A stretch of 64,000 bases of DNA, taken from Acetobacterium malicum subsp. dehalogenans DSM 11527. GTDB lineage: Bacteria; Bacillota; Clostridia; Eubacteriales; Eubacteriaceae. Position numbers and translations under genes: made by a program. The stretch covers positions 1-64,000 of the forward strand of contig NZ_AXAC01000004.1 of NCBI RefSeq assembly GCF_000472665.1, written 5' to 3'. Positions within the stretch are counted from its first letter, which is position 1; the number at the start of each line of letters is the position of its first letter. The notes beneath the pieces were generated by a model that did not search any database, was not told where the DNA came from, and worked only from the letters and a program-made list of their open reading frames with translations. Of this stretch, positions 1-64,000 are shown in pieces.

Positions 1-657
1 GATCGCCGTTGCAACGACATTATTCCCGAATACATCACCCCAACTGCCGTAAGACTTGTTGGAAGTCAGGATGATTGAGCCTTTTTCATAGCGATTGGAA
101 ACAATCTGAAAAAAGTAATGGGCTACTTCATCATCCATAGCCGCATAGCCAACCTCATCAATAATCAGGATATTGGGTTTATTCAGTGTTTTGAGTTTGC
201 GATGAATGCGCCCGGAAACAATATTTTCCTGAATCATTGAAATCAGTTCATGAGCACTGAGAAAATAAGCGGTATAGCCACTTCTGATCGCACAAACCGC
301 CAACCCAACGGCCAGATGGGTTTTGCCAACGCCGGGCGGGCCCAAAAATACGACATTTTCGGAACGTTCCACAAAGGCGAGTGTTTTCAGTTCGTTGATC
401 TTACGCTGGTTGGCACTGGGCTGGAAATCAAAGTCAAAGGAATCGATGGCCTTGATATAGGGAAATTTTGCAAGTTTCAAGTTCGTCGTGGTTGTCCGTT
501 CTCTTTTTGCATCAATTTCTGCCCAAAGCAGCTTGTCCAGAAACTCCAAATAGGATATACTATCCTTGGAAGCTTCTTCCGCATGGTGGTCATAAACGGC
601 AGCCATATGGGTGAGATTCAGACGATCAAAAGCTTCCTTCAGGTGATGGGTTACCAT
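1..657 (-). CDS. istB: IstB-like ATP-binding transposition helper, partial
   Basis: This AAA+ ATPase helper of IS21 transposition binds target DNA and activates the IstA transposase. The 219 visible residues include the Walker A motif GPPGVGKT at about residues 106-113, a Walker B ILIIDEVGY and a sensor-like LTSNKS. The gene runs off the left edge without a stop, so its C-terminus is missing from the window. Its ATG at 657 overlaps the last codons of istA, which ends at 651, so the two are translationally coupled as in other IS21 elements. The visible part shows no frameshift. Confidence 0.93.
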   Translation of the reverse strand, partial: MVTHHLKEAFDRLNLTHMAAVYDHHAEEASKDSISYLEFLDKLLWAEIDAKRERTTTTNLKLAKFPYIKAIDSFDFDFQPSANQRKINELKTLAFVERSENVVFLGPPGVGKTHLAVGLAVCAIRSGYTAYFLSAHELISMIQENIVSGRIHRKLKTLNKPNILIIDEVGYAAMDDEVAHYFFQIVSNRYEKGSIILTSNKSYGSWGDVFGNNVVATAI

Positions 658-1895
658 GTAACCACCTCACTGACTAAAGAATCATAGACTGCGAGCGGTC
701 TTTGATGCACTTTGGGCGATTGTTCTGGAATCATAAGCGGTGCTTTGCGGGCTTTGGCTTTATGATTTTGACTGTTCAATCCTTCAAAGTGCCTTTTCAT
801 TTTTTGGACCTGATGTTTTTGGGCCGGTTTCCGGTAACCTTCTATGAAAGTACCGGTTTCATCATAGATTTCAATCGTTCCATTGCTCAAATCCCGCACA
901 CCGACACGGTGACCAACAAAGCGGAAGGGAACGGAATAATAATTGGACTGATAACTGATCAAGCAATCGTTCATGACTTTCCGGCTGACCAGATCAACAG
1001 CAAGAAACGGCTCGGTATTCATCGGCTTCAGCTGTTCTTCCTGCAGGATTTCACGGGGTATTTTGTGAATCGTCTGATGAAGCCGGGTATTGCATTTCGT
1101 ATCCAGCCAGAGCCGGGCCTGCTCATTGAGTTCGGCCAGATCTGAAAAGCTTTTGACTCTGGGCCAGAAATTGCCGCGTACATATCGGACCCCACGTTCC
1201 ACCTTGCCCTTGGAACGGGGCAGATAAGGCCGATGCCGAACCGGAATAAAATGGTGATGCTCGGCAAATCGCAAAAATCGCTGATTCCATTTATCGTTGC
1301 CGGTTTTGTGACTGTGGGCAACAACAGTTTTCATATTGTCATACAGAATGCTCTCTGTTACACCACCAAAATAGGCAAATGCCCGTTCATGGCAACCGAT
1401 TAATGTGTCAAATTTCGAATTCTCCGTGAACTCAAGATAATAATTTCTGGAATGCCCTAAAACCATGATGAAGGCATACAATTTTTTAAGCTTTCCATCG
1501 GGCATCGTGACAACGAATTCTCCCCAGTCAACCTGGGCCTGTTTGCCAGGGGGCGTATCATAGCGGATTGATGCTTTGGCTAACACTTTTTCACGATATG
1601 GTTTCATGAATTCCCGAAGAATCGTCATTTTTCCCTGGTACCCGTCGGCTGCAATTTCATCAAAAATCACAGCGGCATTGACACAGCCTTCATTCATTCG
1701 TTCCAGAATATAATCTTTAAACGGATCAAGCTTTCCTTGCCGAAACTGACGTTTCCGATATGCTGGCGGTTCCTTGCGTTTAAGCCAGTTGCTGACCGTT
1801 TTTCGATCAACACCCATTTCTCTGGAAATCTGCATGATTGACATTCCCTTGTTCTTTAAACCTTTGATCATATAATATTCCTCCATTGTTATCAT
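651..1895 (-). CDS. istA: IS21-family transposase IstA
   Basis: A DDE-type transposase of about 414 residues from the chosen start. An N-terminal Hin/Fis-like helix-turn-helix (MQISREMGVDRKTVSNWLKR) precedes an integrase catalytic core. Acidic residues sit in QVDWGEF, in LYDNMKT and in the KGKVERG block, fitting a D,D,E triad. The C-terminus carries the basic Mu-type domain. I chose the ATG at 1895 because AAGGAGG lies just upstream; an in-frame ATG at 1952 has no such site and lies close to the terminal repeat. The frame is intact, so the element may still be active if istB is complete. Confidence 0.93.
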   Translation of the reverse strand: MITMEEYYMIKGLKNKGMSIMQISREMGVDRKTVSNWLKRKEPPAYRKRQFRQGKLDPFKDYILERMNEGCVNAAVIFDEIAADGYQGKMTILREFMKPYREKVLAKASIRYDTPPGKQAQVDWGEFVVTMPDGKLKKLYAFIMVLGHSRNYYLEFTENSKFDTLIGCHERAFAYFGGVTESILYDNMKTVVAHSHKTGNDKWNQRFLRFAEHHHFIPVRHRPYLPRSKGKVERGVRYVRGNFWPRVKSFSDLAELNEQARLWLDTKCNTRLHQTIHKIPREILQEEQLKPMNTEPFLAVDLVSRKVMNDCLISYQSNYYSVPFRFVGHRVGVRDLSNGTIEIYDETGTFIEGYRKPAQKHQVQKMKRHFEGLNSQNHKAKARKAPLMIPEQSPKVHQRPLAVYDSLVSEVVTW

Positions 1896-1989
1896 TCGGT
1901 TGTCCTCCTTATCTTTAAGAAGAAACATACCGTGTTTTTGGGGAATTTTCAACCGTTTATTATGGGTAGTTTAACACCGATTTTGACAA

Positions 1990-2691
1990 AAGATCAGTTA
2001 TCAGATGCCGACATTTGTTCTGGACGGCAATCTGGTTCATTTTGCGGCTTATAAAAACCATATTGGCTTTTATCCGGCCCCGTCTGGTATCGAAAAATTC
2101 AAGCAGGAATTGTCAAAGTACAAGAGTGCTAAAGGATCGGTTCAATTTCCACTTAATCAACCAATACCTTTTGATTTGATCCGAAAAATCGTCGCTTTCA
2201 GAGTGGCAGAGAATCAGGCGACTGCGAAAAACAAGCAAAAAAAGAGCAAAATTGAGGATAAAAGCCCGGAAGATTACATCAGGCGTCAACCAGAGGAGCG
2301 ACAGGAGCATCTGGAAAAACTGCGACAAACTATCAAGGCTCATTTACCGGAGGGCTTTCAGGAGATGATGCAATATGACATGATCAGTTTTGTGGTTCCC
2401 CATAGTCACTATCCCAAAGGCTATCACGTTAATCCCAGGGAACCCCTGCCGTTTATGGCACTGGCCAATCAGAAAGGCTACATCGCCCTTTATCATCTGG
2501 GCATATACGCAGATGAATCCCTATTGCGATGGTTTTCCGGGGCTTATGAGGCTTTGGAAATCGGGAAACTGGATATCGGTAAAAGCTGTATCCGCTTTCG
2601 AAAGATGAATAAAATCCCCTATGATCTAATCGGAGAACTGTGCACAAAGATGACGGTAGATGATTATATCAAACTTTATGAGTCGGTATAA
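1990..2691 (+). pseudogene. Tandem DUF1801 (YdhG-like) protein, 5' end removed by IS21
   Basis: The family is small alpha/beta proteins sometimes called iron-chaperone-like; function is not established. Two DUF1801 modules lie in tandem. The first resumes at KISYQMPTFVLDGN and runs to about residue 72. After a lysine-rich linker a second module begins at SPEDYIRRQPEERQ. Normal first modules have about 45 residues before the SYxMPTF motif; here they are replaced by the IS end, and a TGA inside the IS (1984-1986) closes the frame upstream. An ATG at 2005 could give 228 residues but has no ribosome site, so I read this as a disrupted gene. The second module is complete. Confidence 0.8.
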
Positions 2692-2845
2692 TTTAAAATG
2701 TTTGTTCGCTTCCGCGAGACTTTGATAATCATAACGGCAAGATCACCGTTTCGGTTTTGGTCATGAAAACGGGTTCCGAATCGGTAGAATAATAGTTATG
2801 AAGAAAAGCATGAAAAAGGATTCCTTTTTCGATACGGAGGAAGAA

Positions 2846-3712
2846 ATGTCGGAAAGAAAAAAGAAGCAGTCAATAAGAAGCATTAAGTGGATTATAACAC
2901 TTCTGTTGCTGCTTTGTTCCCTGCTGGTGCTATCGAGTTGTGCTAATAGTACCGGGAATCTCGTTGGCAATTGGGAGTTAGTGCCCAGTGAAGGGGATTT
3001 AAATGATACGGCGATGACCGGATATGTCTTTAACGAAAATGGCACCGTTAGTTTTTATAATGGTTATGATGGGAAGCTGACGATTTCAGAAGGTAACTGG
3101 CAGATCAGCGGTAACGATAAAAACTATCTGGAGTTGCGTTTAGATGAAGTGGATACACCAGAGCGGAAGATCCGGTTTAAAATAGCGGATGAAACTTTGT
3201 ATCTTTTTTCAGATTCAGGAGAAGGAAAAAGCGCTTATGATAGCCGTTATCAAAAGATCGAGCAGTTTAGCTTTGAAAACTTGATTGCAGCAGCAAAAAA
3301 ACAGAAGGCGAAAGAAAAACAGGATGCGCAACTGTTTTGCACGCTGACACCGCAGGAGATTATTGATCAGCTGAAAGCAGCGGGTCAGCCGATTGGGGCA
3401 GTAGTGGTTTATAACGATCCCGATTATGCAACCGGTTTATTAAAACAGCCAAATCTCCAACTGGCGCAGGCAGCCCGCTTTGAAGATCGCTCCGTTGAAC
3501 AGGTGGAGAATCAGATTGAACCGATCGGCGGATCGGTGGAAGTTTATCAGGATTATACGGTAGCGAAACAGCGGTATGATTATTTGACGGTTTTTTCTGA
3601 TGTGACAGGAACCACCTATCAGGTTGGAAATGTCCTTTTGCGCCTGGATAATGCGGTACAATTGGAAAGACGAACACAATATGAAACAGCACTTTTAGCG
3701 ATTGTTAAATAA
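2846..3712 (+). CDS. Predicted lipoprotein with a lipocalin-like N-terminal domain
   Basis: A 288-residue protein with an N-terminal basic stretch, a hydrophobic helix and the lipobox LSSC, so it is probably a lipid-anchored surface protein. After the anchor, a GNWEL...YVFNENGTVSFYNG...GNWQISG block resembles the beta-strand repeats of DUF5640/lipocalin-like domains. The C-terminal half (about 165-288) carries no motif I recognise. The ATG at 2846 follows GGAGG at 2836-2840 with good spacing. An in-frame ATG at 2798 lacks a ribosome site and would put extra residues before the signal. Function unknown. Confidence 0.75.
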   Translation: MSERKKKQSIRSIKWIITLLLLLCSLLVLSSCANSTGNLVGNWELVPSEGDLNDTAMTGYVFNENGTVSFYNGYDGKLTISEGNWQISGNDKNYLELRLDEVDTPERKIRFKIADETLYLFSDSGEGKSAYDSRYQKIEQFSFENLIAAAKKQKAKEKQDAQLFCTLTPQEIIDQLKAAGQPIGAVVVYNDPDYATGLLKQPNLQLAQAARFEDRSVEQVENQIEPIGGSVEVYQDYTVAKQRYDYLTVFSDVTGTTYQVGNVLLRLDNAVQLERRTQYETALLAIVK

Positions 3713-3813
3713 TCTGATTCACTGGATGGGTGCAACTTAATTAATGGGGTGAAGAACGGTCAGTGGCGGCAGCTTTGGGATTAAAAAAATATCTCTTAAT
3801 TAACTGAAAGGGC

Positions 3814-3844
3814 TTGACTATTAAGGTACGGTATCGTTTATGAT
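3814..3844 (+). promoter_or_regulatory. Candidate promoter of the ABC exporter operon
   Basis: TTGACT at 3814-3819 and TATGAT at 3839-3844 are separated by 19 bp. The 19-bp spacing is longer than usual and resembles promoters remodelled by MerR-type activators, though no regulator gene lies beside it. The spacer holds the short dyad ACGGTATCGT. Inference from sequence only. Confidence 0.4.
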
Positions 3845-3891
3845 AAGGATAGTGATGCTGAAATTTGACAATAAAACGGGAGGGATGACCA

Positions 3892-5631
3892 GTGACCTAT
3901 TTATTCCAATTTTTAAAAGAGAAAAAAACGATGCTGTTCTTAATTATTCTGGCAACAGTGATCCAGTCCTTCAGCATGCTGGCGGTGCCCTATTTTGCGG
4001 CAAAAATTATCGATGTCGGGATTCTTAAAAAAGATCTGATGGCAATTGTGATATTGGGTTTGCAGATGCTGGCAGCGGTGGGATTATCAGGCCTGATTTC
4101 CTTATGGGCCAGCTATCTGAGTGCCGATTTGGCGGCACTTTCAGGAAAATACCTGCGCGACCGGATTTTTGACAAAACCCAGGTCTTGTCAATCCGCGAT
4201 TTTAATCGTTTTAGTACCGCTTCAATGATTACCCGGGCGACCAGTGATATTACGGTCATTCAGCAGACCGTGATTATGTTTGCCCAAATGATTTTACCGG
4301 CACCGATTATCGCGATAACAGCGATTATCATGACCATTGCCGTGAGCCCGACACTGGTATGGATTCCGATCATTGCGATGGTCGTTTTTATGCTGGCCAT
4401 TTATCTTATCTTCATTAAAGCCAGCCCGATCTCGAAAACGATTCAAAAACGGTTGGACGTCATTAATCGTATCATGGGTGAAGCGATTACCGGGGTTCGG
4501 GTGATCCGAGCCTTTGACAATTCAGAATTTGAACGAAAACGAACCAATCAGGCCTTTTTAAATTATGCCGATAACGTGATCCGTCTGAATAAGACCTTTG
4601 CGGTATTCAGCCCACTGATCTGGTCGATTGTCGGGATCAGTATGGTAGCGGTGTTATGGTTTGGCAGTTTTCTGGTGCTCAATGGCGAAATTCAGGTCGG
4701 TGGGATTATCGCTGTTTCCGAATATACCATTCTGTTGTTGATCGCACTGATTATGTCATCGATGGTGATGGTAATGTTACCGAAAATGAAGGCCTGTCTG
4801 GATCGAACCCAGGAGGTATTGGATACGATCCCGGAAATTGCCGATGAAACTCAGCTGCCGGCCTTGCAAAACCCTGATAATCCGGCAAAAATCGTCTTTG
4901 ATCAGGTCAGTTTCTCCTATCGGGGCGCGGAGGAGTCGGTTTTGGAGGGCATCAGCTTTTCCTGTGAGCAGGGTAAAACAACCGCCATTATTGGGGGTAC
5001 CGGATCGGGTAAGAGTACCATTGCCAGTCTGATGCTGCGCCTTTATGATGTGGCCAGCGGTATGATTACCCTGGAGGGGACGGATATCCGTCAGATGACC
5101 CAGCATCAGCTGCGGGAAGCCATCAGTTATGTGCCCCAGAAGGCGATTCTCTTTAGTGGTACCATTGCCGACAATCTGCGGATGGGAAACAGCCAGGCAA
5201 CCTCAGCAGAGTTGGAACAAGCAGCCCAAATCGCCCAGGCCCATGACTTCATAACCGAGCTGGCAGAAGGCTATCAAAGCCCGGTGGCTCAGGGCGGTAC
5301 CAATTTTTCCGGCGGCCAGAAGCAACGACTGTGCATTGCCCGGGCCCTGGTAAAAAAAGCCCCGGTATATATTTTTGACGACAGCTTTTCAGCCCTGGAT
5401 TTTAAAACCGATGGAGCACTTAGAAAAGCACTAAAAAGAGAGATGGCAGATGCGGCGATGGTGATTGTGGCCCAACGAGTCAGCACCATTATGGACGCCG
5501 ACCAGATCATTGTGCTGGATGCGGGCCGGATGGCCGGCATCGGCCGGCATGAGGAACTGATAAAAAGCTGTTCCGTTTATCAGGAAATCGTCGCGTCTCA
5601 GCTCAGCGAAACGGAGGCTGACAGTTTATGA
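3892..5631 (+). CDS. ABC exporter subunit A (permease-ATPase fusion, degenerate site)
   Basis: A half-transporter of 579 residues: a six-helix exporter membrane domain (about 10-310) followed by an ATPase domain. Walker A is GGTGSGKS near residue 367, the signature is FSGGQKQR near 473, and Walker B ends IFDDSFSALD, with Asp where the catalytic Glu normally stands. The next gene has the complementary defect, so the two form an asymmetric heterodimer like TM287/288 or BmrCD. The start is GTG at 3892 after GGGAGGGATGACCA; the stop overlaps the partner start by 4 bp. Substrate unknown; multidrug or lipid export is usual for this family. Confidence 0.9.
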   Translation: MTYLFQFLKEKKTMLFLIILATVIQSFSMLAVPYFAAKIIDVGILKKDLMAIVILGLQMLAAVGLSGLISLWASYLSADLAALSGKYLRDRIFDKTQVLSIRDFNRFSTASMITRATSDITVIQQTVIMFAQMILPAPIIAITAIIMTIAVSPTLVWIPIIAMVVFMLAIYLIFIKASPISKTIQKRLDVINRIMGEAITGVRVIRAFDNSEFERKRTNQAFLNYADNVIRLNKTFAVFSPLIWSIVGISMVAVLWFGSFLVLNGEIQVGGIIAVSEYTILLLIALIMSSMVMVMLPKMKACLDRTQEVLDTIPEIADETQLPALQNPDNPAKIVFDQVSFSYRGAEESVLEGISFSCEQGKTTAIIGGTGSGKSTIASLMLRLYDVASGMITLEGTDIRQMTQHQLREAISYVPQKAILFSGTIADNLRMGNSQATSAELEQAAQIAQAHDFITELAEGYQSPVAQGGTNFSGGQKQRLCIARALVKKAPVYIFDDSFSALDFKTDGALRKALKREMADAAMVIVAQRVSTIMDADQIIVLDAGRMAGIGRHEELIKSCSVYQEIVASQLSETEADSL

Positions 5632-7502
5632 AGAAACAACGAAAAAAACCGCAGCAAAAAAATCAGCAGGTGCTTAATAACGAAGGCCTGCCTGAAACGG
5701 AAGACCTGACCGACATGGAAGACATCCCCAAAAATTCAAAGGCTTCGGCCAAACGATTAATGGCGCTGCTGCTAAAACAAAAGGGGGCCTTGCTGATCAT
5801 TTTGTTGGCGGCTGTGGTCAGCAACGGGCTTTATGCCTTTACCCCCATCATCATGGGGAAAGCTCTGGATCAACTGATTCAGGCAATCAGCGCCAATGGC
5901 ATCGGTGGCGGTTTTGAACAGTTAGCCGAGATCGTGGGGCTGCCCCTGTTATTGTTGGCGATGGCCTATCTGATTGGCGCGGCATTCTCCTTTTTGCAGG
6001 AATATACCATGGCCAGTGTGGGTGAAAAACTGGCCTTATCGCTGCGGGAGAAAATAAGCGAAAAGATTACCAGGCTGCCGCTGCATTATTATGATGCCAA
6101 TGAAACCGGAGAGGTTTTAAGCCGAACCACCAATGATCCGGATAAGATTGCCGAGATTTTAAAAACCGGGGCGTTGCAGTTTGCCAATGCCCTCTGTAAC
6201 CTTGTCTTCAGTATTGTCATTATGTTTGTCCTGAGCCCCGTCATGGCGGTGATCATCATTGCCACGATGTCGCTGAGTGTTTTTGCGACCAAGTGGATTT
6301 CCGGAAAAACGCTGGCGATTTTCTATGAAAATCAGAAGGTGTTAGGGGAATTAAACGGAAAAATCGAAGAGTATTATACCGGCAACCTGATTATCAAAAG
6401 CTTCAACCAACAGGAGCAGGTCATAAAAACCGAGCGGGAGTTGAGTGAGCGCCAGTATCAAGCCAACAAAAAATCACAGTTCGTGATCTATGCCATCTAT
6501 CCGGCGATCCGCTTTTTGACCCAGCTGAGTTTTGTAGTAACGGCCATTGTAGGGGGGATTTTTGCTATTAATGGCACGATGACGATTGGAACGGTGCAGG
6601 CTTTTTTGCAGTATGTCAATCAGATTGCCGATCCGATTACCCAGTCTTCCTACTTTATCAATTCGATGCAGGCCGCCCTGGCCTCGGCGGAACGGGTGTT
6701 TGAATTTCTGGACGAACCCGAAGAGGTGCCTGAAACCAGCACGCCCAAACAGATTAACCAACCGGATGGGGCGGTGGCTTTTGAACATGTCCGCTTTGGT
6801 TATCATCCCGATGAATTGTTAATGGAGGACATCAGCTTTACCGTCAGACCTAACGAGATGGTGGCCATTGTCGGGCCTACCGGTGCCGGCAAGACCACCC
6901 TGGTCAATCTGCTGATGCGGTTCTATGAACTGGATGGCGGCACCATCAAAGTCGATGGAATTGATATTAAAGATCTGACTAAAAGCGGACTGCGGCGGAT
7001 GGTCGGAATGGTGCTTCAGGATACCTGGCTCTTTAAAGGGACGATTGCTGAAAATATTGCTTACGGCAAGATGGATGCCACCCGGGAAGAGATCATTCAG
7101 GTGGCCAAGGCGGCCCGCTGCGACCATTTTATCCGAACCTTGTCAGAAGGTTACGAGACGGTGATCTCCAATGAAGAAGGGACGGTTTCCCAGGGGCAAA
7201 TGCAGCTGTTGACCATCGCCCGGGCAATGCTGGCCAATCCGGCGCTGATGATTCTGGATGAAGCAACCTCCAGCGTTGACACCAAAACTGAATTGCAGGT
7301 ACAGAAAGCGATGCTTTCGAGTATGCAGGGAAAAACCAGCTTTGTCATTGCCCACCGGCTGTCCACCATCAAGTCAGCGGATCTGATTCTGGTGATGAAA
7401 AACGGCACCATTGTTGAAAAGGGAACCCATCAGGAATTGCTGGCCGCTGATACATTTTATGCTGAGTTGTATAATAGTCAGTTTAATAATTTGACGGGGT
7501 AA
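5628..7502 (+). CDS. ABC exporter subunit B (permease-ATPase fusion, catalytic Walker B)
   Basis: Partner of the upstream half-transporter, 624 residues. A charged N-terminal extension of about 45 residues precedes the membrane domain; the ATPase domain has Walker A GPTGAGKT near residue 415 and Walker B MILDEATSSVD with the catalytic Glu. The ABC signature is altered to VSQGQMQL instead of LSGGQ. This pairs the intact Walker B here with the intact signature of subunit A, giving one working and one degenerate ATP site, which is known for heterodimeric exporters. Start and upstream stop share ATGA, so the pair is co-translated. Confidence 0.92.
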   Translation: MKKQRKKPQQKNQQVLNNEGLPETEDLTDMEDIPKNSKASAKRLMALLLKQKGALLIILLAAVVSNGLYAFTPIIMGKALDQLIQAISANGIGGGFEQLAEIVGLPLLLLAMAYLIGAAFSFLQEYTMASVGEKLALSLREKISEKITRLPLHYYDANETGEVLSRTTNDPDKIAEILKTGALQFANALCNLVFSIVIMFVLSPVMAVIIIATMSLSVFATKWISGKTLAIFYENQKVLGELNGKIEEYYTGNLIIKSFNQQEQVIKTERELSERQYQANKKSQFVIYAIYPAIRFLTQLSFVVTAIVGGIFAINGTMTIGTVQAFLQYVNQIADPITQSSYFINSMQAALASAERVFEFLDEPEEVPETSTPKQINQPDGAVAFEHVRFGYHPDELLMEDISFTVRPNEMVAIVGPTGAGKTTLVNLLMRFYELDGGTIKVDGIDIKDLTKSGLRRMVGMVLQDTWLFKGTIAENIAYGKMDATREEIIQVAKAARCDHFIRTLSEGYETVISNEEGTVSQGQMQLLTIARAMLANPALMILDEATSSVDTKTELQVQKAMLSSMQGKTSFVIAHRLSTIKSADLILVMKNGTIVEKGTHQELLAADTFYAELYNSQFNNLTG

Positions 7503-7627
7503 AGAGTATTCATCTGAAGGATAAATACCAGAAGTATTTCCCGGGCAAAAGGGTTAAGTGGGTAGTGACCATAAATAACTACGGCCTTGCCTGGCTGAGA
7601 ACAACCCCGCATGCAAATATCTGGATG

Positions 7628-8374
7628 TCATTTATGTTTTAGAAAAACATAGTGATTGGCTTGTGAATGGGAGCGGGAAAAGGAGTAGTTCAGATAAGTA
7701 AAGGCTTTAATATCCTGAGGCCGGGTAATCTGGTTTTCGGCCAGAAAGCGAACCATTTCACCCCGGGCCATCTTACAGAGAGTACCCTTTTCGATAACTT
7801 TTTGGTTGATTAATTCGCCAAAACTACAGTTGAGAAAAAAGAAATTAGTCGGTAGGTGAGCAGAAACGGCTTTGCTGTATTCCTTTGAGGCTAAATTCAG
7901 GATGAAATCACATTCGCTGGTTAGCTGTCGGGCTAGTTTGTTGCCCCAAAAATCATAAAGATTTTTATATCCTCCCAGTTGGAGCCGAGCCTGCATTTCG
8001 AGGCGGTATGGACGAACGCCGTCAAACGGTTGTAAAAGCCCATAGAATCCCGAGAGGATGCGCATATGGTCATTAATAAAAGCGAATTGATTGGTATCAA
8101 AAACGCCAGGGGCCATGTACTGATACTGAATTCCCTGATAAGAAAAAATGGCCGGAGTAAGACAGGATCGCAGATCCAGTTTTTGGATCCGCTCAAAATT
8201 CTCCGTCGCAATGGTATCATTGCAGCACCACAGGGTTTTTAGTTCCGGATAGTTCATTTTTTTTAAATGATCTAACAAAACTCCGGCGTCTTCTAAAAAG
8301 TGCGGGAGCTTGACAGGGGCAAGGCTGTCGGTATCGATATTCATTTTTTTGGCAGGAGAAATAATAATTTGCAT
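7628..8374 (-). CDS. yaaA: Peroxide stress protein YaaA (DUF328/UPF0246)
   Basis: A 248-residue cytosolic protein. The N-terminus MQIIISPAKKMN and the later blocks YKNLYDFWGNKLA, LASKEYSKAV and NYSFSRSHSQANHYVF are characteristic of YaaA. In E. coli YaaA limits free iron and DNA damage during peroxide stress; that role is carried over by homology. GGAGTGACCTG lies before the ATG. It is divergent from the AraC-type gene at 8536, and the 160-bp gap between them contains AT-rich -10-like sequence. Confidence 0.92.
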   Translation of the reverse strand: MQIIISPAKKMNIDTDSLAPVKLPHFLEDAGVLLDHLKKMNYPELKTLWCCNDTIATENFERIQKLDLRSCLTPAIFSYQGIQYQYMAPGVFDTNQFAFINDHMRILSGFYGLLQPFDGVRPYRLEMQARLQLGGYKNLYDFWGNKLARQLTSECDFILNLASKEYSKAVSAHLPTNFFFLNCSFGELINQKVIEKGTLCKMARGEMVRFLAENQITRPQDIKAFTYLNYSFSRSHSQANHYVFLKHK

Positions 8375-8535
8375 CAGGTCACTCCAGTTAGTAGGGGATT
8401 TTTAAAAACAAATAATTTTATAATGATTATAAATTATAGCATATGGCCTACCCTGGGTAAAGAATGCTTTTAGCAAGGGCAGTCAAGTATTTTGCTCCTT
8501 GATGGCTTAGAATAAAGACAAGGGAGGTGAGAAAA

Positions 8536-9477
8536 ATGGAAGAGGCACAGATTTTTCAGGCCGTGCAGCGGATGCAGGACTATATCGAAACCAATCTCCA
8601 CCAGAAGATTACCTTGAAAGAACTGGCCAATGCGGCCGGATATTCGCCCTGGCATGCGGCCAGGCTGTTTAAAGAAGTGGTCGGGAAAGCCCCCTTCGAC
8701 TATATTAGGGCGTTAAGGCTCACCGAGGCAGCGCTGTTGCTCCGGGATGGGGAAATGAAGATTATCGATGTGGCCATGGATTTTGTCTTTGATTCCCACG
8801 AAGGCTTTACCCGGGCATTCTCCCGGGAATTTGGGATGGCCCCCAGCAAATATGGCCGGCAGACGCCACCAATCCAATTATTTATGCCTCAGAAAGTTTT
8901 CGACACCTACCAGTCCATGCATAAAGGAGCGAAAAAAATGAGTGAAAAACAAATGAATGAGCAGCAAATGAATGAAAAACAAAATTCCCGGACCGTATTT
9001 GTCCAGGTGATTGAACGACCGGCCCGGAAGCTGCTGTTAAAACGCGGCGTCAAAGCAACTGAGTATTTTGGCTATTGTGAAGAAGTTGGCTGTGAGATCT
9101 GGTCGGTCCTTACCAGTGTCAAGGAAGCCTTATACGAACCCATCGGGATGTGGTTGCCCAGGCATCTGATCCGGGAAGGTACGTCCCAATATGTACAGGG
9201 CGTGGAGGTGCCGCTGGATTATGCCAATCTCATTCCGGAAGGATATGAACTGATTGAGCTGCCCCCTTGTACAATGATGGTGTTTCAGGGTGAACCGTAT
9301 GACGATAGCGATTTTATGGCTGAAATCGGTGCGATCTGGGAGCATGTTAAACGGTTTGATCCAACTGTTTACGGCTACCAATGGGCACCAGAAGCAGCAC
9401 CGCGATTCCAGCTGGTGCCGATGGGCTACCGCGGGTACATTGAAGCTTATCCGGTTAACACCATTAACAATATCTAA
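8536..9477 (+). CDS. AraC-family regulator with GyrI-like effector-binding domain
   Basis: A cytosolic transcription regulator of 313 residues. Two AraC helix-turn-helix motifs occupy the first 110 residues (ITLKELANAAGYSPWHAARLF and the DSHEGFTRAFSREFGMAPSKY block). A low-complexity linker with repeated KQMNEQQMNE separates them from a C-terminal GyrI/BmrR-like small-molecule-binding domain. The order is like Rob/SoxS-type regulators with a fused ligand domain. I chose ATG 8536 because AGGGAGGTGAG precedes it; a GTG at 8527 overlaps the ribosome site. Target and ligand are unknown. Confidence 0.88.
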   Translation: MEEAQIFQAVQRMQDYIETNLHQKITLKELANAAGYSPWHAARLFKEVVGKAPFDYIRALRLTEAALLLRDGEMKIIDVAMDFVFDSHEGFTRAFSREFGMAPSKYGRQTPPIQLFMPQKVFDTYQSMHKGAKKMSEKQMNEQQMNEKQNSRTVFVQVIERPARKLLLKRGVKATEYFGYCEEVGCEIWSVLTSVKEALYEPIGMWLPRHLIREGTSQYVQGVEVPLDYANLIPEGYELIELPPCTMMVFQGEPYDDSDFMAEIGAIWEHVKRFDPTVYGYQWAPEAAPRFQLVPMGYRGYIEAYPVNTINNI

Positions 9478-9497
9478 TCTGATTGAACATCAACACC

Positions 9498-9555
9498 AGC
9501 CAAGCTGGTTCAAAACGGAAGAGAAATCGGTCCGTCTTGAACCGGCTTTTTGGCT
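9498..9555. terminator. Terminator between convergent AraC-type and Cache lipoprotein genes
   Basis: AGCCAAGCTGGTTCAA pairs with TTGAACCGGCTTTTTGGCT around an inner ACGGA/TCCGT stem. The arms are nearly symmetric with T-rich and A-rich flanks, so it could serve both converging genes. Confidence 0.65.
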
Positions 9556-9593
9556 AATGTCATGGTAAAAGCATTAAAGAATGGCTGGGTTTG

Positions 9594-11168
9594 TTATTCC
9601 GCCGGTTTCCACTCCGAATTCATACTGAGTTTAAAGTCATTCCACATGAAGGTCATGGTTTTCCAGACAACCCGTTTGGGAATGATTTCTGTCATCCCGG
9701 CACCATAGAATTCATATTCGGACTGGCCTTCCCGATTGGGCTTATATTCATTGTGAATATAGTCGCTTAGGGTGCCTTCAGAGTAGAGGTCATCTTCAAA
9801 CGTGTTCATCCCAACCTCGGTGAGATCACCATCGTATAGAATCGTTCCATCGTTATTAGTGAGCATAAAGTTGACATTTTCGCCAATGTTTTCCAGATTG
9901 GTCAGATAGGCAGCAAAATCATAGAGGCGTACCTGAGCCACAATATAGCCGGCAATCTGGCCATCTTTTTCGACCGGGGTCACAAAAGCTAAAAGCTGCG
10001 TCGCCGGAGACGGATGATCGGCAAAGGTCAATTCGGTGATAAAAGGCTGTTTATTCTGGCTGATAGCGGGAATATTTTGATCATAGAGATCAAATGAAAT
10101 CCCTTTAAAATAGATGGGGTAGGCGTTGGTAATCATATTTTCGTTATTGACAAAAGCCACATTTTTGGCGATCGGACTATCCTTTGAGATGGCGGCCAAA
10201 GCGCTTGAGAAGGCTTCACTGTTTTCACCGGATTGCTGATAGGCGGTCACCGCCGTTTTAGTGAGCGTTTCAAGAGTTGTAAATTCATCATAGATAAAGG
10301 TGCTGGCGGTATCCAGCCAGGATAATTCCTCGTCGGTAAACTGACGCAGGTCACCATCGGTGGTTGCGGGTTCACCGGCACCGGGTTCGGAATTGACATA
10401 AATCCGCAGATCCGAGCCAAAGGCGTTAACAGTGTCCCATTTTACTTGCTTCTGGACCGGCTCATTGGTACCAGCGGCATTATAAGTGTAGGTTCCTTCG
10501 CCCTGGGCATTGGGGATCATTTTATTTTTGATCAGGGTTTGAAGTTCAACAAAACTGCTGTAGATAGGATCAGTTAAGATATTCTTACCAATTTCAGTCA
10601 TATTGCTGGTGTAGACATTGGTTCCGTTGGTGTCGATGACGCCAAGATCGAGATTCTGTCCGATCGTCAGTTTGCTGAGTTCGGCCCCAAAGGTATAGGG
10701 ATCAATGTAGGCAATCACCCAACCGCCGTTTTTAATCGGCACGGAAGCATAGAGATAGGGAGAGTCATCACTGGAGATGTGGGGCTTAATGACCATCGCC
10801 GGGGTATTCACAAACAGTTCGGGATGACGGTTGATACTTTTTAAATTGAGACCGATAAATGGGCTGTCCATTTTCGTGGCAACCTGGGTCACATTGGAAT
10901 CAGCATCAGTTACCAGGATATCAAAGAAATAAGGCTTGCTGTTGAGTTTTTCATTCATCAGCGCATAAGCTTTTTCATCACCGGCCGGACTTTTTCCGAC
11001 GGCAGTACCAATTTCATCGAGCATGGTCTGGGTTGCGTCCATTTCTTTTTGTAGCGAGGCTGTTGCATCAGCAAGGGGATCGGGATTGCTTTTGCTGGAA
11101 TCAGTCGCGGTACAACCGCTTAACAACAGGGCCAAGATAAGCAATAAGGGCAGCAGGTTTCTTTTCAT
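9594..11168 (-). CDS. Lipoprotein with two Cache-like sensor domains and no output domain
   Basis: A 524-residue predicted lipoprotein: signal helix and lipobox LLSGC, then two extracellular sensor-like halves. The first contains YFFDILVTDADSNVTQVATK and GVIDTNGTNVYTSNMTEIGK, the second FMLTNNDGTILYDGDLTEVG, which are the beta-strand patterns of dCache domains in chemoreceptors. No transmembrane relay, HAMP, kinase or methyl-accepting domain follows. It may be a solute-binding or sensing lipoprotein that acts with another protein. I chose the ATG at 11168; a GTG at 11180 overlaps the AAAGGAG site. Confidence 0.75.
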   Translation of the reverse strand: MKRNLLPLLLILALLLSGCTATDSSKSNPDPLADATASLQKEMDATQTMLDEIGTAVGKSPAGDEKAYALMNEKLNSKPYFFDILVTDADSNVTQVATKMDSPFIGLNLKSINRHPELFVNTPAMVIKPHISSDDSPYLYASVPIKNGGWVIAYIDPYTFGAELSKLTIGQNLDLGVIDTNGTNVYTSNMTEIGKNILTDPIYSSFVELQTLIKNKMIPNAQGEGTYTYNAAGTNEPVQKQVKWDTVNAFGSDLRIYVNSEPGAGEPATTDGDLRQFTDEELSWLDTASTFIYDEFTTLETLTKTAVTAYQQSGENSEAFSSALAAISKDSPIAKNVAFVNNENMITNAYPIYFKGISFDLYDQNIPAISQNKQPFITELTFADHPSPATQLLAFVTPVEKDGQIAGYIVAQVRLYDFAAYLTNLENIGENVNFMLTNNDGTILYDGDLTEVGMNTFEDDLYSEGTLSDYIHNEYKPNREGQSEYEFYGAGMTEIIPKRVVWKTMTFMWNDFKLSMNSEWKPAE

Positions 11169-11455
11169 CACTTTGTTCACTCCTTTAGTTTTATTTTGCT
11201 TTTGTAAACCGTTTCACAAAAGTTGGTGAAATCATTTTATCACAGATGCAATTGACATAAAACGAATAATTTTTAATTCAACAAAAATTCATTACTGGAT
11301 TTTCAAATGCAAAGTATCGAAGTGAATAATCAAAACTAAGTAATTTTTTGGTTTGGGAAGATTTATTTTTCGTTGGAAAGTTACTTTCATTTAATATTTT
11401 CGTGAAAGTTGGGTATATTCAGGAAAAAACAGATAAACAGATTGGAGTGAGCAAA

Positions 11456-12043
11456 ATGGATTTTAAGATTTTTGAAAAATTCCCCTTTTCCTACGATATG
11501 GAAACCCTGGATAAGGAACTGCATTTAAGAGGTAATGAAGCGATGCTGGATATTCTCGAGCCCATTTATGAAATGGTGGAGCAGATTGCCAGGCCCAAGG
11601 CGATTTATTTTCAAGCTGAGGTTACGGAGAAAACTGATGAAGCGGTTAAAATTAACGGCGTGCCTTTTGAAAGCCCACTGCTCAGGGGCTATGTCAAGCA
11701 GGGCGAAGTAGTTTTTCCCTATATTGTCACGGTCGGCACCGAGCTGGATGATTATGCCAAAACCCTGAAAGACTCCATGGATCTTTTTATGATTGATGAG
11801 GTCATGAATCTGCTGGTCAATACCGGCAAGGTTTTTGTGGCTGATGCGGTGCAAGCAGAATCGGGCTGGCCAAAGGTGCAGGACTACGTTCCCGGAAACG
11901 GTGAAGAATGGTCAACGGCGGAACAAAAACGGCTTTTCGACATGTTTGCCGGCGAAACTACCAAAATTGGCGTGACTCTGGGCGATAATTATTTTGTCCT
12001 GCCGGGGCGGTCCACCATCGGGATTTTGTCACAAAAGCGCTGA
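11456..12043 (+). CDS. MetH activation-domain-like protein
   Basis: A 195-residue cytosolic protein. The order of blocks matches stand-alone proteins related to the reactivation domain of cobalamin-dependent methionine synthase: a VGTELDDYAK segment, an acidic helix, PGNGEEWSTAEQKRLFDM, and the C-terminal IGVTLGDNYFVLPGRSTIGI. The MetH domain binds S-adenosylmethionine during reductive methylation of inactive cobalamin. No methionine synthase gene is adjacent, so the partner is unknown and may be another corrinoid protein. GGAGTGAGC precedes the ATG. No cobalamin riboswitch is visible upstream. Confidence 0.6.
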   Translation: MDFKIFEKFPFSYDMETLDKELHLRGNEAMLDILEPIYEMVEQIARPKAIYFQAEVTEKTDEAVKINGVPFESPLLRGYVKQGEVVFPYIVTVGTELDDYAKTLKDSMDLFMIDEVMNLLVNTGKVFVADAVQAESGWPKVQDYVPGNGEEWSTAEQKRLFDMFAGETTKIGVTLGDNYFVLPGRSTIGILSQKR

Positions 12044-12064
12044 ATGCCAGGTAATTAGTATTTT

Positions 12065-12116
12065 AAAATGTCGTTAGCAGATGAGGTCTTTATCAGCTAA
12101 CGGCATTTTTATTTTA
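12065..12116 (+). terminator. Intrinsic terminator after the MetH-activation-like gene
   Basis: AAAATGTCGTTAGC pairs with GCTAACGGCATTTT across a loop of about 20 nt, followed by a T-rich run TTTTTATTTTA. Confidence 0.75.
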
Positions 12117-12184
12117 GGGGCATGAACGATACCCGAAAAAGCAGTTTCTTTAAAAATAATCTCGCCAAACACAAAATTTTCAGG

Positions 12185-12253
12185 TTATTCGAATAAATCC
12201 GAATAACTTTTGTTCAATTGTTTAAACAAAACCTAAACATTTAGGGGTACAAT
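12185..12253 (+). promoter_or_regulatory. Cluster of palindromes with a -10-like box upstream of the J-domain gene
   Basis: Three palindromes lie within 61 bp: TTATTCGAATAA (12185-12196), TTGTTTAAACAA (12218-12229) and CCTAAACATTTAGG (12232-12245). TACAAT follows at 12248-12253. The last palindrome would occupy the promoter spacer, a usual place for an operator. No good -35 box is seen. Confidence 0.35.
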
Positions 12254-12303
12254 CGTTCCACGATTAATTTTAGAAATAAATTTGCAGATAAGGTGGAATC
12301 ACA

Positions 12304-13023
12304 ATGAATTTGGATCCCTATCAAGTTTTGGGGGTTCCTCACGATGCCAGTGATGAGGACGTCTCAAAAGCATATAAGAAACTGGCCAAGCAGTACCATC
12401 CCGATTTGAATCCGGGCAACCAGGAAGCGGCCCGAAAAATGAGCGAGGTTAACGCGGCCTATGATTTGATCAAGAGCGGCCAGGCCAACCCGGCCTACGG
12501 CAATGCCCATGGTACCGCCAATCCCTATCGCCAGGGCCATGCGGGACAAACCAGAACCTATACCTATCGCTATGCCAGCAGTGATGGCCGGACCGGTCAG
12601 ACTGATCCGTTTGAGGGGTTTGATCCTTTTGAGTGGATTTTTGGGGCATATGCCCGACAGCGGCAGAGCTACAGTTTTGAAACAGCAGCAAACTATATCA
12701 ATATGGGGAATTATGAAGAGGCACTCAATGTCCTCAATCATCTTACGGATCGCAGTGCCCAATGGCATTTTTACAGTGCCATCGCCAATTATGGCCTGGG
12801 TTACCGGGATGTGGCCCGGGAACATGCCCGCATGGCCGTTGAGATGGAACCGGATAATAGCGAATATCAAAACCTGCTGAATCAAATGAGTGGCCGACGC
12901 AGTTGGTTTGGAGGGACTGGTCGGCGGGCTTCAAATTTTTCGCCGCTGGGTACCATTGTTAAGCTGTTTATTGGCTTTTACGCGATTCAGTTTTTACTTT
13001 CGTTTTTAGGATTAATATTTTAG
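12304..13023 (+). CDS. J-domain protein with TPR-like region and C-terminal membrane anchor
   Basis: A 239-residue DnaJ-type co-chaperone that should stimulate an Hsp70 ATPase. The J-domain spans about 1-65 with the HPD tripeptide in KQYHPDLNPGN. A glycine/aromatic region follows, then a TPR-like helical segment (about 122-200: YINMGNYEEALNVLNHL, AREHARMAVEMEPDN). A hydrophobic C-terminal helix of about 20 residues probably anchors it in the membrane. It lacks the DnaJ zinc fingers and substrate domain. Next to it is a gene for a small zinc-ribbon membrane protein, 32 bp downstream, in likely the same transcript. Confidence 0.88.
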   Translation: MNLDPYQVLGVPHDASDEDVSKAYKKLAKQYHPDLNPGNQEAARKMSEVNAAYDLIKSGQANPAYGNAHGTANPYRQGHAGQTRTYTYRYASSDGRTGQTDPFEGFDPFEWIFGAYARQRQSYSFETAANYINMGNYEEALNVLNHLTDRSAQWHFYSAIANYGLGYRDVAREHARMAVEMEPDNSEYQNLLNQMSGRRSWFGGTGRRASNFSPLGTIVKLFIGFYAIQFLLSFLGLIF

Positions 13024-13055
13024 AACCTGTGGTTAAATAGATTAGGAGACAATCA

Positions 13056-13466
13056 ATGGAAAGTTTAAAAAATAAGCTGATTCGCTTCATGGCCGGCCGC
13101 TACGGTATTGATCAGCTTTATTATGCCGGGTTATTTCTGGCCCTGGGACTGATGATGATCAATATGATGGTCAATTCAACGATCCTGATGGTCATTTCAA
13201 ACGGTGTGATCGTGCTAATGGTGTTACGCGGTTTTTCCCGAAATATCAGTCGGCGGCGGATGGAAAACGAAAAGTTCCTGAAACTGTGGAACCCCATAAA
13301 AAAAGAAGGCCGGATCTTTTTTCGGCGGATCAAAGAAATTCGGGTCCATCGTTACCGGAAATGTCCCCATTGTAAGAAGACCCTGAAGCTGCCGATCAAG
13401 CGGGGTAAAAATATGGTTAAATGTCCGGAGTGCAAAGAGAGCTTTGCGGTTCGGGTGATTGTGTAA
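13056..13466 (+). CDS. Small membrane protein with C-terminal zinc ribbon
   Basis: A 136-residue protein with two hydrophobic helices in the first 70 residues, a basic segment, and a C-terminal ribbon of the form CPHC-x17-CPEC. The ribbon closely resembles the C-terminus of the glutaredoxin-like protein encoded 225 bp downstream (CPNC...CPKC), which suggests a module shared within this neighbourhood. AGGAGACA precedes the ATG. It probably follows the J-domain gene in one operon and may give it a membrane partner, but that is inference. Function unknown. Confidence 0.75.
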   Translation: MESLKNKLIRFMAGRYGIDQLYYAGLFLALGLMMINMMVNSTILMVISNGVIVLMVLRGFSRNISRRRMENEKFLKLWNPIKKEGRIFFRRIKEIRVHRYRKCPHCKKTLKLPIKRGKNMVKCPECKESFAVRVIV

Positions 13467-13505
13467 AGAAATAAAATAAATTTGTTGACGTTTAGGTAAA
13501 AAGTA

Positions 13506-13559
13506 AAAAAGAAACTCAAGGAACTGCAAAGATAAATTGCATTCATTGGGTTTCTTTTT
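13506..13559 (+). terminator. Intrinsic terminator after the J-domain/zinc-ribbon pair
   Basis: AAAAAGAAACTCAA pairs with TTGGGTTTCTTTTT, with an inner TGCAA/TTGCA stem, followed by further T-rich sequence. Confidence 0.75.
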
Positions 13560-13691
13560 ATTTTTTGTGCATTTTCATTATTTTGTCTCTCAGTGATGAA
13601 ATCACAGAGAATCGGGTAAGTATCTGTTAAGATGAATCATATTAAATAATAACTAAAGCAAGTAATTATAAAAAGAAATCAGGTGAGATTA

Positions 13692-14027
13692 ATGAAAGAT
13701 GTAACCCTGTTTACCACCCAGACCTGTCCACATTGTAAAACGGCAAAGGCTTTTCTCAAACAGAATCACATTCAGTTTGTTGAGAAGGACGTTAATGTTG
13801 ATGCCGCGGCTCAACAAGAAATGGCCCGTAGGGGTATTCGTGGGGTACCCGCTTTTATCATCGGCGATGATGCGGTGATTGGTTTGGATCAAGCCAAGGT
13901 ACTGGAACTGGTTGATCATCGGGTGGTGGCCTGTCCGAACTGTCAGGCCAAGTTGCGGGTGCCTACCGATAAGGGAAAAATCAGCGTCCGCTGCCCCAAA
14001 TGTAAAACCAGCTTTGAAACAAAATGA
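13692..14027 (+). CDS. Glutaredoxin-like protein with C-terminal zinc ribbon
   Basis: A 111-residue thiol-disulfide protein. Residues 1-75 form a glutaredoxin fold with the redox motif CPHC near residue 11 and the cis-Pro loop RGVPAFIIG. The last 35 residues add a CPNC...CPKC ribbon like that of the upstream membrane protein. I chose the ATG at 13692 behind AGGTGAGATTA rather than the GTG at 13683, which lies in the ribosome site. The next gene, a CoA-disulfide reductase, starts 28 bp downstream, so both likely serve thiol redox balance. Confidence 0.88.
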   Translation: MKDVTLFTTQTCPHCKTAKAFLKQNHIQFVEKDVNVDAAAQQEMARRGIRGVPAFIIGDDAVIGLDQAKVLELVDHRVVACPNCQAKLRVPTDKGKISVRCPKCKTSFETK

Positions 14028-14054
14028 ACTATTTTATATAAAGGAGAGAAATTG

Positions 14055-15764
14055 ATGAAAAAAATACTAATTGTGGGTGGTGTCGCTGGCGGTGCCACCG
14101 CGGCAGCCAGACTCCGTCGTTTAAATGAAGAAGATCAGATCATCCTGTTTGAACGGGACGAATATATCTCGTTTGCCAATTGTGGACTGCCCTATTACAT
14201 CGGCGATGTGATTACCGATCGTCAGAAACTGCTGGTCCAAACGGTACCCGGGATGTCCAAACGGTTTAACCTGGATATCCGCAATTTCAGCGAGGTCACC
14301 GCCGTCGATCCGGATCATAAAACCGTTACGGTTAAAAACCATCAAACTGGAGCAGTTTATACCGAGAGCTATGATAAGCTGATCCTTTCGCCCGGGGCCA
14401 AACCCATCGCTCCGCCGATTCCGGGCTTGGCAGAAGCCAAAAATATTCTGACCCTGCGCAACATTCCCGATACCGATAAAATCAAAGCCGTGGTGGACAG
14501 CGGCAAGGTCAGTCGGGCCGTGGTCATCGGCGGTGGTTTCATCGGCGTTGAAATGGCCGAAAACCTTCAGGAACTGGGCATCAATGTCACCTTAGTGGAA
14601 AAAATGAATCAGGTCTTAAAACCATTGGATTTTGAAATGGCCCAGCTGGTCCATCAGGAAATCAATGCCAATGGCGTTAATATTATCCTTGAAGATGGGG
14701 TTGATCATTTCCAGAATGAGGGTCATGAAGTGGTCCTGGAAAGCGGCCAGGTGCTTCAGGCTGAGCTGGTTATTCTGGCCATTGGGGTGGTGCCGGAAAA
14801 TGCTCTGGCCAAACAGGCCAATCTGAAAGTGGGCCCCCGGGGACATATCGTCACGACCGCCAATTATGAGGTCTACAGCGGCGCAAATGATACCGTAAAT
14901 CCGGATATTTTTGCCATCGGCGATGCCGTGGAAGTGGTCGATTTTGTCACCAAAACGCCGACCGCCATTCCGTTGGCCTGGCCAGCCAACCGTCAGGGAC
15001 GGCTGGTGGCCGATTATATCAACGGTAAAAAAATCGGCAATGTCGGTATTCAGGGAACCGCCGTGGCCAAGGTATTCAATCAGACCATTGCCGCCACCGG
15101 CAATAATGCCGCCCTGCTGGATATGAAAAAAATCCCCTATCAGGTGGTGGTAGCCCACCGCAGCAATCATGCCGGGTATTATCCCAATGCCACCAACATT
15201 GCGCTGAAACTGCTTTATGACCCGCAAAGCTTAAAAATTCTTGGCGCGCAGGCGGTTGGCCAGGAGGGCACTGAAAAGCGGATCGATGTGATTGCCACGG
15301 CGATGAAATTGGGGGCAACGGTACTGGATCTTCAGGACTTTGAACTCAGTTATGCGCCGCCGTTCTCATCCGCGAAGGATCCAGTGAACATTCTGGGTTA
15401 TATCGCCGAGAATATTCTCGATGGCGTTTATAAAACCGTTCAGTGGCATGAAATTGATCAGATTGTCGCGGCTGGCGGCTTCCTGCTCGATGTCCGATCG
15501 CCAATGGAAGTCCGGGCTGGCGGAATTAAGGGCGCTGTCAATATTGAGCTGGATAGTCTTCGGGAGCGGATCAGTGAAATACCAATCGCTAAAGACGCCC
15601 CGATTTATGTAAGCTGTCAGGTGGGACAGCGGGCTTATCTGGCTATCCGGATTCTTAAGGGTCACGGCTTTACTAATATTTACAATCTGGCTGGCGGCTT
15701 CAGTACCTATAAAACCGCCCATTATCAATTGGCTGCACTCAATTTCGGGACCACTGCTAAATAG
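14055..15764 (+). CDS. CoA-disulfide reductase-rhodanese fusion
   Basis: A flavoprotein disulfide reductase of 569 residues. It starts with the FAD dinucleotide fold (ILIVGGVAGGATAAARLRR) and carries the single redox cysteine in SFANCGLPYYIG near residue 42, as in CoA-disulfide reductases and related NADH oxidases. An NAD(P)H fold follows (VVIGGGFIGVEMAENL), then the dimerization domain. A C-terminal rhodanese domain (about 465-560) has the active loop CQVGQR. Such fusions reduce CoA persulfides or polysulfide. ATG 14055 lies behind AAGGAGAGAAATTG. Confidence 0.92.
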   Translation: MKKILIVGGVAGGATAAARLRRLNEEDQIILFERDEYISFANCGLPYYIGDVITDRQKLLVQTVPGMSKRFNLDIRNFSEVTAVDPDHKTVTVKNHQTGAVYTESYDKLILSPGAKPIAPPIPGLAEAKNILTLRNIPDTDKIKAVVDSGKVSRAVVIGGGFIGVEMAENLQELGINVTLVEKMNQVLKPLDFEMAQLVHQEINANGVNIILEDGVDHFQNEGHEVVLESGQVLQAELVILAIGVVPENALAKQANLKVGPRGHIVTTANYEVYSGANDTVNPDIFAIGDAVEVVDFVTKTPTAIPLAWPANRQGRLVADYINGKKIGNVGIQGTAVAKVFNQTIAATGNNAALLDMKKIPYQVVVAHRSNHAGYYPNATNIALKLLYDPQSLKILGAQAVGQEGTEKRIDVIATAMKLGATVLDLQDFELSYAPPFSSAKDPVNILGYIAENILDGVYKTVQWHEIDQIVAAGGFLLDVRSPMEVRAGGIKGAVNIELDSLRERISEIPIAKDAPIYVSCQVGQRAYLAIRILKGHGFTNIYNLAGGFSTYKTAHYQLAALNFGTTAK

Positions 15765-15818
15765 GTTTTAAAAAAGACGGTTGCAGAAATAACCGATAAA
15801 ATTAATAATTTCACAACA

Positions 15819-15851
15819 AAACCCTCAACAATTCTCGGTTGTTGAGGGTTT
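15819..15851. terminator. Bidirectional terminator
   Basis: AAACCCTCAACA pairs with TGTTGAGGGTTT around a short loop. It sits between the converging CoA-disulfide reductase gene and the minus-strand small membrane protein operon and is flanked by T or A runs on both sides. Confidence 0.75.
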
Positions 15852-15854
15852 CGT

Positions 15855-16070
15855 TTATAAATTCTTTTTAAATTTTTTCAGTTTTAGGTAAGTGGCTTCC
15901 GGTAAAATGCCGATAATCGTCTGGCAAAAGGCCAGCCCAGCCAGCCCGCCGAGGATGAAATGCAGGGCTGGTATTTCCGGAAGTAGATGATTAATCACCA
16001 AGTTGGCGAGATTAAAAATAGCAAATAACAAAAGTCCGATTTTTAGTTCTTTTCGCATCGTTGGTTTCAT
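15855..16070 (-). CDS. Small two-helix membrane protein, unknown function
   Basis: A 71-residue protein with a basic N-terminus, two hydrophobic segments (about 11-30 and 36-58) and a lysine-rich tail KLKKFKKNL, so probably inner-membrane with both ends in the cytoplasm. It is the last gene of the XRE-regulator operon; its start is just after the end of the preceding gene. No family recognised. Confidence 0.6.
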   Translation of the reverse strand: MKPTMRKELKIGLLLFAIFNLANLVINHLLPEIPALHFILGGLAGLAFCQTIIGILPEATYLKLKKFKKNL

Positions 16071-16071
16071 C

Positions 16072-16278
16072 TCAAAGACTCCGTTTCTCTTTATTGATGG
16101 TTTTGTTAAATCTTATCCGGGAATAAACCAGAACCGGCAGGTCGGCCAGCATCAGCAAACCAATGCTGCGAACGGCCCAATCAGGCAGGGGCAGGATTAG
16201 CCCGTTAACACCCATTACGCTCAGACAGAGAATCATGATAGTGATAGTCACTGGCAACAAATGACTTTTTTTCATCAT
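16072..16278 (-). CDS. Small two-helix membrane protein, unknown function
   Basis: A 68-residue protein with hydrophobic segments around residues 8-28 and 35-52 and a basic C-terminus. It lies 10 bp after the preceding gene and 1 bp before the next in the same operon. The arrangement, small membrane proteins behind an XRE repressor, suggests a shared membrane function such as stress response, but the sequence does not show what it is. Confidence 0.6.
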   Translation of the reverse strand: MMKKSHLLPVTITIMILCLSVMGVNGLILPLPDWAVRSIGLLMLADLPVLVYSRIRFNKTINKEKRSL

Positions 16279-16288
16279 CGTCTCCCCA

Positions 16289-16744
16289 TTACATGGTCTT
16301 CATACAATAAAGCTTGACCATGGCACTAACAGATAGTTGGGCCGCAACGGCGATGACCAGGGTATAAAATACCACAATGTTAAAATACCCAGCAACAATG
16401 GCAGCAATAACCATCAGCATCGAGGTGATGGCAATGAGCGGCATCCCGGCTTTGCTACGGATGGTTTTCATCCGTTCGTCATGTTCTTTATTGTATAGTA
16501 TTTTCAGCTTGGTTTCATCATTGATTGCCAGGCTCAGCTTGACGATGTCAAACAGTGAGAAGCCAAAGATGCTGATAATCAATCCAAACTGGAACCCCGC
16601 TACAAAACCGTCAGAGTGGGTTGCTGTTGAGACGTCTGAAATAATGATTGAATAAATACTATAAGCCCCCAATACCATTGTCACCAATGCCATTCCCGAA
16701 GAAATAACAATTCTTCGTTTAACCGTTGCTCTAAATTTTTCCAT
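16289..16744 (-). CDS. Four-helix membrane protein, DUF2178-like
   Basis: A 151-residue membrane protein with two hydrophobic helices on each side of a conserved-looking cytosolic loop KILYNKEHDERMKTIRSKAG. This topology, with the DER motif between helix pairs, resembles small integral membrane proteins found directly after XRE-type repressors in many Firmicutes. The spacing to the regulator is 11 bp, so the two are cotranscribed. Molecular function unknown. Confidence 0.65.
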   Translation of the reverse strand: MEKFRATVKRRIVISSGMALVTMVLGAYSIYSIIISDVSTATHSDGFVAGFQFGLIISIFGFSLFDIVKLSLAINDETKLKILYNKEHDERMKTIRSKAGMPLIAITSMLMVIAAIVAGYFNIVVFYTLVIAVAAQLSVSAMVKLYCMKTM

Positions 16745-16755
16745 AATAGCGCCTC

Positions 16756-16962
16756 CTAAAGTTCATTTTCTTCTGAAAAGTCAAAAACTTCTTCAATGGT
16801 CAGCCCAAAATAGTGGGCGATTTTATAGGCCAGCACCAGCGAAGCAGTATACTTGCCCACTTCGATGGAGGTAATGGTCTGTCGGGTTGTGCCCACCGCC
16901 AGGGCCAGTTCTTCCTGGGATAGTTTTCGCTCTTTTCGTAATTCTTTGATTCGTGTTTTCAT
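16756..16962 (-). CDS. XRE-family transcriptional regulator (YozG/Cro type)
   Basis: A compact 68-residue helix-turn-helix protein: KTRIKELRKERKLSQEEL is followed by the recognition segment GTTRQTITSIEVGKYTASL. It is almost only the DNA-binding domain, as in small repressors that control adjacent membrane-protein genes. The ATG at 16962 follows AAGGTGCAAA. Longer upstream in-frame starts would run through the promoter and are rejected. Its promoter contains repeated ATGCAAAG-type sites, so self-control is likely. Confidence 0.88.
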   Translation of the reverse strand: MKTRIKELRKERKLSQEELALAVGTTRQTITSIEVGKYTASLVLAYKIAHYFGLTIEEVFDFSEENEL

Positions 16963-16980
16963 TTTGCACCTTCTAACAAT

Positions 16981-17046
16981 TTGCATAGCATACTTTGCAT
17001 TATTAGTATAGTTCGCTTTGCATAAAATGTCAAGCTTGCTTTGCAA
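16981..17046 (-). promoter_or_regulatory. Promoter with four TTTGCAT-type operator repeats
   Basis: On the minus strand TTGACA (17028-17033) and TATACT (17005-17010) are 17 bp apart, close to consensus. On the plus strand TTGCAT or TTGCAA recurs at 16981, 16995, 17018 and 17041, with gaps of 14, 23 and 23 bp, both between the promoter boxes and around them. The placement suggests binding by the XRE protein encoded just downstream. Confidence 0.65.
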
Positions 17047-17315
17047 AAAAAACAAAAAAAAACCATGGCACTGGATTTTTGACATAAAATGGAGCAAATG
17101 AGACAAAATAAAATCGGGTCTTTCAATAAAAAAACAGCCTTTATCCATATAGCCGTCACATAACCTGCCTATAATAAGAAAAAAGAGGCGGCACCTCAGA
17201 TTTTCATCAGATTCTCATTGAGATGCTGAGTTTATCCCTGATTGTTTGTCAATCACGGGGATAGTAAGATAAACGCTTCAAAAAGTCTAGCAAAGAAAAG
17301 AGAGGAAAACATTCA

Positions 17316-18806
17316 ATGAAAAGACTAAAGATTTTGATACCATTTTTATTAATCATGATGGTATTGTTGGCCGGATGCAGTTCAAACTCCGCAACAACAA
17401 CGACAGAAACCACGGCCGAGGCAGTAACCGAGACTACGGCGGTATTAAGTGCGGTGGTATCACCCACATCGACAATTGTTGTCGATCCGGAATTTACCGA
17501 CCGTGATCTGGAAACAAGCTATGACGACGCGACCGCAGTTCAGGTTACCCTGGATGGCAGCAATATCCAGGTAACCGGTGACGGCGCCAGCGCCAGTGAC
17601 GGGGTCCTGACCATCACCAAGGAAGGGACCTATGTGGTCAGCGGGAATCTGACTGACGGGCAGATTGTCGTAGCAGCAGCCGATACCGATAAAATTCAGA
17701 TTGTGCTAAATGGTGCGACCATTAATTGTACCGACAATGCCCCGATCTATGTAAAAAGCGCCAACAAGGTCTTTGTTACCTTGAATGCCAACACGGTCAA
17801 TACCTTAACTGATGGTGGGGCCTATGTCCAGACCGATGACAATACCGTCGATGGGGTGATCTTCAGCAAAGCCGATCTGACCATCAATGGCGAAGGGACC
17901 TTGAATATAACCGCAAATTATAAAGATGCCATCGTTTCAAAGGATGATCTGGTCATCACCTGTGGTACCTATCATATTACCGCCGCCAATCATGGGCTGA
18001 ATGCTAAAGATGCGGTAAAAATCAAGGACGGCGTGATTAATATTACCGCTGCTAATGGTAAAGCGATTACCTCGCAGAATGACGAAGATGCCACCAAAGG
18101 TTATGTTTATATTGCTGGTGGAACTATCAATATCGCCAACAGTAATGAGGGGATTGAAGGCACCGCCATTGTGGTAGAAGGTGGCACCATCGACCTTGTT
18201 TCTAAAGATGATGGTTTTAATGCCGCCAGTCCCGGGGCAGCTGAAACCGAGTCCGGTGGCCGGGGGGCTGGAATGCAAGCCGATACCAATGCCTACCTGT
18301 CGATTGCTGGCGGTACCATTGCCGTTAATGCCTCCGGTGATGGCCTGGACAGTAATGGGAATGTTTATATCTCTGGCGGCACCGTAACCGTCAGTGGCCC
18401 GACCAACAGTGGCAATGGTGCCCTTGATTATAATGGCACTGCCGATGTCAGCGGCGGAACGGTTGTGATTGCTGGCAGTACCGGAATGGCTCAGTCGTTT
18501 TCCGAAACCTCGACGCAGGCATCCTTGCTTTACAACCTGACATCGAGCTGTGCAGCTGGGACCAAAATTACATTGACTGATGCCAGCGGCAAAACGATCA
18601 TTTCCGATACTCCGGATAAAACCTATCAATCCGTCGTGATCAGCAGTCCCGATCTGGCCCAGGGATCAACCTATACCCTGACCTGCGGTAGCCAGACGGT
18701 GGAAATCCCACTGACTGGGATCATCACCAGTAATGGTCAAAGCGGTATGGGTGGACCCGGCCAAGGTGGCCAGAGTCAACCCCAGGGCGGTCAAAAACCG
18801 CAATAG
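17316..18806 (+). CDS. Carbohydrate-binding beta-helix lipoprotein (Cthe_2159-like)
   Basis: A 496-residue lipoprotein: signal helix, lipobox LLAGC, Thr-rich spacer, then a long right-handed beta-helix-like region with repeated GGTI, ISGG and NGEGTLNITA turns, as in the Cthe_2159 family. That family binds cellulose or polygalacturonate and has calcium sites; binding here is by analogy. The tail is Gly/Gln-rich (GGPGQGGQSQPQGGQ). It may be a cell-surface polysaccharide binder or a spore or matrix protein. GAGAGGAAAAC precedes the ATG. A possible leader hairpin lies at about 17233-17261. Confidence 0.8.
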   Translation: MKRLKILIPFLLIMMVLLAGCSSNSATTTTETTAEAVTETTAVLSAVVSPTSTIVVDPEFTDRDLETSYDDATAVQVTLDGSNIQVTGDGASASDGVLTITKEGTYVVSGNLTDGQIVVAAADTDKIQIVLNGATINCTDNAPIYVKSANKVFVTLNANTVNTLTDGGAYVQTDDNTVDGVIFSKADLTINGEGTLNITANYKDAIVSKDDLVITCGTYHITAANHGLNAKDAVKIKDGVINITAANGKAITSQNDEDATKGYVYIAGGTINIANSNEGIEGTAIVVEGGTIDLVSKDDGFNAASPGAAETESGGRGAGMQADTNAYLSIAGGTIAVNASGDGLDSNGNVYISGGTVTVSGPTNSGNGALDYNGTADVSGGTVVIAGSTGMAQSFSETSTQASLLYNLTSSCAAGTKITLTDASGKTIISDTPDKTYQSVVISSPDLAQGSTYTLTCGSQTVEIPLTGIITSNGQSGMGGPGQGGQSQPQGGQKPQ

Positions 18807-18838
18807 CGGAACAGCTTGGTAAAGAATAGCGAATCAAG

Positions 18839-18878
18839 AAAAAGCATGTCCTTCTTATCAAAAGGGCATGCTTTTTTA
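18839..18878 (+). terminator. Intrinsic terminator after the beta-helix lipoprotein
   Basis: AAAAAGCATGTCC pairs with GGGCATGCTTTTTT, followed by TTTTTTAATT. Confidence 0.8.
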
Positions 18879-18879
18879 A

Positions 18880-19389
18880 TTGGTTTGGTGGAAATGATTA
18901 AATTAGTGGTGATGGAGATAAGAATTAAAATTCAGGCCCTTCGCCAAAAGGTCACCGTAATAGGAACGGATCGTTCCAGAAACTATTTCTATCCGGGCTT
19001 CCGGGACGGAGCATTGCCACATCAATACCGCTTTTTACCGCCAATAGGACGCCGTTGGTCATGGCGGGATCCTAAATAAATTAAGGGGATTGTTAGATAA
19101 ATATACTTTTTTAGCATTGGCAAAAAGATTTTTATCGGTACATATCGTGGGATTCCGGGAATTCCTGAGGCTTTGCTAAAAGTCTCGATGCTCATATTTA
19201 TTTTGTTTTAATTGGGAGGTCTGTCGGTTAAATGATCCCACTGATGAATGAAAAGTGGGAGATCAAAAACGGCATCCCCTTCCAGGCGAAGGGCTATGTT
19301 TCGGCGATAGCCAGGGACTGCTTATATAAAGGTACTTTTGATGGGCGACCGCGGTTGCAATGAAATGTTCTTTATTTCAGAACCGTTAA
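18880..19389. other. Intergenic stretch with a possible 43-residue gene
   Basis: About 500 bp between the beta-helix lipoprotein and the end of fdhD. No long gene is seen. A minus-strand frame at 18952-19062 would encode 36 residues, and a plus-strand frame at 19232-19363 would encode 43. The second has a ribosome-site-like GGGAGG and overlaps strong hairpins. The rest shows nothing I can name. Confidence 0.5.
19232..19363 (+). CDS. Candidate small protein, 43 residues, overlapping strong hairpins
   Basis: The reading frame begins MIPLMNEKWEIKNGIPF, is rich in charged and aromatic residues and ends KGTFDGRPRLQ. GGGAGG at 19214-19219 lies 12 bp before the ATG, slightly far. The same DNA can fold as TGATCCCACT/AGTGGG-AG-ATCA and as a three-way junction formed by GCATCCC/GGGACTGC enclosing CTTC/GAAG and GGCTAT/ATAGCC hairpins. 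It may therefore be a structured RNA instead of, or as well as, a gene. Family not recognised. Confidence 0.35.
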   Translation: MIPLMNEKWEIKNGIPFQAKGYVSAIARDCLYKGTFDGRPRLQ

Positions 19390-20190
19390 TCAGAGTTCCA
19401 GCCGTTCCGGACAACTATAAACAAAGCCCCGTTCCCCGCGGACATAGCCCAGCAGCGTCAGGTTATATTGCTTAGCCAGCCGGATCGCTGAGGTGGTTGG
19501 TGTCGACCGGGAAACCAGCACCGGGGTGCCCAACCGCAATGCTTTTGTCATTATTTCCGAAGAGACCCGACCGCTGACAAATAGAATGCTTGATGGAGCT
19601 AAATCCAGACGGCCGGCTTTTAATAAAATACCGGTAATTTTATCAAAGCAATTATGACGACCAATGTCTTCGTTTAAAATCTGATAGTCCGGGTGATAAA
19701 ACAAGACACTGTGAACACCACCAATATCCTTGAAGATTTCCGACGATAATAAAAACTCTTTCATCACAGCTAAGATTGTATTTAATGAAAAACGCTGATT
19801 TGTCGCGAGCATTGCATACTGGTTTTGTTTCAGGGGGTTAATATAGGTGTAGCACTTGCCGCAGCCAGAGGTGATACTGCGCAAACTTTCCTGGCGGTTA
19901 ACCGAAATATCCTGATTCAATCCGATGATCACGGCAAACATCATGTTATTATAGGTGATTTCAACCACATCGGAAACGGCGTTAATCACTCCTTCGCTAT
20001 ATAGAAACCCCAGTGCCAGTTCCTCCGGGCATTGATTCAGACAGAGTAAAGAAACCAGTTCTTCACCATTGACGATAATTTTCAGGGAGATTTCAGTAAT
20101 TACTTTTTTGCTGGTTGCTGTTAATGCGCAAGCGTTGTCAGCTTTGCTTATTTCTAAAACATCGTAGTCTTCATAGATCAGATCTTCCAT
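19390..20190 (-). CDS. fdhD: Formate dehydrogenase accessory sulfurtransferase FdhD
   Basis: FdhD passes sulfur from a cysteine desulfurase to the molybdenum or tungsten bis-pyranopterin cofactor before insertion into formate dehydrogenase. The 266-residue protein shows the sulfur-carrying cysteine pair in SGCGKCY near residues 104-108 and the conserved blocks FKDIGGVHSVLF, NEDIGRHNCFDK and SGRVSSEIMTKAL. It lies downstream of the FDH operon and of the FmdE-MoeA gene, all on the minus strand, so the neighbourhood covers enzyme and cofactor maturation. GGGAGGAAGAAC precedes the ATG. Confidence 0.95.
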   Translation of the reverse strand: MEDLIYEDYDVLEISKADNACALTATSKKVITEISLKIIVNGEELVSLLCLNQCPEELALGFLYSEGVINAVSDVVEITYNNMMFAVIIGLNQDISVNRQESLRSITSGCGKCYTYINPLKQNQYAMLATNQRFSLNTILAVMKEFLLSSEIFKDIGGVHSVLFYHPDYQILNEDIGRHNCFDKITGILLKAGRLDLAPSSILFVSGRVSSEIMTKALRLGTPVLVSRSTPTTSAIRLAKQYNLTLLGYVRGERGFVYSCPERLEL

Positions 20191-20228
20191 GGTTCTTCCT
20201 CCCGCTACTATTCTTAAACAGCAATTGC

Positions 20229-21824
20229 CTATTTATAAAAAAGTCCGCCGTTGCCCAATTTGGCCAAATCAGTGGTGGTAATTTCCAGATCGGCCAACAG
20301 CCGGGGGAACAGCAGATCAAAACTGAAGCGGTCATTATAAATGCCACATCCGGGCACCCCGACGATTTGAGCATCATCAATTTTAGCCGTGACCAGCATT
20401 GAACCCGGCAACACCGGTACCCCATAAAGCAGGTCTTTGGCACCGGCGTTAATGATCGCTTCTAAAGTCATATCATCGGGATCAACGGATAGTCCGGCGG
20501 TGGTAATAATCAGATCAGCACCCAAGGCGATCATATCCTGAATTTTGCTACTGATGGTCGCAACGTTATCGGGGGCCATTTCTGTGGCCACCACCTGACA
20601 GCCATAGGCTTCCACCTTGGCCTGCATGATTGCGGTGTATTTGTCTTCGACCAGGTTTTCAAAAACTTCGGTACCGGTGATTAAAATACCAACCTTCGCT
20701 TTTTTCAGGGGGTGGACAGCAAACACAGTTTCCTTTTTCAGACAGTTTAAGGCTTTTAAATAGTCTGTATGTGAAATATACAAGGGAATGGCTCGGGTAG
20801 CGGCCACCACTTCGCCCTTTTTAACGACGGTATAATTGGGCAGGGTCGCACAAATCACTCCGGGGGATTCGTTAAATCGCTGGAGCTGGACTTCATCGGC
20901 GACAAAGATCCCATCGATTTCGGCTACCAGATTGATCCGGCCCTCTTTGGGGAGTGGATTAAAGTCCATATTTGCACCCCGCATCAAATCAGCAAAAGCC
21001 AGGGCGGCGTCATCCTCATGGATATAGCCTTTGACTAAAGGGTTATGCTCGGCCACAAATAAATTATTTTTTCCCAGTTCCCGGAGCATCTGGACGTTTT
21101 CGGCAGTGACGGTATGGCCTTTTTTAAAGGCCACGCCTTTTTCTTTTTTATAAATAATGCGGGTTACATCGTGAAGCAAATGCATGCCCACCGATTCGGC
21201 AACCGGGGTTTTGGTTAACAGCACTGCTTTGGGATCTTTAGTCGGATCATCAGGGTCAATTAAATCATAGGGTAGATCGCTGGCGCAGCCCCGGCAGATG
21301 CTGCCGTGTTTAGCCGGATAGGTTTCATGGCAAATCGGACAGGTGGTGGTTTTGCCCATTTTTTCTTTTTTCAGGTAGTTTTGGTGTACTTTTGCCGGCA
21401 CCATGGTAAAAATAGTGGTGCCAGCTTCGCGCATCTGGGCAAACAGGAGCTCCGTATCCTGATCATGTTTGGGTTTCAGTTTTAAAAACCAGGTATGGAT
21501 TTCATCCCATTTTTCAAGTTCGTTTTTATCAATGGTGATACGGATGCCGACACCGCTGTACTTGTCATAAAAGATCGCCGCATAGCGGCCATGATCCAAC
21601 ACCTTCAGCCAGCCATTGCCAATCGAGCAGGGCGTCAGTAGCTGGATGGCATCGGGCAGGCAGGTCTTGGTTTCGCAGATGACATCATAAAAACCTTCTT
21701 TGGGAAGCGTTTCCATCGCCAGATTGACCATAAATCCGCCCAGCAGAATGCCTGGGGCTACCGTGCCATGAAAAGCCTTAATTTTTTCGGTATAGTCTTC
21801 ATAAGTTAATTCGCCAAATTTCAT
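20229..21824 (-). CDS. FmdE-MoeA-like fusion, molybdopterin-binding protein
   Basis: A 531-residue two-part protein. The N-terminal part (about 1-210) resembles FmdE: FHGTVAPGILLGGFMVNLAM, then a cysteine-rich ribbon (CPICHETYPAKHGSICRGC). The C-terminal part (about 215-531) is a MoeA/MogA-like molybdopterin-binding domain with GILITGTEVFENL, GADLIITTAGLSVDPDDMT and LPGSMLVTAKI. MoeA inserts metal into molybdopterin; FmdE-like domains occur near formylmethanofuran dehydrogenase and FDH. It lies between fdhA and fdhD and so probably helps load or sense Mo/W cofactor. AGAGGTGAAAA precedes the ATG. Confidence 0.85.
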   Translation of the reverse strand: MKFGELTYEDYTEKIKAFHGTVAPGILLGGFMVNLAMETLPKEGFYDVICETKTCLPDAIQLLTPCSIGNGWLKVLDHGRYAAIFYDKYSGVGIRITIDKNELEKWDEIHTWFLKLKPKHDQDTELLFAQMREAGTTIFTMVPAKVHQNYLKKEKMGKTTTCPICHETYPAKHGSICRGCASDLPYDLIDPDDPTKDPKAVLLTKTPVAESVGMHLLHDVTRIIYKKEKGVAFKKGHTVTAENVQMLRELGKNNLFVAEHNPLVKGYIHEDDAALAFADLMRGANMDFNPLPKEGRINLVAEIDGIFVADEVQLQRFNESPGVICATLPNYTVVKKGEVVAATRAIPLYISHTDYLKALNCLKKETVFAVHPLKKAKVGILITGTEVFENLVEDKYTAIMQAKVEAYGCQVVATEMAPDNVATISSKIQDMIALGADLIITTAGLSVDPDDMTLEAIINAGAKDLLYGVPVLPGSMLVTAKIDDAQIVGVPGCGIYNDRFSFDLLFPRLLADLEITTTDLAKLGNGGLFYK

Positions 21825-21882
21825 TTTTCACCTCTACAATATGTAATATCTCAATCTAAATAGATCAAATAAATTTATATTT

Positions 21883-21923
21883 ATTTCTAAAAAGCATTGG
21901 TTAAAACAATGCTTTTTAGAAAT
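21883..21923. terminator. 17-bp perfect hairpin between the structured element and FmdE-MoeA
   Basis: ATTTCTAAAAAGCATTG (21883-21899) and its exact complement (21907-21923) are separated by a 7-nt loop. In the minus direction the 3' arm ends in TTTTTAGAAATAAAT, so it could terminate FDH transcripts or act as the switching terminator of a leader. The next gene starts about 60 bp downstream. Confidence 0.65.
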
Positions 21924-21949
21924 AGTAATAGTTGGAGCAGATGTTAAGA

Positions 21950-22145
21950 TAGCGGGAGCGTTGTAGTCAACACTCCTGGAACTGGATAAAAAAGATAATG
22001 TAGTACCGACAATGGTTACATCATGTTGTACGCATCGGAGCGGACACGGCAGAGCCTGTCCGATTCCGCAGCGAACAACAGATTAACAATTGGTCGGTAC
22101 GGGAGCTCACCGAAAACCGGATGGTATTAGGGTAACACTCCCGTT
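21950..22145 (-). ncRNA. Unassigned structured RNA element between fdhA and FmdE-MoeA
   Basis: A GC-richer block in AT-rich surroundings. GTACCGAC (22003-22010) pairs with GTCGGTAC (22093-22100). Inside it, GTTGT-a-CGC (22025-22033) pairs with GCG-a-ACAAC (22071-22079), CGGA with TCCG, and CGGACA-c-GGC (22041-22050) with GCC-TGTCCG (22054-22062) around an AGA loop. A CGGGAG/CTCCCG stem lies upstream on the minus strand and GGAGTGTTG/CAACGCTCC downstream. Followed by a perfect terminator-like hairpin and then a cofactor gene, it looks like an orphan riboswitch or a processing element. No known class recognised. Confidence 0.5.
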
Positions 22146-22159
22146 AATAAGCGATTGCC

Positions 22160-24853
22160 TTATTGAATTTTTTCGATGGCAACGGCACAGGCCTTGTATT
22201 CTGGGGTTTTGGTGATGGTATCACCGGAGCGGGTGGTTAACCAGTTGGCATTGTTTTCAAAATAATGCATCGCCATCCAGACCAGTCCTTCCGGAATCCG
22301 TTCCGAAACCTGGGCTTTAACTTTTACCGTACCACGACGGGATTTAACGATGATCATTTCGCCATGCTCAATTCCCAGTCGTTTGGCATCCACTTCGGAA
22401 ATGTCAGCATATTCTTCCGGTAACAACTCATTAAGACCTTCACAACGACCGGTTTGGGTCCGGGTGTGGTAGTGGTAGAGACGGCGACCGGTACTTAAGG
22501 TAAACGGATAATCCGCATCGGGCACTTCCGCCGGTGGGGTCCAGTCAAGGGCCATTAAATGACCTTTACCATGGGTGAAATTACCATCTAAATGGAGAAT
22601 CTGGGTACCGGGATCTTCTGGCGTTGAACAAGGCCATTGGATCCCGCCCTGGTCAAGCTTGTCGAAGGTTGCCCCGGCAAAGAAAGGTGCCAACGGCGCA
22701 ATTTCATTGTCCCATAATTCCTGGCCGCTATCGGCTGCCCAGGTCTGGCCAAAACGTTTGGCGATTTCCCGGAAGATCCACCAGTTTGGTTTGGCAATAC
22801 CCGGTGCTTCTTTGACTTTGCGAACCCGGCTGATCCGGCGTTCGCAGTTGGTGAAGGTACCTTCATCCTCACTCCAGGCCGCTGCTGGTAAAACAACATC
22901 GGCATATTGGGTGGTTTCGGTCTGGAAGATATCATTACAGACAACAAACTCGGCCGCTTCCAGGCATTTGATAACATGGGAAATATCCGGTTCGGTACCG
23001 ACCACATTCTCACCAAAGATGTAGATCGCTTTCATTTCTTTGGTTTCCAGTTTTTCAAACATATCGGGAATCATCAGGCCCAATTTATCAGGCAGTCCTT
23101 CGACATTCCAGGCTTTTTCGAATTTGGCTTTAGCGGCAGGGTCAGTAACACTCTGGTAACCATGATATACATTTGGTAGGGCGCCCATATCGCAGGCTCC
23201 CTGAACATTGTTCTGGCCACGCAGGGGGTTGACACCGGCATTTGGTTTCCCGACATTACCCAGCAACATCTGCAGATTGGCAACCGACATAACGTTATTG
23301 GTTCCGCAGGTATGTTCGGTGATACCCAGGGTATAGATGGCCATCCCAGGTTTATTATCAGCCATCATCCGGGCGATACTGATAATCTGTTCTTCGGATA
23401 CGCCACTGATTTCAGAAGCCCGTTTTGGTGGGTATTCCAGTACTTTTTCTTTCAGTGCCTCAAAATTATCGCAGTGGTCGCGGACAAAGTCTTTGTCATA
23501 TAAATCTTCGGTGATCAGGACATTCATCAAACCATTGAGGAAGGCCACATCGGAACCGACTTTAATCTGGGCAAATTCATCGGCATAGTCAGCCAGCTTA
23601 GCTTTTCGGGGATCGACCACAATCAGTTTGGCACCGTTGCGCTGACCATTTTTAACAAAGGTTGAGGCGATCGGATGCGCTTCTGTCATGTTGCTGCCGA
23701 TGACGAAGAGGCAGTTGGTTTCGGCGAATTCTTCAATCGAATTGGTCATTCCACCGGTACCGAAGGATTTAATTAAACCGGCAACGGTTGGGGCATGACA
23801 GACCCGGGCACAATGGTCGATATTAGGGGATTTGAAGGCGGCCCGGAACAGTTTTTGCATCTGGTAGGAATCTTCGTTGATGCTACGGGCACAACTGATG
23901 CCGCCCACTGCATCGGGACCATCGGTGGCGATGATTTCTTTGAATTTATTGGCAACCAGATCCAGTGCTTCATCCCAGGAGGCTTCCCGGAATTTGCCGT
24001 TTTCTTTGATCAGTGGTGAGGTCAATCGTTCCGGTGAGTAGATGAAGTCATAACCGTAACGGCCCTTAACGCAGAGACGGCCTTTGTTGGGATACGCATC
24101 TTCGACGCCGGTAACTTTAACGATTTTGTCACCTTTCATATGCAGGTTCAGCTGACAGCCGACGCCGCAGTAGGGGCAGGTGGTACGGACTTTTGTAACT
24201 TCCCAGGAGCGGGCTTTGCCAATCGATTTTTTGTCGGTTAAAGCACCGACTGGACAGGCCTGAACACATTGGCCACATTGAACACAAGAGGATGCCCCCA
24301 TGTCAATATTGTTATCACAGATAACAGTGGTATCGCTGCCTCTAAAACCAAGCGATAAAACGTCATTGCAGACAATGTCATTACAGGCGGTTACACAGCG
24401 ACGGCAAAGGATACATTTGCGGTTATCCCGGACAATCATTACCGAAGAATTGTCAACGGTTGGTTTTTCGATGCTTTCCATGATAAATGGCGGGGCTTCA
24501 ATACCCAATTCATAGGCAATGCTCTGCAGGCTGCACTCGCCGCTTTTTTCACAGGACAAACAGTTATGTTCGCCATTGGATAAAAGTAGATTGACAATGT
24601 TGCGACGGGCACTGAGGACACTTTCCGTCGCTGTATTGACGACCATGCCATCAGCAACTTTTCCGGCGCAGGCGGGGATCAGGGTCCGGGCACCGACTAC
24701 CTCAACCACGCAAATGCGACAGGAAAAGGAATCATGGATGCCATCCATGTGACACAGGGTGGGAATATGAATACCGTTGTCGGTTGCCACTTGCAGAATC
24801 GTTTGATCTACTTCAGCCTGACATACTTTATTATTTATTGTTACTGTAATCAT
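22160..24853 (-). CDS. fdhA: Formate dehydrogenase catalytic subunit (Cys type) with NuoG-like iron-sulfur N-terminus
   Basis: Interconverts formate and CO2 at a Mo- or W-bis-pyranopterin site; 897 residues. N-terminal NuoG/HydA-like clusters: 2Fe-2S (C34, C45, C48, C62), a His-Cys3 cluster (H96, C98, C101, C107), two 4Fe-4S clusters (C147-C157 and C190-C200). The FDH core begins with CPYCGVGC (C226, C229, C233, C261). The active-site motif is CARVCHAP with Cys352, not selenocysteine. It is encoded last in an operon with NuoE- and NuoF-like subunits, so electrons likely pass to NAD and possibly ferredoxin. AAGGAGGTTAGTA precedes the ATG. Confidence 0.95.
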   Translation of the reverse strand: MITVTINNKVCQAEVDQTILQVATDNGIHIPTLCHMDGIHDSFSCRICVVEVVGARTLIPACAGKVADGMVVNTATESVLSARRNIVNLLLSNGEHNCLSCEKSGECSLQSIAYELGIEAPPFIMESIEKPTVDNSSVMIVRDNRKCILCRRCVTACNDIVCNDVLSLGFRGSDTTVICDNNIDMGASSCVQCGQCVQACPVGALTDKKSIGKARSWEVTKVRTTCPYCGVGCQLNLHMKGDKIVKVTGVEDAYPNKGRLCVKGRYGYDFIYSPERLTSPLIKENGKFREASWDEALDLVANKFKEIIATDGPDAVGGISCARSINEDSYQMQKLFRAAFKSPNIDHCARVCHAPTVAGLIKSFGTGGMTNSIEEFAETNCLFVIGSNMTEAHPIASTFVKNGQRNGAKLIVVDPRKAKLADYADEFAQIKVGSDVAFLNGLMNVLITEDLYDKDFVRDHCDNFEALKEKVLEYPPKRASEISGVSEEQIISIARMMADNKPGMAIYTLGITEHTCGTNNVMSVANLQMLLGNVGKPNAGVNPLRGQNNVQGACDMGALPNVYHGYQSVTDPAAKAKFEKAWNVEGLPDKLGLMIPDMFEKLETKEMKAIYIFGENVVGTEPDISHVIKCLEAAEFVVCNDIFQTETTQYADVVLPAAAWSEDEGTFTNCERRISRVRKVKEAPGIAKPNWWIFREIAKRFGQTWAADSGQELWDNEIAPLAPFFAGATFDKLDQGGIQWPCSTPEDPGTQILHLDGNFTHGKGHLMALDWTPPAEVPDADYPFTLSTGRRLYHYHTRTQTGRCEGLNELLPEEYADISEVDAKRLGIEHGEMIIVKSRRGTVKVKAQVSERIPEGLVWMAMHYFENNANWLTTRSGDTITKTPEYKACAVAIEKIQ

Positions 24854-24879
24854 TACTAACCTCCTTAATTAAATCTTTT

Positions 24880-26676
24880 TTATTTCTTGATTGCGTCAAC
24901 AGGGCATTTTTCAAAACATACACCACACTTGATACACAGGGTTGGATCGATGACAAAGGGAATCTTTTCTTTTTTATTGCCGGTAATGGCGCTAACGGGA
25001 CAATTTTTCAGACAAAGGCCGCAGTTTTTACATTTTTCTTCGATGATTTCATAGGCTAATAAAGCCTTACAGGAGCCGGCCGGACACTTTTTATCGCGGA
25101 TATGGGCTTCGTATTCATCCCGGAAATATCGCAGGGTACTTAAAACCGGGTTGGGTGCGGTCTGACCCAGGGCACACAGGGAAGATGCCTTGATATCGCG
25201 AGCCAGGGTTTCCAGTTCGTCAATATCACTCATCACGCCTTTACCGAGGGTGATTTTTTCCAGAATATCCTTCATCCGTCTAGTTCCTAGGCGGCAAGGG
25301 GTACATTTTCCGCAGGATTCGTCAACGGTAAATTCCAGGAAGAACTTGGCGATATCAACCATACAGGTATCTTCATCCATAACGATCAGTCCGCCGGAGC
25401 CCATCATCGCACCCAATTCGATTAATGATTCATAATCGATAGGGGTATCAATATGGCTGGCCGGAATACATCCACCAGAAGGCCCCCCGGTTTGAGCCGC
25501 TTTAAATTTCTTGCCATTGGGAATGCCACCGCCGATTTCATAAATAACTTCCCGCAGGGTGGTGCCCATGGGGATTTCCACCAGACCGGTATTATTGATT
25601 TTTCCACCAACCGCAAATACCTTGGTGCCCTTGCTTTTTTCGGTGCCCATGCTGGCAAACCACTCCGAGCCTTTTAATAAGATCTCTGGAATATTGGCAA
25701 AGGTTTCAACGTTGTTCAGGATGGTCGGCTTTTGCCATAATCCTTTTACGGCTGGGAATGGCGGACGGACCCGTGGTTCACCACGTTTACCTTCAATCGA
25801 GGTCATCAGCGCGGTTTCTTCACCACAAACGAAAGCCCCGGCACCAAGACGGATTTCCAGATCAAATTTAAAACCGGTATCCAAAATATTTTCGCCTAAT
25901 AAGCCATATTCGCGAGCCTGGTCAATGGCAATTTGCAGGCGGTGAACGGCAATCGGATATTCAGCCCGAACATAAACAAAACCGTGAGTAGCGCCGATGG
26001 CATAACCAGCAATGGTCATCGCTTCAATAACTGAATGGGGATCGCCTTCTAATACGCTGCGATCCATAAAGGCGCCGGGATCGCCCTCGTCCGCATTACA
26101 GCAGACGTATTTTTCATCGTTAACCTGTTGGGCCGCGAAATCCCACTTGGTGCCGGTGGGAAATCCACCGCCGCCCCGGCCGCGCAGACCAGAATCTTTA
26201 ATGGTCTGAATGACTTCAACAGGTGTCATTTCCGAAAGGGCTTTGGCTAGAGCCTTGTAACCATCAAAGGCAATGTATTCATCAATTTCTTCGGGGTTGA
26301 TCCGGCCACAATTTCGCAGGGCAACCCGTAATTGTTTTTTAAAGAAACTGGACTGTTCAATATCTTGATTGTCTTCCTGAACCTGGCTGCTGGCTTCCAG
26401 CAAGCGGGTCACAAGTCGGCCTTTTAAAAGATGTTCTTCCACAATTTCGGGAACATCCTTCACATCAACTCGGCAGTACATGGTGCCTTCTGGGTAAATA
26501 ACCATAATTGGGCCTTCTTCACAGAGACCAAAACATCCTGTTTGGACAACCTTAACTTCGCTATCAAGCTGATTCTTTACCAGATTTTGATTTAATTCAG
26601 ACATTATTGCTTCAGAATTTGAAGAGGTACAACCTGTACCACCGCAAACTAAAACATGTGAACGAAACAATTGCAT
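24880..26676 (-). CDS. NuoF/HydB-like NAD-binding flavoprotein subunit of the FDH complex
   Basis: A 598-residue diaphorase subunit expected to hold FMN and exchange electrons with NAD(H). N-terminal thioredoxin-like 2Fe-2S domain (VCGGTGCTSSNS, QTGCFGLCEEGP), NADH/FMN core (GLRGRGGGGFPTGTKW, CNADEGDPGAFMDR), SLBB region, the 4Fe-4S motif SCGKCTPCRLGTRR, and a C-terminal two-cluster ferredoxin (CKNCGLCLKNCP, CIKCGVCFEKCP). Size and domain order match HydB of electron-bifurcating hydrogenases. It lies 26 bp upstream of fdhA. GAGGAGGAAAACTAC precedes the ATG. Confidence 0.93.
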   Translation of the reverse strand: MQLFRSHVLVCGGTGCTSSNSEAIMSELNQNLVKNQLDSEVKVVQTGCFGLCEEGPIMVIYPEGTMYCRVDVKDVPEIVEEHLLKGRLVTRLLEASSQVQEDNQDIEQSSFFKKQLRVALRNCGRINPEEIDEYIAFDGYKALAKALSEMTPVEVIQTIKDSGLRGRGGGGFPTGTKWDFAAQQVNDEKYVCCNADEGDPGAFMDRSVLEGDPHSVIEAMTIAGYAIGATHGFVYVRAEYPIAVHRLQIAIDQAREYGLLGENILDTGFKFDLEIRLGAGAFVCGEETALMTSIEGKRGEPRVRPPFPAVKGLWQKPTILNNVETFANIPEILLKGSEWFASMGTEKSKGTKVFAVGGKINNTGLVEIPMGTTLREVIYEIGGGIPNGKKFKAAQTGGPSGGCIPASHIDTPIDYESLIELGAMMGSGGLIVMDEDTCMVDIAKFFLEFTVDESCGKCTPCRLGTRRMKDILEKITLGKGVMSDIDELETLARDIKASSLCALGQTAPNPVLSTLRYFRDEYEAHIRDKKCPAGSCKALLAYEIIEEKCKNCGLCLKNCPVSAITGNKKEKIPFVIDPTLCIKCGVCFEKCPVDAIKK

Positions 26677-26703
26677 GTAGTTTTCCTCCTCGTAAAATTT
26701 ATA

Positions 26704-27069
26704 TTATTGATTTTCTTTTAGCGTGTATTCCGAGCAAACCTTGCCATTGGCAAGGTGATCTAAAACGACCTTGGCAACTTTCTCAGGCGTCATATTTACA
26801 TAGGTAACCTTAGTACCATCTTTATCAATGATGTCAACGATCGGTTCTAAACTACAAACACCGATACAACCGGTTGCAGTAACGGTAACATTATGGATGT
26901 CCCGTTTTTGTATTTCAGTCAAAAATGCCTGCATCACCGGTCGTGCCCCGGCGGCAATACCACAGGTAGCCATGCCTACAACCACTCGGATCGAATCATT
27001 GTCAGTTCGCATGCCCACTTCTTTAAGTGTTTTTTGTCGGATTGCTTCTAGTTCGGCAATAGTTTTCAT
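26704..27069 (-). CDS. Small 2Fe-2S ferredoxin-like protein (HydD-like)
   Basis: A 121-residue protein with a thioredoxin-like 2Fe-2S fold: cysteines in GMATCGIAAGAR near residue 36 and in ATGCIGVCSLEP near residues 77-81. Proteins of this size sit between the NuoE- and NuoF-like genes in Acetobacterium-type hyd operons (HydD). Its role there is unclear; it may be an extra electron carrier or an assembly factor. Its ATG overlaps the stop of the NuoE-like gene (ATGA at 27066-27069). Confidence 0.85.
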   Translation of the reverse strand: MKTIAELEAIRQKTLKEVGMRTDNDSIRVVVGMATCGIAAGARPVMQAFLTEIQKRDIHNVTVTATGCIGVCSLEPIVDIIDKDGTKVTYVNMTPEKVAKVVLDHLANGKVCSEYTLKENQ

Positions 27070-27578
27070 TGAACAATTCCTCCATCTTCTGTTTTACAGC
27101 CTTCAATAATCACGGGAATGTCATCTTTTGTTAAACGTCCAAATACTTTTCCATTAATCGTTAAAACTGGGGCTAAACCACATGCACCCAAACAGCGGCA
27201 GTCTTCCAGGGTAAACTCACCATCCGCGGTCGTTTCGCCAACCCCAATCTCCAGGGTTTCTTTTAATTTGTCTAAAATTGGGCCAGAGCCCTTAACATAA
27301 CAGGCTGTTCCCATACAGATTGAAACTCGGTGTTTACCTTTGGGATTTAAAGAGAAAAATGAGTAAAAAGAAATAACACCAAATACCTCAGAAATGGGGA
27401 CATTCATTTCTTTAGCAATGATCTCTTGGGCTTCTACTGGTAAATAACCATATAATCCCTGGACCTCGTGTAGGATAGGGATTAATGCTCCCTTTGAATT
27501 CTTGTGCTTGGCAACGATGTCGATAACTAAATGAATTCTTTCATCGTTTTCCATGCAACCACTTGCATTTGCGTTCAT
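27066..27578 (-). CDS. NuoE/HydC-like 2Fe-2S subunit of the FDH complex
   Basis: A 170-residue thioredoxin-fold 2Fe-2S protein. It has the NuoE helices (GALIPILHEVQGLYGYLP, VFGVISFYSFF) and four cysteines in CMGTACYVKG and CRCLGACGLAP. In bifurcating enzymes this subunit relays electrons near the flavin. It is first in the operon, behind AAGGAGGCGGTTTT, and downstream of a Moco-type leader and terminator. The operon NuoE-HydD-NuoF-FdhA copies the hydrogenase hydC-D-B-A order with FdhA in place of HydA. Confidence 0.93.
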   Translation of the reverse strand: MNANASGCMENDERIHLVIDIVAKHKNSKGALIPILHEVQGLYGYLPVEAQEIIAKEMNVPISEVFGVISFYSFFSLNPKGKHRVSICMGTACYVKGSGPILDKLKETLEIGVGETTADGEFTLEDCRCLGACGLAPVLTINGKVFGRLTKDDIPVIIEGCKTEDGGIVQ

Positions 27579-27624
27579 AAAACCGCCTCCTTAAAGTTTT
27601 TTGTTTAATGAATTTTAAAAATTC

Positions 27625-27661
27625 AAAAAAATAAACTCTAATCTGTGTAGATTAGAGTTTA
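27625..27661 (-). terminator. Leader terminator (attenuator) upstream of the FDH operon
   Basis: TAAACTCTAATCT and AGATTAGAGTTTA form a perfect 13-bp stem with a 4-nt loop (27632-27661). On the minus strand it is followed by TTTATTTTTTTG, an intrinsic terminator placed between the riboswitch-like element and the first gene. This fits control by premature termination. Confidence 0.75.
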
Positions 27662-27766
27662 AAACTAATGTAAAGGATTGCATAACGGGCAATCCGAATA
27701 AAACAGCAAGATAAAAATATTACAAATCAATAATATCAATATTTTGCTCTTTTATTTTTATAGTTT

Positions 27767-27872
27767 CTCCTTTCCACAATGGGAGGCATTACCGTTTCCA
27801 ATAATACCCTACGGATCAATGGCTCATAGATCGCAAAAAAATGCAAACCCTTAGACTCCATTGATTTGGAGT
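27767..27872 (-). promoter_or_regulatory. Molybdenum/tungsten cofactor (Moco) type riboswitch
   Basis: On the minus strand the leader begins ACTCC and ends GGAAAGGAG, so the ends pair. The 3' part reads GGAAACGGTAATGCCTCCC followed by ATTGTGGAAAGGAG, which matches what I remember of the Moco RNA motif (GCCUCCC, then GGAAA-GGAG). An alternative local hairpin ACTCCA/TGGAGT at the 5' edge competes with the end pairing. It lies between a strong promoter and a terminator in front of a Mo/W enzyme operon. Class assignment is from memory of the motif. Confidence 0.65.
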
Positions 27873-27891
27873 AAATTCAATATTTGGTCAC

Positions 27892-27920
27892 ATTATACAT
27901 GTGCTATTTTTTTTTGTCCA
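27892..27920 (-). promoter_or_regulatory. Promoter of the FDH operon
   Basis: On the minus strand TGGACA (27915-27920), a 17-bp A-rich spacer and TATAAT (27892-27897). Transcription would start about 15 bp before the riboswitch-like element. Confidence 0.75.
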
Positions 27921-28006
27921 GCGAAGAATTATTCAATTAAATCGTAATAATTAAAAATATACGAAAATGAAATAGCGGGATCAGAGAATGCTATCCCAAC
28001 TTTAAG

Positions 28007-28141
28007 ATGGAAAAAAAGTCTAAAAACGGCAATAAATATGGCTTTTCAGTTGGAGCAATAATAACAACTGATCGAACAGGGAGCGTAAGTATTTCTGGGG
28101 AAGAAGGGAACAAAAATGAAGAGAGGATTCATGAAGAATAA
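28007..28141 (+). CDS. Candidate 44-residue protein, no family
   Basis: The frame begins MEKKSKNGNKYGFSVGAI, continues with a Thr/Ser/Gly-rich centre and ends in an acidic tail EERIHEE. There is no clear ribosome site before the ATG, and a frame of this length is possible by chance in AT-rich DNA, so support is weak. Listed because the surrounding 1.5 kb is otherwise empty. Confidence 0.2.
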   Translation: MEKKSKNGNKYGFSVGAIITTDRTGSVSISGEEGNKNEERIHEE

Positions 28142-28258
28142 TAATAGGACGAAGGGTAAAATATTAAATTCACTATAAATGAAATAAAAGGCCATGAGTA
28201 ATTTTACTCGTTATAATCCTGGATTTAATAATCAGGAATTATAGGGGGAAAAATTCTC

Positions 28259-28287
28259 TTGACTCAATAAAAAACGAAAGCTATATT
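28259..28287 (+). promoter_or_regulatory. Promoter-like sequence inside the gene desert
   Basis: TTGACT (28259-28264), 17-bp spacer, TATATT (28282-28287) on the plus strand. No gene of recognisable kind follows for more than 1 kb, so if active it would make a non-coding or small-protein transcript. Confidence 0.35.
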
Positions 28288-28521
28288 TAAATTTTTTTAC
28301 CTGATGAAGAAAATCCCTCGAGCTGCAAAAAAGTTAAGCATTTTTTTAGTTCGAAACATTTGCTTTTGAACTGATGATCAGTTGCCGAGTAAAGATGGGA
28401 AGAATAAAATCAAAAAGTTGGAAAATAATTCATCCAGATAAAAAAAAGAGCCTGATGCGCTTAATTTTTAGAAAATAGGTCTTTAAAGCCATTTGAGGGA
28501 GGACATGGAGTGGAAAACAAG

Positions 28522-28543
28522 TTGTTTGTTACATAACAAACAA
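28522..28543. repeat. Perfect 22-bp palindrome
   Basis: TTGTTTGTTA-CA-TAACAAACAA. The 2-nt centre and lack of a T run fit a protein-binding operator better than a terminator. Confidence 0.55.
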
Positions 28544-28580
28544 TTTGCTGGAGAAAAATATCGATTAAGATAACTTTATA

Positions 28581-28607
28581 TTTTCGTTGTTAAACATTTA
28601 ACGAAAA
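28581..28607. repeat. Near-perfect palindrome with one bulged G
   Basis: TTTTCGTT-g-TTAAA, CA, then TTTAACGAAAA. The arms share the AACGA/TCGTT core with the palindrome at 28869. Confidence 0.5.
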
Positions 28608-28868
28608 GGGTGTTAAGCGTGCAAAAGAGCTAATTTCCAAATAGACACGAATAGATAATTATAGTTATGTTTAGATATGTTTAGTAATTAATTGATCGGT
28701 ATTATTGTATTTAGGCTATTCGATTGTTAATTTTAAGCCAATGTACAAAAAAATCCTAATTTGAAGAACTGAATATTTTTTCACAGTGCCAAAGGTTCTT
28801 TTTTTAGAAAAATATCGAACGTCGGACGCGGTCGAATTTTACTGAAAAGTTCGGAAATATAGGTGCTG

Positions 28869-28923
28869 ACATCGTTAAATAAATAATTAACGATGTTTAA
28901 AAAGCTGGTGTTTATCAGCTTTT
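28869..28923. repeat. Two adjacent hairpins, ACATCGTTAA and AAAAGCTG arms
   Basis: ACATCGTTAA (28869-28878) pairs perfectly with TTAACGATGT (28887-28896). Directly after, AAAAGCTG (28900-28907) pairs with CAGCTTTT (28916-28923), followed by AACCTGTTTGTTTTTT, so the second could be a terminator of a plus-strand small RNA. Confidence 0.5.
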
Positions 28924-29459
28924 AACCTGTTTGTTTTTTAACGAACGAATCATTTTTGGGTGCAGAATCTATTTGAATAACTGTTCTCCGTTGCTCAATA
29001 GTGAGTGTAAAATTTAGGAATAGATAACCTAAAATACTGCGTAAAATTACAGCAAATCTCATAAAAAGTGTCGTCTCTGAGGCGAAGATACTTAAATATT
29101 ATTAAGAAAAGTCAAAAAATACTTATAATTATGCAATTTTTAGTAAAAGCGCTTGATCTTAAAGGAATGAAATTTCGTATATTCGTAAAAAAATAGAGAT
29201 TTAAAATATTATCCAACCGGTTAAAAAATTACTAAAAAAACGATTAAATGGATTTAAAAAAATAAAAAACCACAGAACAAAAAAATACTTACTTGAGATC
29301 ATTATAATTTTACTTTTGAATTAAATCACAAACAAACAGTTATCTGGAAGAAGCAAACCAGATGCAATTACAGCGCAATAATGGTATCATTTAACAAAGG
29401 ATTATCAGAATAATCAAAAGTGATGACTTTCCCGACCAGGTCGGGGGATGGGAGTAAGT

Positions 29460-30182
29460 GTGAACTGGGATTGTTTAATTGTCGATGATGAAGTGGAACT
29501 GGCGAAAGCGACCTGCGAATATTTTGAAATGTTTGGCCTGACCTGCGCCGTTGTGACAAATTTTGATGAGTGTGTCTTATTCATGGAAAACAATCAGGTT
29601 AAACTGATTTTGTTGGATATCAATCTGGGAATTGACAGCGGCTTTGAATTGTGTAAAGCACTCCGAAAAAATACCGATGTGCCGATTCTTTTTATCAGTG
29701 CCCGGCAGAGTGATGATGATGTCCTGATTGCCTTGAATATCGGTGGCGATGATTATATCAAAAAACCCTATTCCCTCAGCGTTCTGCTGGCCAAGGTGAA
29801 GGTTATCATCAAACGCTATGATGGGGCGGCGCAAAAATCCGGGAGCAGTGATGTGGTCAGTGCACAATTAGAAGCGCCGGATCGTTGCGGCAACCTGAGA
29901 ATCGATAAGGATGCCATGAAGGTCTATCGCTATGACAAAGATGTTGGCTTCAAAACCAAGGAATTCAAGCTGTTTTTATACCTTTATGAAAATAAAAACC
30001 GGGTGATTGCTAAAGATGAATTGTTCGCCAAAATTTGGGGGGACGCGTTTTTCAGTGACGGCACCCTGAATGTCCATATCCGGAAAATCCGTGAGAAAAT
30101 CGAAGAAAATCCCAACCAGCCAAGGCTGATTAAAACCATCTGGGGCACCGGATATATGTTCGAGACTGGGGACAACGAATAG
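29460..30182 (+). CDS. OmpR-family response regulator
   Basis: A 240-residue two-component regulator. The receiver domain (about 1-120) has acidic residues in LIVDDEVE, the phosphorylation Asp in LILLDINLG and the Lys in DDYIKKPYS. The C-terminal winged helix (about 140-235) has FKTKEFKLFLYLYEN and the recognition region DGTLNVHIRKIREKIE. I chose the GTG at 29460 because GGGAG lies 5 bp before it; an in-frame ATG at 29448 gives 4 more residues. The cognate kinase gene follows by 49 bp. Confidence 0.93.
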   Translation: MNWDCLIVDDEVELAKATCEYFEMFGLTCAVVTNFDECVLFMENNQVKLILLDINLGIDSGFELCKALRKNTDVPILFISARQSDDDVLIALNIGGDDYIKKPYSLSVLLAKVKVIIKRYDGAAQKSGSSDVVSAQLEAPDRCGNLRIDKDAMKVYRYDKDVGFKTKEFKLFLYLYENKNRVIAKDELFAKIWGDAFFSDGTLNVHIRKIREKIEENPNQPRLIKTIWGTGYMFETGDNE

Positions 30183-30231
30183 CTGTGGTCGTGCTTTTTA
30201 AACAAAAGAGAATACTCAGTAGAGGAAATGT

Positions 30232-31539
30232 ATGAAAATTAGAAATATGGTGATCCTGTTTACGGTGATCATGCTAGGAGCTTATTTGGCTGTAATCGGC
30301 ACCATCAATGCCTCCCAGATCAATCGGGTCGATGTTACCGAGATTAACCAGGTCGCTAAAACCATCGAACAAGACTGGCACGCTGGCGATGCAGAAGAAT
30401 CCGGTACAAACGGTGGCATGTCCTACCAGATTGCCCTGGTGACCGACGAAAACTATCAGGCCCTTCTGTTTGATGGTATCAGGAATCGACAGACGATCAT
30501 TGATTTGATCGGAACCGCAGCGGATGGCCAGGAAGAACTGCTGGGCAAGATCATCATTCGGACCGACGGTAGTGAAGAAGCAACCATGAAAAGAAATTTG
30601 ATTGTGATGATCACCCTTACCTTTGGGCTGGTCATGCTGATGGTTTATCTGCTTATCGGGCGGGTACATACGACGATTCTCAGACCCTTTGGGGTGATGA
30701 AGGGGTTTGCCCGAAAAATTGCCGACGGTGATCTGGAGTTCCGGCTGCCGATGGATCGGGGCAATTACTTTGGCGCTTTCACGGAAAGTTTTGATCTGAT
30801 GCGGGAAGAACTGAGAAAGGCCCGGCAGGGTGAATATCAGGCTAATATCAGCAAGAAAGAGCTGGTGGCGGAACTGTCCCATGACATCAAAACCCCGGTG
30901 GCTACCATTAAAGCCATCTGTGAGTTACTTGAGATCAAGCTGGCACAATTGTCAGCGGGGGATTTATCGGGGTCAACCGCAACAACGATCAGCGAAAGTA
31001 TCGCAAAAATTGCGGTGATCGATGCCAAAGCCGATACTATTGACGCGCTGATCAGCAATCTCTTCCACGCCACCCTGGAAGAACTGGAAATGCTGAAGGT
31101 CAATGTCAGTGAGCAACCCAGTACCGTGATCGTTTCAATGTTTACCGATATGGATAATTTTGGGAAGATCCACTTTAAAAATGAACTGCCGGCGTGTCTG
31201 ATTTTTTGTGATTCGCTGCGGCTGGGTCAGGTGATTGACAATATCATCAGCAATTCTTATAAATATGCCGATACCGATATCGATATCTGGTTTAATCTGG
31301 ACAAAACAGATAAAAAGCTAACCATAAAGATCAAAGATTATGGGGCGGGGGTCGATCCCGATGAATGTCCGCTGGTGTGTGAAAAGTTTTTTCGGGGGTC
31401 CGGGGAATCGATCCAAAACACCCCGGGATCGGGGCTGGGCCTCTATCTGGCCAGGCAGTTTATGGCCGCCATGGGCGGTAGCATCCGCTGTTATAATGAG
31501 GATGGCTTCACGGTGGAACTGGGCATCAGAGTAGTGTGA
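30232..31539 (+). CDS. Membrane sensor histidine kinase
   Basis: A 435-residue kinase with two transmembrane helices (about 6-27 and 122-144) enclosing an extracellular loop of about 95 residues, then a HAMP region, a HisKA helix with the phospho-accepting His in AELSHDIKTPVATIK, and the ATP-binding blocks NIISNSYKYADT, DYGAGVDP and GSGLGLYLARQF. The sizeable outer loop differs from the very short loop of BceS-type kinases, so it may sense its ligand directly rather than through the ABC transporter. Confidence 0.93.
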   Translation: MKIRNMVILFTVIMLGAYLAVIGTINASQINRVDVTEINQVAKTIEQDWHAGDAEESGTNGGMSYQIALVTDENYQALLFDGIRNRQTIIDLIGTAADGQEELLGKIIIRTDGSEEATMKRNLIVMITLTFGLVMLMVYLLIGRVHTTILRPFGVMKGFARKIADGDLEFRLPMDRGNYFGAFTESFDLMREELRKARQGEYQANISKKELVAELSHDIKTPVATIKAICELLEIKLAQLSAGDLSGSTATTISESIAKIAVIDAKADTIDALISNLFHATLEELEMLKVNVSEQPSTVIVSMFTDMDNFGKIHFKNELPACLIFCDSLRLGQVIDNIISNSYKYADTDIDIWFNLDKTDKKLTIKIKDYGAGVDPDECPLVCEKFFRGSGESIQNTPGSGLGLYLARQFMAAMGGSIRCYNEDGFTVELGIRVV

Positions 31540-31552
31540 TGGTCTTGCCAGT

Positions 31553-31617
31553 TAAGAAACAGATAAGAATTTAATAAGAGTTGGCAAAAGACCGGTTAAG
31601 AACATTTGAAATATAAT
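31553..31617 (+). promoter_or_regulatory. Phased response-regulator boxes and promoter for the ABC transporter
   Basis: TAAGAA at 31553, TAAGAA at 31564, TAAGAG at 31575, a degenerate AAAAGA at 31586 and TAAGAA at 31597 are spaced by exactly 11 bp. TATAAT follows at 31612-31617 with no good -35. Direct repeats one helical turn apart are the usual target of OmpR-type activators, here probably the regulator encoded at 29460. Confidence 0.7.
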
Positions 31618-31621
31618 TAGG

Positions 31622-31656
31622 CCATGGAAAGCAAAAGCCGACCATGGTCTTTTATC
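31622..31656 (+). terminator. Possible leader hairpin before the ABC transporter
   Basis: GGCCATGG pairs with CCATGGTC across a short A-rich loop and is followed by TTTTATCTTC. It lies in the 5' leader and may attenuate transcription; the T run is short. Confidence 0.35.
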
Positions 31657-31696
31657 TTCGGGATAAAGATCCAATCTAGTCAATCGGGAGGAACGA

Positions 31697-32455
31697 ATGT
31701 CAAACACAATTCTAAAGGCAGAAATGCTCAGTAAAACCTATTCAAACGGCAGCATCATGCAGCATGTTTTAAAAAATCTTAACATCGAAATTAAAGCCGG
31801 TGACTTTACCGTCATCATGGGGAGCTCGGGTTCGGGAAAATCGACCCTTCTTTATGCCCTTTCGGGGATGGACAAGCCGACCCTGGGAACCATTGATTTT
31901 AAAGGCGAAGCGATTTCCAATTATTCCAATGACAAGCTGGCCGTATTTCGCAGAAAGCACTGCGGCTTTGTATTCCAGCAGATCTATCTCAATGACACGA
32001 TGACCGTGCTCGATAATATTATGATCTCGGGGCTGCTGGTCAGCCGTGATAAAAAGGCCATTGCCAACCGGGCCAAGGAATTGCTCCAGCAGGTGGGGTT
32101 AAGTGATGCCTGCTATCATAAATATCCGTCCCAGCTTTCCGGCGGCGAAGCCCAGCGGGTGGCGATTGTCCGGGCGCTGATCAATGCCCCGGAAATCGTC
32201 TTTGCGGATGAACCCACTGGGGCGCTCAACTCGACCAATGCCATCAATGTGTTGGATGTGATGACCGAGGTCAATGCCTCGGGCCAGAGCATTATCATGG
32301 TGACCCATGATATCAAAACGGCCCGCCGGGCCAACCGCATTCTGTATTTAAAAGATGGGGTCATCATCGATGAGCTGAATCTGGGCGCCTATCGTAAGGA
32401 CGATCCGGACCGCCATCAAATCCTGCGGGAATTTCTGGAAAGTATGGGTTGGTAG
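31697..32455 (+). CDS. ABC transporter ATPase (MacB/BceA type)
   Basis: A 252-residue ATPase with Walker A GSSGSGKS near residue 42, signature LSGGEAQR, Walker B VFADEPTGAL and H-loop MVTHD. This subclass pairs with FtsX-like permeases that export, extract or sense peptides and lipids instead of importing nutrients. The permease follows after one base (stop at 32455, ATG at 32457). ATCGGGAGGAACG precedes the ATG. Under the control of the upstream two-component system, it is likely a peptide-antibiotic or envelope-stress response. Confidence 0.93.
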   Translation: MSNTILKAEMLSKTYSNGSIMQHVLKNLNIEIKAGDFTVIMGSSGSGKSTLLYALSGMDKPTLGTIDFKGEAISNYSNDKLAVFRRKHCGFVFQQIYLNDTMTVLDNIMISGLLVSRDKKAIANRAKELLQQVGLSDACYHKYPSQLSGGEAQRVAIVRALINAPEIVFADEPTGALNSTNAINVLDVMTEVNASGQSIIMVTHDIKTARRANRILYLKDGVIIDELNLGAYRKDDPDRHQILREFLESMGW

Positions 32456-32456
32456 T

Positions 32457-34826
32457 ATGAACATTTTGATGATTGCGACCAATAATATCAAAAAGGCCAA
32501 GGTGGCCACGGCCACCCTGATCATCCTGATTGCGATTGCCACTATTTTTCTCTATGTGGGCATCAGCGTGCTGTCAAATATGGACAGCTTTATTGATGAA
32601 AAAAATGCCGAAACCAATGGCGCACATCTGATCGCAATCACCGACGGTGCCCACGATCAGGAGATTCAGGATATTTATCAATCGATCGAAGCCTATTCCT
32701 ACAGTGAACGGGAAGAGGGGATGATGTCGATGTCGTCCTCATTTCAGAATGTAAGTACTGGGGAAGAGGCCAACAGTATCCCGGCGGTCTTTCTAAATCT
32801 GGATACCGCCCGGGAGATATCCCAGGTGAAGATCATCGATCCGGCCGACCAGATGCCGAAAAATGGGGTCATTGTACCCTATGTTTTGAAAGTAGCCAAT
32901 GGCTATCAAACCGGTGATACCCTAAAAATGACCGTGGATGATGCCAGTACCGAGTTTGAGATCGCGGGTTTCTATGAAGATTTGATGTTTGCCAGTCCTT
33001 CCAATGTCAGCATGTATAAATTGTTTCTGGGCGATCAGCAGTTCCAGGAATTCCTGGCGCAGCCGGAGTATGGCTCAAAATGCAGCTACATTGCGGTGAT
33101 CACCGATGATATTAATGGCACCGAAGCCTTTGAATCGGAGTATATCAAAGAAATAAAAACGATTATGCCGGAAGGCACCGGCAGCTATGCCTCCCTTAGT
33201 TATGGAACAATGAAAACGGGGGTGGCCATCTTTATCGATATCATTATGGCGGTGCTATTGTCTTTCTCGATTATCATTCTGGCGATTGCCGCCATTGTCA
33301 TCAAGTTTTCCACCACCACCCACATTGAAAACAATATTAAAAATATCGGTACCCTGGCAGCCATGGGCTATACAACAAGGCAGATTCTTGGTTCGATTCT
33401 GGTGGAATATCTGCTGATGACCGCGGTCGGATTTATGGTGGGGCTGGCCGCCGCCCTGCTGATTTCGCCGCTGATTACCAATGTGGTGTCATCGTCAATC
33501 GGGCTGCGTTGGGCCACCGGACTTTATCCCCAGGCGGTGCTGGCAAGTCTGGGCGTGATTACGATCGCGGTATTGGGAATTTCCTACTTCAGTGCCGCAA
33601 AAATTAAAAAAATTACCCCCTTAACAGCCCTGCGTAGCGGTATCGAAACCCATCATTTTGGGAAAAATCGCATCCCGCTGGATCAGACTAAATTAAGTCT
33701 CAATACGGCCATGGGTTTTAAGTCACTGATTTTTAATAAACGGCAGAATCTCATTGCTGGGTTGATCATCATGCTGCTGAGTCTGGTAACCGTGTTTTCG
33801 CTGGTGTCCTACTATAATTTTTCAGTGGACAAAACCGCCATGATCAAATTAATTGGACTGGAAACCGCTGAGGTTCAAGTGACGGCATTGGCGGATGAAG
33901 CTGAGATATTCGATGAAATCGCCGCGATGCCGGGGGTTGAAGATACCATCAGGCTCAATTCTTTTGATGGCATGATTAAATTTAAAGATAAGGAAAGCAG
34001 TGCCAATACCCGGGTAACGGCAGACTACAGCCGCCTGAAAGTTAACACCTGCGTGAAGGGCCGGATGCCGGTGCATGATAATGAGATCGCCATCACCAGC
34101 ATTGTGCTGGATAATCTGGGCGCTCAAATGGGGGATACGGTATCGATCGACTATAACGGCACAACCCGGGAATTTCTGGTGGTGGGAATCACCCAGCAGT
34201 TCAATATGCTGGGCCGAGGCGCTGCCATTACCACCGCCGGGATGAAAAAACTGGTACCGTCCTATCAGGAGCAAAATCTGATGATCTATCTGGCGGAGGG
34301 TCAGGATACCGAAAAGTTTGTCACTAAAATAAACAATCAATACGGAACCGAGAAACTACAAACCAACAGCTATTTTGCGTCCATCGAAATGATGCTGGAT
34401 TCCTTTGAAGCGTCGATAAAAATTGTCGTGACCGGTTGTCTGGGGATTATTGCCGTGATTATTGTGTTTGTCCTATTTCTGGTGATCCGGGTGCGGATCT
34501 TGCGCGAGCGAACCCGACTGGGGGTCTCTAAAGCCCTTGGTTTTACCGCTTATCAACTGATCGGGCAGATCTTAATCAGTCAGATGCCGGTTATCATCGG
34601 GGCTGCGGTGGTGGGGGCCATTGCTGGATATTTTGCCACCAATCCGATGCTGGCGCTGATGCTGGCGGCCAATGGGATCCTGAACTGCGATTTTTATGTC
34701 GATCCCAGTCTGGTAATACTCACCGCCATCGGAATCAGCCTGCTGGGACTGGTAACAGTGCTGATTGTTGCCGGCAAGATCAGAAAGATCAGCCCCTGCC
34801 AGATGTTTGAAGAAGGAGTGGATTAA
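32457..34826 (+). CDS. FtsX-family ABC transporter permease
   Basis: A 789-residue permease with two FtsX-like membrane units: an N-terminal helix, a large extracellular domain (about 45-250), three helices (about 260-395), then a second helix, a second extracellular domain (about 465-640) and three final helices with IRVRILRERTRLGVSKALGF. It works with the ATPase one base upstream. The two big extracellular domains suggest handling of peptides or envelope substrates. A terminator hairpin follows at 34909. Confidence 0.9.
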   Translation: MNILMIATNNIKKAKVATATLIILIAIATIFLYVGISVLSNMDSFIDEKNAETNGAHLIAITDGAHDQEIQDIYQSIEAYSYSEREEGMMSMSSSFQNVSTGEEANSIPAVFLNLDTAREISQVKIIDPADQMPKNGVIVPYVLKVANGYQTGDTLKMTVDDASTEFEIAGFYEDLMFASPSNVSMYKLFLGDQQFQEFLAQPEYGSKCSYIAVITDDINGTEAFESEYIKEIKTIMPEGTGSYASLSYGTMKTGVAIFIDIIMAVLLSFSIIILAIAAIVIKFSTTTHIENNIKNIGTLAAMGYTTRQILGSILVEYLLMTAVGFMVGLAAALLISPLITNVVSSSIGLRWATGLYPQAVLASLGVITIAVLGISYFSAAKIKKITPLTALRSGIETHHFGKNRIPLDQTKLSLNTAMGFKSLIFNKRQNLIAGLIIMLLSLVTVFSLVSYYNFSVDKTAMIKLIGLETAEVQVTALADEAEIFDEIAAMPGVEDTIRLNSFDGMIKFKDKESSANTRVTADYSRLKVNTCVKGRMPVHDNEIAITSIVLDNLGAQMGDTVSIDYNGTTREFLVVGITQQFNMLGRGAAITTAGMKKLVPSYQEQNLMIYLAEGQDTEKFVTKINNQYGTEKLQTNSYFASIEMMLDSFEASIKIVVTGCLGIIAVIIVFVLFLVIRVRILRERTRLGVSKALGFTAYQLIGQILISQMPVIIGAAVVGAIAGYFATNPMLALMLAANGILNCDFYVDPSLVILTAIGISLLGLVTVLIVAGKIRKISPCQMFEEGVD

Positions 34827-34908
34827 AAAGCCAATAACCAAACTAATGATAAAAAAGATTAACAAAAATGCTAAAAGCCTACTAAATTTGAGCATAAGAT
34901 AGTTATTT

Positions 34909-34947
34909 AAAGCCATGACGCCACCTGTGGGCATCATGGCTTTTTTT
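34909..34947 (+). terminator. Intrinsic terminator after the FtsX-type transporter
   Basis: AAAGCCATGA pairs with TCATGGCTTT, followed by TTTTTTTC. Confidence 0.85.
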
Positions 34948-35038
34948 CAAAAAGGGATTAATTTTATCGAGTACTCTGATATAATAAAAAATATAATTGA
35001 AATAATGATTGAGCTAATGAAGGGATGGTGCGTAGAAG

Positions 35039-36073
35039 ATGCCATTTGAAATCATCCGCAACGATATTACTAAAATGACGGTGGACATTATTGTCAACGC
35101 GGCTAACACCGGTCTGAAAATGGGCGGCGGCGTCTGTGGGGCGATCTTTGCTGCCGCCGGGGCGGACAAGCTCCAGGCTGAGTGTGACCAGATTGGTGGC
35201 TGCGCGGTGGGTGAGGCGGTGATCACCGACGGTTACAAGTTGCCGGCAAAGCGCATCATCCATACCGTTGGGCCGGTCTGGCAGGGCGGTGGTGCCGACG
35301 AGGCCCGGCTGCTGCACCGGGCCTATACCAGTTCCCTGCAACTGGCCCTGAAACAGAATTGCAAAACGATTGCCTTTCCGCTGATTTCATCGGGCATCTA
35401 TGGCTATCCTAAGGATCAGGCCTTGAAGATTGCAGTGGCAGCCATCGCGGAATTTTTACTGGAACATGAGCTGCAGGTTTATCTGGTGGTTTTTGATAAA
35501 AAGGCCTTTGTTTTCAGTGAGAAGCTGTTTAATGATATTGAAAAATATATTGATGACCACTATGTGGATGAACATCTGGTTTATGAGCGAAATATGGAAG
35601 TTGAGCCGGAGCTGTCTCAGTATAATCGGGTTCGCATGACCGCTCCGCAAGAAAAGCTGGCGGAACATCAGCCCTTTATGCCGGCCCCGTCGGTAACAGT
35701 CAAAAGAAGTCTGGCCGATGTGCTGGGGCAGTTGGACGAGTCGTTTTCGGAAATGCTGCTGCGGCTGATAGACGAAAAGGGCATGACCGATGTAGAGACC
35801 TATAAAAAAGCCAATATTGACCGGAAGCTATTTTCGAAGATCCGCAGCAAAAAGGATTATAATCCCAGTAAAGCTACCGCGATCGCCTTTGCCATTGCCC
35901 TGGAACTGAACCTCGACGAGACCCATGATCTGCTGGGGCGGGCTGGCTATACCCTGTCCCACAGTCATGAGTTTGACCTGATCATTGAATATTTTATCAG
36001 TGCCGAAAACTATGATATCTACGAAATCAACGAATCCCTGTTTGCCTTTGACCAGGCTCTGCTGGGTGCCTGA
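35039..36073 (+). CDS. Macro-domain protein with C-terminal helical domain
   Basis: A 344-residue protein. The first 165 residues are a macro domain of the kind that binds or hydrolyses ADP-ribose derivatives: DIIVNAANTGLKMGGGVCGAIF, the HTVGPVW block and FPLISSGIYGYPKDQA. The C-terminal half (about 220-344) has a helical region with an XRE-like segment (NIDRKLFSKIRSKKDYNPSK, AFAIALELNLDETHDLLGRAG). Its role may be ADP-ribosylation turnover with DNA or protein binding. A vWA protein gene lies 77 bp downstream. Confidence 0.88.
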   Translation: MPFEIIRNDITKMTVDIIVNAANTGLKMGGGVCGAIFAAAGADKLQAECDQIGGCAVGEAVITDGYKLPAKRIIHTVGPVWQGGGADEARLLHRAYTSSLQLALKQNCKTIAFPLISSGIYGYPKDQALKIAVAAIAEFLLEHELQVYLVVFDKKAFVFSEKLFNDIEKYIDDHYVDEHLVYERNMEVEPELSQYNRVRMTAPQEKLAEHQPFMPAPSVTVKRSLADVLGQLDESFSEMLLRLIDEKGMTDVETYKKANIDRKLFSKIRSKKDYNPSKATAIAFAIALELNLDETHDLLGRAGYTLSHSHEFDLIIEYFISAENYDIYEINESLFAFDQALLGA

Positions 36074-36149
36074 TTGTCGTTTTGAAAGCGACCAACGGCT
36101 TGGCTAATCGTGTTATCCTTTAGCTATCAAAGAAACGGAGGATAATACG

Positions 36150-36821
36150 ATGAACACCAACGAAAACGAAACAACTAAAACAGAACTGGTTTTTATTCTG
36201 GATAAAAGCGGCTCAATGTCAGGATTGGAAAGCGATACTATCGGCGGTTACAATGCCATGCTCAAAAAACAACAACAAGCGCCCGGCGATGCCCGGGTCA
36301 CGACGGTGCTTTTTGATGATGGTTATGAGGTGCTCCACGACCGGATTGATATCCAGGGCGTTGCCCCGATTACTGAAAATGAATACTATGTCGGCGGCTG
36401 CACCGCCCTGCTGGATGCGATCGGAAAAACCATCGGCAAGATTGTCAACGCCCAGCGCTACACCCAGCCGGAATATCGGTCGGATCAGGTTATTTTTGTG
36501 ATCACCACCGATGGGCTGGAGAATGCCAGCCGGGAATATAGCTATGAAAAGATCAAGAAGCTGATTGAACGGGAGAAAACCCAGTACCAGTGGGAATTCA
36601 TTTTTCTGGGCGCCAATATCGATGCCATCGAAACTGCTGCCCGGTTTGGCATCAGCGCCGACCGAGCCGCCAATTACCATGCTGACGGGGCCGGAACCCG
36701 TTTAAACTACAAGGTGGTCAGCGATGTGGTTTGTGAAATGCGAGCCAGCAACCCGATTCCCGCTAGCTGGAAGGCTGAGATTGATGAGGATTTTAAACGG
36801 CGGGGAAATAAGAATAATTAA
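36150..36821 (+). CDS. von Willebrand factor A domain protein
   Basis: A 223-residue cytosolic protein that is essentially one vWA domain, a metal-dependent interaction fold. The MIDAS motif is DKSGSMSG near residue 19, with the conserved Thr and Asp in GGCTALLDAI and TDGLENASREY. No signal peptide or membrane segment. CGGAGGATAATACG precedes the ATG. It sits after a macro-domain gene on the same strand and may act with it; function unknown. Confidence 0.88.
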   Translation: MNTNENETTKTELVFILDKSGSMSGLESDTIGGYNAMLKKQQQAPGDARVTTVLFDDGYEVLHDRIDIQGVAPITENEYYVGGCTALLDAIGKTIGKIVNAQRYTQPEYRSDQVIFVITTDGLENASREYSYEKIKKLIEREKTQYQWEFIFLGANIDAIETAARFGISADRAANYHADGAGTRLNYKVVSDVVCEMRASNPIPASWKAEIDEDFKRRGNKNN

Positions 36822-36866
36822 AAAAATACTAACGGTAATTGTGTGATTACCGTTAGTATTTTTTTT
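36822..36866. terminator. Bidirectional terminator between vWA and TetR genes
   Basis: AAAAATACTAACGGTAAT pairs with ATTACCGTTAGTATTTTT, with an A run before and a T run after, so it can serve both converging genes. Confidence 0.85.
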
Positions 36867-36910
36867 GATTGACTATTCAGGACTTAAACCTCATCTGCTT
36901 TATTGTTGAA

Positions 36911-37570
36911 TTATTCAATAATAAAGTAGGGTTTGAAGATAAAGCCTACTTGTTTAATTATTTCTTTACTCTGATCAATTATTTCGGCAATTCTTTTTTC
37001 ATCCACACGCATAAACCGAAAATTCATCTCAACGATATAGTCAAGACACTCTTCCAAAGTACAATTGAGCATATTATTAATAAAATCGATGATGATCGCG
37101 TTAGATGCTGCGGTAGCACCCCTGGCCAGCATGCTGATTTCATCATTTTGACGGTTGATGTTAAGGTGATATTGGCGGTCGTGGATTTTATAAAAACTTT
37201 TATAGTGTGGTGTAAACATATCTTCATAGTGTCCATCAGCACTTTCTCTAATATAGCGGGAAACTTTTGGATCCTGCAAAATCAAAGCTGTCGAAAGCCT
37301 TATTTCAATGGCCGTACTTAATTGTAAATCAAATTTATTGTTGCAAAAATATGTCTGATAGAGTTTAAAAGAAATGATGTTTTTGTTTCTAACAGAAAAA
37401 GTTTCTGTCACTTCTTTGGCCAATGAAGATTTCGTTTTAAAATGATAAGAAATCAAAGATTTCGTTATATTTAAAACTTCGGCTATTTGGTAAAAGTAGG
37501 TATCATCATAACCGTGTTCATAAAATAATTGAGTTGCCGTAGTTAAGATATTTTCACGTTGAGTCGACAT
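36911..37570 (-). CDS. TetR-family regulator of the methyltransferase operon
   Basis: A 219-residue regulator with the TetR N-terminal helix-turn-helix (NILTTATQLFYEHGYDDTYF, EVLNITKSLISYHFKTKSSL) and a ligand-binding C-terminus with no close family motif. It is divergent from the corrinoid-protein operon, with twin CTGAACATGTTCAG palindromes in the 170-bp gap. It likely represses that operon until the methylated substrate or a derivative appears. Its own promoter reads TTGAAA (37624-37629), 17 bp, TATAAT (37601-37606) on the minus strand. Confidence 0.88.
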   Translation of the reverse strand: MSTQRENILTTATQLFYEHGYDDTYFYQIAEVLNITKSLISYHFKTKSSLAKEVTETFSVRNKNIISFKLYQTYFCNNKFDLQLSTAIEIRLSTALILQDPKVSRYIRESADGHYEDMFTPHYKSFYKIHDRQYHLNINRQNDEISMLARGATAASNAIIIDFINNMLNCTLEECLDYIVEMNFRFMRVDEKRIAEIIDQSKEIIKQVGFIFKPYFIIE

Positions 37571-37640
37571 GGATGCTCCTGTAATGATAGATTTTTTAAC
37601 ATTATATCAAAGAGTGTATTTTTTTTCAAAAGAAAACGAG

Positions 37641-37714
37641 CTGAACATGTTCAGAATTTTATTGACAATAAAATCGTAAAGCGTTACAATACACATAAAA
37701 CTGAACATGTTCAG
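37641..37714 (+). promoter_or_regulatory. Methyltransferase operon promoter flanked by twin TetR-type operators
   Basis: TTGACA (37662-37667), 17 bp, TACAAT (37685-37690). The perfect 14-bp palindrome CTGAACATGTTCAG occurs at 37641-37654, just upstream of -35, and again exactly 60 bp later at 37701-37714, over the expected start of the transcript. The first copy also lies near the divergent TetR promoter. Confidence 0.8.
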
Positions 37715-37738
37715 CAAATAAAGGTAAGGAGAAAGAAA

Positions 37739-38368
37739 ATGTCAAAAATTGAAGAAGTAAAAGCAAAGGTAGAAATCGGAAAAACCAAACTCGTACCGGC
37801 TCTGGTACAAGAAGCTTTAGATGAAGGCAGTACACCTGCTATGATCCTCCAGGCAATGGTAGATTCTATGGGTGTTGTCGGAGACAAATTTTCTAAAGGC
37901 GAAATTTTCGTACCGGAGATGCTCATAGCTGCTAAAGCAATGGCAAAAGGCGTCGACGTTTTGAGACCACTTTTAGCAGGGGATAGCGAAACTTCATTGG
38001 GAACCTGCATTATTGGCACGGTTGCTGGCGATTTACATGACATCGGAAAAAATCTGGTTGCTATGATGATCGAGAGCGCTGGATTTACCATGGTTGACCT
38101 TGGGGTCGATGTACCAGCAGAAAAATTTGTTGAAGCAATCAAAGAAAACGAAAGGGTAACACTAGTTGCCTGCTCGGGTCTTTTGACCACAACTATGCCG
38201 GCACTTAAAGAAGCGGTACAAACCATCAAAGCTGCTTATCCTGATCAAAAGGTAATTGTTGGTGGTGCACCGGTTACCCCGGAATATGCGGCAGAAATCG
38301 GAGCCGATGGATTTGCACCAGATGCCGGCAGTGCCGCTGTCAAAGCAAAAGAAATCATCAGTGTTTAA
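37739..38368 (+). CDS. Corrinoid protein of a methyltransferase system (MtaC/MttC-like)
   Basis: A 209-residue methyl carrier. An N-terminal four-helix cap (about 1-85) precedes a cobalamin-binding Rossmann domain with the lower-ligand motif GDLHDIGKNLV near residues 98-108 (His coordinating cobalt), then SGLLTTTM and VGGAPVTPEYA. It should take a methyl group from a substrate-specific methyltransferase and pass it to a second methyltransferase that feeds the Wood-Ljungdahl pathway. AAGGAGAAAGAAA precedes the ATG. First gene of the TetR-controlled operon. Confidence 0.93.
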   Translation: MSKIEEVKAKVEIGKTKLVPALVQEALDEGSTPAMILQAMVDSMGVVGDKFSKGEIFVPEMLIAAKAMAKGVDVLRPLLAGDSETSLGTCIIGTVAGDLHDIGKNLVAMMIESAGFTMVDLGVDVPAEKFVEAIKENERVTLVACSGLLTTTMPALKEAVQTIKAAYPDQKVIVGGAPVTPEYAAEIGADGFAPDAGSAAVKAKEIISV

Positions 38369-38418
38369 GATTATGTTGATGAGAAGTGCATCTTTAAATT
38401 TTAACAGGAGGAATTAGA

Positions 38419-39405
38419 ATGCTTACAAAAAAACAAAATTTATTAGAGACTATAAAGGGCGGTAAACCGGACCGCTTTGTAAAACAGTATGAATTTCTTA
38501 ATATGATTTTTGAAGCGGCATTCCAGATGACGGGTATTCCGATGATGCCAGGTCCAACCAGCAAAGATATCTGGGGAATTACATGGACATTTATGGAAGG
38601 ACAAATTGGTGGATTCCCAGTACATGATGAAGAACATCTCGTCATAAAAGACATTACAAAATGGAAGGAATATGTAAAGAAGCCTTTAATACCAACGGAT
38701 GATGAATCTTGGGCACCGGCGATTGCGCATGCCAATGCAATCAATCGAAATGAAGAGTTTGTTACGGCAATGTATGCTCCGGGATTATTTGAAATGACTC
38801 ATCACATGATGGGGATGGAGAATTCATTAATGGCTTTTTATGAAGAACCGGAAGCAATGCATGAACTGATTAATTACATTACAGAATTTGAATTGGAATT
38901 TGCTGAAATACTAATCGATCGGATCCATCCGGATGCTCTTTTCCACCATGATGATTGGGGTAGTCAGATATCTTCATTTCTTTCTCCGTCAATGTTCCAA
39001 GAGTTCTTCGTACCGGCGTACAAAAAAATCTACGGTTATTATAAAGCCAACGGGGTGGAGCTGATTGTTCACCATAGTGATTCCTATGCTGCAAACCTCG
39101 TTCCAGCAATGATTGAGATGGGTATCGATATTTTTCAGGGAGTTATGAATACAAACAATATTCCAGAACTGATTAATAATTATGGTCGTCAGATATCCTT
39201 TATGGGTGGACTTCATAGCGGCGAACTGGATTTCCCGGATTGGACACCTGAAAGAATTGCAGAGGATGTCGAGCGTGCTTGCAAAGCGAATGGTAAGTCG
39301 TTCTATATTCCTTGTATAACTCACGGCGGGGCAATGAGTCATTTTCCAGGAGTATATGAAGAAATAGATAAGCAGATTGATAAAATGAGTAAAGAAATGT
39401 TCTAG
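38419..39405 (+). CDS. UroD/MtaA-family corrinoid methyltransferase 1
   Basis: A 328-residue TIM-barrel protein of the uroporphyrinogen-decarboxylase family, which includes O-demethylase and MtaA-type cobamide methyltransferases. Family features include DALFHHDDWGSQISSFLSP and HHSDSYAANLVPAMIEMGID; the zinc-type His/Cys ligands are placed differently in each paralogue here. It lies 50 bp after the corrinoid protein gene, behind AGGAGGAATTAGA. It may be the substrate-side or the folate-side methyltransferase; the sequence does not decide which. Confidence 0.87.
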   Translation: MLTKKQNLLETIKGGKPDRFVKQYEFLNMIFEAAFQMTGIPMMPGPTSKDIWGITWTFMEGQIGGFPVHDEEHLVIKDITKWKEYVKKPLIPTDDESWAPAIAHANAINRNEEFVTAMYAPGLFEMTHHMMGMENSLMAFYEEPEAMHELINYITEFELEFAEILIDRIHPDALFHHDDWGSQISSFLSPSMFQEFFVPAYKKIYGYYKANGVELIVHHSDSYAANLVPAMIEMGIDIFQGVMNTNNIPELINNYGRQISFMGGLHSGELDFPDWTPERIAEDVERACKANGKSFYIPCITHGGAMSHFPGVYEEIDKQIDKMSKEMF

Positions 39406-39487
39406 CATTATCCCTAAAGATGATGATACGTAAAACACTCAATCGCATTCGTTATTATGTGAAATAAATAATTTGAAGAGGAAGAGT

Positions 39488-40576
39488 ATGATAAAAAGAG
39501 TAGAATTTTCAAAAGCTGAATTAGAACCAACGGGTGAGTATCCAAGCCTATTTCCGGGAGTACCGGCAACGCCAATCTATAATACGCCAATTACACCAAA
39601 AGAGAACTACAAGGCTCTATACAAAGGTGAAAAACCGCTATGGTTGCCAAATTATTATGACCTTACTACATTATGCCCAGCTTGTTATCCAGATGCAATT
39701 GCCAGAGGCTTTATCGTTAGCGCTGAATCGGGTGATTATATGGATGACAGCCAAAAAGGTGGAAAAGATTGTTTTGGTGTTGAGTGGGTTTATGAACCTT
39801 CAGCGATGGGATCAATGGTAATACCAGGAAAACCGACCCTAAGAAATATATCGGAGTGGCGAGATAAAATCACACTACCGGATGTTGACTCGTGGGATTG
39901 GGCTCAAAGTGCAGAACGTAATAAAGATTACGCCTATAATAGCCCTAACCTAGTCCAAGCTTGGATATTCACGGGATTTTTTGAACGATTGATCTCATTG
40001 TTGGATTTTGAAAATGCAGCGATAACCATGATTGATGAGGAAGTAGAAGACGAAGTTCATGATTTCTTTACAGAATGCGTGAAAATATACAAAAAAATGA
40101 TAAAACACTATCAGGTTGATTTTAATGCGGATGTAATTTATTTTCATGATGATTGGGGAACTTCACGAAACTCTTTCTTTTCGTTGGAAGCCTGTCGCAA
40201 CTTAATCGTTCCACACTTGAAAGACGTTGTTGACTATGCTCATGAACTGGGTCTTTTTGTTGAATTACATAGTTGTGGGAAAAGTGGAAAGCTGGTACCG
40301 GCGATGATAGAAGCAGGAGTGGATGCATGGACACCACAAGAAATAAACGATTTTGACAGGCTGTATAAACAGTTCGGGGGTAGGATCATGCTGGGCGCCT
40401 ATCATCAGGTACCGATGGATGTTGATGAAGCCGCGGCAATTGAGACGGGAAGAGAATTTGTTAAGAAGTACGTTGGGGCAATCCCAGAAAAACAGGTTTT
40501 TTCTGGTGATTATGCAATTCATATCAAAACAAGAGAAGCCTTATACGAAGAAAGTCGAAAATATTTGAGTGAATGA
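39488..40576 (+). CDS. UroD-family corrinoid methyltransferase 2
   Basis: A 362-residue paralogue with an N-terminal extension of about 35 residues before the usual PKENYKALYKGEKPLWLP start of the family. It shows VIYFHDDWGTSRNSFFSLE and the probable metal site LFVELHSCGKSGKLVPAMIE. The ATG at 39488 follows AGAGGAAGAGT. It is the second of three UroD-family genes in the operon, related to but clearly different from the others, which suggests separate roles or a hetero-oligomer. Substrate unknown; methoxylated aromatics are usual for acetogens. Confidence 0.85.
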   Translation: MIKRVEFSKAELEPTGEYPSLFPGVPATPIYNTPITPKENYKALYKGEKPLWLPNYYDLTTLCPACYPDAIARGFIVSAESGDYMDDSQKGGKDCFGVEWVYEPSAMGSMVIPGKPTLRNISEWRDKITLPDVDSWDWAQSAERNKDYAYNSPNLVQAWIFTGFFERLISLLDFENAAITMIDEEVEDEVHDFFTECVKIYKKMIKHYQVDFNADVIYFHDDWGTSRNSFFSLEACRNLIVPHLKDVVDYAHELGLFVELHSCGKSGKLVPAMIEAGVDAWTPQEINDFDRLYKQFGGRIMLGAYHQVPMDVDEAAAIETGREFVKKYVGAIPEKQVFSGDYAIHIKTREALYEESRKYLSE

Positions 40577-40642
40577 GATTAACATCATGGATCCAATTTG
40601 GATAATGTTTGCGAAGTCAAAAGGATGAAAAGAGAAAAGAAC

Positions 40643-41608
40643 ATGATCAGTAAACGTGAAAATTATTTAATGGCTGCCCAAGGAGAAAAACCGCTGTGGG
40701 TTCCTTCATTTGTTGAAGAGAGTAATGTGTTTATGCCTGATTTCTGGATGGCAGTGGATCCGGCGACTGGAACTGATTTTTGCAATATCCGGTGGGTCGA
40801 AAATGATGCCGGTCGAATGCCGGACGAACACTGGAGGGCAATGGAGACGCTGGATCAGTGGCGTGAGACCGTTAAATTTCCAAAGGTGGCGGAACTCGAC
40901 TGGCCAGAAATGACAGAACGTTTTAAGAGGATGTCTGATCCGGAAAAGGTTAATATTGCCATGCTTAATACCAATGGGATATTTCTGATTCCAATTGATA
41001 TGATCGGATGGGTAGACGGACTATGTGCAATTTATGAAGAACCGGAAGAATTGGAAGCGTTTATTTCTGCAATAACGGATTTTTTGGTAGAGGTTGTTAA
41101 CTATTTTGGTGAGTATATTCAACCAGATATCGTTTTTACCGGAGATGATTTAGCAGCTGCAAATGGGCCATTTGTTTCGAAGGAAATATGGAGATCGCTC
41201 TACAAACCTTATTTTAAAAGGATTGTTGATGCCATTCATAAGATCGGTGCCCTGGCAGAGTTTCATTGCTGTGGAAATTGTCAATTTTTGATCGATGAAT
41301 TTTTAGAAATTGGCGTTGATGTTTGTCAGTTACCGGAACTAAATGAGAGTTTAATGCAAAAAAAAGAAAAATATGGAAATAAATTAGTGCTTACTGGAGG
41401 TTGGGACCGTCATTCAGCGGCAGCTTTACCAGGCGCATCCGAGGAAATAGTCAGAGAATCGGTACATCAGGCCATTGATGATTATGGCAAAAATGGTGCG
41501 TTGATATTTTGGGATGGTGGTATCTGTGGTAGCAGTGAAGATTCGCAGAAAAAAATGAAATGGGTATTGGACGAGCTTAATAAATATGGACGTGTTGTTT
41601 ACCAATAG
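40643..41608 (+). CDS. UroD-family corrinoid methyltransferase 3
   Basis: A protein of about 321 residues from MISKRENYLMAAQGEKPLWV, which aligns with the usual start of the family; an in-frame ATG at 40625 would add six residues and cannot be excluded. Motifs include DIVFTGDDLAAANGPFVS and the metal-site-like EFHCCGNCQFLIDEF, which has three cysteines. Third UroD gene of the operon. No ATP-dependent reductive activator or MtrH-type methyltransferase gene is seen here, so those functions must come from elsewhere. Confidence 0.85.
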   Translation: MISKRENYLMAAQGEKPLWVPSFVEESNVFMPDFWMAVDPATGTDFCNIRWVENDAGRMPDEHWRAMETLDQWRETVKFPKVAELDWPEMTERFKRMSDPEKVNIAMLNTNGIFLIPIDMIGWVDGLCAIYEEPEELEAFISAITDFLVEVVNYFGEYIQPDIVFTGDDLAAANGPFVSKEIWRSLYKPYFKRIVDAIHKIGALAEFHCCGNCQFLIDEFLEIGVDVCQLPELNESLMQKKEKYGNKLVLTGGWDRHSAAALPGASEEIVRESVHQAIDDYGKNGALIFWDGGICGSSEDSQKKMKWVLDELNKYGRVVYQ

Positions 41609-41628
41609 TATAGTAAAACAATCGATTT

Positions 41629-41671
41629 GAACCTTCATATTGTTAGTCGATTAAAAACAATATGAAGGTTC
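41629..41671. repeat. 16-bp perfect inverted repeat without a T run
   Basis: GAACCTTCATATTGTT (41629-41644) and its exact complement (41656-41671), 11-nt loop. The 3' flank CGGGTCGTG has no T run, so a plain terminator is not supported. It lies between the third methyltransferase and the MFS gene and may be an mRNA processing or stabilising hairpin that sets different expression levels. Confidence 0.6.
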
Positions 41672-41730
41672 GGGTCGTGAAGTTAAATAAAAAAAGTACC
41701 AAATTTGAATTATTCTGAAGGAGACTAACT

Positions 41731-42918
41731 ATGAATCAAAAAACATCAGCTTTATCTGGATTTGCGGTATTGGCTATTGCTTTTATCACAATGGGAGTAG
41801 GAACGGTTACTCCAGCGCTTAATGTAATTTTTGGAGCCTTTCCCCAAGAATCATTAACAACATTATTATTGGTTTCAACTTTGCCATCGCTAACTGTCAT
41901 ACCGGCAACACTGATTGCCGGTAGCCTTGCGGGGAATAAGGTAAAATACAAAAACCTCGCCATCGTCGGTATTTTACTTTTCATTATTGGAGGCGTTGCC
42001 CCGTATTTTGCGAGTGACTGGACAGTGGTACTGATCGAACGTGCAGTTTTTGGTATTGGTCTGGGGATTATTTCACCATTACCGAATGCTCTGGCAATGG
42101 GTCTTTATGAAGGCGATAAAGTTGCATCTATGATGGGTATGATTACACTTCTAATGAATATTGGTGGAATGTTTCTTCAATTTTTAGGTGGGTTTTGTGC
42201 AGGTTTTGGTTGGAATTTCGCTTTTTTACCACATGCACTTGGTATTCTTTCTCTGCTGGCTGTTATCTTCTTCTTACCTGAACCGCCCAAACAGAATGCT
42301 TCGATTGAAGCAGGAAAAGTAATAACAAAAGAAAAAATATCTGGAAAGCTTTGGCTGGTGGCAGGTGTTTTTGGATTTTCAGTCATGCTGATCTATCCGT
42401 TGCTTGTTAATATGTCATCACTATTGGAAGCCGGAAATCTAGGTGATTCCACGACGGCTGGAATTGTTCTGGCTTTCTATACAATTGGTGGAATGGCAGC
42501 GGGTGCCCTATTTGGGCAGATATTTAAAGCAACAAAGAAATATATTCTCTCAATTGGTTTATTTGCAGCTGCTATTGGAATAGCAATGGTTTTATTCGGT
42601 GGAAACGTTGTGTTAGTTACGATTGGAACAGCATTGGCGGGTTTTGCATTTTCAATCGGCATGCCAGCTGTTTTCATGATTGTCAGTATGATCGTAAAAC
42701 CTTCACAACAGGCTCTGGCAACATCGATTATTCTAGCGGCAATGAATCTATTTGCATTTTTATCAACTTATTGGATTGCTATAACTACATCAATTACTGG
42801 TGATGCTCTCAAGGGACCAATCCTTGCAGGAATGGTGATCTTGGCAGTTCTTGGAATTCTGTTTATATTTTTGAATCCAATGTCGGCAATCGTAGCACCA
42901 AAAGAAAAAATTAATTAA
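41731..42918 (+). CDS. Major facilitator superfamily transporter
   Basis: A 395-residue membrane protein with about 12 hydrophobic helices and the MFS-type loop after helix 2 (AGSLAGNKVKYKNLA). The helix pattern and ERAVFGIGLGIISPLPNALAMG fit drug/sugar-type MFS carriers. It lies 122 bp after the corrinoid methyltransferase genes on the same strand, so it may import the methylated substrate or export the demethylated product; that is inference. GAAGGAGACTAACT precedes the ATG. Confidence 0.88.
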   Translation: MNQKTSALSGFAVLAIAFITMGVGTVTPALNVIFGAFPQESLTTLLLVSTLPSLTVIPATLIAGSLAGNKVKYKNLAIVGILLFIIGGVAPYFASDWTVVLIERAVFGIGLGIISPLPNALAMGLYEGDKVASMMGMITLLMNIGGMFLQFLGGFCAGFGWNFAFLPHALGILSLLAVIFFLPEPPKQNASIEAGKVITKEKISGKLWLVAGVFGFSVMLIYPLLVNMSSLLEAGNLGDSTTAGIVLAFYTIGGMAAGALFGQIFKATKKYILSIGLFAAAIGIAMVLFGGNVVLVTIGTALAGFAFSIGMPAVFMIVSMIVKPSQQALATSIILAAMNLFAFLSTYWIAITTSITGDALKGPILAGMVILAVLGILFIFLNPMSAIVAPKEKIN

Positions 42919-42932
42919 TTTCTATCAATACT

Positions 42933-42994
42933 AAATACAAACAAGCACAGGAAAAAGTGTTCTCAACGACTTTTGCCTGTGCTTGTTTGTATTT
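42933..42994. terminator. Long hairpin terminator between convergent MFS and acoL
   Basis: AAATACAAACAAGCACAGG (42933-42951) pairs perfectly with its complement at 42976-42994, with a further AAAAGT/ACTTTT inner stem. Total stem is about 25 bp, among the strongest in the window. It overlaps the space between two genes that converge. Confidence 0.7.
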
Positions 42995-42997
42995 GAA

Positions 42998-44383
42998 TTA
43001 CTTCCAGTGAATGGCCCTATTTTCCGCAGCCAGGGCCGCCTCTTTAATCGCTTCACCAACGGTGGGATGGGCATGAATGGTCGAGATAATTTCTTCCACC
43101 GTCGATTCCAGCCGCAGCGCCAGCGCCCCTTCGACAATCAGATCGGTGGCCCGGGGCCCGAGAATATGGACACCCACCACTTCTTTATATTTTTTATGAG
43201 CGATAATCTTTACCATTCCTTCGGTATCACCCATAATCAGCGATTTGCCATTGGCCGCCAGCGGAAACCGGCCGATCGAGTAGTCTCTTTCATGGCCGCG
43301 GATATCCTCCTGGGTCAGGCCCACCCCGGCAAATTCGGGACTGGTATAGACGCAGGAAGGGTTGGTTTTTTCGTCATAGCTGGCCTCATGGCCCATGGCA
43401 TTTTCAGCAGCGATCTCCCCCTGCTGTGAGGCCACATGAGCTAGCATGGTTTTCCCCAGGCAATCGCCGATGGCGTAAATGTTGGGGACGTTCGTCTGCA
43501 TTTTCGGATTCACAAGAATGCCCTTTTTATCGGTTTTGATGGTCGTGTTATCCAGTCCCAGTGTTGATAATTCGGCTTTTCGGCCAATTGCCACCAATAC
43601 CTTTTCACCGCTGATGGCACTATTGTTACCATCCTTGTTGATGTTAACGGTCATCTGCTGGTCATTGCCATCAATCGACAATACCTGAGCACCGGTTAAA
43701 ATTTCGATCCCATCTCGCACCAGTTTTTTCCGTAACATTTCCCCCAGTTCGCTGTCCATTAGTGGCAGAATTCCGGGCTGCATTTCGACAATGGTCACCT
43801 TGGCGCCAAACTGATTATAAACTGATGCCATTTCCACACCAATGACGCCACCGCCAATAATCACCAGTCGCTCCGGAACGTGATCCAAAGACAGGGCTCC
43901 AGTGGAATCCAGGCAGTTGGGATGATCAATACCGGGAATCGGCGGAAGAGCCGGTATCGAACCGCTGGCAATGATAATCTTATCTGGTTGCAATTCGTCA
44001 GTTTGGCCGGACGCTTCAGTCACCAGCAAGACCTCATTGTTTAAAAACTGCGCTGTGCCAGCGATAATCTTAACCCCATTGGCTTTTAGCAGGCCCTTGA
44101 CACCGCCCGCCAGTTTAGTGCTGATCTGTTCCTTATGCTGTTGGATTTTTGTCCAGTCAAAACCAACCTCAGGGATGAGTAGTCCGATACTTTCAGAATT
44201 TTTCGCTTCAGTCAGCACCTCAGCAGAATGGAGCAGCGCCTTGGTGGGAATACACCCCACATTAAGACAGGTGCCGCCCAGTTTTGTTTTTTCGATCAGG
44301 GTGACCTGGGCACCCAGCTGGGCCGCCCGAATAGCGGCCACATAGCCCCCGGGGCCGCCACCAATGATAGCAATATGGTTCAT
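42998..44383 (-). CDS. acoL: Dihydrolipoyl dehydrogenase of the acetoin dehydrogenase complex (E3)
   Basis: A 461-residue flavoprotein that reoxidises dihydrolipoamide with NAD. FAD fold AIIGGGPGGYVAAIRAAQLG, redox pair GGTCLNVGCIPTK (about residues 38-50), NAD fold LVIIGGGVIGVEMASVY and the C-terminal catalytic His in IHAHPTVGEA. The ATG at 44383 follows AGAAGGTAAAAAT; longer starts lack a ribosome site. Last gene of the aco operon, 22 bp after acoC. No fused lipoyl domain is present. Confidence 0.95.
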   Translation of the reverse strand: MNHIAIIGGGPGGYVAAIRAAQLGAQVTLIEKTKLGGTCLNVGCIPTKALLHSAEVLTEAKNSESIGLLIPEVGFDWTKIQQHKEQISTKLAGGVKGLLKANGVKIIAGTAQFLNNEVLLVTEASGQTDELQPDKIIIASGSIPALPPIPGIDHPNCLDSTGALSLDHVPERLVIIGGGVIGVEMASVYNQFGAKVTIVEMQPGILPLMDSELGEMLRKKLVRDGIEILTGAQVLSIDGNDQQMTVNINKDGNNSAISGEKVLVAIGRKAELSTLGLDNTTIKTDKKGILVNPKMQTNVPNIYAIGDCLGKTMLAHVASQQGEIAAENAMGHEASYDEKTNPSCVYTSPEFAGVGLTQEDIRGHERDYSIGRFPLAANGKSLIMGDTEGMVKIIAHKKYKEVVGVHILGPRATDLIVEGALALRLESTVEEIISTIHAHPTVGEAIKEAALAAENRAIHWK

Positions 44384-44405
44384 ATTTTTACCTTCTTTCA
44401 CAGCG

Positions 44406-45719
44406 TTAAACCAACAGTAGCGCGGGGTTTTCAAGATATTCCCCAATTCGCTGTAAGAACTGAGCTGCCAAAGCCCCATCAATGATGCGATGGTCGGCGG
44501 TGAGACTGAGATTCATCATTGGCCGAATGGTGATTTGACCACCGACTACTACCGGCGTATCGACCATGGCATCGATGCCTAAAATAGCCAGCTCCGGCTG
44601 ATTGATAATTGGCGAAAAAGAGGTGATCCCATAGGCCCCCAGATTTGTCAGGGTAAAGGTTCCGCCGCTCAGGTCATCCATCTTGGTGCGGCCGGATTTG
44701 GCTTCGGCAATCAATTTTTCAGTTTCTTCAGCAATCTGAGAAAGTGATTTGCAGTCACAGTTCTTAACATTGGGTACCAACAGTCCCGAATCCAGTCCGA
44801 TTGCCAGGCCGATATGGGCATGGGGATGGAGAATCAGGGTATCATCAACCAGGCTACCATTAAGATGAGGGAATTCCAGCAAGGCCTGGGCGCAGACTTT
44901 CATGATGATATGATTGAAGGTCAGCTTGAGACCTCGTTTCTCAAATGCTGGTTTTAGTTTTGTCCGGAATTCTTTCATGGCAGTGGCATCCAGCGGCCGG
45001 GTATAGGTGACCCGGGGTGAGGTGAGAAAGCTTTCGCTCATTCGTTTGGCAATGGTTTTGCGCATTCCCTTAAGCGGGATGGTTTCTGGCGCTGCTTCGG
45101 TTTTTGACGATTGGGTTAACAGTGCTTCCACATCTTTTTTCATAATCCGACCATCGCCAGATACGGTGCTTAAATCAACACCAGACGCCGCGGCCATTTT
45201 TTGGGCAACCGGAGAAACAGAGATCTTTTGGTCAGCTTCGGTTGTCGGTGCATAATTGTTGACATCGTCCACGGTGATGCTGCCTTTATTGCCGGTACCG
45301 GTGATTAAGGCAAGATCAATGCCCTTTTCTTTAGCCAGTTTTTTAGCTAAGGGGGAGGCATTGATCCGGCCGCCAGCTGTTTTAGCAGGCGGCTCAGCAA
45401 TAACCGCAGCAGCGACGGGTGCCACCGCTTCATCGGCACTGGGAGCAGCGCTACCGGATAATAAGCCGGAAATATCTTCATTGGCTTCACCAATGATCGC
45501 AATCGGTTCCAGACAGGTAACGGTTGCGCCGTCGTCTTCGATAATTTTTAGTAGCACCCCAGCTTTGGGGGATTCAAATTCATTGGTCAGTTTGTCAGTT
45601 TCAATTTCGCAGAGAATATCGCCTTCGGCAATCGCATCCCCCACAGCCACATTCCAGCTGGCAATGGTGCCTTCTGTCATTGTCAGCCCAAACTTGGGCA
45701 TGACGATTAATTGTGCCAT
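44406..45719 (-). CDS. acoC: Dihydrolipoamide acetyltransferase of the acetoin complex (E2)
   Basis: A 437-residue E2. The N-terminal lipoyl domain has the lipoylation Lys in ETDKLTNEFESP (about residue 43). Two peripheral-subunit-binding domains follow, INASPLAKKLAKEKG and VSPVAQKMAAASGVD, where one is more usual. The C-terminal catalytic domain (about 215-437) ends with LTADHRIIDGALAAQF, containing the HxxxDG active motif. It transfers the acetyl group from acetoin cleavage to CoA. ACGGAGGTTATT precedes the ATG. Confidence 0.95.
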   Translation of the reverse strand: MAQLIVMPKFGLTMTEGTIASWNVAVGDAIAEGDILCEIETDKLTNEFESPKAGVLLKIIEDDGATVTCLEPIAIIGEANEDISGLLSGSAAPSADEAVAPVAAAVIAEPPAKTAGGRINASPLAKKLAKEKGIDLALITGTGNKGSITVDDVNNYAPTTEADQKISVSPVAQKMAAASGVDLSTVSGDGRIMKKDVEALLTQSSKTEAAPETIPLKGMRKTIAKRMSESFLTSPRVTYTRPLDATAMKEFRTKLKPAFEKRGLKLTFNHIIMKVCAQALLEFPHLNGSLVDDTLILHPHAHIGLAIGLDSGLLVPNVKNCDCKSLSQIAEETEKLIAEAKSGRTKMDDLSGGTFTLTNLGAYGITSFSPIINQPELAILGIDAMVDTPVVVGGQITIRPMMNLSLTADHRIIDGALAAQFLQRIGEYLENPALLLV

Positions 45720-45762
45720 AATAACCTCCGTATTTTTTTGATTTCATTGATAACCTTAAAAA

Positions 45763-46737
45763 TTAAGCCATCACTTCCTTGACGGCATTGTAGATGTCGA
45801 CGTCGTTGGGCAGGACAAAGTTTTCCAGGTTGGGTGCAAAGGGAATTGGGGTATCCAGAGCGTTGACCCGTTTAATTGGGGCATCCAGATTGAAGAAGCA
45901 GGATTCCGAAATCATCGCGGCCAATTCCCCGGCAAAGCTGCCGCGTTTGACTTCTTCAGTAGCAATAACTACCCGGGTTGTCTTTTCAATCGAATTGAAA
46001 ATCATCTTCTTATCCAGCGGATAGAGGGTTCGGGGATCAATGACTTCAACGGAAATCCCTTCCTTCTCAAGTTTAGCTGCTGCTTTAAGAGCCTCATGAA
46101 CCATTTTACCTGTGGCGACTACGGTAATATCGGTTCCTGCCCGTTTGATGTCGCCAACACCCAATTTAATCGGGACAATGACATCATCAACTTCGCCCTT
46201 CATGCCGTACATCGCTTTATGTTCAACGAACATGACCGGATCTTCGTCATCGATGGCGCTGAGCATCAGTCCCAGAGCGTCCTGTGGCGTAGATGGATAA
46301 ACAACCTTTAATCCGGGAACATGAGTTAACCAGGCTTCTAATGACTGGGAATGCTGAGCCGCGGCACTGACACCACCGCCACCGGGTAAACGGACAACCA
46401 TCGGCACGGAAATATTACCGCCAAACATATAACGCATTTTAGCAGCCTGATTCACCAACTGGTCCATCCCGACGGTTAAAAAGTCAATAAACATCAACTC
46501 GGCAATGGGGCGTAAGCCAGTGGCAGCCGAACCGACGGCACAGCCGATGATAACGCCTTCGGAAATAGGGGTGTCCCGAACCCGTTTATCACCAAACTCA
46601 TCGAAAAGACCGGCGGTGACACCGAAACAGCCGCCAAAGGCTCCGACATCTTCGCCGAAAATACAAACATTTTCATCTTCCCGCATTCTAATCCGCATTC
46701 CTTCACGAATGGCTTCTCCATATGTCATTTGTTTCAT
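45763..46737 (-). CDS. acoB: Acetoin dehydrogenase E1 beta subunit
   Basis: A 324-residue beta subunit of a thiamine-diphosphate E1. It starts MKQMTYGEAIREGMRIRM and includes VCIFGEDVGAFGG, RPIAELMFIDFLTVGMDQL and PTPIPFAPNLE-like blocks of the acetoin/pyruvate family. The beta subunit supplies half of the ThDP site. Its ATG overlaps the acoA stop (ATGA at 46734-46737). AGGAGGTTCGTTCAAG precedes the ATG. acoC begins 43 bp downstream. Confidence 0.95.
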   Translation of the reverse strand: MKQMTYGEAIREGMRIRMREDENVCIFGEDVGAFGGCFGVTAGLFDEFGDKRVRDTPISEGVIIGCAVGSAATGLRPIAELMFIDFLTVGMDQLVNQAAKMRYMFGGNISVPMVVRLPGGGGVSAAAQHSQSLEAWLTHVPGLKVVYPSTPQDALGLMLSAIDDEDPVMFVEHKAMYGMKGEVDDVIVPIKLGVGDIKRAGTDITVVATGKMVHEALKAAAKLEKEGISVEVIDPRTLYPLDKKMIFNSIEKTTRVVIATEEVKRGSFAGELAAMISESCFFNLDAPIKRVNALDTPIPFAPNLENFVLPNDVDIYNAVKEVMA

Positions 46738-47720
46738 CTTGAACGAACCTCCTCAACAATATCATAGTAAATATCTTTAACCGCACTGGATAATTCCGGA
46801 TAAGCGCTGGCATTGGCAAATTCAATCGCTTCAGCAATTTCCTTAACGACGGAGTCCTGGAGTGCTTTCAGTTCGGAAGCCGTGACGATTTCGCTGTCGA
46901 TCATGTGTTTCTCAATCCGTGGCAGGGGATCTTTTTTCATCCACATTTCCTGCTCTTCGGTTGGTTTGTATTTACCGGCATCGCCTTCGAAATGGCCGCG
47001 GTGGCGGTAGGTTTTGCATTCGATCAGGGTTGGACCCTGGCCGTTACGGGCTCGTTTAACGGCTTCTACCGCAGCTTCGTGAACCGCAATCACGTCATTC
47101 CCATCCACCGAGATGCCGGGAATACCATAGGCGCTACCGCGGTCAGCAATATCTTTAATAGCCTGATGACGGGATTGACTCATGGAGATACCATAGCCAT
47201 TGTTTTCGCAGACAAAAATAACCGGCAGTTTCCAGATGCTAGCCAGATTCATGGATTCATGGAAGGTTCCCTGATTGGTTGAAGCATCGCCAAAAAAGCA
47301 GACACAGACCTGGTCAGTGCCGCGGTATTGAGCACTGAAACCGGCTCCGACAGCCAGGTTATGGCCGGCGCCGACGATGCCGTTGGCACCTAGAATGCCC
47401 TTGGTCGCATCGGCAATGTGCATGGAGCCACCTTTACCTTTGCAGTAGCCGGTTTCTTTTCCGTATAGTTCGGCCATCATGTATTTCAGATCGCCGCCTT
47501 TAGCAATGATGTGACCGTGGCCACGGTGGGTACTGGTGATGTAGTCCTCATCGTTAAGGGCCTGGCAGACGCCGGTGGCAACCGCTTCTTCACCTAAATA
47601 AAGATGTACAAAACCGGGGATCGCCCCTTCGGCAAAAAGGTTCATAGCCTTTGTTTCAAATTCCCTGATCCGTTTCATGCGGATGTACATGTCTTTGATA
47701 ATTGTTTTATCAAGTTTCAT
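46734..47720 (-). CDS. acoA: Acetoin dehydrogenase E1 alpha subunit
   Basis: A 328-residue alpha subunit that binds the ThDP diphosphate with Mg: FFGDASTNQGTFHESMNLA contains the GDx(25-30)N-type motif and VCENNGYGIS follows. It cleaves acetoin, passing acetyl to the E2 lipoyl group and releasing acetaldehyde. The ATG at 47720 gives MKLDKTIIKDMYIRMKRIREFE; GGAG is 12 bp upstream. A sigma-54 promoter lies about 55 bp further up. Contents and order acoA-B-C-L match an acetoin operon. Confidence 0.95.
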   Translation of the reverse strand: MKLDKTIIKDMYIRMKRIREFETKAMNLFAEGAIPGFVHLYLGEEAVATGVCQALNDEDYITSTHRGHGHIIAKGGDLKYMMAELYGKETGYCKGKGGSMHIADATKGILGANGIVGAGHNLAVGAGFSAQYRGTDQVCVCFFGDASTNQGTFHESMNLASIWKLPVIFVCENNGYGISMSQSRHQAIKDIADRGSAYGIPGISVDGNDVIAVHEAAVEAVKRARNGQGPTLIECKTYRHRGHFEGDAGKYKPTEEQEMWMKKDPLPRIEKHMIDSEIVTASELKALQDSVVKEIAEAIEFANASAYPELSSAVKDIYYDIVEEVRSR

Positions 47721-47776
47721 AAATTCAATGTTCTCCTTTTTTGTATTATCCAAAGATTTTAGATAACTTATCTAAT

Positions 47777-47793
47777 AACAAGAACCGTGCCAA
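47777..47793 (-). promoter_or_regulatory. Sigma-54 (-24/-12) promoter of the aco operon
   Basis: On the minus strand TTGGCACGGTTCTTGTT, close to the TTGGCACG-N4-TTGCW consensus. It lies about 57 bp before the acoA ATG and downstream of the acoR gene, whose product is a sigma-54 activator. Confidence 0.85.
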
Positions 47794-47866
47794 CTTTTAA
47801 ATTAAGCGGGATTTTTTTTGAAATGGCTTTAAAATGGGGTTTTATTTGAGAGTGGACTTTTTTGAA

Positions 47867-47901
47867 CAAAAAAAGATACGCCGGATTGCTCAGGCGTATC
47901 T
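47867..47901 (-). terminator. Intrinsic terminator of acoR
   Basis: On the minus strand AGATACGCC pairs with GGCGTATCT around a 10-nt loop and is followed by TTTTTTTG. It isolates acoR transcription from the aco operon promoter downstream. Confidence 0.85.
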
Positions 47902-47917
47902 CATAATTGCGAATCTT

Positions 47918-47955
47918 TTGTCTCAAGAATGAGAAAATTCTCACATTTGAGACAT
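47918..47955. promoter_or_regulatory. Candidate upstream activating site for AcoR
   Basis: Two neighbouring dyads: TTGTCTCA-AGAA-TGAGAAAA (47918-47937) and AATTCTCA-CATT-TGAGACAT (47936-47955). Together they form one larger dyad. They lie about 130-170 bp upstream of the sigma-54 promoter, a usual distance for an enhancer, and overlap the 3' end of acoR and its terminator region. Confidence 0.6.
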
Positions 47956-49902
47956 GTAACGATAATCTTTGATATCGATGTTGTATTTTTTTATTTTCCG
48001 GTACAGGGAAGCCCGGCTCAAGCCCATCATTTCGGCGGAGGCCTCGACACAGCCCTGGGTTTCTTTGAGAATTTTTTCCAGATTGGCTTTGACCAGATCG
48101 TCCAGGGTCGGGCTGGTGGCCATTGGTAGGACGCTGGTTTCGGCGAGCTGACGGGGTGGCGGTGTGGGCAGATAATCGCTTGAGATAATCAGTTCGGGAC
48201 ACAGGTAAAAGGTTCGTTCAATATAATTCTGGAGTTCTCTGACGTTGCCCGGCCAGGGATGAAGCTTAAGACCTTCCAGAAATTCTTTAGAAAAGGTTTT
48301 GGTATGCTCGGGATATTCCCGGTTGAGGCGGTCGAGGAAGTGAGAAGCGGCCCAGACAATATCATCGCCCCGCACCCGCAGTGGCGGAATGTGGAGATAA
48401 ATCACATTCAGACGGAAATAGAGATCTTCCCGGAAGCTCTTGTTTTTGACCTCCTGCTCCAGATTACGGTTGGTGGCGGCAATGATCCGGATATTCAGCT
48501 TGCGTTCGCTTTGGCTGCCGATTCGGGAAACAGTGCAGGTTTCCACCACCCGCAGCAGCTTAGCCTGAACTTCCAGTGGCATTTCGCCAATCTCATCGAG
48601 AAAAATGGTACCGCCTTCGGCCAATTCAAATTTCCCCGGCTTGCCTTCGCTGAGGGCTCCGGTAAATGCCCCTTTGACGTAGCCGAAGAGTTCGCTTTCG
48701 ACCAGATCCCGGGGCAGGCAGGCGCAATTGACCACAATAAAGGGGCCCTGGGCAAAGGCACTGGCCCGGTGAATGGCGTGGGCAAACATTTCTTTACCGG
48801 TACCGCTTTCGCCTTCGATCAGGATGCATTTTTTAAAGCGGGCCATTTTTTCAGCCGTTTTGATAATCATCCGCATCTGTGGGTTTTGGGTGATGATGTC
48901 GGAAAAGGTATAGGTGGCCACGTTACCACTGACCCGGTTGACGGCGCTGTGAAGATGTTTGATTTCGCGGATGCCGATGGAGTAACCCTGAATTTTATCA
49001 TTTTCCAGAATCTTGGAGACATTGGCGCTGCATTGAATTTTACGATTGTCGATATGAGCGGTGACATCGGTATAGTAACGGGTGGTTTCGTCGCTATTCC
49101 AGATTTCGCCGGCAACGTCCATTTTTTTAAAGATTTTTTGAAAACCGATGTCGTTGAATTCGTCCATATTAAGATGAAGGACCTTCTGGGCACCGACATT
49201 CATCCATTGGAGGGTCAGGTTTTCATCGGTGACCAGAATCCCATCCTCGGTGCTGTCCAGCGAGGCCGACATCGATCGATAGGTATGGGATAGCGCCAGT
49301 TCATTCTCGATGCTGTAAGCCGCAGCCACCACGATCCCCAGGGTATGGGAGTGGAGCTTGTGGCTTTCGCCAGACATATTGAGGATGCCGATGATCTCCC
49401 CTTTGACATTGTGGATGGTGGTGGCGGAACAGGTCCAGGTATGGTGAGAAACACAGTAGTGCTCAGCGCCGACCACATGAACCGGCCCATCTTCATCCAG
49501 GGCGATGCCAATAGCGTTGGAGCCCACCGCATCATTGGTCCAGACGGTGCCTTTTAAAAAACGTAGTTCGGAAGCCCGCATACTGACGACCTCATCGCCG
49601 ATGGTATCCAAAAGGACACCGTTTTTGTCAGTTAAAACCAAAACAAAGTGGGAAGATAAAACGATTTCATAAAGGTTTTGCATGATCGGCTGGGAGATTT
49701 TGATCAGTTCCCGGTTTTCTGCTAACACCTGCTCCAATTGGCGGGCATCAATACTTTCCCCTTTACCACCGTTGACATCCATGTTTATTTTTTTACAGTA
49801 TTCCCAGGAACGCTGGATAATTGGTCGGGTATTGCCATCCAGAATGCCATGCTCAGCAAAGTTTAGCCAGTTGTTTTTGAGTTTGTTCAGATCAGGTTCC
49901 AT
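47941..49902 (-). CDS. acoR: Sigma-54-dependent activator AcoR
   Basis: A 653-residue enhancer-binding protein. An N-terminal GAF-type sensor (about 50-210) and a PAS-like domain (about 215-310) precede the AAA+ domain with Walker A GESGTGKE, the sigma-54 contact loop GAFTGA, and Walker B FLDEIGEMP; the C-terminus is a Fis-type helix-turn-helix (GCVEASAEMMGLSRASLYRKI). Homologues sense acetoin and activate aco operons. The ATG at 49902 follows AAAGGATTAACTAAG. It is upstream of acoA on the same strand. Confidence 0.93.
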   Translation of the reverse strand: MEPDLNKLKNNWLNFAEHGILDGNTRPIIQRSWEYCKKINMDVNGGKGESIDARQLEQVLAENRELIKISQPIMQNLYEIVLSSHFVLVLTDKNGVLLDTIGDEVVSMRASELRFLKGTVWTNDAVGSNAIGIALDEDGPVHVVGAEHYCVSHHTWTCSATTIHNVKGEIIGILNMSGESHKLHSHTLGIVVAAAYSIENELALSHTYRSMSASLDSTEDGILVTDENLTLQWMNVGAQKVLHLNMDEFNDIGFQKIFKKMDVAGEIWNSDETTRYYTDVTAHIDNRKIQCSANVSKILENDKIQGYSIGIREIKHLHSAVNRVSGNVATYTFSDIITQNPQMRMIIKTAEKMARFKKCILIEGESGTGKEMFAHAIHRASAFAQGPFIVVNCACLPRDLVESELFGYVKGAFTGALSEGKPGKFELAEGGTIFLDEIGEMPLEVQAKLLRVVETCTVSRIGSQSERKLNIRIIAATNRNLEQEVKNKSFREDLYFRLNVIYLHIPPLRVRGDDIVWAASHFLDRLNREYPEHTKTFSKEFLEGLKLHPWPGNVRELQNYIERTFYLCPELIISSDYLPTPPPRQLAETSVLPMATSPTLDDLVKANLEKILKETQGCVEASAEMMGLSRASLYRKIKKYNIDIKDYRYMSQM

Positions 49903-50165
49903 CTTAGTTAATCCTTTCTGGAAAGAATGCGGCAAAACGACGGGGAACGGTAATTTTATAAAGAAATCGGGTTGGGCGATCGGGCCAAGCAGCTGCAGTC
50001 GGGTAGCGACAGCTAGAGTAGATGATAATAGTTGCGTGTTACTTTACCGGTCTTGTTGATTCACATTATAGCGGAGTTTTTTAAATAAATCAAAAATAAT
50101 TGTAAAAAATAGGATTAGCTTAAATTTTTGTTCAATAACTCAGGCATCAGCAGATCGTATTAGGG

Positions 50166-50194
50166 TTGGAGAAAAAGCCAAATTGTGCTATATT
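50166..50194 (+). promoter_or_regulatory. Candidate promoter for the first GNAT gene
   Basis: TTGGAG (50166-50171), 17 bp, TATATT (50189-50194), about 40 bp before the gene. Confidence 0.5.
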
Positions 50195-50234
50195 AATTAT
50201 ATAAAAGGCAATTGATATAATTAAGGAGGAGCTC

Positions 50235-50720
50235 ATGGACATCAAAATGAGGCCGTTAAGGCAAGAGGATTTGAAGTCGGCCACAGAAATTTGGAATTTC
50301 ATTGTTGCCGAAGGCAACAGTTTTCCCGGGGATGCGGTTTTGAGTGAAGATGAGGCAGCCGCAATGTTTGCCCAGCAGACCGAAACAGTTTGCGCTCTCA
50401 GCAAAAATGAGGTCGTCGGACTGTATATTCTTCACCCCAACAATTTCGGCCGTTGCGGACATATTGCTAATGCCTCTTTCGGCGTCAAACAAGCATACCG
50501 GGGTAAGGGAATTGGCCGTCATCTGGTGGAAGATTGCCTTTTACGAAGCCAGGACAATGGTTTTAGAGGTCTCCAGTTTAATGCCGTAGTGTCCACCAAT
50601 TATCCAGCTATAACCCTTTATCTGAAACTGGGTTTTAAAATCATTGGTACCATAAAAGACGGCTATCGACTAAAAGATAACAGCTATGTCGATACTCTGA
50701 TCTTCCTTAAAAGCTGGTAA
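50235..50720 (+). CDS. GNAT-family N-acetyltransferase
   Basis: A 161-residue GNAT acetyltransferase that uses acetyl-CoA. The acetyl-CoA loop is QAYRGKGIGRHLVE near residues 86-99 and the last strands carry the typical NYPAITLYLKLGFKIIGT block. Substrate unknown; the sequence is most like YhhY/PhiE-type small amine or amino-acid acetylases. AAGGAGGAGCTC precedes the ATG. A second GNAT gene follows 61 bp downstream. Confidence 0.88.
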   Translation: MDIKMRPLRQEDLKSATEIWNFIVAEGNSFPGDAVLSEDEAAAMFAQQTETVCALSKNEVVGLYILHPNNFGRCGHIANASFGVKQAYRGKGIGRHLVEDCLLRSQDNGFRGLQFNAVVSTNYPAITLYLKLGFKIIGTIKDGYRLKDNSYVDTLIFLKSW

Positions 50721-50781
50721 AGACGAGTGGTTGCTAATTAATAAGACAAGAAAGGGTGTGTAATCAATCGAACTATCAAAA

Positions 50782-51297
50782 ATGAACGAAAAGGACTTTG
50801 AGAAAATATATGCACTGATGGAGTGTGCTTTTCCCATTGAAGAAGTCAGGCCCCGGGAAAATGCCAAAGCCCAGCTTAAGGACCCTCATTATACGATCTG
50901 GATTTCAAAAAATGAAGCAGATCAAATCCTTGGTTTTATTGCCGAGTGGGATCTGGGATCCAATATTTTTCTGGAACATTTTGCGGTGGACCAAACCCTG
51001 CGGGGCGCGGGAATCGGCTCCCGAATGATGGCGGCCTATTTGGCCCAGGTGGCCAAGCCGGTGGTGATCGAGGTAGAAGATGAAAAAACCGAGATCAATA
51101 TAAGGCGAATTGGTTTTTATCAGCGGCTGGGTTTTTACCTGTCCGAATATGGCTATGATCAGCCGGTGATGCGCGGTGATATCAGTAAAAAAATCTCCCT
51201 AAAGATGATGACCTATCCGGCTCCCCTCACGGCAGCAGGTTTTGAGACTTTCAAACAGCAGGTATTTACTCAAATTTATAAAACGATCAAAGAATGA
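50782..51297 (+). CDS. GNAT-family N-acetyltransferase
   Basis: A 171-residue GNAT protein: the acetyl-CoA loop is QTLRGAGIGSRMMA and the later block RIGFYQRLGFYLSEYGYDQP is typical of the family. The ATG at 50782 is the only one after an in-frame TAA, but no strong ribosome site is seen, so translation may depend on the upstream acetyltransferase gene. Substrate unknown. A symmetric terminator follows directly. Confidence 0.85.
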   Translation: MNEKDFEKIYALMECAFPIEEVRPRENAKAQLKDPHYTIWISKNEADQILGFIAEWDLGSNIFLEHFAVDQTLRGAGIGSRMMAAYLAQVAKPVVIEVEDEKTEINIRRIGFYQRLGFYLSEYGYDQPVMRGDISKKISLKMMTYPAPLTAAGFETFKQQVFTQIYKTIKE

Positions 51298-51298
51298 T

Positions 51299-51337
51299 AA
51301 AAAAAGGATGGCTTGCGCGGGCAAGTCATCCTTTTTT
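51299..51337. terminator. Bidirectional terminator
   Basis: AAAAAGGATGGCTTGC pairs with GCAAGTCATCCTTTTT around a short GC loop, between the converging GNAT and diguanylate cyclase genes. Confidence 0.85.
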
Positions 51338-51347
51338 AGCCTTGATT

Positions 51348-52775
51348 TTAAAGCAGGGTTACCTGATTTTTGCCTTTGGTTTTGGATGCATAAAGGGCCT
51401 GATCGGACCGGCGGATGATGGTATCTTCGGTGTCGATGCCAATGGCCTGGGTTACTCCGATGCTGACGGTGATGTTGAATTTAGAGAGCAGCGGATCATT
51501 GACAATTTCAAGTCGCAGGGCCTCAAGTTTTTCAGCGGCTAAAACCCCGGGAAGGTAAATAATGCCGCTGAACTCGTCACCACCCCAGCGGGTGATGAGA
51601 TGATCGTTGAGGGCGGCCTTGCAAAGTGTCATCACATGTTTTAAGATCTCGTCGCCCTGCAAATGGCCGTGGGTATCATTAACATCTTTAAAGTGATCCA
51701 GATCCATTAAGAAAACCGACCAAGCACCCTTGGTCTCGTCGTTTAAAGACAGAGTAGCTTTTAAATTCTGATCAAAGTCCTTCCGGTTGGAGAGGATTCC
51801 CAGATTATCCAGTAGCGCCAGCTTTTTCATTTGGGTATCATTTTTGTTGATGATTCGTTGAACAATAATCAGCACAGAGGCCAGGACCAGGATAATAACA
51901 AAGAGGTCATAATACAATTGCTGATTAAAGGATTGGGCCAGTTCGGAGGTATCTTTCCGGACAATCAGATACCAGTCCAGTTCTTCGATGTAATGACTGA
52001 TAATATATTGCTGATTGTATAAGTCGTCATCATTGAATACGTTGATGGTATCCGTTTTATTATAGAGACTGGGCCCGATGGCGGAATAGCTTTCCAGATC
52101 GTTGATGTTCTGAGTCTCAATTAGATTGGGATTGGTATGGGCCTGGATCAACCCCTGCTCATCGACCAGAAAGGCTTCCAGATCATAGTCTCGTTCAAAA
52201 TTTTCAAGGAGCTCCTGCACATAGGTCATTTCGATTCCAACCCCGGCCACACCCATAAGATTTCCCTGATCATCCAGTATTTTGCAATTAATAAAAATAG
52301 TCAGGCGCTGATTATCGACCTGATCCTGATCCACATCCAGGACATAAAGCTTATCCTGATTGATAAAATCGTAATACCATTGGTCATGGTCATCCTGAGC
52401 TGAAATGGTTTTGAACAAACCGTTATAATGGAAATAATTCAGGGATTTGGCCGAAATCAGAAAGACCGAATGATAATTATATTTGCTCCGGATCCCCGCC
52501 AGATAATCAATGATTTCCTGATTGTTTTGAGGATCTTCCAGTTGCAGCCACTGCTTGACAAAGCTGTCATTGGCCATCGTCAGGCTCACAAAAATAGGTT
52601 TGGTCAACTCATTATTGATTTCTGAATAAATATTGGTGGATGTCAGTTTGGATATATTTAGCACATCATCTTTGATGATTTTGCTGTAGGTTGTAAAGCT
52701 GAAGAATACAATAGCCACTATACCAATGAGTATGATAAGTGAGATCAGCAGTCCGACTTTATTGCGTTGTTTCAT
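51348..52775 (-). CDS. Membrane diguanylate cyclase with Cache sensor
   Basis: A 475-residue protein: transmembrane helix (about 8-28), extracellular Cache domain (about 35-275, with LLENFERDYDLEAFLVDEQG), second transmembrane helix (about 285-305), then a GGDEF domain with the intact signature RWGGDEFSG. It should make cyclic di-GMP from two GTP in response to an outside signal. The substrate-binding region NDTHGHLQGDEIL is complete. No I-site RxxD could be placed with confidence. Ribosome site GGGGACCTT before the ATG is weak. Confidence 0.92.
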   Translation of the reverse strand: MKQRNKVGLLISLIILIGIVAIVFFSFTTYSKIIKDDVLNISKLTSTNIYSEINNELTKPIFVSLTMANDSFVKQWLQLEDPQNNQEIIDYLAGIRSKYNYHSVFLISAKSLNYFHYNGLFKTISAQDDHDQWYYDFINQDKLYVLDVDQDQVDNQRLTIFINCKILDDQGNLMGVAGVGIEMTYVQELLENFERDYDLEAFLVDEQGLIQAHTNPNLIETQNINDLESYSAIGPSLYNKTDTINVFNDDDLYNQQYIISHYIEELDWYLIVRKDTSELAQSFNQQLYYDLFVIILVLASVLIIVQRIINKNDTQMKKLALLDNLGILSNRKDFDQNLKATLSLNDETKGAWSVFLMDLDHFKDVNDTHGHLQGDEILKHVMTLCKAALNDHLITRWGGDEFSGIIYLPGVLAAEKLEALRLEIVNDPLLSKFNITVSIGVTQAIGIDTEDTIIRRSDQALYASKTKGKNQVTLL

Positions 52776-52811
52776 AAGGTCCCCATCAGTTTAGTTTTAT
52801 TTCAATTTTTA

Positions 52812-52854
52812 ACATTAAAAAGAGGTTTTGTCAATCATAATTAACAAAACCTCT
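52812..52854 (-). terminator. Terminator after the EF-hand-like protein gene
   Basis: On the minus strand AGAGGTTTTGT pairs with ACAAAACCTCT, followed by TTTTTAATG. Confidence 0.7.
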
Positions 52855-52894
52855 GATTATTGGTAGTCGGCATTGAGTTGCATTGTTTCAGGGA

Positions 52895-54055
52895 TTAGAT
52901 GACCAGATCGATATGCTGGATGGTTCCGGCGGAACCGTCTTCGTTGAGATAGATCCCGGTTCGCTGCAGTTGCGCATTGGTTTGATTATCAGTGCCTTTA
53001 AGGGCAAAGCTGGTACTGACGTTACCCAGATAAATGGCGCCCACGCCTTTTTGACCCAGGGCCATCAAAACATCTTTGCCACTGGAATCCTTGGACCAGA
53101 TCTGTAGTTTATCATAGATGGCATCATTTTCGTCGATCCAGTTATTGCCATCGGAATCATATTTAGCCAGATCGTCAAAACCATTGCCGCTCTGCGGGCC
53201 GAAGAGTTCACTGCCGTCATTTATTTTTCCGTCATTGTTTGAATCCAGAGCCAGAAAGCCGCTACCGGGTCCAACAAAGGAAATTTGATCGAGGGTCCCA
53301 TTGGCATCAATATCGAAGGCGTATTTTTCTTCGGTAACTGAGGCACTGCCGGCATCGTAGTTGATCACCAGCGGATCAACTTGAACGGGTTGATTACCGC
53401 CCTTAACCGGTTGAGCGCCACCTTGAATGTTGAGATTGGATTGGGACATAAATTCCCGGCTGAGATTTAACTGCAGATCGATATTGATCTGTCGGCCATC
53501 TGCGGTTGTGACCGATGCTTGAGCCTGAAATGAAGTGCTTTGGGCTTCATAATGGGTGACACTCTGACTGTATTCAAAGCCGCCACCAGAAGCATTGCCG
53601 GTATTGCTGCGGGGTTGCGCACCAGCTAAACCCTGTGCCCATCCGGCGGCAGCAGCCTGGAGCGAACTCCGGCTGGAATAGGCGCTTTGGATGGCTTGAC
53701 TCATTTTGGGATCTTCCAGGGTCGCTTTTTTAGGCATCACAAATTTTATTTTTTTGCCAGTTAATGCCTGAATCATCCGCTTCAATAAGGTCAGCTGTTG
53801 TTCTTCTTTGCTGGAGAGCGAGGCTGTTTCATCTTCCGAGGCTACAGTTGACACTGGAGCTTGGGTGTTTAATTGAAGATTTTTAGCCTTTTCTGATATT
53901 TCCAGGATATCCATACCTTTTGAAGAAGAACTGGTTATGGTTGTCGTTTTAGAGTTACCCTGGGCATCCCAGGTTCTTAAAGATTCGACAGCTTTGGTCG
54001 CTTCCTTATAACTGCTTTGGCTTGCCATTGCGACGTTTGAACTTTCAATTTTCAT
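52895..54055 (-). CDS. EF-hand-like calcium-binding protein, unknown function
   Basis: A 386-residue protein without a clear signal peptide. The N-terminal half is Ser/Ala/Gln-rich with a coiled region. The C-terminal third has calcium-loop-like repeats: FDIDANGTLDQI, LDSNNDGKINDGSELFG and YDSDGNNWIDENDAIYDKL, which resemble EF-hand or dockerin loops in large secreted clostridial and deltaproteobacterial proteins. CATGGAGGTGGATTT precedes the ATG. It may be exported by a non-classical route or act inside the cell; no function known. Confidence 0.7.
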   Translation of the reverse strand: MKIESSNVAMASQSSYKEATKAVESLRTWDAQGNSKTTTITSSSSKGMDILEISEKAKNLQLNTQAPVSTVASEDETASLSSKEEQQLTLLKRMIQALTGKKIKFVMPKKATLEDPKMSQAIQSAYSSRSSLQAAAAGWAQGLAGAQPRSNTGNASGGGFEYSQSVTHYEAQSTSFQAQASVTTADGRQINIDLQLNLSREFMSQSNLNIQGGAQPVKGGNQPVQVDPLVINYDAGSASVTEEKYAFDIDANGTLDQISFVGPGSGFLALDSNNDGKINDGSELFGPQSGNGFDDLAKYDSDGNNWIDENDAIYDKLQIWSKDSSGKDVLMALGQKGVGAIYLGNVSTSFALKGTDNQTNAQLQRTGIYLNEDGSAGTIQHIDLVI

Positions 54056-54167
54056 AAATCCACCTCCATGTTATTACGAAATGATTACGCCAGAAAAAGA
54101 CGCAATCCGTTGATTTTAATATCGGCAGAATGAAAAAAAAGATAAGTGATAAATTAAATAAAGTTGA

Positions 54168-55481
54168 TTATTCTTCAGAGTGAAAGGTTACGGTTTGGCC
54201 TTCCAAAATCATATTTGTGGTTCGCATTGCACACATTTTGCCACACATCGAGCAGCTGTGTTTTTCTTCGGTGGGTGTGCTTTCGTAATAGGCTTGGGCT
54301 TTTTCGCCATCAATGGCCAGCTCAAACATTGTATCCCAGTCAATCTTTCGCCGGGCGTCGGACATCTTATTATCCCAGTCCCGGGCTTTCGGGATGCCCT
54401 TAGCAATGTCCGCGGCATGAGCAGCAATCTTGGTGGCAATGATTCCTTCCTTAACATCATTGATATCCGGGAGACGCAAGTGTTCGGCGGGGGTCACATA
54501 ACAAAGAAAATCAGCACCGTTGGCGGCAGCAATGGCACCGCCGATGGCAGCAGTAATATGGTCATAGCCCGGCGCGACATCGGTTACCAGGGGGCCGAGA
54601 ACATAGAAGGGTGCATTATGACACAATTTTTTCTGAAAAATCATATTCGCAGCAATCTCATTGATGCTCATATGGCCGGGACCCTCGACCATCACCTGGA
54701 CATCTTTGGCCCAGGCCCGTTTGGTCAGATGGCCCATTTCAATCAACTCGCTAAGCTGAGAAGCGTCGGAGCTGTCGTCGATACAGCCGGGGCGCAGAGC
54801 GTCGCCCAAACTGATGGTGACATCAAACTCCCGCAGGATCGCCAGAAAATCATCATAATACTCATAAAAGGGGTTTTCGTTGCCGGTCATTTCCATCCAG
54901 GCAAAGAGCAGTGAGCCCCCCCGGGAGACAATATTGGTGCGCCGACCAGCTCGTTTAAAGGCTTCTATCGTCCGCTTGTTGATCCCGGCGTGGATAGTCA
55001 TAAAATCGACCCCTTCTTCGGCATGGGCCCGGACCACCCGCATAAAATCCTGGGGGGTGATCGACCGCAGATCTTTTTCAAGATAACCGATGGCGTCATA
55101 CATCGGAACCGTACCGATCATCGCCGGGGACCGTTCAATCAGCTGCTTTCGGAAGGTGTTTGTTTTTCCGTAGTTACTTAAGTCCATGATCGCTTCGACG
55201 CCATGGTTTAAGGCCAGTTTTACCTTTTCCAGTTCAAGCGTGTAGTCCTTACAATCCCCGGATACCCCCAGATTGACATTGACTTTTGTCTTTAAACCGG
55301 TACCGACGCCTTCAGCAGAAAGGGCGTGATGACGGTTATTGGCCGGGATGGCCACCTGGCCACAGGCGACCAGGGCGATGAGTTTCTTAACATCCAGACC
55401 CTCCTTTGCTGCTACTATTTCCATTTCCGGGGTGATAATCCCCTTTTTGGCCGCTTCCATTTGAGTGCTGTAATTTTTCAC
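54168..55481 (-). CDS. thiC: Phosphomethylpyrimidine synthase ThiC
   Basis: ThiC is a radical-SAM enzyme that rearranges aminoimidazole ribotide to hydroxymethylpyrimidine phosphate, the thiamine pyrimidine precursor. The 437-residue protein shows the family blocks [33 protein letters not shown] and the C-terminal 4Fe-4S motif [11 protein letters not shown], the shorter clostridial form. Length is normal for Firmicutes. No other thi gene is adjacent. It lies behind a TPP riboswitch and a leader terminator, so thiamine diphosphate should shut it off. AGGAAGATCCTG precedes the ATG. Confidence 0.97.
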
Positions 55482-55515
55482 AGGATCTTCCTTTCAGAAT
55501 TAAAATTATGCGGAT

Positions 55516-55546
55516 AAAAAAAGTGCCTTCCACAATAGGAAAGCAC
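55516..55546 (-). terminator. Riboswitch-controlled terminator before thiC
   Basis: On the minus strand GTGCTTTCC pairs with GGAAGGCAC and is followed by TTTTTTT. It is between the TPP aptamer and thiC, the expected place for a transcription-off platform. Confidence 0.8.
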
Positions 55547-55582
55547 AAAAATCACGGATTAGAAAATTAGCTAAAACGTCTT

Positions 55583-55660
55583 GCCTCCCTACGTTAGTAT
55601 TAACTAACAGGTTCAAAGGGTCAGGTTTTAACCTTCTCAACTATAATAAGTCCCCCCGCA
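55583..55660 (-). promoter_or_regulatory. TPP riboswitch (THI element)
   Basis: On the minus strand the conserved segments GTTGAGAAGG, ACCCTTTGAACCTG and ACGTAGGGAGGC occur in order, the signature of the TPP aptamer. It controls thiC. Confidence 0.95.
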
Positions 55661-55681
55661 AATGAGTATTCAATTGTCAGC

Positions 55682-55709
55682 ATTATATCATCTTAAATAA
55701 AAATGTCAA
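55682..55709 (-). promoter_or_regulatory. Promoter of the thiC leader
   Basis: On the minus strand TTGACA (55704-55709), 16 bp, TATAAT (55682-55687), with an extended TGA before the -10 box. Confidence 0.8.
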
Positions 55710-56033
55710 GATGCAGAAATGATTTAAGACAATAATAGTTTGGCTAAATTGGTTGGGGAGTAGGAAAATTTAAAAAATAGGGACTGTCATTTTGGGATGA
55801 TTATTGTTATGATAGGGTCAGGAAGATTCACTTCAATGAGAACGGTTCCAATGGATAGAAGTGTTCGGCGGATGAGTGTAAATTAGCATTTGATACATCG
55901 TCTGATCTTCCGGCATGAGCTCAACTGAAAAAGGGTCTTGGTTAAGAAAAAATAGAGCCTTGACCGTTACAATGAAAACGATTGAAATTACCAGAAAGAA
56001 CAGGTCATGGTAAAAAGACAGAGATGGTGCTGA
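55710..56033. other. Intergenic region between thiC promoter and the HD-GYP gene
   Basis: About 320 bp with no gene I can support. A minus-strand frame overlapping the HD-GYP gene start has no ribosome site. No clear promoter for the plus-strand gene is seen. Confidence 0.5.
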
Positions 56034-58163
56034 ATGAAACTGAAATATAAAACAATTATAATTGCCCTTTGCAGTGCGGCTGTGCTTTTGGGGATCACCT
56101 ATGGGATTTTTTATTGGGTTTTTTACGGCTATGTTGACACCGCCCAGCGAAGTCAGGTCGACAAAGATTTTGAAATGGTTGAAACCATCATTGAAAACGA
56201 AAAAGAAAATCTCAACAGCATTTTGAAGGATTGGGCCTATTGGGACGATACCTTTAATTTTATCAATGACCGGAATCCAAATTATGTGACTGCGAATCTT
56301 AATGATGAGTCGCTGGAAAATCTCAACTTGAATATGATGCTTTTTGTCAATCAAACCGGCGAGGTGGTCGGATACGGGGATTTTGCCTTGACCGAAGAAC
56401 AGTCTGCTATGTTGATGGAAAAAATCAGCCAGAACAACTTTTATACCGGGTTGCTAACAGAGGATGAGGATGTCAAAACAAATCTGATGATCCTGGACGG
56501 ACAGCCATATCTAATTGCTTCCGGGCGGGTCAATAATTCCAGCCGTAATACGGTCAGTAATGGCAGTATGGTGATGATAAAAACTGTTGATGACGAAATG
56601 ACGGCTTATATTAGCGAGTTAACCGGAGTCAATGTGGAATTAAGAGAAGCAGGGACGGTGGCGACCATTTTGGAAAATCAAATTCTAAAAAGAGAATTCG
56701 ATGGTAAACCCTATCTTACAGCCAGCCGACTTCAGCCGGATGGCTATGGTGAAGGGACCATTCTGATGACGATATCCCGGGTAGAAGAAAACTATGCTTT
56801 TGTAAAGAATCAGTTCAATTTATTTATGGCCAGTTTCGTGGGGTTTCTTTTACTCATCCTCGGCATTGATTACTTTTTAGTCAACCGGTATTTTCTAAAG
56901 CGAATTGAAAAGCTGATTGCCTTTACCAAAGAAGTGGGATTAAAACGGGATGCCACCCTCTCTATCGATATGGACGGACGAGATGAGCTTAAAACACTGG
57001 CGGTTTCGATTAACCAGATGCTTCGCGAAATTGACCAGGCTAATCAGAATATCAAATCCAATATCACCAAAAGGAAGGTCAACGAGGAAGAGATTCGCTT
57101 TTTAAGTTACTCGGATCCCCTGACCCGACTTAAAAACCGGGATTATATGAAAATGCAGTTTGAAGTTCTCGGTCAACAGCAAGAGTCGCACTATTTCATT
57201 ATTATGTGTGACATCAATGGACTGAAGCTGACCAATGATGCCTTTGGTCATCAGGAAGGTGATCAGATGCTGATTGCCGTGAGCAATGTACTCCGGCGGA
57301 TGTGCCGTCCTAACGATATGATTTCAAGATGGCCGGGCGATGAATTTGTCATTGTGCTTAAGGATATCAACCAGGAGGGGGTCTGTCGGCTTATCCGGGA
57401 TATCACGGATGAGATTGAGAAAATCCGGGATTTCCACTTGAATATTAGCGTGGCGATGGGTTATGCAGAAAGTAATGAGGAATTAAAAAGTCCGGAAGAG
57501 GTACTGAATCAGGCTGAGAACCGCATGTATCGCAATAAGCTGATGGAAAGTACCAGTTCCCGAAATGCGACGATTCGGTCGCTGGCCCGAACGCTTCATG
57601 AAAAAAGCACCGAGACAGAAGCTCATACGATGCGGATCAGCCAATTGAGCAAAGCCTTGGGCAGCCATCTGAAGCTGCGCAAAGATCAGTTGGATGAATT
57701 GGAGTTGTTGTCGCTGCTCCATGATATTGGCAAAATCGGAATACCGGAATATATTCTGAATAAACCAGCTAAACTCAATAATGAGGAGTGGGAGATTATC
57801 AAAACCCATCCGGAGATTGGTTACCGAATTGCCAAATCAACACCGGTCTTGGAACATATTGCCGAGTATATTCTGGCGCACCATGAAAAATTTGATGGAA
57901 CCGGCTATCCTAATGGGCTTAAAGGTAAGGAAATTCCCTACCTGGGCCGGATCATCAACGTGGTGGATTCCTTTGATGTGATGACCCACAGTCGCAGTTA
58001 TAAAAAAGCCAGCGATTTATCTTATGCCATCAGTGAATTGAAAGCCTGTTCCGGCACTCAATTTGATCCGGAAATCGCCAGTGCTTTTCTTAAAATGATT
58101 GAAGACGAAGGCTTGCCGGTACGGTTGGAAATTTCAGTATTTATGGATAACCAAAGAAACTAA
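56034..58163 (+). CDS. CHASE4-like/GGDEF/HD-GYP cyclic-di-GMP protein
   Basis: A 709-residue membrane protein: helix at about 7-29, extracellular CHASE4-like sensor (about 35-255, DWAYWDDTFNFINDRN), helix at about 262-284, HAMP, a GGDEF-type domain whose signature reads WPGDEF, and a C-terminal HD-GYP phosphodiesterase with LLHDIGKIGIPEYIL, HPEIGYRI and HHEKFDGTGYPNG. The HD-GYP residues are complete, so degradation of cyclic di-GMP is likely; the altered GGDEF domain may be weak or regulatory. The ribosome site is poor. Confidence 0.9.
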   Translation: MKLKYKTIIIALCSAAVLLGITYGIFYWVFYGYVDTAQRSQVDKDFEMVETIIENEKENLNSILKDWAYWDDTFNFINDRNPNYVTANLNDESLENLNLNMMLFVNQTGEVVGYGDFALTEEQSAMLMEKISQNNFYTGLLTEDEDVKTNLMILDGQPYLIASGRVNNSSRNTVSNGSMVMIKTVDDEMTAYISELTGVNVELREAGTVATILENQILKREFDGKPYLTASRLQPDGYGEGTILMTISRVEENYAFVKNQFNLFMASFVGFLLLILGIDYFLVNRYFLKRIEKLIAFTKEVGLKRDATLSIDMDGRDELKTLAVSINQMLREIDQANQNIKSNITKRKVNEEEIRFLSYSDPLTRLKNRDYMKMQFEVLGQQQESHYFIIMCDINGLKLTNDAFGHQEGDQMLIAVSNVLRRMCRPNDMISRWPGDEFVIVLKDINQEGVCRLIRDITDEIEKIRDFHLNISVAMGYAESNEELKSPEEVLNQAENRMYRNKLMESTSSRNATIRSLARTLHEKSTETEAHTMRISQLSKALGSHLKLRKDQLDELELLSLLHDIGKIGIPEYILNKPAKLNNEEWEIIKTHPEIGYRIAKSTPVLEHIAEYILAHHEKFDGTGYPNGLKGKEIPYLGRIINVVDSFDVMTHSRSYKKASDLSYAISELKACSGTQFDPEIASAFLKMIEDEGLPVRLEISVFMDNQRN

Positions 58164-58192
58164 AATATCGAAAAATAAGAGGAGGAAACGTG

Positions 58193-58651
58193 ATGACAGA
58201 GATAATTCAATTAGGGGCAATGGCTCCGGATTTTGCATTGCCGGATCAAAATGGCGAGATGATTACCCTGAGTCAATATCAAGGGAAAAAGGTGCTGCTG
58301 TCCTGGCATCCCCTGGCCTGGACATCAGTATGCACCGACCAGATGCGGTCTCTGGATCGGAATGCGGATCGCTTTGCACAAAAAAACACGGTGTTATTAG
58401 GCCTCAGTGTTGATCCCCAGCCCAGTAAATCGGTGTGGGCCCGGGCCCTGTCAATAAAACATTTCAAAATTTTATCAGATTTTGTGCCATTGGGTACGGT
58501 GGCGAGAGACTACGGCATTTTCAGTGAAGAACATGGCGCATCAAAAAGAGCCAATATCCTGATTAATGAAGCAGGGATGGTGATCTGGGTCAAGAAATAT
58601 GAAATTCACACCTTGCCGGATGTGGAAGAAGTGCTGGGAAAAATGAAATAG
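58193..58651 (+). CDS. Peroxiredoxin (AhpC/TSA family)
   Basis: A 152-residue thiol peroxidase. The peroxidatic Cys is in PLAWTSVCTDQM near residue 47, in the family PxxxTxxC context. No second conserved Cys is seen in the usual C-terminal place, so it may be of 1-Cys type or use an outside reductant. It lies in front of the carotenoid genes, separated by a terminator, so co-regulation is not shown. AGGAGGAAACGTG precedes the ATG; GTG 58190 is the alternative. Confidence 0.9.
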   Translation: MTEIIQLGAMAPDFALPDQNGEMITLSQYQGKKVLLSWHPLAWTSVCTDQMRSLDRNADRFAQKNTVLLGLSVDPQPSKSVWARALSIKHFKILSDFVPLGTVARDYGIFSEEHGASKRANILINEAGMVIWVKKYEIHTLPDVEEVLGKMK

Positions 58652-58730
58652 GGCAGCAGATTTTTTATTCAGAGCAACCGAAATACGCCGGCCCGGTCAA
58701 ATGTTCTGCAAATTTATCGGTAGTCTCGAT

Positions 58731-58755
58731 ACCCTGGGTAACCAGGGTGTTTTTT
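58731..58755 (+). terminator. Intrinsic terminator after the peroxiredoxin gene
   Basis: ACCCTGG-GTAA-CCAGGGT followed by GTTTTTT. Confidence 0.85.
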
Positions 58756-58810
58756 GAATCGTTTGGGGTATAAAAACAAACATACTTGAAATGAAGGGAT
58801 ATATAAAAGC

Positions 58811-60310
58811 ATGAGCAGAAAGAAAATCATCGTCATCGGGGCAGGGGTCAGCGGCCTAGCCAGTGCAGTACGATTATTAAATGAGGGCTTCGAGGTTGAG
58901 CTTTATGAGAAGAACCGTCAGGTCGGGGGGCGCATGGGTGTCATCAGCGGCAACGGCTTTACCTTTGATCTGGGTCCCACGATTCTGATGATGCCCCAGA
59001 TTTATGAAGAGGTTTTTAGCAATTGCGGCCGAAACCCGGCAGATTATCTCGAGATGGAGCGATTGGATCCTATCTATAAGGTGTATTTTGGCGATGGGTC
59101 CACCCACGAGGCATCGTCTGAGCTGAGCAGTCTGATTAAGACCTTGGAATCGGTTGGTGAAACAGAAACTCAGGGTTATCTGGCCTATCTGGCCGATGTC
59201 TATAAACGGTATCTGGTGGCCAAGGAACACTTTATTGATCGTTCGTTCCGAAAGGCCACCGATTTTTATAATCCGAAAACCCTGTTGGCAGGGCTGCGGT
59301 TACGAACCTTTGACAATGCCTTTGACTCGGTCGGCAAATTTGTCAAGGATGAAAAGCTCAAGGAACTGCTGAGTTTTCAGACCCTTTATATTGGTATCTC
59401 GCCCTTTAATGGGCCATCAATTTACACGATTATCCCCATGATCGAACTGACCTATGGGGTCTGGTTTTTGAAGGGCGGGATGCGGGCGATGGCCCTGGCT
59501 ATGGAGAAACTGTTTCTGGAAATGGGCGGCAAATTATTTCTTGATACAGCGGTGGAACGCATTAACATTGATGGAAAAATGGTTCGTGGTGTCACGGTTA
59601 ATGGAGAAGAGAAAACCGCAGATGGGGTCGTCTGTTCGGCGGATTTTCCCTATGCCATGAAAGCGTTGTTGCCCGATGATTTTAAACACAAAAAATATCA
59701 ACCGGCCAAGGTCGCTGAACTGGACTATTCCTGTTCGGCCTACATGCTCTACTTGGGTCTGGATAAACGGGATTTTCCCGGTTTGAATGTCCACAACCTG
59801 GTCTTTTCTAAAGATTTCAAGGGCAATCTGGACGATATTTTCGCCGGGCGTTTTCCGGCAGATCCATCCATTTATGTTTATGCTCCGGCACTGCTGGATG
59901 AAAGCCTGGCCCCCGCGGGGCAATTGGGCCTTTACGTATTAGTACCGGTGCCCAACTTAAAAGATGGATCCTTGCCCTGGGAAGATGAGGCGGCAATGGC
60001 CGGCTATCGCCGCCAGGCACTGGAAAAGATCAGCCAGATTCTGCCACTAAAAGATTTTGAACAGCACATTATTTTCGAAAAATCCTATAATCCCGTTGAT
60101 TTCAGGGACGACTTCAATGCTCTGTTCGGAGCTACCTTTGGTTTGCGCCCGACCTTGTTGCAGAGCAATTACTGGCGGCCCCAACCCAAGGCGATGGGCT
60201 ATCAAAATTTGTATTTTACCGGATCCAGCGCCCATCCCGGGGCCGGCGTTCCGATCGTGTTAACATCAGCCAAGATTACCGTAGCGGAAGTGATGAGGGA
60301 TTTCCAATGA
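58811..60310 (+). CDS. crtI: Carotenoid (phytoene or diapophytoene) desaturase
   Basis: A 499-residue FAD oxidoreductase of the CrtI/CrtN family that introduces conjugated double bonds into a C40 or C30 polyene. N-terminal dinucleotide fold KIIVIGAGVSGLASAVRLL and the substrate-side blocks GGRMGVISGNGFTFDLGPTI and YGVWFLKGGMRAMALAMEKL; the C-terminal FAD block FTGSSAHPGAGVPIV is complete. Whether it is C40 or C30 cannot be told from sequence here. Its stop overlaps the synthase start (ATGA at 60307-60310). Confidence 0.93.
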   Translation: MSRKKIIVIGAGVSGLASAVRLLNEGFEVELYEKNRQVGGRMGVISGNGFTFDLGPTILMMPQIYEEVFSNCGRNPADYLEMERLDPIYKVYFGDGSTHEASSELSSLIKTLESVGETETQGYLAYLADVYKRYLVAKEHFIDRSFRKATDFYNPKTLLAGLRLRTFDNAFDSVGKFVKDEKLKELLSFQTLYIGISPFNGPSIYTIIPMIELTYGVWFLKGGMRAMALAMEKLFLEMGGKLFLDTAVERINIDGKMVRGVTVNGEEKTADGVVCSADFPYAMKALLPDDFKHKKYQPAKVAELDYSCSAYMLYLGLDKRDFPGLNVHNLVFSKDFKGNLDDIFAGRFPADPSIYVYAPALLDESLAPAGQLGLYVLVPVPNLKDGSLPWEDEAAMAGYRRQALEKISQILPLKDFEQHIIFEKSYNPVDFRDDFNALFGATFGLRPTLLQSNYWRPQPKAMGYQNLYFTGSSAHPGAGVPIVLTSAKITVAEVMRDFQ

Positions 60311-61173
60311 TCACTGAAGCAATCCAAAAAGATTTAAACTGGTGCGAAACCCTGATTCAGAATAATTCTAGCAGTTTTTATCGGGCTTTCCGAAAATTAC
60401 CGCAAGAACAGGCCCAGGCAGTGTTTGCGATCTATGCCTTCTGCCGGATTGCCGATGATGCCATCGATGTTGATAACAACCCGGAAATGGTCAAAGAGAT
60501 GGTTGTCAAACTGGATGCTTTCAAAGCGGGAGAAACCCCAGATGAACCGATGTGGCGGGCGCTGCGATGGGCGTTTGACACCTTTCCCCTAAAAATTCGG
60601 CCGTTTCAGGAAATGCTGATCGGTCAGCTTCAGGATGTTGACTTTAAACAGCCGGAAAGCTTTAATCATTTATTGGACTATTGCTATCTGGTGGCTGGAA
60701 CGGTGGGCCTGATGCTTTGTCCGCTGTTGGCAAAACCGGTAACCATTGAAACCGAAAAATTATCGGTGGAACTGGGCATTGCCATGCAGCTTACCAATAT
60801 TTTACGAGATGTGGGCACGGACTATCGGCTTAATCGCATCTACCTGCCGGAGGATTTAATGATTGCCCTGGGGGTCAGTCCCGAGAATCTGGCGGGACCA
60901 GAGCCGACCCCGGAACTGATCAGACTGTGGGAGCATATTGCGGCTGAAGCTGAAAGCCGCTATAATAGAATTACAGCGAATCTGGATGTATTTGACAAAA
61001 ACGCTCGATTGCCGGTATTATTGGCACTGCTTTATTATAGTAAGATAATAAAACGTTGCCGGAAAGCCCGGTATCGGTTGTTGGATCGACGGATCTATGT
61101 TCCTAAATGGGAAAAGCTGATGCTCTTTATTACGGCGAACAGACAGCTGTTATTAACATCATTGTGGCGATAA
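60307..61173 (+). CDS. crtB: Phytoene/squalene synthase family protein
   Basis: A 288-residue head-to-head prenyl synthase that joins two GGPP (phytoene) or FPP (dehydrosqualene). Both Mg-binding aspartate motifs are present: RIADDAIDV near residue 53 and LRDVGTDYRLNRIYLP near 160. SSSFYRAFRKLP is the usual N-terminal motif. It overlaps the desaturase gene by 4 bp, so the two make the carotenoid core. No GGPP synthase gene is in the window. C30 (CrtM) or C40 (CrtB) not resolved. Confidence 0.93.
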   Translation: MITEAIQKDLNWCETLIQNNSSSFYRAFRKLPQEQAQAVFAIYAFCRIADDAIDVDNNPEMVKEMVVKLDAFKAGETPDEPMWRALRWAFDTFPLKIRPFQEMLIGQLQDVDFKQPESFNHLLDYCYLVAGTVGLMLCPLLAKPVTIETEKLSVELGIAMQLTNILRDVGTDYRLNRIYLPEDLMIALGVSPENLAGPEPTPELIRLWEHIAAEAESRYNRITANLDVFDKNARLPVLLALLYYSKIIKRCRKARYRLLDRRIYVPKWEKLMLFITANRQLLLTSLWR

Positions 61174-61196
61174 GCGGCGGAGAATGGAGGCATCTG

Positions 61197-61868
61197 ATGG
61201 AAAACATCGGGACTTATCATAATTTACTGGGAATAATTGTTTCGTTTATTTATGTATTCGGCGTTATTTTTTTCGCCAGGTTTTTAGAGCGCTTCGGCAA
61301 AGAAACCAGCCGTAAGGCAGTCCACATTCTGGTGTGCAACTGGTGGCTGCTGGCGATGGTCTTTTTTGACAGCCCCATTTGGGCTGCTGTGGTACCAGCC
61401 TGTTTTGTCTTTTTGAATTATCTGTCATACCGGTTTCAGCTTTTTTCATCGATGGAACGCGGGGCCGGAAAAGGCGATCTGGGCACCGTTTATTATGCCA
61501 TTTCGCTGCTGGTGTTAGCGCTGATTAGCTTTGGACCGCTGGAGAACCCGGTGGTTGGCGGGGTGGGGATTATGATTATGGGATATGGCGATGGTTTAGC
61601 AGCAGTTGTAGGAACACGGTGGCCGAAGCAACCATATAAACTATTGGGTTCAGAAAAAACCCTGTCCGGCAGTCTTACCATGCTGGTGGCGAGCTTCCTG
61701 GTGACCCTGATTTTACTGGCGGCCACCGGCTCGGCCGAGGTACTGATTCCGGCGATAACCCTGGCGGTGCTGGCAACTGCGCTTGAAGCCATAACGCCCC
61801 TTGGGCTGGACAATCTAACCGTGCCCCTGGTCAGTGCCGGGGCCTATTATTTTATATTTGTCATATAG
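61197..61868 (+). CDS. Phytol/dolichol kinase family membrane protein (VTE5-like)
   Basis: A 223-residue integral membrane protein with about seven hydrophobic segments. The block RKAVHILVCNWW and the later GYGDGLAAVVGTRWPKQPYKLLGSEKTLSGSL are typical of the SEC59/VTE5 prenol-kinase family, which phosphorylates long prenols with a nucleotide. In plants VTE5 phosphorylates phytol. Here the substrate could be a prenol released from an isoprenoid lipid. GGAGG precedes the ATG at 61197. It is cotranscribed with the carotenoid genes. Confidence 0.85.
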   Translation: MENIGTYHNLLGIIVSFIYVFGVIFFARFLERFGKETSRKAVHILVCNWWLLAMVFFDSPIWAAVVPACFVFLNYLSYRFQLFSSMERGAGKGDLGTVYYAISLLVLALISFGPLENPVVGGVGIMIMGYGDGLAAVVGTRWPKQPYKLLGSEKTLSGSLTMLVASFLVTLILLAATGSAEVLIPAITLAVLATALEAITPLGLDNLTVPLVSAGAYYFIFVI

Positions 61869-61878
61869 GAGAAGCAGA

Positions 61879-62733
61879 ATGGAAAATTTAATCGACTATA
61901 GTGTAGCTGCTCAAACCGGAACGATACTGGAACATGTGGTATACATTTGCCTGTCTTTGCTCGGGGCAACTTTTGCATACCGTCGAAAATCATTAACCTT
62001 TTCGGCCGCCCTGGGAGCCTTTTTTTTGGGAACTGCCTTATATCTGGCCGGAGGGCCCTTATTCTTTGTTTTACTGATGGTCTTCTTTTTAAGCTCGACC
62101 TTTTTATCCCATTTCAAAGCCAGCATTAAAGATCCGGTTGAGGCCAGAATTCACGCCAAATCGGGTCCCCGGGATATTGTCCAGGTTGGTGCTAATGGGG
62201 GTGCCGCTCTGATTATGGCAGTGCCTTTTGCCATATCTCAGAATCCGGCCTATTTGGTGGCGGTGGCAGCATCATTTGCGGCTTGCAACGCTGATACTTG
62301 GGCTTCGGAAATCGGCATTCTCAGCCGCAAGGCACCGGTTTCGCTGATCACCTTTAAACCGGTCAGTCCCGGGCTTTCCGGCGGGGTCAGTCCGCTGGGG
62401 TTGATGGCTTCGCTGGGCGGTTCGGTGGTGGTGGCATTGACCTATGGTTTGTATCAGCTAGCCGCCGGAAACAGCGGTGAGCTGTTATGGATGCAAATTG
62501 GTATCATTACTTTAGGTGGCGTGTTGGGGTCAATTCTGGACAGCTTAATGGGTGCGGCTATCCAGGCCAAGTATATCAGCCATGAAACCGGCGAGTTGAC
62601 CGAGAAGCCGGACCACAATAATAAACCCAACCAGTTATATAGCGGGATAACCTTTGTGAACAATGATTTTGTTAATTTTGCCAGTTCGTTGTTGGCCGCC
62701 ATACTGGTTCTGGTTTTTGTTGAGCTCCAATAA
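61879..62733 (+). CDS. DUF92 prenyl-phosphate kinase-like membrane protein (VTE6-like)
   Basis: A 284-residue membrane protein with about seven helices. Family blocks: GPRDIVQVGANGG, CNADTWASEIGILSRK, and GGVSPLGLMASLGGS, which is the signature of DUF92/TMEM19. Plant VTE6 of this family phosphorylates phytyl phosphate to the diphosphate, following VTE5. The two kinase homologues are therefore adjacent in pathway order, 10 bp apart, pointing to a prenol salvage route to prenyl diphosphate. AGGAGAAGCAGA precedes the ATG. Confidence 0.88.
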   Translation: MENLIDYSVAAQTGTILEHVVYICLSLLGATFAYRRKSLTFSAALGAFFLGTALYLAGGPLFFVLLMVFFLSSTFLSHFKASIKDPVEARIHAKSGPRDIVQVGANGGAALIMAVPFAISQNPAYLVAVAASFAACNADTWASEIGILSRKAPVSLITFKPVSPGLSGGVSPLGLMASLGGSVVVALTYGLYQLAAGNSGELLWMQIGIITLGGVLGSILDSLMGAAIQAKYISHETGELTEKPDHNNKPNQLYSGITFVNNDFVNFASSLLAAILVLVFVELQ

Positions 62734-62789
62734 AACAATGGACATTTGGTAAAGAACCACTGTTTCCACGACATGAAAGGAAAAAGACG

Positions 62790-63767
62790 ATGATCAAGCA
62801 GGCATATTTTCAAGGAAAAAACAAAAAGCGGCGGTATTTTGAAGGCTGGTATTTTAAGTGTATCAGTGTCGATCGAAAACACGCCATTGCTATTATTCCG
62901 GGAATGGCCATTGATCCCCAGGGGAAAAAGCATGCCTTTATTCAAGTAATCAATGCCGTCAACGGAAAAACCTGGTATCATCATTTTCCTTACTCCGAGT
63001 TTAATGCCCGATCAGATGAGTTTGATGTAGAAATTGAAAACAATAGCTTTAATGCCCAGGGGTTATCATTAAACGTGGATACCGCTGAAGGGTGTATCAA
63101 AGGACGACTGACCTTTAATACGATTCATCCCTTCCCCACTGGTCCCGGGCATCCCGGAATTATGGGACCTTTCGGTTTGCTGCCGTTTATGGAATGCTAT
63201 CACGCCATCATTCATCTGTACCATGAAATAAAGGGTGATATTGAGCTGGATGGGGAAATTCTTGATTTTAATGGTGGTGTCGGTTATATCGAAAAGGACT
63301 ATGGCCGGTCATTTCCAAAAACCTATCTCTGGCTTCAGGCCAGCCATTTTGAAACGAGAAATGCTTCTTTTGTCTTTTCCCGGGCAAATATTCCCTTTTT
63401 AGGAATAGAATTTCCCGGTTTTTTTGCCTACTTCACTGATTTTAACGGGATCACCCAGCGTTTTGCCACCTACAATTTTTCCCGGCTAAAAAAATGGGAA
63501 GTTGATACTGAGAAGGGGACCTGTGCCGGGGAGCTGGAAGGTCCAAACGGGGCACTGACTTTTACTGCCCAGATGGCTAGTGGCGGACGGCTTCGGGCGC
63601 CGGTTGATGGACTAATGGATCGGGAAATTGTGGAGAGTATCACCGCCAAAGTGTGGGTGCGTTTAACAAACAATCACGGGGATGTTATATTTGAAAGCGC
63701 CAGTAGCGAAGCCGGGATGGAAATATGTTTAGACGAAGGGGTTGCATCGAACCAAGAAAGCGAATAA
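62790..63767 (+). CDS. Tocopherol cyclase (VTE1)-like lipocalin-fold protein
   Basis: A 325-residue protein of the tocopherol-cyclase family: RRYFEGWYFKCISVD at the N-terminus, then HPGIMGPFG, GGVGYIEKDYGRSFPKTY and the lipocalin-type strands. No signal peptide. Plant VTE1 closes the chromanol ring of tocopherols; the fold is related to the carotenoid hydratase CrtC, so a reaction on a carotenoid double bond is also possible. An anaerobe without homogentisate chemistry would not make true tocopherol. AAAGGAAAAAGACG precedes the ATG; it follows the VTE6-like gene by 56 bp. Confidence 0.85.
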   Translation: MIKQAYFQGKNKKRRYFEGWYFKCISVDRKHAIAIIPGMAIDPQGKKHAFIQVINAVNGKTWYHHFPYSEFNARSDEFDVEIENNSFNAQGLSLNVDTAEGCIKGRLTFNTIHPFPTGPGHPGIMGPFGLLPFMECYHAIIHLYHEIKGDIELDGEILDFNGGVGYIEKDYGRSFPKTYLWLQASHFETRNASFVFSRANIPFLGIEFPGFFAYFTDFNGITQRFATYNFSRLKKWEVDTEKGTCAGELEGPNGALTFTAQMASGGRLRAPVDGLMDREIVESITAKVWVRLTNNHGDVIFESASSEAGMEICLDEGVASNQESE

Positions 63768-63838
63768 AAGAAACCAATTATCATGCAGAATCACCAATTG
63801 AAGTTGCCGAAAATGTGTTTTATTCAGGATTGGAGTTA

Positions 63839-63847
63839 TGATATAAT
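63839..63847 (+). promoter_or_regulatory. Extended -10 promoter of the cobalamin leader
   Basis: TGATATAAT with TATAAT at 63842-63847 and no good -35; it lies just before the cobalamin riboswitch. Confidence 0.5.
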
Positions 63848-63868
63848 AGTTCAAAATTAAATAATCGT

Positions 63869-64000
63869 TTTCAGGTGCCCCTTGGGGAGAATAGGAAAAT
63901 AAGTGAGAAGCTTATACGGGCCCGCCGCTGTAAATTGGGAATTTCTGTCAGTATGCCACTGTTTAATAAATGGGAAGGCGACAGAGGTGATGATCATGAG
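63869..64000 (+). promoter_or_regulatory. Cobalamin riboswitch, cut by the window end
   Basis: The conserved segments appear in order: AGGTGCCC, GAATAGGAAAATA, GAGAAGCTTATACGGGCCCGCCGCTGTAA, GCCACTG and GGGAAGGCGACAG. This matches the B12 aptamer including the B12-box-like GCCACTG region. The controlled gene is beyond 64000, on the plus strand, likely for cobalamin synthesis, transport or a B12-independent isoenzyme. Confidence 0.92.

What the first reader, a model, noticed from the sequence alone, without database searches (positions are those of the whole stretch)
58811..63767. Carotenoid synthesis genes joined to VTE5-, VTE6- and VTE1-like genes in an anaerobe
Seen: desaturase and phytoene/squalene synthase overlapping by 4 bp, then a prenol kinase homologue, a DUF92 prenyl-phosphate kinase homologue and a tocopherol-cyclase homologue, spaced 10-56 bp on one strand. 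Known: VTE5, VTE6 and VTE1 act in plant tocopherol synthesis, and VTE1 shares its lipocalin-like fold with carotenoid hydratase CrtC. Inference: the operon makes or recycles a prenyl lipid or cyclised or hydrated carotenoid, perhaps an antioxidant; the upstream peroxiredoxin fits oxygen defence. No prenyltransferase of the VTE2 type is seen.
Basis: partly seen in the sequence, partly recalled or inferred. Interest (0 to 1): 0.78.

Follow-up and report, generated by a model that had tools for sequence, protein, structure and literature searches.

The report
Carotenoid operon with prenol-recycling kinases
An oxygen-hating bacterium carries genes for a short-chain carotenoid pigment in one operon with two enzymes that probably recycle farnesol into the pigment's building block, plus a plant-vitamin-E-cyclase look-alike whose job seems to be separate from the pigment.

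Summary
The five genes are real, with the spacing described; the genus is Acetobacterium. The synthase looks C30-type (CrtM; Phe28 and Phe229), so the route is farnesyl-PP to 4,4'-diaponeurosporene-type pigment, a product shown in print for Eubacterium limosum CrtM/CrtN. The new part is the coupling. CrtB/CrtM was found in 5 of 391 sampled genomes of the class, and all 5 have CrtN, CrtM, a VTE5-like and a VTE6-like gene in one cluster. Predicted VTE5-VTE6 fusions exist, one 33 bp behind crtM. Eight genomes of other classes with two or three CrtN homologues show no kinase gene within the 15 kb read. Best reading: two-kinase prenol salvage (farnesol to farnesyl-P to farnesyl-PP) feeding CrtM. 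The VTE1-like protein is not core: found in 0 of 11 VTE5-bearing genomes outside the genus, and under purifying selection in Acetobacterium genomes without CrtM. Yet it sits beside the same four genes in an Acholeplasmataceae genome. Its predicted fold is the AttH/kievitone-hydratase/Diels-Alderase double barrel with a tocopherol-cyclase-like motif; prenyl hydration or cyclisation is plausible, untested. Tocopherol synthesis is unlikely: the only UbiA gene is a naphthoate prenyltransferase. Verdict: new variant of a known kind.

The parts
58811..60310 (+). CrtN/CrtI-type carotenoid desaturase (499 aa)
   Evidence: TIGR02734 439.7 bits, over cut-off; the only one of 19 matches in the genome over that cut-off
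60307..61173 (+). CrtM-type (C30) diapophytoene synthase (288 aa)
   Evidence: PF00494; best PDB relative 5iys 4.5e-68 (deposited as 'Phytoene synthase', used as a CrtM structure in PMC13304436), then CrtM and dehydrosqualene synthases; F28 and F229 at the F26/F233 positions
60388..60390 (+). codon of Phe28 (S. aureus CrtM F26 equivalent)
   Evidence: F in the 10 rows taken as CrtM-type, S in 3 rows taken as C40 CrtB
61197..61868 (+). VTE5/FOLK-like prenol kinase homologue
   Evidence: RKxxH clamp, 7-8 hydrophobic segments by a crude count, fused to the VTE6-like domain elsewhere
61311..61325 (+). RKAVH charged clamp of the VTE5-like protein
   Evidence: Arg-Lys-His clamp described for PfPolK in PMC10849223 (passages)
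61879..62733 (+). VTE6-like (DUF92) prenyl-phosphate kinase homologue
   Evidence: PF01940 230.2 bits
62790..63767 (+). VTE1-like (PF14249) AttH-fold double beta-barrel protein
   Evidence: Pfam 58.3 bits; AF2 model mean pLDDT 92.8; fold matches
63282..63305 (+). GYIEKDYG motif (Y166, E168) of the VTE1-like protein
   Evidence: G165 Y166 E168 K169 D170 G172 invariant in 64 rows; YxEKNWG in tocopherol cyclases (PMC4963081, passages)
58728..58751 (+). terminator-like hairpin between the peroxiredoxin gene and crtN
   Evidence: 10-pair stem with T tail; a like sequence is seen by eye in 8 of 9 aligned leaders of the genus, not in G020
58190..58651 (+). peroxiredoxin (AhpC/TSA), neighbour rather than member
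   Evidence: PF00578; hairpin behind it
63856..64000 (+). cobalamin riboswitch that opens the next unit (runs past the window end)
   Evidence: RF00174 107.9 bits at L002 8857-9032

Best explanation
A C30 carotenoid operon with a built-in precursor-salvage module. Inferred route: the VTE5-like membrane kinase phosphorylates farnesol (or a like prenol) to farnesyl-P, the VTE6-like kinase makes farnesyl-PP, CrtM couples two to 15-cis-4,4'-diapophytoene, and CrtN desaturates it, probably to 4,4'-diaponeurosporene. Further inference: salvage supplies FPP when the oxygen-sensitive Fe-S enzymes of the MEP pathway (IspG/IspH; recalled knowledge, MEP genes of this genome not checked) fail on exposure to air, which is when the pigment is useful. 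The VTE1-like AttH-fold protein is an accessory that acts by acid catalysis on a prenyl double bond and has its main job outside the carotenoid pathway. Shown here by computation: gene content, recurrence, predicted fusions, C30-type residues, predicted fold, selection in genomes without crt. Not shown: any activity, co-transcription, product.
For: CrtM/CrtN type. E. limosum crtM/crtN make 4,4'-diaponeurosporene in E. [quoted passage not shown] abstract, passages, sections 3.2 and 4). Coupling: CrtB at E<=1e-10 in 5 of 391 sampled genomes of the class, all 5 with CrtI, VTE5-like and VTE6-like in one cluster; the same four genes in Acholeplasmataceae UBA6150 (L120). Sequential action: VTE5-VTE6 fusion frames in L144, L146 and L219, the last 33 bp behind crtB. 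Isoprenoid link: a VTE5-like gene 18 bp from dxs in L172. Contrast: 8 genomes of other classes with 2-3 CrtI homologues have neither kinase in the 15-kb stretches read. The genome has one FPP-synthase-type gene over that model's cut-off. VTE1 as accessory.
Against: G670 has a CrtB of this kind with a divergent CrtI but no kinase gene on its 5,168-bp contig. Two Acetobacterium genomes (G026, G029) have crtN-crtM-VTE6 without VTE5, and five have VTE6 without CrtB and VTE5, so the kinases are not strictly tied to each other or to crt. G045 of genus g3 has none of them. VTE5-like has no curated profile match and its AF2 model failed (pLDDT 52). VTE6-like scores 98.7 bits against the TIGR00297 cut-off of 205.85, and the synthase's best NCBIfam models are HpnD (181.6, cut-off 278.6) and CrtB models, all below cut-off. 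One of the three fusions (L146) lacks the RKxxH clamp. Prenol chain length was not tested. E. limosum made no carotenoid under strict anaerobiosis (PMC11611032). The CrtB tree does not group the kinase-linked CrtM proteins.
Confidence: 0.6

Rival explanations
1. All five genes form one pathway in which the VTE1-like protein hydrates or cyclises the acyclic psi-ends of the C30 carotene without oxygen, as CrtC does for C40 carotenes, giving an anaerobically made xanthophyll.
For: VTE1-like is 56 bp behind VTE6 in the window and next to the same four genes in L120 at 39.5% identity, so not a recent transfer. Fold matches include kievitone hydratase, a prenyl hydratase. Y166/E168 resemble Y266/D268 of CrtC by motif (PMC4717167, abstract and passages).
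Against: VTE1 was found in 0 of 11 VTE5-bearing genomes outside the genus, 7 of which have crt (no positive genome in that run). It is present in 8 of 19 Acetobacterium genomes without any CrtB match, with dN/dS 0.11 for a pair that also lacks VTE6. CrtC profile comparison is not significant (prob 1.4%). 74 of the 75 non-Acetobacterium loci show no crt cluster on the DNA held, though some are short.
Confidence: 0.17
2. The two kinases serve another prenyl lipid (long-chain polyprenol or geranylgeranyl/phytyl groups) and only share the operon with crtMN.
For: VTE6 persists in five genomes without CrtB and VTE5, with dN/dS 0.05-0.13 among G027, G028 and G037. VTE5-like and VTE6-like occur together with no crt match in L173 and L174.
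Against: VTE5-like occurs in the genus only where a CrtB match is present, intact or broken, and the crt link recurs in distant families.
Confidence: 0.15
3. A chromanol pathway: the VTE1-like protein cyclises a (demethyl)menaquinol-type lipid to an antioxidant chromanol, as plant VTE1 does with plastoquinol.
For: The genome has a naphthoate prenyltransferase, a long-chain prenyl-PP synthase and an NDH-2-like gene together. YxEK motif shared with tocopherol cyclases.
Against: No homogentisate prenyltransferase; the quinone-type genes are on another contig; the neighbours of VTE1-like genes elsewhere show no quinone pattern that I recognised. Quinone genes were not sought in other carriers.
Confidence: 0.08
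4. A decaying relic: the genes have no use and are being lost.
For: CrtB is missing or broken in 13 of 19 Acetobacterium genomes. E. limosum makes no carotenoid anaerobically and its authors suggest 'no immediate self-utility' (PMC11611032).
Against: Conserved order and tight spacing over distant families; full-length crtN and crtM matches in 6 of 19 Acetobacterium genomes.
Confidence: 0.08

Closest known systems
Eubacterium limosum crtM/crtN (PMC11611032)
   Different: The paper's main text holds 'kinase' 0 and 'operon' 0 times; no VTE1-like match in the four g3 genomes searched
Staphylococcus crtOPQMN and other Bacilli crtMN clusters (names recalled)
   Same: CrtM and CrtN making C30 carotenoids
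   Different: Further CrtN-type genes; no VTE5/VTE6 annotated in the S. xylosus plasmid stretch and none found in the 8 multi-CrtI stretches
Plant/cyanobacterial prenol salvage: VTE5 or FOLK plus VTE6
   Same: A DUF92 protein and an RKxxH membrane protein, here adjacent or fused
   Different: Bacterial, beside CrtM rather than tocopherol genes; substrate untested
Tocopherol cyclase VTE1 and bacterial tocopherol-cyclase-like proteins (PMC4963081)
   Same: PF14249 match; YIEKDYG against YxEKNWG; FP...WxQ stretch downstream
   Different: No VTE2 partner; function of the bacterial group unknown
AttH-fold enzymes (2ich, kievitone hydratase 7a0t, Fsa2/CghA/Phm7, 25-phosphosteroid lyase 9fzn)
   Same: Double beta-barrel fold over nearly the whole model, VIA Z 18.5-22.4
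   Different: 8-13% identity in those alignments; no significant profile match to CrtC

Membership tests
CrtM (C30 synthase) | PF00494 domain | tested here: met
   226.5 bits, cut-off 26
CrtM (C30 synthase) | Phe at F26 and F233 positions that restrict C20 substrates | tested here: met
   F28 and F229; rows taken as C40 have S and L; determinants per PMC13304436 (passages)
CrtM (C30 synthase) | makes diapophytoene from FPP | not testable with these tools
   shown for E. limosum in PMC11611032, not for this protein
CrtI/CrtN desaturase | TIGR02734 over cut-off | tested here: met
   439.7 against 238.1 bits
VTE5/FOLK prenol kinase | RKxxH clamp and about 8 membrane helices | tested here: met
   clamp in 34 of 35 rows, 5 of them duplicates (29 of 30 distinct); window protein 7-8 segments by a crude hydropathy count
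VTE5/FOLK prenol kinase | match to a curated profile | tested here: inconclusive
   none at E<=1 in Pfam or E<=0.01 in NCBIfam; whether these libraries hold a VTE5 model was not checked
VTE5/FOLK prenol kinase | CTP-dependent prenol phosphorylation | not testable with these tools
   assay needed
VTE6 / DUF92 | PF01940 over cut-off | tested here: met
   230.2 against 27.5 bits
VTE6 / DUF92 | prenyl-phosphate kinase activity | not testable with these tools
   assay needed
Tocopherol cyclase (VTE1) | PF14249 over cut-off | tested here: met
   58.3 against 26.6 bits, C-terminal half of the profile only
Tocopherol cyclase (VTE1) | YxEKNWG motif | tested here: inconclusive
   YIEKDYG, 4 of the 6 fixed positions identical
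Tocopherol cyclase (VTE1) | homogentisate prenyltransferase (VTE2) in the genome | tested here: not met
   one UbiA match, a DHNA polyprenyltransferase
CrtC carotenoid 1,2-hydratase | sequence profile match | tested here: not met
   hhalign prob 1.4% against 7 CrtC proteins
AttH fold superfamily | double beta-barrel fold | tested here: met
   Foldseek 2ich 8.9e-9, 7a0t 1.5e-8; VIA Z 18.5-22.4 over 265-288 residues

The most novel reading that the evidence does not exclude
Strict anaerobes keep an oxygen-emergency pigment system: farnesol salvage by VTE5/VTE6-type kinases bypasses the oxygen-poisoned MEP pathway and feeds CrtM/CrtN exactly when air enters, and in Acetobacterium a VTE1/AttH-fold enzyme then hydrates or cyclises the prenyl ends without oxygen chemistry, giving a C30 xanthophyll or chromanol not yet described.
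Probability: 0.15. Interest if true: 0.78.

Novelty: new variant of a known kind. Interest (0 to 1): 0.5.

Why it matters
[quoted passage not shown] PMC10849223 (passages) later adds a Plasmodium prenol kinase. This operon and its fusions name a candidate bacterial gene pair with a coloured read-out. It also bears on why strict anaerobes keep carotenoid genes that make nothing under strict anaerobiosis (PMC11611032), and it gives the orphan bacterial tocopherol-cyclase-like family (PMC4963081) a confident predicted fold and a genus where its role can be separated from carotenoids.

Tried and rejected
Tocopherol/chromanol synthesis by a full VTE route: rejected for lack of VTE2. CrtC membership of the VTE1-like protein: profile comparison not significant, and an earlier hhalign run against a single CrtC also failed. 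Sequence search of the PDB with the VTE1-like protein (two matches at E 1.6-1.7, taken as chance) or its 64-row profile (none) gave no relative, so only the fold search links it. The AF2 model of VTE5-like from 3 rows had pLDDT 52 and was not used. VTE1 partners elsewhere: no family stood next to it in many of the 80 loci; the commonest, ABC-transporter- and response-regulator-like ORFs (recognised by eye), occur within three genes in 10 and 8 loci. Promoter scan: 10 hits against 9.6 expected, no use; 10 terminator-like hits against 7.3 expected, so only the strong 58728 hairpin is used, and a weaker one inside the end of VTE5 (61825) is treated as chance. Plasmid records: no VTE5-like match at E<=0.01. 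Pfam scans of 8 remoter VTE5-like frames gave no significant family.

Rows dropped or not looked at: in the phylum survey G682 (E 4e-11) was not fetched; G743 (CrtB match with a stop) and G462 (weak CrtB) had no kinase gene in the stretch and count as misses. In one search eight of 80 loci held another gene: four are Acetobacterium clusters (L058, L060-L062), one is L120, and three (L059, L067, L068) are only a distant CrtI paralogue, a peroxiredoxin and a short Rossmann match. One search had no positive genome in the same run. The class and phylum surveys are samples drawn from larger groups, searched at E<=1e-10. The structure alignment A5 used 64 rows: the window protein and 63 of the 79 locus proteins listed. 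CrtN was not searched over the whole genomes of relatives, only in the stretches fetched.

Literature: 10 searches. Absence of the kinase-crt link in print rests on (30 papers, 20 listed; 90 papers, 20 listed; 15 papers, 12 listed; 32 papers, 10 listed; 0 papers; 1 paper, on Rhodobacter, seen in the listing only), and on PMC11611032 as seen; supplements and subscription papers were not seen.
Full report
OBSERVATION. The five genes are there as described. The overlap of the first two is 4 bp, and the later gaps are 23, 10 and 56 bp. Pfam and NCBIfam support the desaturase, synthase, DUF92 and tocopherol-cyclase assignments. The VTE5-like protein matches no curated model, but it holds the Arg-Lys-x-x-His clamp that PMC10849223 describes for a CTP-dependent prenol kinase (passages). 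That clamp is present in 34 of 35 homologous rows, five of which are duplicates, so 29 of 30 distinct.

ORGANISM. The window lies in a 4.05-Mb genome. The species was not determined.

C30, NOT C40. The closest solved relative of the synthase is 5iys, deposited as 'Phytoene synthase' but treated as a CrtM structure in PMC13304436 (passages); CrtM and dehydrosqualene synthases follow. At the two size determinants named by that paper, F26 and F233 of S. aureus CrtM, the window protein has F28 and F229. Three rows taken as C40-type (Sulfitobacter by annotation, Thermus and Deinococcus from recall) have S and L; the 10 rows taken as CrtM-type all have F at the first position and 8 of 10 at the second (Y in L120, I in the E. 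faecium row). NCBIfam gives no CrtM call: the best models, HpnD and CrtB types, all stay below their cut-offs. The genome has two polyprenyl synthase matches: one over the FPP-synthase cut-off, which also scores 330.9 against the CrtE model (cut-off 460), and one long-chain type. PMC11611032 (abstract, passages, sections 3.2 and 4) shows that the E. limosum homologues make 4,4'-diaponeurosporene in E. coli, that E. limosum makes none under strict anaerobiosis, and that its crtE homologue does not support C40 synthesis.

RECURRENCE. Within the 19 Acetobacterium genomes: 4 have crtN-crtM-VTE5-VTE6-VTE1; 2 lack only VTE5; 1 (G024) has VTE5-VTE6-VTE1, a broken crtM and no crtN in the stretch read; 5 have VTE6-VTE1 behind the peroxiredoxin gene with no CrtB and VTE5 match in the genome; 3 have VTE1 without VTE6; 4 have none of CrtB, VTE5, VTE6, VTE1. 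Some of these genomes are 81-87% complete. In genus g3, 4 of 5 genomes have CrtB, VTE5 and VTE6 side by side; in the two stretches printed, crtN-crtM-VTE5 overlap by 4 bp each and VTE6 follows after 10 bp; VTE1 was not found in these four. Over the class, CrtB was found in 5 of 391 sampled genomes; all 5 have CrtI, VTE5-like and VTE6-like in one cluster, with CrtI divergent in two and split over two frames in G398. Over the phylum, 15 of 398 sampled genomes gave a CrtB match. Three have the kinases: the window genome and G128 (both also in the class sample), and G712, where one 486-aa VTE5-VTE6 fusion frame starts 33 bp behind crtB. Eleven do not show them in the stretches read: eight with two or three CrtI homologues, G670 on a short contig, G743 and G462. 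G682 was not examined. Outside these samples, the Acholeplasmataceae genome UBA6150 (L120) has the four genes and, divergently beside them, a VTE1-like gene of 39.5% identity.

WHAT THE KINASES DO. VTE5-VTE6 fusion frames in L144, L146 and L219 argue for consecutive steps; L146 lacks the RKxxH clamp. In L172 a VTE5-like gene lies 18 bp from dxs. Two-step prenol salvage by a prenol kinase and a prenyl-phosphate kinase is the known role of VTE5 or FOLK plus VTE6 (PMC9782597, PMC10849223; passages). Beside a C30 synthase the likely substrate is farnesol. The link to oxygen damage of IspG/IspH is my inference from recalled knowledge; the MEP genes of this genome were not checked.

VTE1-LIKE PROTEIN. 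The AF2 model from 64 sequences has mean pLDDT 92.8. Its fold is the AttH-type double barrel: Foldseek 2ich 8.9e-9, kievitone hydratase 1.5e-8, Fsa2 and CghA near 1.5e-8; VIA Z 22.4 to 18.5, the latter including 25-phosphosteroid lyase. G165, Y166, E168, K169, D170 and G172 are invariant in 64 rows, close to the YxEKNWG motif that PMC4963081 (passages) proposes as catalytic in tocopherol cyclases and finds more or less preserved in bacterial proteins of unknown function. Seven CrtC proteins have an invariant H-x-W ... Y-x-D with the spacing of the H239/W241/Y266/D268 set of PMC4717167. The equivalence of Y166/E168 to Y266/D268 is by motif only, since the profile comparison failed. Acid protonation of a prenyl double bond is therefore a plausible but unshown chemistry. 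A looser lead: 25-phosphosteroid lyase works behind a kinase in oxygen-free sterol breakdown (PMC11061730, PMC8449060; passages), and here an AttH-fold protein stands behind a kinase homologue; nothing tests this.

SEPARATE FROM CAROTENOIDS. None of 11 VTE5-bearing genomes outside the genus, 7 of them with crt, gave a VTE1 match. In Acetobacterium, VTE1 dN/dS is 0.11 between G023 and G033, which lack CrtB and VTE6. VTE6 dN/dS is 0.05-0.13 among G027, G028 and G037, which lack CrtB and VTE5. In G032 the gap before VTE6 keeps the crt leader and what looks like the last codons of crtM; in G021 the same hairpin and leader run straight into VTE6; in G027, G028 and G037 VTE6 starts 66-67 bp behind the end of the peroxiredoxin match. 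So the crt genes were probably lost more than once, and VTE6 and VTE1 stayed under selection.

BOUNDARIES. A terminator-like hairpin at 58728-58751 parts the peroxiredoxin from crtN. A cobalamin riboswitch at window 63856 onward opens the next unit. Co-transcription of the five genes was not shown.

VERDICT. Known parts in a combination that my searches did not find in print: a C30 carotenoid operon with prenol-salvage kinases, recurrent in several lineages, with an accessory AttH-fold protein in one genus. New variant of a known kind; interest 0.5.

Noticed in passing
window 63856-64000 (L002 8857-9032): Cobalamin riboswitch (107.9 bits) downstream of the VTE1-like gene, before an alcohol-dehydrogenase-like gene and a glycosyltransferase-3 family gene.
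   Followed up: partly
window 55568-55667, - strand (L002 569-668): TPP riboswitch (65 bits), before a - strand gene that looks like thiC by eye.
   Followed up: no
G000:C46, L175: UbiA-type DHNA polyprenyltransferase, long-chain prenyl-PP synthase and an NDH-2-like protein with a weak DoxX match side by side, resembling a demethylmenaquinone/extracellular electron transfer locus (recalled).
   Followed up: partly
L029 and window 61879-63767: VTE6 of G000 and G032 differ by dS 0.17 but their VTE1 by dS 0.79, which suggests recombination inside the locus.
   Followed up: no
L170 8606-10203: Two ORFs that look like an IS3-type transposase by eye lie between the divergent CrtI and CrtB of G224, at a place where G128 has none.
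   Followed up: no
L044 6502-8037, L048 1197-2567: A DAO-Rieske FAD oxidoreductase stands next to a distant VTE1-like gene in two families of the order.
   Followed up: partly
L219, L220 (G712): One genome with two SQS_PSY-type genes on different contigs, one beside the VTE5-VTE6 fusion and no CrtI match on that contig.
   Followed up: partly
window 58752-58810 and relatives: A GGGTAT block behind the hairpin is exact in 6 of 9 aligned leaders of the genus and resembles a sigma-B type -10 element (recalled motif).
   Followed up: no
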